Part shown: piece by piece, positions 1 through 32,961 of the stretch
How positions within the stretch are numbered: position 1 is the stretch's first letter
How the letters are laid out: each line of letters starts with the position of its first letter
Origin: a bacterium
GTDB taxonomy: Bacteria; Fidelibacterota; Marinisomatia; Marinisomatales; JAHJCW01
Direction of reading: 5' to 3'
DNA length: 32,961 nucleotides
Assembly: GCA_030606865.1 (NCBI GenBank)
Contig: JAUWFQ010000008.1
Span: 1-32,961, forward strand
Notes under the pieces: model-generated
The model's database searches: none
What the model was told of the DNA's origin: nothing
The model's input: only the letters and a program-made list of their open reading frames with translations
Program-made: the position numbers and the translations under genes

Positions 1-17
1 GTTAAAATTATTGAAAT

Positions 18-2669
18 ATGATCGGTAAAACCATATCCCATTATAAGATTATTGAAAAGCTTGGCGAAGGCGGAATGGGAGAAGTCTACCGAGCAGAAGA
101 TTTAACTCTTAAAAGGGAAGTAGCACTTAAGTTTTTACCCAAAGAATTCTGTCGAGATCCAAATGCAAAAAAGCGTTTAGTAAGTGAAGCTAGATCTGCC
201 TCGTCATTGGATCATAATAATATTTGTGTTATTCATGAAATTAGTGAAACAGATGACGGCCAACTGTTTATTAGTATGAATTATTATAAAGGTGAAACTC
301 TTCAGAAAAAATTACTGGAAGAACAACTTAGCATAAAAAATATTCTAAAATATATAATTCAAATTGCAAAAGGATTGGAAAAAGCTCATAGTAAGGAGAT
401 TGTTCATTGCGATATAAAACCAGGAAATATCTTAATAACTAATGACGGAATTGCAAAAATTGTAGACTTTGGAATTGCAAAGGTTTGTTGTCAGGAAAAA
501 CTCATCAGTCCTGATCGAACAACCGGTACAATCGCATATATGTCGCCGGAACAGATTAGTAACTCAAATATCGATCAGAGGACAGATATTTGGTCGCTTG
601 GCGTTATTTTATACGAAATGTTGACTAATCAAATACCGTTCCAAGATAGTTATGATCAAGCTGTTATGTATTCTATTATCAATGAAGAACCGAAAACAAT
701 AACAGCTATTAATTCTGATATCCCGATTGAATTAGAGCAGATCGTAAATAAAATGCTTAAAAAGAATCCTGATGATCGTTTTCAACAGGTTAGTGATTTA
801 TTACAGGATCTGAAAAGTTACAAAAGAAATAAAGATATTCCCGCAATTCCACTGAAAATACTGAAAAGTATATATGGTACAAAAAATAGAATTTGGTTTT
901 ATTTAATAGCGTCGCTTCTTTTGATAACAATTATTTCATCTATCGTATATTTTGCGATAATTCGAACACCACACGTTCCATCAATAGGAATTTTGAACAT
1001 GGAGAATCTTGGTGATCCGGAAGATGATTTTTGGTCAAGAGGAATTACCGAAGATCTCATTATAAATGTTGCTAGCGCTGGGGTTATAAGGGTTCCAACT
1101 ATTAATGATGTAAATAAATATAAGCGATCTGAGTTTAGCATGATGGAAATCGCCGAAAAGTTACGGGTAGACTATTTACTATTCAGTAGTTTCTTTAAAG
1201 CTGATAGTGTGTTTGATTTATGGTGTCGCATTATTGATCCAAAATCGGGTAAAGATATTTTTGCAAAAAAATGGACTAAACCGGTTAAAAATGCCAGTTC
1301 AATAACCACAATCCTTGCTGGTACGGTACTAAATAATCTCGGGATATCTACAAAAAAATCACTAAAAGTTCAGGTTATTATTGATCCTGATGCTTATGAG
1401 TATTATCTAAAAGGAAAGCATGCTTGGGAAACACGACAATATGAAAAAGACATCAACATTGCTAGAGGTTTATTAGAACAAGCTTTAGAAATATATCCAA
1501 ATTTTATGCAAGCCAAAATTCAATTGGGTCAAATATATGTTGGTGCAGTTAATTATGATAAAGCAAATGAATTATTTGGTGAGTGCCTAGTTTATGCTAG
1601 TGACATTAAAGATGAGAGAACAATCGCTTTAGCGATGTTTAATTTGGGTAACGTTCATCTTTTGCAATATAATACGGAGGGGGCTGTCAAATATTACGAT
1701 GAAGCCTTAAAGATTGTACAAAAATATGATGATAAATACAATGAAATACGAATATTACGTAATATTGGAGGGATCTATTATTGGGAGGGAAAATTCAGTA
1801 AGGCTGAATACTATATTTCAGAATCACGTATTTTGAGTGCAATGCTCGGCGATATTCAGGGTGAGGGGGGAGCATTGAATAATTTAGGAAGTGTATACTT
1901 AGCAAAACGAGATTATATATCAGCAATGGATGCGTATAAGAAATCACGCGATATTTTTGAAAAGATTGAAAATAAAAGCCAAATGGTGAATTCTTTGATA
2001 GGTATAAGTTATAGTTCTATGGGATTGGGGAAAATAGAATCAGCTCTAAAATATGCTGAAGCTTCATTGCAAGCAGCCAAAGAAATCTCCGATAAGCGAA
2101 ATGAAATCAGTTCGTTATCTTTTATTGGTGAAATTAATTATAGTATTGGAAATTATGACGCTGCTCATGATGTTTTTTTAAATGTATCAAAACTGGCTGA
2201 CATTATCGATGAAACTTATTACTTAGGTGTATCTTATCAATATCTTGGGCAATTAATGCGCCAAAAAGAACTATATGAGGAATCATTTAAGTTTTTTGAA
2301 TTAGCAAATAGTGTATGGACTAAGTTAGATGACCCAACCCATGGTATATGGACTACATCAGCATGGGCATTATCTGCTTTACAAAACGGAGAAAATTGGA
2401 CTGCTACAAATAAATTATTGGAATCTGAAACAATCCTAAAAAGTACAAAACCCTACGAAGATTATGCAGTGTGTGTTTACTATGATTTATATAATTACTA
2501 TATAATTGTTAAAGATACTTCATTAGCCTTAAAATATTTATCATCTGCAAATGATGAAATTCATGATCGTCTAAAATTTATTAATAATTCAAATGATAAG
2601 AATACTTATATGAAAAAAATTATTAAGTATCGTGAAGTTGTTGATTTATATAAGGAATATTTTGATTAA
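18..2669 (+). CDS. Membrane Ser/Thr protein kinase with C-terminal TPR repeats
   Basis: Predicted transmembrane Hanks-type kinase of 883 residues that would phosphorylate cytoplasmic proteins on Ser/Thr. Residues 8-270 form the kinase domain: glycine loop GEGGMG at 17-22, the ATP-binding lysine K38, catalytic loop H130-C131-D132 with K134 and N137, D150-F-G, and SPEQ at 176-179. A hydrophobic segment at about 292-315 is the only clear membrane span. Residues 320-445 resemble the TolB/FlgO-like nucleotide-independent domain often placed between kinase and TPRs, and about 459-860 is a run of TPR-like helical repeats, probably a periplasmic interaction platform. The HRD arginine is cysteine, making this a non-RD kinase. 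The start ATG has no strong ribosome binding site but begins exactly at the usual kinase N-terminus. The substrate is unknown. A strongly initiated small gene follows by 20 bases and is probably co-transcribed. Confidence 0.93.
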   Translation: MIGKTISHYKIIEKLGEGGMGEVYRAEDLTLKREVALKFLPKEFCRDPNAKKRLVSEARSASSLDHNNICVIHEISETDDGQLFISMNYYKGETLQKKLLEEQLSIKNILKYIIQIAKGLEKAHSKEIVHCDIKPGNILITNDGIAKIVDFGIAKVCCQEKLISPDRTTGTIAYMSPEQISNSNIDQRTDIWSLGVILYEMLTNQIPFQDSYDQAVMYSIINEEPKTITAINSDIPIELEQIVNKMLKKNPDDRFQQVSDLLQDLKSYKRNKDIPAIPLKILKSIYGTKNRIWFYLIASLLLITIISSIVYFAIIRTPHVPSIGILNMENLGDPEDDFWSRGITEDLIINVASAGVIRVPTINDVNKYKRSEFSMMEIAEKLRVDYLLFSSFFKADSVFDLWCRIIDPKSGKDIFAKKWTKPVKNASSITTILAGTVLNNLGISTKKSLKVQVIIDPDAYEYYLKGKHAWETRQYEKDINIARGLLEQALEIYPNFMQAKIQLGQIYVGAVNYDKANELFGECLVYASDIKDERTIALAMFNLGNVHLLQYNTEGAVKYYDEALKIVQKYDDKYNEIRILRNIGGIYYWEGKFSKAEYYISESRILSAMLGDIQGEGGALNNLGSVYLAKRDYISAMDAYKKSRDIFEKIENKSQMVNSLIGISYSSMGLGKIESALKYAEASLQAAKEISDKRNEISSLSFIGEINYSIGNYDAAHDVFLNVSKLADIIDETYYLGVSYQYLGQLMRQKELYEESFKFFELANSVWTKLDDPTHGIWTTSAWALSALQNGENWTATNKLLESETILKSTKPYEDYAVCVYYDLYNYYIIVKDTSLALKYLSSANDEIHDRLKFINNSNDKNTYMKKIIKYREVVDLYKEYFD

Positions 2670-2689
2670 CAAACAAAAAGGAGAACAAC

Positions 2690-2953
2690 ATGGCTAGACC
2701 ACCTATCATAATATCAAATGGAGGACTACTTGAAAAATTAGCAAAAGGAAAACCGGAGCAAGAAAAATTAAAAAAGGCAATACTAGCTCTTGACAAAAGT
2801 ACTGCAAGATGGATTATTAGAAAAGACAACAAAAAGCCTTTGATTTTATGGCATCTTGCTGGTGAAGAAGATCATCTGAATATGGAAACGTTAAGGGATT
2901 GGGTTGGTGGAGAATTTACACTTGGCGATGAAGTAACATTAGATCAAAGGTAA
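2690..2953 (+). CDS. Small unrecognised protein downstream of the kinase
   Basis: An 87-residue protein I do not recognise. It has no signal peptide or membrane segment and is rich in Lys, Glu and Leu. Its first half (about residues 13-45) looks helical and charged, and the second half contains two Trp-containing stretches (ILWHLAGEEDH and RDWVGGEF) that look like a small folded domain. A strong ribosome binding site (AAGGAG) lies just before the ATG, and the gene starts 20 bases after the kinase stop, so co-transcription is likely. It could be a kinase substrate or partner, but only the proximity suggests this. No function is assigned. Confidence 0.7.
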   Translation: MARPPIIISNGGLLEKLAKGKPEQEKLKKAILALDKSTARWIIRKDNKKPLILWHLAGEEDHLNMETLRDWVGGEFTLGDEVTLDQR

Positions 2954-2994
2954 CCTAAGACTCGCACGATAAAAAGTAGTTAATAATAATTATT

Positions 2995-3156
2995 ATGATT
3001 GATACTGTAATAGAGAAGACGGTTGTTACATCAAGTGATTCAATTAATTTTGTACAAAATTTAGAACTGATGGATGTGACACATATAATTTTCGTTTCGG
3101 TAATTATATTAGGAGTTTACTATTCTACAAAGTATTTAGAAGATTTATTTATCTAA
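2995..3156 (+). CDS. Possible 53-residue single-span membrane micro-protein
   Basis: An ATG-to-TAA frame encoding 53 residues, with a polar N-terminal half and one hydrophobic stretch (IIFVSVIILGVYYS, about residues 31-44) followed by a short charged tail, the layout of a small single-pass membrane protein. It lies 41 bases after the 87-residue gene on the same strand, so it could be the third gene of the kinase transcript. No convincing ribosome binding site precedes the ATG, and the sequence is AT-rich, where short open frames with hydrophobic codons arise by chance. Treat as tentative. Confidence 0.3.
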   Translation: MIDTVIEKTVVTSSDSINFVQNLELMDVTHIIFVSVIILGVYYSTKYLEDLFI

Positions 3157-3287
3157 GAATTACAATTTTGATAAAAGCAAAAAGTAATTGTTAAAATTGT
3201 ATATGATACTTATTTGATTTATTTGGTGTAGAGTTAATGATTTTCATTAACCATCCATCAGGAATCTTCCATGTAACTAGTATGCAA
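3157..3287. other. Non-coding remainder of the 334-base gap 2954-3287
   Basis: Apart from the micro-ORF and the inverted repeat at 3233-3251, this AT-rich stretch between convergent genes shows no gene, tRNA or clear terminator. The short stretch 2954-2994 before the micro-ORF is likewise featureless. Confidence 0.5.
3233..3251. repeat. Perfect 8-bp inverted repeat between convergent genes
   Basis: GTTAATGA and TCATTAAC flank a three-base TTT spacer, giving a perfect hairpin between the plus-strand small genes and the minus-strand STAS gene that converges on it. No T-run follows on either strand, so it is not a standard intrinsic terminator. It could be a weak transcript end, a protein-binding palindrome or AT-rich coincidence. 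Confidence 0.4.
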
Positions 3288-3623
3288 TTAAAAACTATCT
3301 ACGGCTTCTTGTACGGTATCGTAATCTTCTAGAATTTTTATTAGTTGCGTAAATATTAGTACACTGCGAATCTTCCGTGTAGATCGAGCTAGTTTTAGGT
3401 TTCCACCAGCATTTTTTACAGAGGTGTAGGATGCTAGTATTGCACCTAATCCTACACTAGCTAGCCAGGTTACTTTACCGAGATCTATTACTATTTTAGT
3501 TTGGTTTTTTGCGATTAATTCTTTTACGTATTTGTGCAGGTCGGTACTTTTGGCATCTATCATCATTTTACCGGAGATTGTAAGTACAGTAATATCATCG
3601 TGTAATTTTTCTGATATTCTCAT
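3288..3623 (-). CDS. STAS-domain anti-sigma factor antagonist (SpoIIAA/RsbV-like)
   Basis: A 111-residue single STAS domain covering the whole protein, the size of SpoIIAA and RsbV. Such proteins bind anti-sigma kinases in partner switching and are turned off by phosphorylation of a serine in the DS[ST]GLG loop. Here the loop reads L-A-S-V-G-L-G, so S56 matches the phosphorylatable serine while the preceding Asp is Ala. The strand pattern ITVLTISGKM near the N-terminus and IVIDLGKVTW before the loop are typical. The minus-strand ribosome binding site AAGGAAG lies just before the ATG. No anti-sigma kinase or PP2C phosphatase is encoded in the window, so its partners must lie elsewhere. It is monocistronic and converges on the kinase gene group. 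The Hanks-type kinase nearby is not a known STAS kinase, and a link is only a guess. Confidence 0.85.
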   Translation of the reverse strand: MRISEKLHDDITVLTISGKMMIDAKSTDLHKYVKELIAKNQTKIVIDLGKVTWLASVGLGAILASYTSVKNAGGNLKLARSTRKIRSVLIFTQLIKILEDYDTVQEAVDSF

Positions 3624-3995
3624 GAAAACTTCCTTCTATTGTAATAGGAGAATCTAATGGTTGACTACTAATTAAACAACAGTTTCAAATATTGTTAAAA
3701 AAGAGTCCCTGTATAATTAATTTCTTGGAACTCTTTGTTTGACAGTAAGATCACGTTTTTGACACGTTTTTCTATAAGTGGTGATATTGTTGACACTTCG
3801 TTGGGCTCAAAACCCAAAGGTCGTAGGTTCGATTCCGTCTGGCTCCACAGTCACATTCAAGATTGAAGATTTAAAATTCTATTAATATTTTCTTTTCATT
3901 CTTTTCCTACCTATATATTTTGTTGAATATCATCAAATTCGTATTAAATTTCCTTAACATTTTAGATTGTACTATTAAACCAAACCGGAGGGACC
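3624..3995. other. 372-base intergenic region, divergent promoters expected
   Basis: This gap separates the divergent STAS and transporter genes, so it should hold promoters for both, but no convincing -35/-10 pair with normal spacing was found. It contains an imperfect hairpin (AAAGAGT at 3700-3706 with ACTCTTT at 3730-3736) and the tRNA-like fragment at 3801-3849. An AAACCGGAGGGACC ribosome binding region precedes the transporter ATG. Confidence 0.6.
3801..3849 (+). pseudogene. Degenerate 3' tRNA fragment (anticodon arm to acceptor end)
   Basis: The sequence reads as the 3' half of a tRNA: a perfect anticodon stem TTGGG/CCCAA (3801-3805, 3813-3817) around the seven-base loop CTCAAAA, a variable region AGGTC, the T-loop TTCGATT (3828-3834) and an acceptor-like TGGCTCC plus A. 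The loop resembles a Met-type CTCATAA with one change, giving nominal anticodon CAA. The T-stem strands GTAGG and CCGTC mismatch at two of five positions. No matching 5' acceptor strand (GGAGCCA) or D-arm is found upstream, and CCA is not encoded. It is therefore a remnant rather than a working tRNA, possibly a junction of two tRNA genes or an old integration site. Confidence 0.6.
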
Positions 3996-5273
3996 ATGCT
4001 TGATAACAAAAAAACGATTAGAAGTTGGGCGTTTTATGATTGGGCAAATTCAGCATTTGCAACAACAGTAATGGCTGGATTTTTCCCAATTTTCTTTAAA
4101 AAATATTGGGCGAATCCTGAAAATCTTACACAAAGCACCTATTATCTTGGTCTCGCCAATTCAATTGCATCAATATTAGTGGCAGCACTTGCTCCTTTCT
4201 TAGGTGCTATTGCAGATCGTGGAACAACGAAAAAGAAATTCTTATTCACATTTGCATTCCTTGGTATTATTATGACAGGTGGTTTATGGATGGTTGCTCA
4301 GGGGCAATGGCAAATAGCTATTCTATTTTATATTTTGGCTACTGTTGGATTCTCAGGCGGGAATATATTTTATGATTCATTATTACCGGGCGTAGCATCA
4401 AAAAAGAAGGTAGACTATGCATCATCTCTTGGATTCGGTTTAGGATATTTAGGAGGAGGAATTTTATTTTTAGTAAATGTATTAATGTATCAAATGCCGG
4501 AAATGTTTGGAATCGCTGATGGTGCAACTGCGATAAGATTATCGTTTCTATCTGTTGCAATTTGGTGGGCTGTCTTTTCTATCCCTATCTTTTTATGGGT
4601 AGAAGAACCAAAAATATATAAAAAAGTTGGCATTATTAAATCAATTAGTTTAGGTTGGAAACAACTTGCTGGCACAATTCAAGATATTAAACATCTTAAA
4701 GTAGTTGGATTATTTCTTTTAGCTTATTGGTTTTATATCGATGGTGTTGATACAATTGTCAGAATGGCTGTTGATATTGGGGTAACACTTGGATTTGATG
4801 ATAGCGCTTTGATTATTGCTTTATTGATGGTTCAATTTATTGCTTTCCCATGCACATTATTATTTGCGAAATACTCCAATAAAGTAGGTTTAAAAAAAGC
4901 CATTATGACTGGTATTATAGGTTATGGTGTTATAACGTTTTTAGGATACTTCATGACTCAAACATGGCATTTCTTTGTTCTAGCTGGTATGATTGGTCTT
5001 TTCCAAGGAGGTATACAAGCACTTAGCCGAAGTTTGTACACTAGATTAATACCAAAAGAAAAAGCTGCTGAGTTCTTTGGTTTTTATAATATGCTTGGCA
5101 AATTTGCTGCAGTTATTGGCCCATTTATGCTTGGTACAATAACAGTAATTACAGGTAATGTAAGACTAGGTATTCTTTCAATTTTAATTCTATTTATTAT
5201 TGGTGGATTTTTACTTCTTAAAGTAAATATTGAAGAAGGCGAAAAGATGGCAAGAGAGTATTTAGCGAAATAA
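3996..5273 (+). CDS. UMF1-family MFS transporter
   Basis: A 425-residue inner-membrane protein with about 12 hydrophobic segments, matching the UMF1 family of the major facilitator superfamily (related to Atg22 vacuolar effluxers). The N-terminal WAFYDWANSAF at 11-21 is the family hallmark, and the LGAIADRGTTKKK loop after the second/third span is the usual MFS A-like motif. Substrates of bacterial UMF1 proteins are mostly unknown; amino-acid or small-molecule efflux is inferred from the eukaryotic relatives only. The ATG follows a good GGAGG site. The gene stands alone and is closed by an intrinsic terminator 21 bases after the stop. Confidence 0.9.
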   Translation: MLDNKKTIRSWAFYDWANSAFATTVMAGFFPIFFKKYWANPENLTQSTYYLGLANSIASILVAALAPFLGAIADRGTTKKKFLFTFAFLGIIMTGGLWMVAQGQWQIAILFYILATVGFSGGNIFYDSLLPGVASKKKVDYASSLGFGLGYLGGGILFLVNVLMYQMPEMFGIADGATAIRLSFLSVAIWWAVFSIPIFLWVEEPKIYKKVGIIKSISLGWKQLAGTIQDIKHLKVVGLFLLAYWFYIDGVDTIVRMAVDIGVTLGFDDSALIIALLMVQFIAFPCTLLFAKYSNKVGLKKAIMTGIIGYGVITFLGYFMTQTWHFFVLAGMIGLFQGGIQALSRSLYTRLIPKEKAAEFFGFYNMLGKFAAVIGPFMLGTITVITGNVRLGILSILILFIIGGFLLLKVNIEEGEKMAREYLAK

Positions 5274-5293
5274 TAAAAATCTAATATAATTCT

Positions 5294-5326
5294 AAAAAAA
5301 GGAGTGAAATATTCACTCCTTTTTTA
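5294..5326 (+). terminator. Intrinsic terminator after the UMF1 transporter
   Basis: AAAAAAGGAGTGA pairs with TCACTCCTTTTTT around a five-base loop, with the T-run forming the 3' side. The A-run/T-run symmetry would allow function on both strands, but only the plus-strand transporter needs it. Confidence 0.9.
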
Positions 5327-5468
5327 TAATAAAAAATAATAGGATGTTAAAGTCCGTTTTCCTTGTAGTCGATATATTAAGCTCAGTAAATTTGACGGAT
5401 AAATTATAAATAAAAATTTCTTAATAATAATAACAACTAACAATTTTACTAAATATTCGGAGGAATAA

Positions 5469-7406
5469 GTGACTGTAAAAGTATATAAACCAAGTGTCGA
5501 TTCATCTAAAAATGCATGGATATCTGACCTTGATCAGTATCAAAAATTGTATGACGAATCGGTTAATAACCCGGACGAATTTTGGGCGGGAATCGCTGAA
5601 CGGATTACATGGACAAAGAAATGGGAAAAAGTTCGCTCATTTGATTTTATTGAAGGAAATATCAAATATTATGAAGGCGGAAAACTAAATGTTGCCTATA
5701 ATTGCTTAGATCGTCATGTTGAAGACGGTCATGGTGATCAAACAGCTTTGATTTGGGAAGGTAATAATCCTGCAGAAGATAAAAGATTCACGTACAATGA
5801 GCTAAAGGATGAGGTATCAAAATTTGCAAATGTTTTGAAATCCAATGGTATTGAAAAAGGCGATAGAGTATGTCTTTACATGCAAATGATTCCTGAACTC
5901 ACAGTAGCAATGTTGGCTTGCGCACGAATTGGCGCAGTCCATTCAATTGTTTTTGGCGCGTTCTCATCAGATTCTCTTCGTGACAGAATCAATGATTCAG
6001 CTTGTAAAGCGCTAATTACACAAGATACGGGTGTGCGTGGTAAAAAATTAAACATTCCAATGAAAGTTAAGGCTGATAAAGCTGTAAAAGAAACTCCTTC
6101 AATCGAGCATGTATTTGTTGTAAAACGTACCGGTGAGGAAGTATCAATGGAATCGGGTCGTGATCTATGGTGGCATGAAGAAATGGCAAAAGCTTCCAAT
6201 GATTGTCCACCGCAAGAAATGGATGCGGAAGATCCGTTATTCATTCTTTATACATCGGGTTCAACCGGAAAACCGAAAGGTGTTTTGCACACTACGGGTG
6301 GTTACTTAGTATATGCTGCTTATACGCATGAATTGGTATTTGATTATCACGAGGGCGATATTTACTGGTGCACAGCTGATATCGGTTGGATAACCGGACA
6401 TTCATACATTGTGTATGGTCCGCTTGCTAATCGTGCAACTACCGTAATGTTTGAGGGTGTTCCAAATTCCCCTGATTTTGGACGATTTTGGGAAATAGTT
6501 GATAAACATAATATTAACATCTTTTATACTGCTCCGACAGCTTTACGCGCACTCATGCGTGAAGGTGATGATTGGGTATTAAAACATGGTTTATCTAGCT
6601 TACGTTTACTTGGTACAGTTGGAGAACCGATCAAAGAACCGGAATGGAATTGGTATTATAATATTGTAGGTAAAGGGAAATGTCAAATCGTAGATACCTG
6701 GTGGCAAACTGAAACTGGTGGCATTATGATTACACCTTTACCAGGTGCAACGCCAATAAAACCTGGTTCTGCAACATTCCCGTTTTTTGGTATAGAACCT
6801 GTATTATTAACTGAAGAAGGTAAAGAAATAGAAGGTAATGGCGTATCCGGTTTATTGGCGATTAAAGCAGCATGGCCCGGAATAATGCGCACCTTATATG
6901 GCGATCATGAACGATTCAAGCAAACTTATTTTGCAATGTATCCCGGTTACTATTTCACAGGCGATGGTGCTCGACGTGATGAAGATGGATATTATTGGAT
7001 TACCGGACGTGTTGATGATGTATTGAATGTTTCAGGTCACCGCATCGGCACTGCCGAAGTAGAAGGAGCAATCGGTAAAGCAGAAGGAGTTGCCGAAGCA
7101 GCTGTAGTAGGATTCCCGCATGATATTAAAGGTCAAGGTATTTATGCCTACGTGACTTTAATGGCAGATGTTGAGCCAAGTGAGGATATTCAAAAAGCTA
7201 TTCTTAAATCGGTAACTAATGATATTGGACCACATTCTAAACCCGATAAGATCCAATTTACATCGGCACTTCCAAAAACTCGTTCAGGCAAAATCATGCG
7301 TAGAATTTTACGTAAAATTGCTGAAAATGAAATTGATTCGTTAGGTGATATTTCCACTTTAGCCGATCCAAGTGTTGTTGACGCTTTAGTTCAAAATCGT
7401 AAATAA
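5469..7406 (+). CDS. acs: Acetyl-CoA synthetase (AMP-forming)
   Basis: Converts acetate, ATP and CoA to acetyl-CoA through an acetyl-AMP intermediate in the cytoplasm. The 645 residues match the usual length of about 650. The adenylate-forming P-loop [12 protein letters not shown] lies at 261-272, WWQTETGG is the acyl-adenylate motif, [20 protein letters not shown] the hinge region, and SGKIMRR (606-612) carries catalytic lysine K608, equivalent to Salmonella Acs K609, which is controlled by reversible acetylation. The start is GTG at 5469 with GGAGGA six bases ahead; this gives the expected N-terminus. The gene stands alone between terminators. An HDAC-family protein at 29335 could be its deacetylase by analogy with Bacillus AcuC, but it is not adjacent. 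Confidence 0.97.
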
Positions 7407-7414
7407 ATAGAAAA

Positions 7415-7449
7415 AAATAGAAAAGGCTCATACTGAGCCTTTTCTATTT
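7415..7449 (+). terminator. Intrinsic terminator after acs
   Basis: A 16-bp perfect stem (AAATAGAAAAGGCTCA with its complement) closes on a three-base loop, with the T-rich descending arm serving as the U-tract. It starts 8 bases after the acs stop codon. Confidence 0.92.
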
Positions 7450-7522
7450 AAATTGAGAATAAAAATATTATTAGTATATTTTATTGTTTATAATCAATAA
7501 TTAATAGTTAATAGAGGAATTA

Positions 7523-8989
7523 ATGGGATATTTAAAATCAGTAAAAAATTTGACAGCTACATTTTCTAAAACTCAAACAGATTTATTTGCCGTTGGTGTT
7601 TTTGAAGATTTAAAACTTTCTACAATCGGAAAAGAAGCTGATGAATACGTTAATGGACAAATGTCAGCAGCCATTAAAAATGGTGATATAAAAGGGAAAA
7701 GCGGCGATACATCAATATTTTATGGACAAAAGAAAAGGATTTTAGTAGTTGGGCTAGGAGATAAAAAGAAATTTGATGAAGAAGTGATTAGATTAGCAGG
7801 TGGCACCGTATTAAAAACTGCTATATCTAAAAAATTAAAAACAGTAGCAATGGAATTATTTGGAGGTAAAAAGGCAGCTTCTTTCAGTCATGCTTTAGCA
7901 GAAGGAATTGTTTTAGGAAGCTACCAATTTATTACTTACAAAACTCAAGATAAGGAACTTTTCGAAGTCGATAGTGCATCAGTTTTAAATGCTGATCCTA
8001 AAGCATTGGCAAAAGGATCAATTATTGCATCAGCTGTTTGCTTTGCCCGAGATGTAGAAAATGATCCGGGTAATGTTACAACTCCTACAAAGTTAGCTAA
8101 ATTAGCAAAAGAAATTGCTTCTGAGGGAGGTATGAAACTTACGGTGTTTGATCGGAAGAAATTTACGGAAATGGGAATGGGAGCATTTGCTGGAGTTGCC
8201 TTGGGAACGGGCGAACCCCCAAAGTTCATCTTATTGGAATATAAAGGCGGTAAAACCAATGAAAAACCGATTGCACTTGTTGGAAAAGGTCTGACCTTTG
8301 ATAGCGGCGGAATATCAATTAAACCCTCTGCAAGTATGGATGAAATGAAATTTGATATGTGTGGTGGTGGTCTTGTACTTGGGGTTATGAAGGCTGTTGC
8401 TCAGTTAAAACCAAAAGTAAACATTGTAGCTGCAGTTCCGGCTACAGAGAATTTATCAGGTAATAAAGCTTATAAACCCGGAGATATTCTCACAGCTTAC
8501 AATGGTAAAACCATAGAAGTATTGAATACCGATGCCGAAGGTCGCTTGATATTAGCAGATGCATTAGCGTATGTAAGTAAGCATTTTAAGCCACAATATA
8601 TGTTGGATTTTGCAACATTAACTGGTGCAGTAGTAATTGCATTGGGTCATGTTGCAACCGGAATTATGGGAACTGATGAAAAGTTAGTCGAAAAGGTGAA
8701 GAACAGTTCAAAGAGTACAGGTGAAAAGGTTTGGGAATTTCCACTTTGGGATGAATATTGTGAGCAAATTAAATCGGAAATTGCGGATATTAAAAATGTT
8801 GGCGCTACTCGACAGGCGGGAACTATCGCCGCCGGCGCATTCCTAAAAGAATTCGTTGGTGAAGGAATTCCATGGGTACATTTTGATATTGCCGGAACAG
8901 CATATAATAATAAAGAAAGTTCGTTAACATATAAAAAAGGTGCATCTGGAGCAATAATTCGATTAGTATTGGACATGATTCAAGGATAA
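7523..8989 (+). CDS. pepA: Leucyl aminopeptidase, M17 family
   Basis: Cytosolic di-metal aminopeptidase that removes N-terminal residues from peptides during protein turnover. Its 488 residues match the M17 family. The C-terminal catalytic domain shows the metal and active-site residues in order: K255 and D260 in VGKGLTFDSGG, K267, D278, and the M17 signature NTDAEGRL with D337, E339 and R341. The poorly conserved N-terminal domain spans about 1-165. AGAGGA precedes the ATG at suitable spacing. The gene stands alone with a terminator on each side. In Escherichia coli PepA also binds DNA in Xer recombination; nothing here shows whether this one does. Confidence 0.96.
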   Translation: MGYLKSVKNLTATFSKTQTDLFAVGVFEDLKLSTIGKEADEYVNGQMSAAIKNGDIKGKSGDTSIFYGQKKRILVVGLGDKKKFDEEVIRLAGGTVLKTAISKKLKTVAMELFGGKKAASFSHALAEGIVLGSYQFITYKTQDKELFEVDSASVLNADPKALAKGSIIASAVCFARDVENDPGNVTTPTKLAKLAKEIASEGGMKLTVFDRKKFTEMGMGAFAGVALGTGEPPKFILLEYKGGKTNEKPIALVGKGLTFDSGGISIKPSASMDEMKFDMCGGGLVLGVMKAVAQLKPKVNIVAAVPATENLSGNKAYKPGDILTAYNGKTIEVLNTDAEGRLILADALAYVSKHFKPQYMLDFATLTGAVVIALGHVATGIMGTDEKLVEKVKNSSKSTGEKVWEFPLWDEYCEQIKSEIADIKNVGATRQAGTIAAGAFLKEFVGEGIPWVHFDIAGTAYNNKESSLTYKKGASGAIIRLVLDMIQG

Positions 8990-9006
8990 AACAAATATAA
9001 AATAAT

Positions 9007-9040
9007 AAATGGCTCTGGTTTTTGCTAGAGCCATTTGTAT
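9007..9040 (+). terminator. Intrinsic terminator after pepA
   Basis: AAATGGCTCT (9007-9016) pairs perfectly with AGAGCCATTT (9027-9036) around a T-rich ten-base loop. The trailing T-tract is short, so some readthrough into the HD-domain gene starting 14 bases later is possible. Confidence 0.8.
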
Positions 9041-9053
9041 TTAGGATATAAAA

Positions 9054-9635
9054 ATGAGTAAATATGATCGACAAGAAGCATTGAATCTCTTAAAAGAGTA
9101 CACAAAATCTGATTCTTTACTAAGACATGCCTATGCTGTTGAGCAAGTGATGCGCAAATATGCACAAAAGTTTGGGGAAGATCAAGATATGTGGGGTGTC
9201 ACAGGACTTTTACACGATTTTGATTATGAGACGTATCCGACAGCTGAAGAGCATCCATTTGTTGGTAATAGAATACTTAAAGAACATGGATATGAAGAGG
9301 AAATATTAGATGCGATCATGGGTCATGCAGATTATACAGGTGTTGATAGAACTACATTATTAGCAAAAACACTTTTTGCATGTGATGAATTAGCCGGTTT
9401 TATTTTTGCTGTAACATATGTGCGACCATCAAAATCAATTAATGATGTAAAAGTTAAATCTGTTACAAAAAAATTGAAAGATAAGGGTTTTGCTGCAAAA
9501 GTGAGTAGGGAAGATATTAGCAAAGGAATCGAGGAACTCGGTGTTGATAGAGCCGAACATATTCAGTTTGTCATAGATGCGCTTAAAGAAAAAGCAGCTG
9601 AATTAGGGTTAGCAGGTGATATTCAAACAGATTGA
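9054..9635 (+). CDS. HD-domain (HDIG-type) hydrolase
   Basis: A 193-residue soluble protein with a single HD domain, a metal-dependent phosphohydrolase fold. Candidate ligands are H25, the H54-D55 pair in LLHDFDYE, H67 in AEEHPFVG and H91 in MGHADYTG. This pattern matches the stand-alone HDIG proteins, whose substrates are usually unknown (nucleotides or phosphorylated small molecules). No GYP motif typical of cyclic-di-GMP HD-GYP enzymes is present. The start at 9054 has a short AGGA ahead. It opens a five-gene run in which the next gene begins 15 bases after its stop. The context with envelope proteins does not identify the substrate. Confidence 0.88.
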   Translation: MSKYDRQEALNLLKEYTKSDSLLRHAYAVEQVMRKYAQKFGEDQDMWGVTGLLHDFDYETYPTAEEHPFVGNRILKEHGYEEEILDAIMGHADYTGVDRTTLLAKTLFACDELAGFIFAVTYVRPSKSINDVKVKSVTKKLKDKGFAAKVSREDISKGIEELGVDRAEHIQFVIDALKEKAAELGLAGDIQTD

Positions 9636-9650
9636 TTCATTCCAATTATA

Positions 9651-11096
9651 ATGCAATACATACTCATTTTGTTTGGTTGGTTGACAGCAGTCGGTATTTA
9701 TCAAAGCAATAAGCCATTACCTGAGGGAATAAATTTTCGTAGTGAAGTTCATCAAGTAGCGGAAGGAGATATCGAATTCCTTGCGGATTTAACTTATGAA
9801 GATGCTGATGGTAATATCATATATGATCAGGAAATTTATAATACCATCGACTCGCTAGTTAGTGTTGCGAAAAAATATATTTTTATTGATATGTTTTTAT
9901 TCAACTCCTTTAAAGGACCTGCAAATTTTGCTTACCGAGATTTATCAAAGGAATTAACGCAAACTTTGATATCCAAGAAAATTGCCTATCCAGATATAAA
10001 AATAGATTTTATGACAGATCCGTTGAACACTTTATATGGTGGATACAAATCACCTGAGTTACAATTATTGCAAAAATCCGGTACGAATATAATAATTGCT
10101 GATTTACGAAAAATGCGTGATAATACTTACTTATATAGTCCGGTTTGGCGAACCTTTATCCAATGGTTTGGTAATAACGATGAGGGAGGAAGATTTAAAA
10201 ATCCGTTATTAATTGGAGGAAAAAAAGTTACTCTAAGAAGCTATTTGGCATTTGGTAATTTAAAAGCTAATCATCGAAAAGTTATTGTGGTTGATAGCGG
10301 TGATGAAATGGTTTCATTAATTACATCTCACAATTCCCATAGTGCAAGCTCTGATTTTTCCAATGTCGGTTTAATGGTGAAAGGAGATATTTGGAAGGAC
10401 ATTATTTATTCGGAAAATGCTATTGCAAATTTTTCCGGAGGTAAATTACAAATTGATTTACCAATAATTAAAAAATCTGATAGTATAGAAAATAATTTAC
10501 CATATAAGATTACATTTTTAACAGAAAAGGAAATTAATAGAGAATTAGTAAACTCATTCAGCAATTTAGCAGATGGTGATTCGTTGATGTTAGCAACATT
10601 TTACTTATCCAAAAGAGATGTAATTAAATCTATATTAAAAGCATCTGAAAATGGTGCATATATTCGTATAATATTAGACCCTAACAAAGATGGTTTTGGA
10701 TATGAAAAGTACGGTACACCAAATCAAGCGTCTGCACACGAATTGCTAAAAAAAACTGATGGTAAAATTAAATTACGGTGGTATAAAACACATGGAGAGC
10801 AATTTCATGCTAAATTTAACTATATCAAATATATAAACGGAACATCTAAAGTAATACTCGGAAACTCAAATTTAACTAAAAAGAATTTAGGTGGGTTTAA
10901 TTTGGAAGCTGAACTAATGGTGGAGGCGAATTCCAGCACGCCATTGATCAGAGAAATTGATGATTATTATGAAAAGATTTGGAACAATATTAATGGGAAT
11001 ATTTATACTATTGAATACGATTATCTTAAAGATGAATCTTTTTGGAAAATGTTAAATTATCGATTTAAAGAAGCAACCGGTATAGCTGTATATTAA
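9651..11096 (+). CDS. Secreted or membrane-anchored phospholipase D-like protein
   Basis: A 481-residue protein of the PLD/cardiolipin synthase superfamily, which cleaves or transfers phosphodiester bonds via two HKD motifs. The hydrophobic N-terminus MQYILILFGWLTAVGIYQS looks like a signal peptide or anchor, so it probably faces the periplasm. The first motif is complete (HRKVIVVD with a following SHNSHSASSDFSNVG). In the second, HAKFNYIK has lysine where the motif normally has aspartate, while the downstream GNSNLT is intact. It could act as a phospholipase, a cardiolipin-synthase-like transferase or a nuclease; lipid action is inferred from the envelope setting. The ribosome binding site is weak. 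It lies 15 bases after the HD gene and 2 bases before the TIGR03546 gene, so an operon is likely. Confidence 0.85.
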   Translation: MQYILILFGWLTAVGIYQSNKPLPEGINFRSEVHQVAEGDIEFLADLTYEDADGNIIYDQEIYNTIDSLVSVAKKYIFIDMFLFNSFKGPANFAYRDLSKELTQTLISKKIAYPDIKIDFMTDPLNTLYGGYKSPELQLLQKSGTNIIIADLRKMRDNTYLYSPVWRTFIQWFGNNDEGGRFKNPLLIGGKKVTLRSYLAFGNLKANHRKVIVVDSGDEMVSLITSHNSHSASSDFSNVGLMVKGDIWKDIIYSENAIANFSGGKLQIDLPIIKKSDSIENNLPYKITFLTEKEINRELVNSFSNLADGDSLMLATFYLSKRDVIKSILKASENGAYIRIILDPNKDGFGYEKYGTPNQASAHELLKKTDGKIKLRWYKTHGEQFHAKFNYIKYINGTSKVILGNSNLTKKNLGGFNLEAELMVEANSSTPLIREIDDYYEKIWNNINGNIYTIEYDYLKDESFWKMLNYRFKEATGIAVY

Positions 11097-11098
11097 TA

Positions 11099-11620
11099 AT
11101 GATCCGACAAATAGCAAAACTAATTAGAATTCTTAATTCTGAAACTGCTCCAATAAATATTAGTTTGGCAATATGTTTTGGAATGGTAGTTGGTTTTACG
11201 CAAATGTGGAGTGTACACAACCTCATAATTTTGTTCATCATTCTGTTTTTCCGCGTGAATTTATCAGCTTTCATCCTTGGAACTCTTGTTTTCAAAAGTC
11301 TTTCCTTTTTATTAAACAGTGTGTTTCATCAAATTGGTTTATCTTTATTGACGGCAGAGGTTTTTAGAAATTTAGGTACATATCTTTATAATATTACATT
11401 TTGGAAATTTGATCGTATTAATAATACGATTGTTGCCGGCAGTATTTTAGTTTCAATTGTCGGCTTTTTGCCGATGCTTTTCCTGCTGAATTTTCTTATT
11501 AGAAAATATCGTAAACATGTTTTAGGTTATGTACGCAAAACAAAAATCGCAAAAGCACTAATGTCTTCTGAATTCTACCATTACTACAAAAAAATTACCG
11601 GATTTAAGGACGTGCTGTGA
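11099..11620 (+). CDS. TIGR03546-family membrane protein (DUF2062-like)
   Basis: A 173-residue inner-membrane protein with hydrophobic segments at about 20-35, 40-65, 75-95 and 118-137, and a basic C-terminal tail. The N-terminus (LNSETAPINISLAICFGMVVGFTQMWSVHN region) has the shape of TIGR03546, a family of unknown function related to DUF2062 proteins and typically encoded next to TIGR03545. That pairing holds here: its last four bases overlap the start of the next gene (GTGA). The family assignment is from memory of the sequence pattern and the neighbour. A joint role in envelope lipid handling is a guess based on the partner's AsmA-like domain. Confidence 0.8.
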   Translation: MIRQIAKLIRILNSETAPINISLAICFGMVVGFTQMWSVHNLIILFIILFFRVNLSAFILGTLVFKSLSFLLNSVFHQIGLSLLTAEVFRNLGTYLYNITFWKFDRINNTIVAGSILVSIVGFLPMLFLLNFLIRKYRKHVLGYVRKTKIAKALMSSEFYHYYKKITGFKDVL

Positions 11621-13344
11621 GAAAATGGATAAGGTGGTGGGGAATTGCGGTTTTTATCCTGATAGTTTTATTTGTATTTGGCATTTGGTATTTACTTGCC
11701 GATCAAATAATAGCTAACAATATCGAAACAACCGGTGAATATATCGTTGGCGCTAAAGTTGAGGTCGGTAAGGCCGATTTAACAATTATTCCGTTAGGTG
11801 TAACATTAAATAATTTACAAGTTGCAAATCCCAACTCCCCGATGCAAAACCTGATAGAAGTGGATAACATCCGTTTTCATTTAGATGGAAAATATTTATT
11901 TGAACGCAAGGTTATTATCAAAGATATGGTTATTGATGGGCTGAAGTTCAATACAGAAAGAAAGAAATCAGGTGAAATAAAAGGGGTTAAACCACTAACT
12001 GTTAAACGTGCGATTGATGATTTTATTATACCGCTATTGGATTTATCAAAATTAAAAACATTTATCGAACAGGAGGAACTCCAAACAGTTAACGGATTAC
12101 GAGCTGTTACGCAAGATATTAAACGAGTTGAAAAGGAATGGCAGGCTTCTTATAGAATGATGCCAAATATAGATGATATGCGTGAATATCGTAATCGTGC
12201 TAGCGTAATAATTGCTGATATAAAAAAGAATAAAATAAGCGGACTTATTGCTCATTCAAGAGGAATTAAGCGGTTAAAAGAGGAAATTGATAGAGACATA
12301 AAAGATCTCAAGATAAATCAAAAAGCTATGTCTATTGATATTGACTCTCTCAAAACCAAGAAAAACCGGGCACTTGAATTTGTTGAGAAAGACATCGCAA
12401 AATTGCGCAAGAAATATACACCTGATATACGTGGATTTAAGAATTTTAGTAAATATATTTTCAAAAATGATATCTTACTTCAAATTGATGAAGGATTGTT
12501 ATGGTACAACAAACTAGAACCATTATTTAATTATATTTCTAAAAAATTAAAAGATGATTATTATGGTAGCGAACCGATTTTATTTGATGGAATTGATGTC
12601 CAATTTTCTGAACATGACCCTCAACCATCATTTTTTATTGAATTGGCAAAATTATCTTTTAAACAGGCGACAGGTAATCTATCAGGTGAAATTAAAAATT
12701 TCACTACACAGCAAAATATATCCGGTTTATCAACTTCAATAAAATTAGATGGGTATAATCTTGATTTTGCAGAATCGGTAAATATTAGTGGTTTAGTTGA
12801 CCATGTTAACGAAAGTGAAATTAATGATAATCTTACGGTATCTGTTAAAAAACAAAAAATTAACAAAACCGAATATCAAATAATTAAAGATTGGAAGCTA
12901 AATATTCATAATGGTTCAGTGGACAAAATCTTTAATATAAATATTCATAACGGTAATATAATAAGTAAAATAAGATTTCAATATATAGGAACATCAATTA
13001 ATAGCAGTTATTTGGGAGAAGTTAATAGTATTATTATTAGTACCATTGATTCAGTGCTTACAAAAATTTCAGATTTTTATGTTAATATCAATATTTCGGG
13101 AACTCCCAGTAATTATATAATTACAATTAAATCTGATATTGATAATATCGTAGATAAAGCTGTACGAAAAATAGTACAAGATGAAGCGAATAAAGTAAGA
13201 AATATAATAACTCAAATAATAAATAATAAAAAAGAAGTGTTAATCAAGGATATAGAAACTAAAATTGAACAATTGACATTAGAGATATTAAAAGTTGATG
13301 ATATCCTTGATGAGGCAAAGAAAATACTGAAAGTATTACCGTGA
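11617..13344 (+). CDS. TIGR03545-family AsmA-like envelope protein
   Basis: A 575-residue inner-membrane-anchored protein, unknown in function. A single span at about 8-28 is followed by an AsmA-like beta-rich N-domain (about 35-115, pattern GKADLTIIPLGVTLNNLQV), then a long charged helical region (about 165-270) likely to be coiled coil, then a second beta-rich region (about 330-500) and a final amphipathic helical stretch (about 515-575). This fits TIGR03545, which pairs with TIGR03546. AsmA-type proteins in other bacteria are linked to phospholipid traffic between membranes. The GTG start overlaps the preceding stop by four bases with AAGGA upstream; the gene in turn overlaps the next in the same way, which implies translational coupling. 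Confidence 0.82.
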   Translation: MRKWIRWWGIAVFILIVLFVFGIWYLLADQIIANNIETTGEYIVGAKVEVGKADLTIIPLGVTLNNLQVANPNSPMQNLIEVDNIRFHLDGKYLFERKVIIKDMVIDGLKFNTERKKSGEIKGVKPLTVKRAIDDFIIPLLDLSKLKTFIEQEELQTVNGLRAVTQDIKRVEKEWQASYRMMPNIDDMREYRNRASVIIADIKKNKISGLIAHSRGIKRLKEEIDRDIKDLKINQKAMSIDIDSLKTKKNRALEFVEKDIAKLRKKYTPDIRGFKNFSKYIFKNDILLQIDEGLLWYNKLEPLFNYISKKLKDDYYGSEPILFDGIDVQFSEHDPQPSFFIELAKLSFKQATGNLSGEIKNFTTQQNISGLSTSIKLDGYNLDFAESVNISGLVDHVNESEINDNLTVSVKKQKINKTEYQIIKDWKLNIHNGSVDKIFNINIHNGNIISKIRFQYIGTSINSSYLGEVNSIIISTIDSVLTKISDFYVNINISGTPSNYIITIKSDIDNIVDKAVRKIVQDEANKVRNIITQIINNKKEVLIKDIETKIEQLTLEILKVDDILDEAKKILKVLP

Positions 13345-13688
13345 AATTATCTAATCGAATTGAAAGAGAAAAACGTACTTTAGCAGTTATGGTTAAAATG
13401 TATTGTGATTACTACCATGATAAAATAGGTTCAATATGTAGTGATTGTAATGAATTAACTGAATTTGCATATGAACGAATAAATCGATGCATATTTCAAG
13501 ATGATAAACCGGTTTGCTCAGAATGTCTGGTACACTGTTATCGTAAGGATATGCGAGATAAAATAAAAACTGTGATGCGTTTTGCCGGACCTAAAATGAT
13601 TTTTCATCACCCAATCCTCGGTATCTGGCATCTAATTGATAAACATAGATTTAAGTATATTGATGTAAAATTATACAAATCTTTTTAA
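13341..13688 (+). CDS. YgbA-type protein (nitrous oxide-stimulated promoter family)
   Basis: A 115-residue cytoplasmic protein resembling YgbA_NO (PF11756). Conserved features are the EKRTLAVMVKMYC start, the C33-x2-C36 pair, C50, then C59-x2-C62-x3-C66 and HHPILG near the C-terminus. The cysteines suggest a metal or iron-sulfur site, though this is inferred. In Escherichia coli ygbA expression is raised by nitric oxide through NsrR; no such operator was recognised here, and the gene has no promoter gap of its own. The GTG start overlaps the preceding stop (GTGA). It is the last gene of the operon beginning at 9054 and is closed by a strong bidirectional terminator. Confidence 0.83.
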   Translation: MKLSNRIEREKRTLAVMVKMYCDYYHDKIGSICSDCNELTEFAYERINRCIFQDDKPVCSECLVHCYRKDMRDKIKTVMRFAGPKMIFHHPILGIWHLIDKHRFKYIDVKLYKSF

Positions 13689-13708
13689 AATAATATTTAA
13701 CATCATAA

Positions 13709-13747
13709 AAAAAGCCCGGTACTTAATCGTTAAATACAGGGCTTTTT
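13709..13747. terminator. Bidirectional terminator between converging operons
   Basis: AAAAAGCCC pairs with GGGCTTTTT, extended inside by GTA/TAC and TTAA/TTAA pairs around a TCG loop. The A-run and T-run on opposite sides let it end both the plus-strand ygbA operon and the minus-strand outer-membrane gene. Confidence 0.92.
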
Positions 13748-13764
13748 AATTTATTTATTCTTAA

Positions 13765-14460
13765 CTAATTCAAATAAATGGCTAATGTTAATACTCCAAC
13801 TGATGTTAAACCAAAAAACGATGATTTTCCACCTTTAGCAGTTATATCGCTATCCGATGAACCGCTAATCTTCATATCAGGTTTACCTGAGCTGGAGAAT
13901 CCTAAATGATATTCTGCGGATAAGCTAAGTGCTGCATTTATAGTATATTCTACTCCAAGTAAGGCAAAAACTGCAAATGTTGTAGCGGCATTGGAATTAA
14001 AATCATTTTTTATTACTGTCTGAGTAAGTGTGCTTCCAGCTGCTCCTCGAACTACTTCGGCACTTTTCGTTCTCGTCAAAGAAAAACCTAAACCGGCACC
14101 ATAATATGGATCAACTTTTCCTTTATTGCGATGCATTTCACCAGCTACTTCGAATCCTATACCAAACTCTTTATCATACCCATCTTCTCCAATATATCCA
14201 TCAGGCCAATTACCGGTATCCCACGGGAAAGTCTTCTTTTCATTATGGATAGCAAATGCACCTCGCACAGCAGTTTTATCATTCAAGAATTTTTTATATC
14301 CGAATCCGCCTCTATAAGAACCCGCTCCCAAGTATGCCAAACCACTGAATTGGAAAAGCATGGCGTCATCGCCCTTAACATGTGGTGTGTATTTGGATTG
14401 TCCAAATGATACATTATTTAACAACAATATTCCAAGCAGAAGTACTATCGTTTTTTTCAT
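13765..14460 (-). CDS. Small outer-membrane beta-barrel protein
   Basis: A 231-residue exported protein with a clear Sec signal peptide (MKKTIVLLLGILLLNNVSFG) and alternating Gly/aromatic strand patterns ending LTLAIYLN, as in eight-stranded OmpA/OprF-like porin-fold proteins. The final residue is Asn rather than the classical Phe, which is still tolerated by barrel assembly. Its role could be structural or adhesive; no enzyme motif is visible. GAGG precedes the ATG. It lies 57 bases downstream of rimO on the same strand, so it may be transcribed with it or from its own promoter in that gap, and it ends at the shared terminator. Confidence 0.85.
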   Translation of the reverse strand: MKKTIVLLLGILLLNNVSFGQSKYTPHVKGDDAMLFQFSGLAYLGAGSYRGGFGYKKFLNDKTAVRGAFAIHNEKKTFPWDTGNWPDGYIGEDGYDKEFGIGFEVAGEMHRNKGKVDPYYGAGLGFSLTRTKSAEVVRGAAGSTLTQTVIKNDFNSNAATTFAVFALLGVEYTINAALSLSAEYHLGFSSSGKPDMKISGSSDSDITAKGGKSSFFGLTSVGVLTLAIYLN

Positions 14461-14517
14461 TCATTTATCCTCTTTATTTTGTGTCAATTATAATTATAAA
14501 ATTTATATAAAAATTTG

Positions 14518-15804
14518 TTAATAACAAACCTTTCCTATTAATTCAAATTCATTTGTATCAGTAATTAATACTTTTTCAAATTTACCGATTTCTGATGCTC
14601 CTGCAACTCTAACAATATTATCTACCTCCGGAGAATCAAACTCAGTACGTCCGATTATGTAATCTTCATTTATTTCGTCAATCAAAACAGTCATTGTTGA
14701 ATTAATTAATGATTCATTTTTTTCTAACATTATTGAATTTTGTAATTCTTGTAGTTTGAATTTTCTATCATTTTTTAACTGAAGTGGAACATTATCTATT
14801 AAATTTTCAGCTAATGTTCCTTCTTCTTCGGAATAAGTAAATATACCAAGTCGATCAAATTGAATTTCTTCAATAAAATCGCACACTTCTAAAAAATCAT
14901 CTTTAGTCTCGCCTGGATAACCAACAATAACGGTTGTGCGTAAACGAATATCAGGAATTGCTTCCCGTAATCCAACTATCCGGTTACGGATTCCATCTTT
15001 ACCTAAACCTCGTCGCATAGAAGATAATATTTTATCGGAGGCATGTTGGATTGGTATATCAAGATATTTGCACAGCTTATTCATTCCGGCAAGCGAATCA
15101 ATAATATTTTGTGATAAATGTGCCGGATGTGCATAATGAAGTCGGATCCACGTTAATGGATCGCCGATTTGATCTAACTCAGTCATCAATTTACCAAGAC
15201 GAGTTTTCTTGGGAAGGTCCCATCCGTACGAAGTTGTATCTTGCGCAATTACTAATAATTCCTTTACTCCATTATTAACAAGTCTTTCTGCTTCGGTAAT
15301 AATAACATTAATAGGGCGGGATATTTGCTTGCCGCGCATCAATGGAATACTGCAAAAAGAGCATCCGTTATCACAGCCTTCGGCAATTTTTAAATAGGCA
15401 TAATGGCTCGGCGTAAGCAAAGATCGCCAATAGAGAGGATCATCCTTAATAAATGGTTTCCCGGTTAAAAAAGATACAATTTGTCTATGATCATTAACAC
15501 CGAAAAATCGATCAACTTCCGGTAGTTCTTTCTGTAATTGCCCTGGATAACGTTCGGATAGGCAACCCATAACAATCAATTGTTGAAGTTTTCCTGTCTT
15601 TTTTAATGCTGCGGCTTCAATTATTGAATCAATTGATTCCTCCCGAGCTTGATCTAGAAATCCACAAGTATTAATTATAATTGTATCAGCTTCTTCAGGT
15701 ATTGATGTAATTAAGAATTTAGACTGTTTAAGTCCACCAATTAATATTTCAGAATCGACTAAATTTTTAGCACAACCGAGACTAAGCAAGTATATTTGCT
15801 TCAT
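14518..15804 (-). CDS. rimO: Ribosomal protein S12 methylthiotransferase
   Basis: Radical-SAM enzyme that adds a methylthio group to a conserved aspartate of ribosomal protein S12. The 428 residues show the N-terminal UPF0004 domain with C11, C47 and C81 for the auxiliary cluster, the radical SAM motif C144-x3-C148-x2-C151, and a C-terminal TRAM domain. The opening YLLSLGCAKNLVDSEI is the RimO form and separates it from MiaB. No ribosome binding site is obvious. It is separated from ftsY by 151 bases holding a repeat-like hairpin pair, which may thin transcription from the upstream block. Confidence 0.95.
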   Translation of the reverse strand: MKQIYLLSLGCAKNLVDSEILIGGLKQSKFLITSIPEEADTIIINTCGFLDQAREESIDSIIEAAALKKTGKLQQLIVMGCLSERYPGQLQKELPEVDRFFGVNDHRQIVSFLTGKPFIKDDPLYWRSLLTPSHYAYLKIAEGCDNGCSFCSIPLMRGKQISRPINVIITEAERLVNNGVKELLVIAQDTTSYGWDLPKKTRLGKLMTELDQIGDPLTWIRLHYAHPAHLSQNIIDSLAGMNKLCKYLDIPIQHASDKILSSMRRGLGKDGIRNRIVGLREAIPDIRLRTTVIVGYPGETKDDFLEVCDFIEEIQFDRLGIFTYSEEEGTLAENLIDNVPLQLKNDRKFKLQELQNSIMLEKNESLINSTMTVLIDEINEDYIIGRTEFDSPEVDNIVRVAGASEIGKFEKVLITDTNEFELIGKVCY

Positions 15805-15864
15805 TATATTTTTACATTATCCGTTGAAAATTTTAATTTAAACTAAGAATTTCATTTCTTTTTA

Positions 15865-15921
15865 TCCCTCTAAATCCCTCTTCAAAGGGGGACAATGTCT
15901 CCCCTTGAGGGGAGACACAAA
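15865..15921. repeat. Dispersed-repeat-like double hairpin
   Basis: Two neighbouring palindromes: TCCCTCTT/AAGGGGGA at 15875-15892 (one G-T pair) and the perfect TGTCTCCCC/GGGGAGACA around TTGA at 15896-15917. On the minus strand it reads as a variant of the CCCCCTTTGAAGGGGGATTT type of dispersed repeat that I know from several Bacteroidota and cyanobacterial genomes. Its local GC content stands out from the surroundings. Only one copy is visible here, so repeat status rests on resemblance. Confidence 0.6.
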
Positions 15922-15955
15922 GAAATAATATAGTTATTATATTTTCGATACACAA

Positions 15956-16840
15956 TTAATCAATACCGATAATCGACTTTATATAATCATTTGCATTAAA
16001 AGGAATTAAATCATCCAATTTTTCACCAATACCAATATACATAACTGGAATTTTTAATTCATCAAATAAAGGGAATGCGATTCCGCCTCTTGCGGTGCCA
16101 TCCATCTTAGTTAGAATTACTCCATCGATTTTAAACAATTGTGTAAATTCGTGTGCTTGAATAAGTGAATTTTGTCCAAGACTTGCGTCAATAGTCAGTA
16201 GTGACACAATATTGAATTCAGGAAAATGTCGATTAACTAATCGAACCATTTTTTCAAGTTCGGACATCAAATTTTTATATGTATGTAATCTTCCTGCTGT
16301 ATCAACAATTACCACATCAGAGTTATTCTTTTTAGCGGATTTTAATCCATCAAATAGTACAGCGCTTGGATCACGGGATTGAGCGTTGCTAACTATCTTC
16401 ATGTTTAATCTGCGTGCCCATTCCTCTAATTGCTCAGCAGCCGCTGCGCGATAGGTATCAGCACCAATCATAAATATTTTTAAATTTTGTTTACTTAATA
16501 GATTAGCAAGTTTTGCAGTTGTAGTAGTCTTTCCTGTACCATTCACGCCAACCAAAAATATTACTGATTTTGGAGGAATAACCGGTATAGTATTTTGATT
16601 CGGTAGATGAGTTAATAAGATTTCTTGAATTAATCTGATAGGGTTATCAGTTTTATTCTTACTTAACTTATCAATGATAACATCCGTTGTACTTATCCCT
16701 ACATCAGAAGTTATTAAGCTCTCTTTCAGTTGAAGTATCAAAGATTCGTCATTTTTTTTTCGCTTTAGTGCTTTGAGTGGCTTGCTTATTGAACTTCGAG
16801 TTCTACCCAAAGCCTTAAATATCTTGGCTCCAATTTTCAT
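15956..16840 (-). CDS. ftsY: Signal recognition particle receptor FtsY
   Basis: GTPase receptor that docks the SRP-ribosome complex at the inner membrane for co-translational insertion. The 294 residues comprise only the NG domain: N-domain helices (about 5-80), P-loop G98-V-N-G-T-G-K-T105, DTAGRLHT (G3), TKMDGTARGG (G4 and its follow-on) and a C-terminal GEKLDDLIPF. The acidic A-domain of Escherichia coli FtsY is absent, as in many bacteria, and the basic N-terminal helix (KIFKALGRTRSSISKPLKAL) may provide membrane contact. The start lies 5 bases after the CDP-alcohol phosphatidyltransferase stop, so the two are co-transcribed. Confidence 0.96.
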   Translation of the reverse strand: MKIGAKIFKALGRTRSSISKPLKALKRKKNDESLILQLKESLITSDVGISTTDVIIDKLSKNKTDNPIRLIQEILLTHLPNQNTIPVIPPKSVIFLVGVNGTGKTTTTAKLANLLSKQNLKIFMIGADTYRAAAAEQLEEWARRLNMKIVSNAQSRDPSAVLFDGLKSAKKNNSDVVIVDTAGRLHTYKNLMSELEKMVRLVNRHFPEFNIVSLLTIDASLGQNSLIQAHEFTQLFKIDGVILTKMDGTARGGIAFPLFDELKIPVMYIGIGEKLDDLIPFNANDYIKSIIGID

Positions 16841-16845
16841 GTTGC

Positions 16846-17412
16846 TTATATTTTTTTTAGTTCAACAAGGAATCTTTTCATATATAATAACCAACTAATC
16901 ATCAGCAATGCGAAAGCTAACCATAAAGAAATATTTTTTAAATATTCTGTAGCTGGAAATTGAGGAATATGTAAAACTAATGTAATTGCAACAACAGCAG
17001 TTGCCCATTTCCCTGGTTTATTAGCACTATTTACAAAATGTGTATGATTTATTAAATATAGTCCGGGTAATGCAATAGTTAGATATCTAATAATAAAGAA
17101 TATAAAAAACCACATCGGAAAAATACCTGATAAAACTAAATAGAAAGTAACTGACACAATAACAATAGAATCGGCAAGGGGGTCCAACCACATTCCAATA
17201 TGTGTAACCTCATGTGCTCTACGGGCAATAAAACCGTCCAGCGCATCAGATGCAATAACAATAATAATTAGAATAAATAAAGTCACACTTGATTCCGGTT
17301 TTGGCAAATAATAAATAATCGGTATTACCAAGATTGCTCTAAGTAAGCTTATAAAATTAGCTAACGTTAATATTCGTTCAGGGTCTGTTATCTTTGATTT
17401 ATTATTTTCCAT
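16846..17412 (-). CDS. CDP-alcohol phosphatidyltransferase (PgsA-like)
   Basis: A 188-residue inner-membrane enzyme that swaps CMP on CDP-diacylglycerol for an alcohol. The family motif is complete: D56, D59-G60, A63-R64, G73, D77 and D81 with exact spacing, and about five hydrophobic segments surround it. The N-terminal LTLANFISLLRAILVIPII resembles phosphatidylglycerophosphate synthase, so glycerol 3-phosphate is the likely acceptor, but phosphatidylserine synthase or another class cannot be excluded from sequence alone. It starts 4 bases after the ABC ATPase stop and is followed closely by ftsY, in an envelope-synthesis run. Confidence 0.9.
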   Translation of the reverse strand: MENNKSKITDPERILTLANFISLLRAILVIPIIYYLPKPESSVTLFILIIIVIASDALDGFIARRAHEVTHIGMWLDPLADSIVIVSVTFYLVLSGIFPMWFFIFFIIRYLTIALPGLYLINHTHFVNSANKPGKWATAVVAITLVLHIPQFPATEYLKNISLWLAFALLMISWLLYMKRFLVELKKI

Positions 17413-17416
17413 ATTG

Positions 17417-18691
17417 TTATAATTTTATTATTGAGTCGCAAATACTACTAATATACCTATGATCATGTGAAATTAATATTAAATGTTTTTTTTCTAAATA
17501 ACTAATAAAATAGGAATGTAAATTTAACTTTTGCTGACTGCCCATTCCAAATGTTGGCTCATCTAATATTAACAAATCATAATTACAATTTGACAATATA
17601 ATAATTAGCGCGATTCTAAGCGTAGTCCATGATAAATCCAATGCTAAAATATCCTTGATATCTTCCCAAGCTATGTTATTTAAGCACAATTTGGAATTTA
17701 TCTCGCTTAAAAGTGAGCTATTCAATTTTCCATTAATTATTAATAGTTGTACAAACTCTTCTAACGTCATAATTCCCAATAACTTTTCAGGAAATTGATC
17801 AAGATATCCAATTTCAATATCTTTAATATTGGTACAATTTAATTTTATAGAACCAGAAATTGGTTTTTCTAATTCTAATAATAATGACGCAAGTGTTGAT
17901 TTTCCCGAACCATTATTACCAATTATTCCAAGACATCTAAAATTATTTACTAATTCTGAATAGTCATTAAAAATTGGATTTTTGCAATCATAATGAAAAT
18001 AAAGTTTGTTTATTTCTAAATTAAATTCGCCTTTCTGTAGGTTTGCTTTTGGTAATTCATTTAATTGAAGTGGCCCTATTTTTGAAAATTCTACGGGAGT
18101 TAATTTCCATTTTGTGTTCCCATACTTTAAATCACTTTCATCTGAAGTAAACCAAATAATAACAATTTCATTTTGTTGCTTTATAAAGAATTGGTTAACA
18201 ACTATTTTTTTCATTTTATCACTTAAAAATGATAATGCATCATCAATTAAGATTATACTTGTAGTTAACAAAAATGTTGTTGAAATATTCAATAATTCCT
18301 TTTCACCACCACTTAACGTAACAGGATGTCTATCGGTATTTACAGAAAACAATAATTTATTTTTTGCATCATTTAATTGATGTCTAATAAATTTTGTATC
18401 ATTTGAATTACATTCCAGACTAAATGCTAATTCATTTTCTATCGTGTTACTTATGATTTGTAAATCAGGATTCTGAAGAATAACTTTTACATCTTTTTGA
18501 CTGTTTATCCTATCTATATTAAATAATGCTGACTTATCTTGCTCTTCATTTGCTAATAGATTAATTAGCTCAGATTTACCAACGCTGCTTTCTCCATAAA
18601 TAACGTGTAATCCCGGTGAAAATTTGTAATCTTGAAATTGTAGATATTTAGATTTTTTAATTTGTAATGAAAAGGAAAAAGGTTCAGTCAC
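17417..18691 (-). CDS. Tandem ABC ATPase, ECF-type, with one degenerate site
   Basis: Two ABC ATPase domains in one 424-residue soluble chain. Domain 1 has Walker A (33-40), Q73 in an ILQNPDLQII motif typical of energy-coupling-factor ATPases and the LSGGE signature (126-130), but Walker B ends D150-D151 rather than D-E and no H-loop histidine is present. Domain 2 has Walker A (258-266), Q299, D377-E378 and H409, but its signature is LSWTT. Pairing gives one consensus and one degenerate ATP site. No EcfT or S-component is encoded nearby. The GTG at 18691 is chosen: GGAG lies 8 bases ahead and the overlap with waaA is 8 bases. An ATG at 18736 would add 15 residues and overlap by 53. Confidence 0.85.
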   Translation of the reverse strand: MTEPFSFSLQIKKSKYLQFQDYKFSPGLHVIYGESSVGKSELINLLANEEQDKSALFNIDRINSQKDVKVILQNPDLQIISNTIENELAFSLECNSNDTKFIRHQLNDAKNKLLFSVNTDRHPVTLSGGEKELLNISTTFLLTTSIILIDDALSFLSDKMKKIVVNQFFIKQQNEIVIIWFTSDESDLKYGNTKWKLTPVEFSKIGPLQLNELPKANLQKGEFNLEINKLYFHYDCKNPIFNDYSELVNNFRCLGIIGNNGSGKSTLASLLLELEKPISGSIKLNCTNIKDIEIGYLDQFPEKLLGIMTLEEFVQLLIINGKLNSSLLSEINSKLCLNNIAWEDIKDILALDLSWTTLRIALIIILSNCNYDLLILDEPTFGMGSQQKLNLHSYFISYLEKKHLILISHDHRYISSICDSIIKL

Positions 18692-19967
18692 GAATGATAC
18701 TCCGCACAACCCTGGTTGCCGAACCAATATTATCATGGATTACTTGAGTTGCGGACAAACTTGCGTCTAAAAAACGATTTTTATCATTTAATAAAATTTT
18801 CATTATGTCATAAAATTCTATGCCATTATTTATTGAAAAACCACCTCCTGATTTCAATAATTCTATCGCCTCCTGCGATTTTCTGTACTTAGGACCAAAA
18901 ATTACCGGTAGTCGAGCAATAGCTGGTTCCATAACATTATGTATGCCACTGGAAAAACCTCCACCGATGTAAGCAAGCTGTCCCTGCCAGTAAAATTTTG
19001 ATAATGCACCAACTACAGCAAGAATTACAACTCTACCATTTTTAATTTTGGTTGTTTTTTTTGATTTGATTATTAACGAATTATATCCTTGCGATTCAAA
19101 CATTTGAATTGATGATTGGATATATTTTTCTGATGGTTCATGCGGTACCCATAAAATGCAAAGTTCTTCATCCTCTTCCATAAGCTGAAATATCGAATTA
19201 ATAATCTTCTTCTCGTCTTCCGGCCATACGCTTCCTATGATAAGTCTTTTATCACGCATTAAAACTGTTATTGTACGATTTTTCGTAAATTTGTCAGCTT
19301 TTTCTTTTACTCTATCATATCTAGGATTACCCAGTACGCGTACGATAGGTCTATTTTTTAATGGTAATATTTTATTTAGCTGGTAATTATCTTCTTCTGT
19401 TATAGTGTAAATTGTAGAAAATGATTGATAAACAGTTCTATAAAAGTTTTTTATTACAGGAAGTAATTTAGATGTACTATGATCAAATCTTGCTGCGAAT
19501 ACATTCGTATGTATTTTGCGTCTATTAGCTAACCAAACAAGGTTTGGCCAGATATCGTATGATGCAAATATTAATTTTTTTGGTTTGATAATTTTAAGTG
19601 CCCTGCGGATTGACCAAATAAAATCGAATGGTAAATATATCTTGCAATCAATGTTGCGATCATCAACATTTTTGTATCCAGATGGAGAGAAAAAACTCGC
19701 TATTATATAGCATCCTTTTTCCACTTCTTTTATTCCTCTTAAAACCGGTTTTACTTGTTCAAATTCTCCATGTGAAGCAGAATGAAACCAGTATATAGAT
19801 TCCTTTCTATCCCAACTTCGTAAAGTGTTTTTTAAGATGTCAATAGTATGAAAACGACCGACTAATCCGTCTCTCAGTTTTTTATTAAATATTGCACCTA
19901 AACTAACTAAAATAAATATTAGTGGATAAATTATTATGTTATAGACAAGGAACCAAAAATATATCAT
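18684..19967 (-). CDS. waaA: 3-deoxy-D-manno-octulosonic acid transferase
   Basis: Transfers one or more Kdo sugars from CMP-Kdo to lipid A precursor on the inner face of the inner membrane. The 427 residues match WaaA/KdtA: a hydrophobic N-terminal segment (about 2-25), WFHSASHGEFEQV with catalytic-base candidate E68, the NPRYDR nucleotide-proximal motif, and the C-terminal GGFSSGIHNVMEPAIARLP donor-binding region (GT30 family). How many Kdo units it adds cannot be read from sequence. It follows the family 9 glycosyltransferase with a four-base overlap (ATGA-type), so the two act in the same lipopolysaccharide core pathway. Confidence 0.95.
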   Translation of the reverse strand: MIYFWFLVYNIIIYPLIFILVSLGAIFNKKLRDGLVGRFHTIDILKNTLRSWDRKESIYWFHSASHGEFEQVKPVLRGIKEVEKGCYIIASFFSPSGYKNVDDRNIDCKIYLPFDFIWSIRRALKIIKPKKLIFASYDIWPNLVWLANRRKIHTNVFAARFDHSTSKLLPVIKNFYRTVYQSFSTIYTITEEDNYQLNKILPLKNRPIVRVLGNPRYDRVKEKADKFTKNRTITVLMRDKRLIIGSVWPEDEKKIINSIFQLMEEDEELCILWVPHEPSEKYIQSSIQMFESQGYNSLIIKSKKTTKIKNGRVVILAVVGALSKFYWQGQLAYIGGGFSSGIHNVMEPAIARLPVIFGPKYRKSQEAIELLKSGGGFSINNGIEFYDIMKILLNDKNRFLDASLSATQVIHDNIGSATRVVRSIIRD

Positions 19968-21007
19968 AGTAAGCCGCCTTCAGTAATCTTACTAAATACA
20001 ATTTTTGGAGTGATGGTCGTCATACAATATTGTTCATCACGATAACATTTTCGTTTTCCGGTTTGGGAACATGGTCTGCACCAAATATCGTTATTTTCTA
20101 CTGTTATGGAGTCTTTACGATTAACGCCAGCTCCCGTTTCACGAGATGTTGGACCTAAAATCGCAACTACTCTTTTTCCTAAAGCTTCGGCAGCATGCAC
20201 TAATCCTGTGTCCGCACCAATAACATATTTTGAATTTGCAATAATTGACATTGATTCTCTTAAGCTTGTCTTCCCTTGTAAATTTATAATAGTTGGATCG
20301 CATTTAGCGATTTCATTACAAATATTATCATTTTTTCCACCTAAAATTACAAAATCAGCATTTTCTTGATTTTTCAAATCCGTAAGCAACTTACAATAAT
20401 TATCTATCAACCATGTTTTTTGAGGCCATGCCGCTCCGGGAATAATTGTGATGTATGGTTTTTTAACACTATTCCTCTTTAGCATCGTTTCCGCTTGTTT
20501 TTTTTCAATTTCAGATATAAATAATTCCGGTAATGGATATTTTTTATCATTCATCCATTCCTTAATTGGCTGGTGTAGCAATTTTAATTGAGAAAAATCT
20601 GCTGGGAAGATATTTTTCCTAAATCTAAATAATAAAAATCTCTTCCATCGTGGTTTTTTTAAATATTTTTTTGGAATATTTCTAATTATGAATCGAATTA
20701 TTTTTGACCTAAGGGAATTATGAAAATCAATTACCAAATCATAATCTGATTTATTAATCCGTTTCCCCGTTTTTAATAATTTTATAAAACCGGCATTTCT
20801 ATCAAAAGGAATAATTCTATCAACATATTTATTACCTTCCAAAATTGGAGCAAAATTAATAAGAGTGAGAAAATCAATTTTAGCTGAAGGAAAAATACTT
20901 TTTATGGTTTTCAGAGGTGACATTGTTAATACAATATCTCCTATTGAGCTAAATTTTATTACTAATATTCGTTTAGGATTGGCAATCTTATTTATCGCGA
21001 ATGCCAT
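19964..21007 (-). CDS. Family 9 glycosyltransferase (heptosyltransferase-like)
   Basis: A 347-residue cytoplasmic glycosyltransferase of family GT9 (ADP-heptose:LPS heptosyltransferase). Evidence is the N-terminal ILVIKFSSIGDIVLTMS, IIPGAAWPQKTW at about 188-199, and GADTGLVHAAEALG with D266 and H271 in the donor-binding part, followed by ILGPTSRETGAG. A four-cysteine cluster (C310, C313, C321, C328) matches the CxPC region of WaaF/RfaF relatives. Heptose transfer fits the downstream waaA and the rfaE1 gene in the window, although the exact acceptor is uncertain. The start overlaps the polyprenyl synthase stop by 20 bases and has no visible ribosome binding site, so coupled translation is likely. 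Confidence 0.9.
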   Translation of the reverse strand: MAFAINKIANPKRILVIKFSSIGDIVLTMSPLKTIKSIFPSAKIDFLTLINFAPILEGNKYVDRIIPFDRNAGFIKLLKTGKRINKSDYDLVIDFHNSLRSKIIRFIIRNIPKKYLKKPRWKRFLLFRFRKNIFPADFSQLKLLHQPIKEWMNDKKYPLPELFISEIEKKQAETMLKRNSVKKPYITIIPGAAWPQKTWLIDNYCKLLTDLKNQENADFVILGGKNDNICNEIAKCDPTIINLQGKTSLRESMSIIANSKYVIGADTGLVHAAEALGKRVVAILGPTSRETGAGVNRKDSITVENNDIWCRPCSQTGKRKCYRDEQYCMTTITPKIVFSKITEGGLL

Positions 21008-21971
21008 TATAATTTACTAAATCAATTAATTTTTGTTTATAAATTGTATCAGGATACGCGCTGATGGCATCGAGAGCTTTCTCCGAAAAATCCGCAATTT
21101 TCTTTTTCGCGTAATCAAAACCACCGGTTGATTCAATGATTTGTTTTAATTCATTAGTAACCTGTTTATTCTTTTTGACTTTACGCAGCAATATACCAAT
21201 TTTCCTTACTGTCTGTTTATCAGCAGTATTCATACAATGCATAATGGGTAAGGTTATCATATTACTAATTACATCTTGTGCTAAATCTTTTCCGGTTTCC
21301 GATTGATTGCCGAGCAAGTCAAATAAGTCATCCTTAATTTGAAATGCAATTCCCAAATTATTTCCAAATACTTTTAATGCTTCGTGATCTGCTTCATTTT
21401 TCGAGGCGGTAATTGCACCCAATTCGCAAGCAGTTGCAATTAAAGATGCGGTTTTTTTCTCAATCATTTTATAATAAACTTTTTCGTCCATACGTTTACT
21501 AATTGATTTTTCAATTTGAAGCAGCTCCCCTGAACTAAGATCTTCTGCAGTTCGACCAATGCTATTTAACACTTTAAAATTTTTCATCTTAACCATGTAA
21601 ATCAAAGATTTACTTAAAACATAATCGCCCATCAATAAAGATATTTTATTTTTCCAAACTCTATTTAATGAGGGCCAACTGTGTCGGTATTCGGCATCAT
21701 CTACAATGTCATCATGGATTAGTGTTGCGATATGTAGTAACTCCATTACAGACGCTGCTCGATAGGTGTTTTCCGTCGGTTTACCGCAAATATGGGCAGA
21801 CAAAATTGTTAAGATCGGACGAAACCTTTTTCCACGTCTTTGAATAATATATTTACTTACTGTATTAATTAACTTAACATCTGAATGCAAGGCAGACTCA
21901 AACTCGATTTGAAATTTATCCAAATCATTTTTGATTGGTTTGGTTATTTCTTTAAGAATGGAATGAGCCAT
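20988..21971 (-). CDS. Polyprenyl diphosphate synthase (long-chain type)
   Basis: Adds isopentenyl diphosphate units to an allylic primer, giving a quinone side chain or lipid carrier precursor. The 327 residues show the first aspartate-rich motif D87-D-I-V-D91 in LLHIATLIHDDIVDD and the second D214-D-L-F-D218, with RRGKRFRP early on. The residues four and five before D87 are Thr and Ala, small rather than aromatic, which favours longer products (about C35-C45, as in octaprenyl synthase) over farnesyl or geranylgeranyl. It is tightly packed after tatC with no gap, and its stop overlaps the glycosyltransferase. The pathway use (menaquinone or other) is not shown here. Confidence 0.93.
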   Translation of the reverse strand: MAHSILKEITKPIKNDLDKFQIEFESALHSDVKLINTVSKYIIQRRGKRFRPILTILSAHICGKPTENTYRAASVMELLHIATLIHDDIVDDAEYRHSWPSLNRVWKNKISLLMGDYVLSKSLIYMVKMKNFKVLNSIGRTAEDLSSGELLQIEKSISKRMDEKVYYKMIEKKTASLIATACELGAITASKNEADHEALKVFGNNLGIAFQIKDDLFDLLGNQSETGKDLAQDVISNMITLPIMHCMNTADKQTVRKIGILLRKVKKNKQVTNELKQIIESTGGFDYAKKKIADFSEKALDAISAYPDTIYKQKLIDLVNYNGIRDK

Positions 21972-22721
21972 TTAAATTAGTTCGTCTTCTTTTTTCTGTT
22001 TTGCACGATTTACACCGGCTGAAACTAATATACTGATTTCGTATAATATTATTAATGGGAATGTCATTATAATCATGCTAACCGGGTCAGGTGGAGTGAT
22101 AAAAGCGGAAAGTATCATTATAGTGACTATCGCATGCCGGCGATATGTTCTGAGGAATTTTGGAGTTAATATGCCAACTAATGACAAAATGAATGATACA
22201 ATCGGCATTTCAAAAATAATGCCAGCACCCATCATCAGCCATGTAATAAAACTAAAATAATAATTGATAGATATATTATTTTGAACGTCACCGTAACCCA
22301 TTGATGTAAAAAATTTCAGTGAAAACGGTATCAAAATAAAATAGGCAAATAAGATTCCACATAAGAAAGCCACATAAGTAAATATTATTATCGGAAGAAT
22401 ATATTTTACTTCAGTTCCATATAAACCGGGGGCAATAAATTTCCACAATTGATAAGTAATTATTGGTAATCCTAAAATAAATCCGCCAACGAAGGCTAGT
22501 CCCCACTTTACCATAAACATTCCCTGCACTTTTAAAACTTGTAATGTGAACTGAGCACCAATCTTTAGCGTGGGAGCTACTAATATCTCCATAATTTTAT
22601 CAATAAAGACAAACGAAATAATAGCTCCAACAACCACCGCTGCAAGCGATTTGATTATACGCCATCGAAATTCTTCGAGGTGATCCAAGAACCCCATTTC
22701 TACTATTTCAGGTTTACTCAT
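21972..22721 (-). CDS. tatC: Sec-independent translocase subunit TatC
   Basis: Core receptor of the twin-arginine pathway that exports folded proteins. The 249 residues have about six membrane spans, the N-terminal FLDHLEEFRWRIIKSL that is the TatC hallmark, and the family loop IITYQLWKFIAPGLYGTEVKY after the second span. No tatA or tatB is in the window, so those must lie elsewhere. AGGA precedes the ATG. It sits directly upstream of the polyprenyl synthase and 16 bases after the methyltransferase stop. Confidence 0.95.
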   Translation of the reverse strand: MSKPEIVEMGFLDHLEEFRWRIIKSLAAVVVGAIISFVFIDKIMEILVAPTLKIGAQFTLQVLKVQGMFMVKWGLAFVGGFILGLPIITYQLWKFIAPGLYGTEVKYILPIIIFTYVAFLCGILFAYFILIPFSLKFFTSMGYGDVQNNISINYYFSFITWLMMGAGIIFEMPIVSFILSLVGILTPKFLRTYRRHAIVTIMILSAFITPPDPVSMIIMTFPLIILYEISILVSAGVNRAKQKKEDELI

Positions 22722-22737
22722 TTTTTCCTATTTTGTT

Positions 22738-23307
22738 TTACTTTCTTTCAATTTTTTTAAAAATATAAAATTTCTTAATTTTTTCCTTTAATTTCAAAGG
22801 ACCGCTATCTATCATAAGTTTTTTCAAATCTTCTGTCTCGATTTTTTTTCTTGAATATAAATTTGCACCTAAACCACTTTTTACAGAAAGTATCCCTTTC
22901 GTTGTTAATACTCTATATAGCTCTTTAATTAAAGCAGGGCGATTTTTAATTATTGGGAGCACATTATATACTAAAACAATATCTACCGACTCATCCGGAA
23001 GTTCTGTATCTAAATCGGAGAGAATTGTTTCTATATTTGTTAACCTTTTCTTCTTTATTTCTTTATTCACTGTCTTAATAGCTAAGGGATGGATATCTAA
23101 AGCATATACCTTACCTTTCTTTCCTACAATCTCTGCAGCAGGTATAGTGTTAAAACCTATTCCGCAACCATAATCTAGGACTATATCGCCTTCTTTAATT
23201 CCAGATAATAAAACCTCTTTCTTTTTACTGCGAAAAACACCTCGTATTCTCATAACTATTGTCATCACCCGAAAGATGAAATTTGTCATAGGTGTGTCTT
23301 TTTTCAC
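22738..23307 (-). CDS. Class I SAM-dependent methyltransferase
   Basis: A 189-residue methyltransferase with the Rossmann-like SAM-binding motif D45-Y-G-C-G-I-G51, the acidic D71 after strand two, and the post-motif LVYNVLPIIKNRPALIKELYRVL typical of the methyltransferase 11/25 families. The substrate is unknown. Chosen start is GTG at 23307, preceded by a weak AGAAG; the ATG six codons in (23289) is a possible alternative with no better site. It lies between meaB (91 bases upstream) and tatC (16 bases downstream) in the minus-strand block. Confidence 0.82.
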   Translation of the reverse strand: MKKDTPMTNFIFRVMTIVMRIRGVFRSKKKEVLLSGIKEGDIVLDYGCGIGFNTIPAAEIVGKKGKVYALDIHPLAIKTVNKEIKKKRLTNIETILSDLDTELPDESVDIVLVYNVLPIIKNRPALIKELYRVLTTKGILSVKSGLGANLYSRKKIETEDLKKLMIDSGPLKLKEKIKKFYIFKKIERK

Positions 23308-23398
23308 TTTTGTATCTTCTTTTTATGGCTCGATTTCATATAACATCCTGCCACTGCTACTGCTTCTATTTTGCTTTCTCCCTCTATATAAATATGTA

Positions 23399-24343
23399 TC
23401 AGGCATTCTTCGTTGCATCCATTATTTGGTTAGCAATTTCGTGGGCAGAAGATTTAATTGATTCCATGTCTTTTGTACGTTGTTCAAGTACGACCAATCT
23501 TTTTGATGTCCAAAATTCCTTTAATAATTTATTCTGTATCAGAGAAAAAACTCTATCACGGTGCCTATAAAGTTGTTTTTGAGTTAAAATACCTTTATTA
23601 TCCATCAATTTTAAATGATTAAATATCCCATCGTATAATTCTACGATACCATCACCTTTACTTGCAATTGTATTCAAAACTGGTGGTTCAAATCTATTTT
23701 TATCATGATTATTATGTAACAGAGATTTTAGTGTTGCGGCTAATCTGTTGGCACCGGGACGGTCTGACTTGTTTATTACAAAAAAGTCGGCAATTTCAAT
23801 TAATCCGGCTTTCATTAATTGCACCTCATCACCTGATTCCGGAACTAATACAACTACTGCAATATCAACAGCTTTTATCACATCGTATTCCCCTTGTCCA
23901 ACGCCGACTGTTTCAAAAATAACAATATCTTTTCCGCTTGCAGCAAGAATATCACCAACGTCCTGTGCTCTTTTTGCTAAACCACCTAAATCGCCATGCG
24001 TAGCCATGCTTCTTATAAATACATTATTATTCCAAGTGAACTTATTCATCCTTACACGGTCGCCTAATAAAGCACCACCGGTAAATGGACTCGTCGGATC
24101 AACAGCAATCACCCCTACAGATTTATCATTATCCAGTGTTAATTTGATCAACTGGTTGATCAATGTGCTTTTACCTGCACCGGGTGGTCCGGTGATTCCG
24201 ATTCTTATCGCATTTTTTGTATATGGATAAATATCTTGATAGAATCGACTGTCAATATCTATGTTATCAATTATTTGAGTAATAACATGAGATAATATAC
24301 GATGATCGTTGTCGCGGATACCTTTTATTATACTTCTATCCAT
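23399..24343 (-). CDS. meaB: MeaB/ArgK-type P-loop GTPase
   Basis: G3E-family GTPase that guards and reloads the B12-dependent methylmalonyl-CoA mutase. The 314 residues carry P-loop GPPGAGKST at 52-60, the base-region motif DPTSPFTGGALLGDRVRM, TVGVGQGE and the NKSD specificity motif. No mutase subunit is encoded in the window, so it acts in trans here. No strong ribosome binding site precedes the ATG. It starts the long minus-strand block, facing the divergent M16 protease gene across 226 bases that should hold both promoters. Confidence 0.94.
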   Translation of the reverse strand: MDRSIIKGIRDNDHRILSHVITQIIDNIDIDSRFYQDIYPYTKNAIRIGITGPPGAGKSTLINQLIKLTLDNDKSVGVIAVDPTSPFTGGALLGDRVRMNKFTWNNNVFIRSMATHGDLGGLAKRAQDVGDILAASGKDIVIFETVGVGQGEYDVIKAVDIAVVVLVPESGDEVQLMKAGLIEIADFFVINKSDRPGANRLAATLKSLLHNNHDKNRFEPPVLNTIASKGDGIVELYDGIFNHLKLMDNKGILTQKQLYRHRDRVFSLIQNKLLKEFWTSKRLVVLEQRTKDMESIKSSAHEIANQIMDATKNA

Positions 24344-24569
24344 TATGTGAATGTTTAATTAAATAATATTAGTGCATATAAAATTAATCAAGAAAAATAC
24401 GGTTATTATTATATCAATTCAAATTGTAACAATTATAATATAACATCTTATATAGGCTTCTGTTTTTTTAATGCGAGTAGATGTCTAAGTACTATTCAAT
24501 ATAATTTTAGGCAAAATTTGTATGGTCTAATTACCATAAATTTAAAATAAAATTATATAGGATTTTCAC

Positions 24570-27155
24570 ATGATTAAAAACAAAATTAACAATTTATCAA
24601 TTACCATAAGTTTAATTATGCTGTTTGCACCATTACTATGTGGTGCTCAATCTTTGCCAAGCGGTGTATCTATTCACATTTTAGACAATGGATTACAGGT
24701 ATTGTTAATAGAAAACCATGCTCTTCCAATGGTAGGGATTAATACCGTAGTTAAAGTTGGTTCTGCTTATGAAACTTTTGCTACTTCCGGTATGAGCCAC
24801 ATGCTGGAGCATCTATTATTTAACGGAACGAATAGTCGCACTCAGAAACAACTTTACGATGACACAGATCGTATCGGAGGGTATAATAACGCTAATACTT
24901 CAGAATATTACACAAACTACATGATGGTTACGCCAGCTGATAACATTATTAACGGCATGGAAATCCAAGCCGATATGTTGTTTAATTCGACTCTTCCTGA
25001 AGCCAAATTTCAAAAAGAAAAAGGTATCGTTTTAGAAGAGATTTCAAAATCATTGGGTAGCCCAGGTGAACAAATTAATCGAAATTTAATTTCGATACTA
25101 TACAAAGGGCATGCTCTATCGTTACCAACGCTTGGAACATATGCTACCATACAAGCCATGGAGAGAGATATAGTTTATGATTTTTATAAAAATAATTATG
25201 TTCCTAACAATATGATTGTAAGCGTTATCGGGAATTTTAATAGCGCTGAAATGCTAAATGATATCAATAAGATATATGGTAAATATTCGCCGAGAGAGGT
25301 AGTTCGTGGTACTAGTGAAAATTGGTTGTTAGGATTTAATAATGAATTTCTTACAATACCCAATAAAAATAGAATTTATCATCGGTTTTATGACGGAGAA
25401 GAATTACAACTCCAACTTCTTTTTAAAATACCGCATGATCAGACAACCGCTTTTTACTCGCTATTGGATATCAAACTTGAGGATAACAGTTCAAAATTAG
25501 AAGATATTTTAATCAATAAGTTTGGTGAAAATTTTCAATCTGTAAAATTACAAACTATTGAGTCGCCTTTAGCTGCATATCTTGAAGCAAGATTAATTAT
25601 TACTGACAACACCGCAATTGATGAAATTATCGAATTAGTCAAAAGTTATTTACGTAGTAATACATGGGAATTCTCTAAAGAAAAATTAGCTTCAGAAGCC
25701 ATAAAAGCACGTACAGATTTCTTGAAAAATATTGAAAAACCGCATATGTTTGGTATATACAATGCACACGAATTTGCGGTAAATGGAATTGAAGCAGTAT
25801 TAGCATCTTACTCCGGTGCTGTTTATTATGAAGCTGCTGAAAAATTGCAACAATTAAATATCGGTTCTGAACCGATCATTATTCTACAACATCCTGCAAA
25901 AATGAAAACTGAGACAAGTAAGAATGCTGTTGTCTCAGAAAAACTATACGAATCCGATGGTTTATCACCTACTTTAATTGTTAAACTGAACGCAGATAGC
26001 AAATTATTAGCAATTCATTATTTAATTGGACATAAAGCTTCATTGGAATCCGAATATGGTAAAGATGCAGCAAAAATTCTACATGAGTGTTTTGGGGAAC
26101 GGATGAAATCCGACCACAATAGTCAAATTAGCAGCAAATTTGGTTTATCAATTACTGTAAATGATAATGAATATATTCCTATGGATGACATATACCTCAA
26201 TCCTGATTTTGGATATATCAGAGTTGAGGCATTAAATGATGACATCCCCGCTATAATAAATTATCTAAATACTGAATTGCAAAATTTTATCCCAAGCGAA
26301 ACTGAATATCAAAATGCGATAAAGAAATTTAGTAAACCAAATCCGATGATGATGGGTAGAAAAGATCCTGCAGAAGAACTTTTTAAAGATACTTATAAAA
26401 AACTGATTTATGCAGAAGGTCAATATTTAATAAATGAAGACTATCCTTCTTATGAACAATTACTACAATTCAGAGATATTTACTTTAGTCCAAGTAATAT
26501 GGTTATCTCAGTCGTTTCATCCGTTATACCTGAAATGATTAATGATGAATTTTCGTTCTTTTCCACAAATGAAAATATTGAATATGAACCTGTTTATTTC
26601 AAACGTATCAAGTTACAACAAGAAAAACAAAACATTGATAAACAAGGTGGTGGAAATCGTTCGTATATATTCTGGGGATTTAGTATATCAATTGAAGAAA
26701 AAGATAAACCTGCATTACAAGTTCTATCGTTGATTTTAAGCGAAAAAATCGTATTTGATATTCGTGAAAAACAAGGAATGGCTTATCATATGAGATCGGG
26801 AGTTAATGTAATTGATGACCATGCATTATTCTATATTAATCAAGGTACCAGACCGCAGAATGTTGATAAACTTCTGAAACAATATCCAAAATTCTTCAAA
26901 AAATCGATATTAAATGATATTACATCTGCGTCTTTACAAAAATCTATTAATATGTATCTGGGTAGAATGATGTTTCGGCGTTTATCGAGTATTAATCAAG
27001 CGTATTATTTAGGATATTCATATTATTTTCATCAAGATATTACACATGACAAAACTTTTCTCAATGACTTACAAAATGTATCAATTAACGATGTGATGTA
27101 TGTTGCTGATAAATATTTAAATATAGATAATCCGATTTCTGTTGTGATAAGATAG
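24570..27155 (+). CDS. Secreted M16 zinc metalloprotease, fused double-length form
   Basis: An 861-residue exported peptidase with an N-terminal signal sequence (through about residue 26, LLCGAQ). The M16 zinc motif H77-M-L-E80-H81 and the distal glutamate in LEE (E156 or E157) mark an active first half. The second half (from about 470) keeps the fold and the GMAYHMRSG motif near residue 735 but has no HxxEH, as expected of the substrate-holding half. The double length matches PqqL and pitrilysin-like single-chain forms. It probably degrades peptides in the periplasm or at the cell surface. AGGAT lies near the ATG. It is transcribed alone; no terminator is evident before trxA. Confidence 0.92.
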   Translation: MIKNKINNLSITISLIMLFAPLLCGAQSLPSGVSIHILDNGLQVLLIENHALPMVGINTVVKVGSAYETFATSGMSHMLEHLLFNGTNSRTQKQLYDDTDRIGGYNNANTSEYYTNYMMVTPADNIINGMEIQADMLFNSTLPEAKFQKEKGIVLEEISKSLGSPGEQINRNLISILYKGHALSLPTLGTYATIQAMERDIVYDFYKNNYVPNNMIVSVIGNFNSAEMLNDINKIYGKYSPREVVRGTSENWLLGFNNEFLTIPNKNRIYHRFYDGEELQLQLLFKIPHDQTTAFYSLLDIKLEDNSSKLEDILINKFGENFQSVKLQTIESPLAAYLEARLIITDNTAIDEIIELVKSYLRSNTWEFSKEKLASEAIKARTDFLKNIEKPHMFGIYNAHEFAVNGIEAVLASYSGAVYYEAAEKLQQLNIGSEPIIILQHPAKMKTETSKNAVVSEKLYESDGLSPTLIVKLNADSKLLAIHYLIGHKASLESEYGKDAAKILHECFGERMKSDHNSQISSKFGLSITVNDNEYIPMDDIYLNPDFGYIRVEALNDDIPAIINYLNTELQNFIPSETEYQNAIKKFSKPNPMMMGRKDPAEELFKDTYKKLIYAEGQYLINEDYPSYEQLLQFRDIYFSPSNMVISVVSSVIPEMINDEFSFFSTNENIEYEPVYFKRIKLQQEKQNIDKQGGGNRSYIFWGFSISIEEKDKPALQVLSLILSEKIVFDIREKQGMAYHMRSGVNVIDDHALFYINQGTRPQNVDKLLKQYPKFFKKSILNDITSASLQKSINMYLGRMMFRRLSSINQAYYLGYSYYFHQDITHDKTFLNDLQNVSINDVMYVADKYLNIDNPISVVIR

Positions 27156-27318
27156 AAACTGTAACCTATTTTACATTATAATTTGTAACCGATTAAGTAA
27201 TATCCCATCTCATTACGTAAAAATATTATCATTTTTGGAAAATAGTATTTATTGAATCATCTTAGACTGTTAAATTGATTTGTTAAAATTAGATATTTAT
27301 TAAAGAATTGGAGGAAAT

Positions 27319-27645
27319 GTGGGAGAGAATGTTTTAGAAATTACCGATCAGAATTTTGAATCTGACGTATTGCAATCCAAAACACCGGTTGTAATTGATT
27401 TTTGGGCGGAATGGTGTGGACCTTGCAAAACTATAGCTCCTGTGATTGACGAATTAGCGGACGAATATCTTGGTAAAGTTAAATTTGGCAAAGTAAATGT
27501 TGATTTTAATCAGCAAACTGCTATGAAATATGGAATACGTAGTATTCCAAGTTTATTAATATTCAAAGATGGTTCAGTAGTAAATCAAATTATTGGTTCT
27601 GTTCCAAAAGATAGTATTGTAAAACTTTTACAAGAAACAGTATAG
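27319..27645 (+). CDS. trxA: Thioredoxin
   Basis: A 108-residue soluble dithiol reductase with the active site W32-C33-G-P-C36-K in FWAEWCGPCK and the cis-proline loop RSIPSL. It passes electrons from TrxB to cytosolic disulfides. Length and sequence match housekeeping TrxA. The start is GTG at 27319 with GGAGG upstream at good spacing; an ATG two bases earlier is in another frame. trxB follows by 9 bases, forming the complete thioredoxin system. Confidence 0.97.
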   Translation: MGENVLEITDQNFESDVLQSKTPVVIDFWAEWCGPCKTIAPVIDELADEYLGKVKFGKVNVDFNQQTAMKYGIRSIPSLLIFKDGSVVNQIIGSVPKDSIVKLLQETV

Positions 27646-27654
27646 GATTTATTA

Positions 27655-28590
27655 ATGACCGAAACAATGAAAAGGAATGTTATTATTATTGGTTCCGGAC
27701 CTGCGGGATTGACCGCTGCAATTTATGCAGCACGTGCAAATTTAAAACCCCTCATTTTTGAAGGAAATCAACCGGGTGGACAGTTGACAATTACAACTGA
27801 AGTTGAAAATTATCCTGGATTTCCAAAGGGTATTACCGGTCCAGAATTGATGGATTTATTTCGTGAGCAAGCTCAACGATTTGGAGCTGAAACCGTATTT
27901 AAAAATGTTACTAAAGTAGATTTTAGTAATAAACCCTTCAAAGTATGGATTGGGAATGAGGAATATTCAAGTGATTCAATTATTATAGCAACCGGCGCTT
28001 CAGCTATGATGCTTGGTTTGGAATCAGAAAAAAAGTTATTTGGATATGGGGTCTCCGCCTGTGCAACATGCGATGGGTTTTTCTACAAAGATAAAAAAGT
28101 ACTTGTAATTGGTGGTGGTGACTCGGCTTTGGAAGAGGCATTATTTTTAACAAAATTTGCTTCTGAAGTTTGGTTAGTACACCGTCGGGATGAATTTCGA
28201 GGATCGAAAATTATGCGGGATCGTGTATTTAAGCATCCTAAAATACATGTACATTGGAATTCAGTTGTAGATGAGTTTTTAGGGACAACAGAATCCGGTT
28301 TAACTGGCGTAATCTTAAAAGACACAAAAACCGGTGAAATACGTGAGGATTCTTGTGATGGAGCTTTTCTTGCAATTGGCCATCGACCAAATACTACAAT
28401 ATTTGAAGATATTGTAGATTTGGATGACAAAAAATATATCATCACTAAGTCGGAAAGTACGGAAACTAATATACCGGGCGTATTTGCTTGCGGCGATGTC
28501 CAAGATTATAAATATAGACAAGCCGTTACGGCTGCGGGTTCAGGTTGTGCTGCAACAATAGATGCGGAGCATTTTTTAGAAGAATTATAA
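27655..28590 (+). CDS. trxB: Thioredoxin reductase
   Basis: FAD-dependent NADPH:thioredoxin oxidoreductase of 311 residues, the low-molecular-weight bacterial type. The FAD motif GSGPAGLTAA lies at 13-22, the redox pair at C136-A-T-C139, NADPH motif GGGDSALEEA from 153 with HRRDEFR at 176-182, and the C-terminal FACGDV motif for FAD. It follows trxA by 9 bases, so the pair is co-transcribed. Confidence 0.97.
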   Translation: MTETMKRNVIIIGSGPAGLTAAIYAARANLKPLIFEGNQPGGQLTITTEVENYPGFPKGITGPELMDLFREQAQRFGAETVFKNVTKVDFSNKPFKVWIGNEEYSSDSIIIATGASAMMLGLESEKKLFGYGVSACATCDGFFYKDKKVLVIGGGDSALEEALFLTKFASEVWLVHRRDEFRGSKIMRDRVFKHPKIHVHWNSVVDEFLGTTESGLTGVILKDTKTGEIREDSCDGAFLAIGHRPNTTIFEDIVDLDDKKYIITKSESTETNIPGVFACGDVQDYKYRQAVTAAGSGCAATIDAEHFLEEL

Positions 28591-28630
28591 TAATAACTTC
28601 CGATTCATCAAAAAATATATGGAGTAAAAG

Positions 28631-29332
28631 ATGAGTCCAAGAAGTAAGCTTATTTATAGAATTGAAAATCTAAAGAAAACGTATGGTGATCGTACTGTTC
28701 TTCAAGTAGGTAGATTACAATTTCATCCTGGTACAATTTATGGATTAATTGGACCAATAGGTTCTGGTAAAACGACATTATTAAAAATTATGTCAGCTTT
28801 GGAGAAACCGACTTCAGGCATAATCGAATACGATTCGGAACCTTTTCAAACCAATTGGTTTGGTAAATTAAAAAAATATTCGGATATCTATTTTGCAAAT
28901 TCAGATTTGCTGCAACAAAATTTATCTATAAGTCAAATTGCTAGAAAATATTATTCGAAAAAAATTGACAATATTAGAACAAAGTATTTTTCAAAAGGCA
29001 ATAAAGAAAAATTATGGACAATCCCATTAAATTCTTTATCACCGGGTGAAAAATCTTGGATAAATTGCATATTGGCAGTCGAAGGCGACCCACGGGTATT
29101 GTTGATTGATGATTATGGAACTTTAATGGATTATGAAATGGAATTCGAATTTCGTAAACGAATACAAAAGATGAACAGGGATTTAGGAACCACAATAATT
29201 CTAGCTTCCCCGACCGATCAAATCATTAAGAAATTTGCTTCCGTAATCATTTATATGGATAATGGTCATGTATCAAAAATCCGATCCGGTGCATCGAAAT
29301 CATTTAAACGGACTCGACCAACTAGAAAGTAA
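28631..29332 (+). CDS. Lone ABC ATPase with altered catalytic residues
   Basis: A 233-residue ABC domain with no membrane part. Walker A (GPIGSGKTT, 41-49) and signature LSPGE (136-140) are intact, but the Walker B glutamate is aspartate (D160-D161-Y), the Q-loop position holds Asn90 (IYFANSD), and the H-loop histidine is missing (LASPTD, 192-196). The C-terminus is short and strongly basic (KSFKRTRPTRK). ATP binding is likely; normal hydrolysis is doubtful. No permease gene is adjacent. It lies 40 bases after trxB and 2 bases before the HDAC-family gene, within a compact run. A regulatory or non-transport role is possible. Confidence 0.8.
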   Translation: MSPRSKLIYRIENLKKTYGDRTVLQVGRLQFHPGTIYGLIGPIGSGKTTLLKIMSALEKPTSGIIEYDSEPFQTNWFGKLKKYSDIYFANSDLLQQNLSISQIARKYYSKKIDNIRTKYFSKGNKEKLWTIPLNSLSPGEKSWINCILAVEGDPRVLLIDDYGTLMDYEMEFEFRKRIQKMNRDLGTTIILASPTDQIIKKFASVIIYMDNGHVSKIRSGASKSFKRTRPTRK

Positions 29333-29334
29333 AC

Positions 29335-30276
29335 ATGGTCACCAGTTTAATAACATCCGAGAAATATAAAGATCATATAACAGGTCCTGGATTCCCTGAA
29401 TCGCCTGAGCGGCTTGATGCAATTATAGATCATTTAGAATTAAGCGGATTGATTAATGAATTGGATGTTGTTGAGCCAAATCGGATAGATAAGAGTTTTT
29501 GCAAATTAGTCCATGATGATGAATACATTACAAGAGTTAGGCAAGCTTGCGAACTTGGAGCACCGATAGTTGATACTGGTGATAATCCTATTTCTAAAAA
29601 TTCCTATGATACTGCATTATTAGCTGTTGGAGGGATAACGGAAGCTGTTGATAGAATTTTTACAGGCAAAGCCAACAATGCAATGGCATTGCTTCGTCCA
29701 CCCGGGCATCATGCTGAAAAAGGGATGGCTATGGGATTTTGCTTATTTAACAATGTTGCAATCGCTGCAAGATATGCGCAACAGAATTATGAAGTTGAAA
29801 AAGTTGCTATTATTGATTTTGACGTACATCATGGTAATGGGACGCAACATATATTTGAATCAGACCCTACTGTTATGTATGTCAGTTTGCATCAATATCC
29901 GTTTTATCCGGGTAGCGGCTCAGCCGATGAAATAGGCAGTGGAAATGCAAAAGGGACTACTATCAATTATCCTCTAAAAGCAGGAGTTGGCGATAAGGAA
30001 TTCATTGACATTTTTAATAATTCATTATCAGATAAAGTATTAAAGTATAATCCGGATTTAATTATAGTTTCAGCCGGTTTCGACGCACATATGGATGACC
30101 CAATCGGAGGATTGAGAGTAACTACAGAAGGTTATCATAATATATCGAAGACGATTAATAAATTAGCCGGTGAGGTATGTGGTGGTAAAATTATATCATC
30201 TCTCGAAGGTGGTTATAATTTAAAAGCATTAGCTGAAAGCGTTGCAGCGCATTTAATAGCACTAAAAGGGAAATAA
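29335..30276 (+). CDS. Histone deacetylase-family (AcuC-like) amidohydrolase
   Basis: A 313-residue zinc-dependent deacetylase of the HDAC superfamily, class II-like bacterial type. Active-site elements are the H125-H126 pair in RPPGHHAEK, zinc ligands D163 and H165 in DFDVHHGNG, D250 in SAGFDAH, and the final EGGYNLKALA loop with its tyrosine. Substrates could be acetyl-lysine, acetylpolyamines or other amides. In Bacillus subtilis the relative AcuC deacetylates acetyl-CoA synthetase; an acs gene is in this window but 22 kb away, so the link is inference. Two bases separate it from the ABC gene and two from the PspC gene. Confidence 0.9.
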   Translation: MVTSLITSEKYKDHITGPGFPESPERLDAIIDHLELSGLINELDVVEPNRIDKSFCKLVHDDEYITRVRQACELGAPIVDTGDNPISKNSYDTALLAVGGITEAVDRIFTGKANNAMALLRPPGHHAEKGMAMGFCLFNNVAIAARYAQQNYEVEKVAIIDFDVHHGNGTQHIFESDPTVMYVSLHQYPFYPGSGSADEIGSGNAKGTTINYPLKAGVGDKEFIDIFNNSLSDKVLKYNPDLIIVSAGFDAHMDDPIGGLRVTTEGYHNISKTINKLAGEVCGGKIISSLEGGYNLKALAESVAAHLIALKGK

Positions 30277-30278
30277 TA

Positions 30279-30911
30279 ATGAAAAGAATATATCGTTCAC
30301 AAGAAGACCGAATTATAGCAGGTGTCTGTGGTGGTTTTGCAGAATACTTAGGAATAGATCCTACACTTGTCCGTTTAGTATGGATATTCTTCACAATCTT
30401 TGGCGGACTGGGAATCTTAGCTTATATATTTTCAATAATCTTAATTTCAGAAAAAGTTGGCTCAAAAGTCAAAGAGATTAAAGTAGATGACGATCACGAT
30501 GAGAAATTAGTTTTATGGGGTGTTGTCATAATCATTGTGGGAATATTACTATTTTTTCGACATCGACCAATGGTGGGTATGATGTGGCATGCTGTAAGCG
30601 GCAATTGGTTCAATATTCTATTCGCGATTGCTTTAATCGGAGTCGGAATTTATATCTTGATAAATCGTAGAGATAACGATGATAAATCATTAAGTAATTT
30701 AAGAATTACCGGATTGTATTTATCGGAAACCGATAAAAAAATTGCCGGTGTTTGTGGTGGTATTGCTGAGTCAGTAAATATTGATTCTACAATAATTAGA
30801 TTAATTTGGGTTTTGGGTTCACTTTTAAGTGCCGGAATTGGAATTGTACTTTATATTATTTGTATGCTTGTTTTTAGTAAACCATCAGATGATATAATTG
30901 AAACGAAATGA
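30279..30911 (+). CDS. Membrane protein with two PspC domains
   Basis: A 210-residue inner-membrane protein carrying PspC domains at both ends: residues 1-58 (RIIAGVCGGFAEYLGIDPTLV) and about 145-205 (KKIAGVCGGIAESVNIDSTII). Two further hydrophobic segments (about 70-87 and 108-127) lie between. PspC domains in other bacteria sense or relay membrane stress, for instance together with PspB in the phage-shock response. No pspA, pspB or pspF is in the window. The start follows the HDAC-family gene by 2 bases and the stop overlaps the next ATG by four bases, so translation is coupled. Confidence 0.9.
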   Translation: MKRIYRSQEDRIIAGVCGGFAEYLGIDPTLVRLVWIFFTIFGGLGILAYIFSIILISEKVGSKVKEIKVDDDHDEKLVLWGVVIIIVGILLFFRHRPMVGMMWHAVSGNWFNILFAIALIGVGIYILINRRDNDDKSLSNLRITGLYLSETDKKIAGVCGGIAESVNIDSTIIRLIWVLGSLLSAGIGIVLYIICMLVFSKPSDDIIETK

Positions 30912-31882
30912 AAATTCAAAATAACAGGTTCAAAGAAATATTAGATGGGTTTTCTGAAAAGAATATTTTAGTAATCGGTGATTTGATGTTAGATGCTTAT
31001 TTTTGGGGAAAAACCGAGCGTATTTCTCCAGAAGCTCCTGTGCCTATTGTGGAAGTTCATCGAACAAATTTTAATCCGGGTGGAGCTGGAAATGTTGCAC
31101 TAAATTTGGCTGAATTAGGTAGCAAAGTATCGGTCTTGGCGGTAATAGGTAACGATGCTAATGGAGATACACTGCTTAGTCAATTAAAAAGAGTAAAAAT
31201 TGACGTATCACCAATTATTATGTTAAATAATTATCAAACTCCGATTAAAACAAGGGTGATTGCACAAGATCAACAAGTCATCAGAATTGATCAAGAAAAT
31301 AATTCAATTGATTCAAAATCAATTTTACCTAGAATTGAGGAATCATTAGAACATAACTTGGAAAAATTCGATGGCGTCATTTTGGCGGATTACAATAAGG
31401 GATTATTTTCTGTAGAAGTTATAAGTTTCATATTAAATGTCACAAAAAATTTATCCACACCCATATATGTTGATCCGAAATGGGATAATTTCTTTGAATA
31501 TAAAAATGTACATTTTTTTAAACCAAATGCTGCGGAATTTCAAAAAGCGGTAGGAAATAATTATCAAAAAGATAATTTTATTAAGTACGGTACTCGGATG
31601 AGGGAAAAGTTAAACACCAATATTCTCTTGGTTACAAAAGGTTCAGAAGGAGCCGTTCTCTTTACTAAAGAAGGAAATAGTTCAATTCCTACCGAAGAAC
31701 ACAGCGTTCATGATGTATCCGGAGCAGGAGATACAGTAATTTCCACGTTTACACTTGCTGATTTAAGTGGAGCGAGTGCAATTGAAGCAGCGAGTATAGC
31801 AAATGTCGCGGCTAGCACTGTATGTTCACAAGTTGGTGTAGTACCGATTCAATTTGATGATTTACTACAATCAATAAGATAA
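30908..31882 (+). CDS. rfaE1: D-glycero-beta-D-manno-heptose-7-phosphate kinase
   Basis: PfkB-family sugar kinase of 324 residues, matching the kinase half of HldE, which makes heptose 1,7-bisphosphate for lipopolysaccharide core synthesis. Key regions are IGDLMLDAYFWGKTERISPEAP at the N-terminus, the NPGGAGNVALNLAELG substrate-binding motif (57-72) and catalytic GAGD (272-275) in DVSGAGDTV. The cytidylyltransferase half is absent, so a separate rfaE2 gene should exist elsewhere. The ATG overlaps the PspC stop (ATGA). The product feeds the GT9 heptosyltransferase encoded in the minus-strand block. Confidence 0.93.
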   Translation: MKIQNNRFKEILDGFSEKNILVIGDLMLDAYFWGKTERISPEAPVPIVEVHRTNFNPGGAGNVALNLAELGSKVSVLAVIGNDANGDTLLSQLKRVKIDVSPIIMLNNYQTPIKTRVIAQDQQVIRIDQENNSIDSKSILPRIEESLEHNLEKFDGVILADYNKGLFSVEVISFILNVTKNLSTPIYVDPKWDNFFEYKNVHFFKPNAAEFQKAVGNNYQKDNFIKYGTRMREKLNTNILLVTKGSEGAVLFTKEGNSSIPTEEHSVHDVSGAGDTVISTFTLADLSGASAIEAASIANVAASTVCSQVGVVPIQFDDLLQSIR

Positions 31883-31933
31883 ATTTAACTGATTGGTTAG
31901 AATCAATTTAATTTATCATTAAGATTTTAGCTC

Positions 31934-32961
31934 ATGAAAATAATATTCGGCATAGCATTGATTTTTAATATTTTACTTTCTCAGCCAGATTCTCGTTTTG
32001 AAGCATTTGATTGGATTTTATATCGGCAAACCGGAAGAATTAATTCCATTACTGAAGGATATAATTATGCCTATTTCGCGACTGAAAATGCCGGAATATT
32101 ACGATTCCAATTATATCAAAATCGGTTTGAGGAACCAATAACTACAGCTCAGGGGTTGGCAGACAATCAAATACTTGCGGTACATTTTGACCAAAACACC
32201 GGAATACTTTGGGTAGCGTCAGAGAATTTTATTGATTATTCTTATAATGCTGAAGGGAATTGGTTTCACATAGATTTAAACGAAACAGGATTGCATCGTG
32301 AAGCGCATATACAACAAATAGGGTCGTCTAATAATTATATCTGGTTAAATGCCGGAAGTACCTTTTTAAAGTTGGATAAAGTATCGGGAATTGTGATGGG
32401 GTTGTTACCGTTACCAGATGAGGATGATATAATTTGGAGTAGTAAACGAGAACAATATTTGGATATACCAAATAGTTTAAAAAATTATATTATAATGGAC
32501 GGATGGATAATGAATTATAATCAGTTTATTGATCCGTTTGGCAAAATTGTTTTACCGACTACTTTTTATTTTGGTAAGAATAGCGAAGTATATATCGGTA
32601 TGGAAAACGGTACGATTCTTAATGGTGATGGACAAATGGAAACATTTTATCCGTTTAGTATTGGATTGAATAACACAGATGTTACTGCATTTACAAAACG
32701 TAATGATTTATGGATCGTTGGACGCAATAATTTTAATGCGAAAGGAATTACCAAATACAATATTCGTCAAAATTATTTTAAACATATCGATTATGAATAT
32801 ACCATAAATTTAAGATTGCAACCATTTTACTCCATATTAGAAATGGATAAGGAAGTATGGTTTGGCGGTAACTCAGCGATTTCAATATACAATAGAAAGA
32901 AAGACTATTGGCGAGAAATCACAGAAGCTAATGGTATTCCTAATGGAAGGATTACTTCAAT
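31934..32961 (+). CDS. Exported beta-propeller protein, C-terminus beyond window
   Basis: An open frame from ATG at 31934 runs off the window after 342 codons. The N-terminus MKIIFGIALIFNILLS is a likely signal peptide, cleaved near residue 16-17. The rest is made of repeated blades with the two-component-regulator propeller look, for example GLADNQILAVHFDQNTGILWVAS at 74-96 in two parts and WFGGNSAISIYN near residue 313 followed by NGIPNGRITS. In hybrid histidine kinases such propellers sense extracellular ligands, whereas stand-alone ones occur in secreted or surface proteins; which applies cannot be seen because the C-terminus is missing. It starts 51 bases after rfaE1 on the same strand. 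Confidence 0.8.
   Translation, partial: MKIIFGIALIFNILLSQPDSRFEAFDWILYRQTGRINSITEGYNYAYFATENAGILRFQLYQNRFEEPITTAQGLADNQILAVHFDQNTGILWVASENFIDYSYNAEGNWFHIDLNETGLHREAHIQQIGSSNNYIWLNAGSTFLKLDKVSGIVMGLLPLPDEDDIIWSSKREQYLDIPNSLKNYIIMDGWIMNYNQFIDPFGKIVLPTTFYFGKNSEVYIGMENGTILNGDGQMETFYPFSIGLNNTDVTAFTKRNDLWIVGRNNFNAKGITKYNIRQNYFKHIDYEYTINLRLQPFYSILEMDKEVWFGGNSAISIYNRKKDYWREITEANGIPNGRITS

Follow-up and report, generated by a model that had tools for sequence, protein, structure and literature searches.

In this 32,961-nt stretch of DNA (the window), we found a minus-strand gene (17417..18691) whose product is, judged from its sequence, a fused EcfA1-EcfA2 ABC ATPase of a vitamin-type ECF importer of marine bacteria (Neomarinimicrobiota). 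The motifs of its two ATP sites, compared across related lineages, describe a naturally asymmetric, stepwise-reduced ECF motor. We are fairly confident of the overall reading, namely that this fused ecfA1-ecfA2 gene encodes the ATPase of a group II-like ECF micronutrient importer with one hydrolysing site.

The ATPase gene and its start codon

The longest ATG open reading frame of the gene (17417-18736) encodes 439 aa, its ATG lying 45 bases upstream of the GTG codon at 18691. The first 16 residues of this form had a pLDDT below 50 and were unstructured in the predicted model. In a 76% identical orthologue from the same genus (L003), a stop codon lies inside the ATG extension and the GTG is conserved. 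Because of these findings, GTG, giving a 425-aa protein, is the better start. Residue numbers refer to the 425-aa form, i.e. the number in the 439-aa form minus 15.

The gene belongs to a tight minus-strand run (14518-21007) with the order heptosyltransferase-kdtA-ecfAA'-pgsA-ftsY-rimO. The upstream kdtA gene (Kdo transferase; 18684..19967, minus strand) overlaps the start of the ATPase gene by 8 nt, and a pgsA-like gene for a CDP-alcohol phosphatidyltransferase (16846..17412, minus strand) follows directly downstream; both served as conserved synteny markers. The window also carries a lone ABC ATPase gene (28631-29332, plus strand; 233 aa) next to a thioredoxin-reductase-like gene. Its product has an LSPGE signature and a D-D Walker B, an H-loop His is not evident, and no permease gene adjoins it.

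Family identity

The preliminary description had regarded the ATPase as ECF-type, and domain-wise searches of the PDB and NCBIfam agreed. Domain 1 (18044..18691, minus strand) matched only EcfA1 chains of the PDB at E≤1e-8, and its best NCBIfam model was TIGR04520 (ECF_ATPase_1). For domain 2 (17420..18040, minus strand), the best NCBIfam model was TIGR04521 (ECF_ATPase_2; EcfA2). The scores of both domains were far under the equivalog cut-offs, which makes the protein a divergent EcfA member.

Domain 2 alone scored better against ABC-F proteins than against EcfA2 in the PDB, and in NCBIfam an ABC-F model almost tied with TIGR04521. The profile of the whole ATPase family also scored well against ABC-F chains, and no permease gene adjoins the ATPase gene. 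These observations would fit a soluble twin ATPase of the ABC-F or ABCE type that acts on ribosomes or another cytoplasmic target instead of forming part of a transporter. We consider this very unlikely, given the exclusive EcfA1 matches of domain 1 at the above threshold, the ECF models that rank best for each domain, and the co-occurrence of the ATPase with EcfT and an S-component (see below). Moreover, relatives with the same neighbouring genes are ecfA1-ecfA2 pairs, and the long interdomain linker of ABC-F proteins is absent: the two domains nearly abut within 425 aa, and the model has no long helical linker.

One consensus and one degenerate ATP site

On the translated sequence, the motifs of both domains were located exactly where they had first been described (all on the minus strand). 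Domain 1 has the LSGGE signature (residues 126-130; 18302..18316) and lacks, as claimed, both the Walker B Glu and the H-loop His. Its Walker B has D150-D151 (18239..18244), with Asp for the catalytic Glu, and Ser183 (18143..18145) occupies the position of the switch His. The P-loop is retained in the Walker A motif GESSVGKS (18572..18595), and the Q-loop region reads ILQNPDLQII (18452..18481). Domain 2 shows the reported combination of an intact Walker A (GNNGSGKS; 17897..17920), a D-E-P Walker B with the catalytic Glu (residues 377-379; 17555..17563) and His409 in the H-loop (17465..17467) but a lost ABC signature (LSWTTLR; 17615..17635). Its Q-loop Gln lies within DQFPE (17795..17797).

A misalignment could have produced the same picture. 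However, alignment to PDB chains set D151 on E169 of Lactobacillus EcfA and S183 on the H-loop His of EcfA, so the altered residues have not been misplaced. The register was shown by 8bms_A, a solved EcfA1 with Gln at position 169.

In a head-to-tail arrangement, the consensus site would be formed by Walker A, D-E and His of domain 2 with LSGGE of domain 1. The other site would combine Walker A and D-D of domain 1, without His, with LSWTT of domain 2 and would thus be degenerate on both faces. Two complete ATP sites, which characterise the studied group II modules rather than the homologous family in general, were not found. The complementary pair of sites proposed in the preliminary description is therefore supported by the motifs and by their conservation in 39 orthologues from the same order.

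The predicted model of the ATPase had a pLDDT of 87 and a pTM of 0.79. It matched the fused ATPases DppD and OppD of mycobacterial peptide importers, which likewise have two ABC domains per chain, with TM-scores of 0.72-0.74; they differ in importer class and sequence family. Such scores are too high for a single domain, suggesting that both domains likely fold back into one intramolecular head-to-tail ATP sandwich.

Conservation within the order

Among 61 genomes from the same order, 42 had an orthologue of the ATPase. When we examined the altered residues, the pattern was held by every one of the 39 aligned order-level orthologues. In domain 1, D150-D151 and LSGGE were each present, and the H-loop His absent, in 39/39 rows. 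The domain-2 signature lacked GG in 38/38 rows, and P-loop, DEP and H409 of this domain were each retained in 38/38. A second, named collection of about 70 loci, nearly all from Candidatus Neomarinimicrobiota, gave the same result. Here D-D occurred in 67/69 rows, and the two exceptions, both from remote outgroup MAGs, have D-E, a Gln in place of His, and LSLGE. On these alignments, the conserved degenerate pattern is not attributable to chance. As the degenerate site is conserved in 39/39 orthologues, we regard the protein as a variant and not as an ordinary group II module.

Evolution of the degenerate site across the phylum

The kdtA gene was located upstream of the ATPase at 61/65 loci of the order, 6/6 loci of lineage f20 (same class) and 11/12 loci from the rest of the phylum (unfused or of f24). 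The corresponding numbers for pgsA downstream were 61/61, 4/5 and 14/14. Since this neighbourhood held throughout, the ATPase genes compared are orthologues. The gene order kdtA-ATPase-pgsA is thus maintained across the phylum.

Outside the class, the ATPase was mostly encoded by two adjacent, unfused genes. Their EcfA1 had D-E but usually Gln for the H-loop His, and the signatures of their EcfA2 were LSGGE, LSSGE, LSMGE or LSAGE. In f24 the genes were fused and D-E was present. The His of domain 1 was already replaced by Gln in most of the fused or paired relatives examined. Homologues with normal residues at the altered positions, which would have spoken against the proposal, were thus found only outside the order, in unfused pairs, indicating that the altered state is derived and not misread. 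In the unfused pairs of two f25 loci (L176 and L177), both H-loop His residues are Gln.

In f20, reduction has gone further. Domain 1 has neither P-loop nor Walker B and keeps LSGGE in 7/7 sequences, and domain 2 retains P-loop, DEP and (mostly) His with its signature lost. A pattern check found a single P-loop in each of all seven sequences, which ruled out an alignment error as the cause of the missing one. A tree of the ATPases, built without the trait columns, grouped the order with f20 in a single clade (support 100/99), apart from the unfused pairs. The graded motif states across lineages, together with this clade, indicate that the same site decayed in steps.

The f20 sequences also bear on whether both sites might hydrolyse ATP. 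The Walker B Asp and the altered signature could make a slow second site in an importer that is symmetric in essence, and the conservation of P-loop and Q-loop of domain 1 within the order would be in line with this. We think it unlikely, because Glu, His and the opposite signature of that site are all lost together and the sister lineage f20 lacks even the P-loop.

Could the changes in domain 1 be pseudogene-like decay of a functionless domain? Graded motif loss across lineages would be expected from such decay. However, LSGGE, the P-loop and about 40 columns are invariant, and f20 retained LSGGE despite its P-loop loss. Furthermore, dN/dS calculated for the window against its nearest relative was about 0.27 for domain 1 and about 0.15 for domain 2, indicating purifying selection on both, so that neither domain is decaying freely. 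Functionless decay is thus extremely improbable.

In a pair of genomes of the order (G124 and G125; loci L212 and L213), domain 1 has decayed further, with N-N in Walker B, an altered Q-loop and LSCGE. Neither of the two genomes yielded an EcfT match.

Membrane partners on other contigs

The preliminary description had found no membrane component nearby. This applies to the locus but not to the genome: a genome-wide search recovered both an EcfT and an S-component on other contigs. The ecfT gene (G000:C149) lies upstream of truA and overlaps it, and its product matched PF02361 over cut-off (E 1.6e-9). The profile of the EcfT family matched the crystallised EcfT 4hzu_T (E 5e-19), and the adjacency of ecfT and truA was seen at every locus checked, 26 from the order and 32 from other parts of the phylum. 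The S-component gene is located on a third contig (G000:C72); its product exceeded the cut-off of PF12822 and is orthologous across the order. With solved structures, its sole credible relative was 6fnp_A ('Membrane protein'; E 5e-4), which we take to be the ECF-CbrT cobalamin transporter entry, and a weak FolT-family match was also obtained. No riboswitch was found at the S-component, EcfT and window loci.

We determined the co-occurrence of the three components over the order (inferred N=160); as these genomes are related, not independent, and many are incomplete MAGs, p-values should not be read at face value. ATPase and EcfT were both present in 65 genomes and both absent from 77, with 10 ATPase-only and eight EcfT-only genomes. 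For ATPase and S-component, the numbers were 68 with both, seven and eight with one, and 77 with neither; for EcfT and S-component, they were 69 with both, four and seven with one, and 80 with neither. Pairwise phi values ranged from 0.77 to 0.86. Absences of the module occurred in several distinct families, among them f15, a family with small genomes. BioY is also present (G000:C95) and was dropped as a co-occurrence marker, since it occurred in only 12 genomes, three of which lacked the module. In families f22, f23, f30 and f31, relatives of the S-component were found, and ATPase and EcfT were both under the search thresholds.

ATPase and EcfT genes were never side by side in the loci examined, and no EcfT gene was found next to the unfused ATPase pairs, being located elsewhere, adjoining truA. 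A complex of the two proteins is thus inferred from homology and co-occurrence. In group II systems, the S-components are commonly encoded apart from the ECF module. Taken together, these searches indicate an ECF importer with unlinked parts and not an orphan ATPase or an exporter.

The conserved kdtA and pgsA neighbours would be compatible with an ATPase that drives an envelope process (LPS or phospholipid) in place of vitamin uptake. We judge this highly improbable, as both flanking genes are envelope housekeeping genes, EcfT and S-component co-occur with the ATPase, and separate S-component loci are nothing out of the ordinary for an importer of this type.

At the order loci examined, the S-component gene is flanked by an HD-domain nuclease-like gene and a gene of ~500 aa that belongs to no Pfam family (L083:2010-3497 on G000:C72; same place in L074-L082). 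Its product has a DWSGQYG-like motif and looks like an outer-membrane protein; it is possibly the outer-membrane partner of the uptake system.

Coupling helices of EcfT and proposed mechanism

The Arg of EcfT coupling helix 3 (X-Arg-X) was kept in 57/57 sequences. The Arg of coupling helix 2 was absent from every aligned EcfT, order and f20 included, except those of f25 (5/5), which have the canonical A-R-G. The EcfT of the order therefore does not carry X-Arg-X in both coupling helices. The L. delbrueckii EcfT docks EcfA through helix 2 and EcfA' through helix 3 (PMC10368641), so that the lost Arg belongs to the helix on the degenerate side. The correlation is based on few events, and the Arg is also absent from lineages in which EcfA1 still has D-E.

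We propose that adjacent ecfA1 and ecfA2 genes fused, so that the ATPase of this group II-like micronutrient importer is now a single chain. Hydrolysis would occur only at the site composed of Walker A, Walker B and His of domain 2 and LSGGE of domain 1. The degenerate site, with its P-loop kept, would probably hold ATP as structural glue or hydrolyse it very slowly. According to the published ECF cycle, the coupling helices bend when the ATPases close, and the S-component is expelled (PMC10368641). By homology, the one active site would shift the EcfT coupling helices each time it closes and reopens, and this movement would expel and then re-admit the S-component.

We also favour, with somewhat less assurance, a stepwise conversion of a two-site into a one-site ECF motor. 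His would have been lost first, followed by the Glu of Walker B together with the signature facing it and then, in f20, the whole P-loop. The EcfA half would have become a donor of LSGGE, EcfT would have dropped its docking Arg, and a single ATP at the EcfA' site would power transport.

Comparison with known transporters

The preliminary description had likened the ATPase to TM287/288. The likeness holds for the asymmetry of the sites: TM287/288, TmrAB, CFTR and Pdr5 combine one consensus site with one degenerate site that has non-canonical residues, among them Walker B residues and, for TM287/288, also its signature (PMC7756269, PMC5216877). It does not extend to function, since those proteins are exporters or channels with NBDs fused to transmembrane domains, whereas the chain described here consists of two ABC domains only and is, by its sequence relationships, the soluble ATPase pair of an ECF importer. 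Among exporters, degenerate sites are a familiar feature (PMC7756269). For ECF importers, none was described in the open-access papers searched, a search outside which most subscription papers fall.

In L. delbrueckii, an E-to-Q exchange at either site abolished ATPase activity and transport, so both catalytic glutamates are needed, yet cryo-EM during turnover showed the EcfA site still occupied by ATP and the EcfA' site by ADP (PMC10368641). That every close relative checked has a degenerate site is surprising, as well-studied importers fail if either site is lost. Here it appears to be precisely the EcfA-type site that evolution has disabled, with the EcfA' site retained. Natural variants reduced to different degrees make it possible to test directly how many ATPs, and which site, drive expulsion of the S-component.

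The system shares with group II EcfA-EcfA'-EcfT modules (L. delbrueckii ECF-FolT2/CbrT; L. brevis 4HUQ/4HZU) the EcfA1- and EcfA2-type domains, the QNPD Q-loop, an EcfT homologue with X-Arg-X in helix 3 and a PF12822 S-component. It differs from them in the fusion of the ATPases into one chain, the site degenerate on both faces, the lost Arg of EcfT helix 2 and the separation of the ATPase locus from EcfT. As in Bacilli, EcfT adjoins truA, and the order of the domains, EcfA1 then EcfA2, is that of the genes in the Bacilli operon ecfA1-ecfA2-ecfT-truA (PMC8046335).
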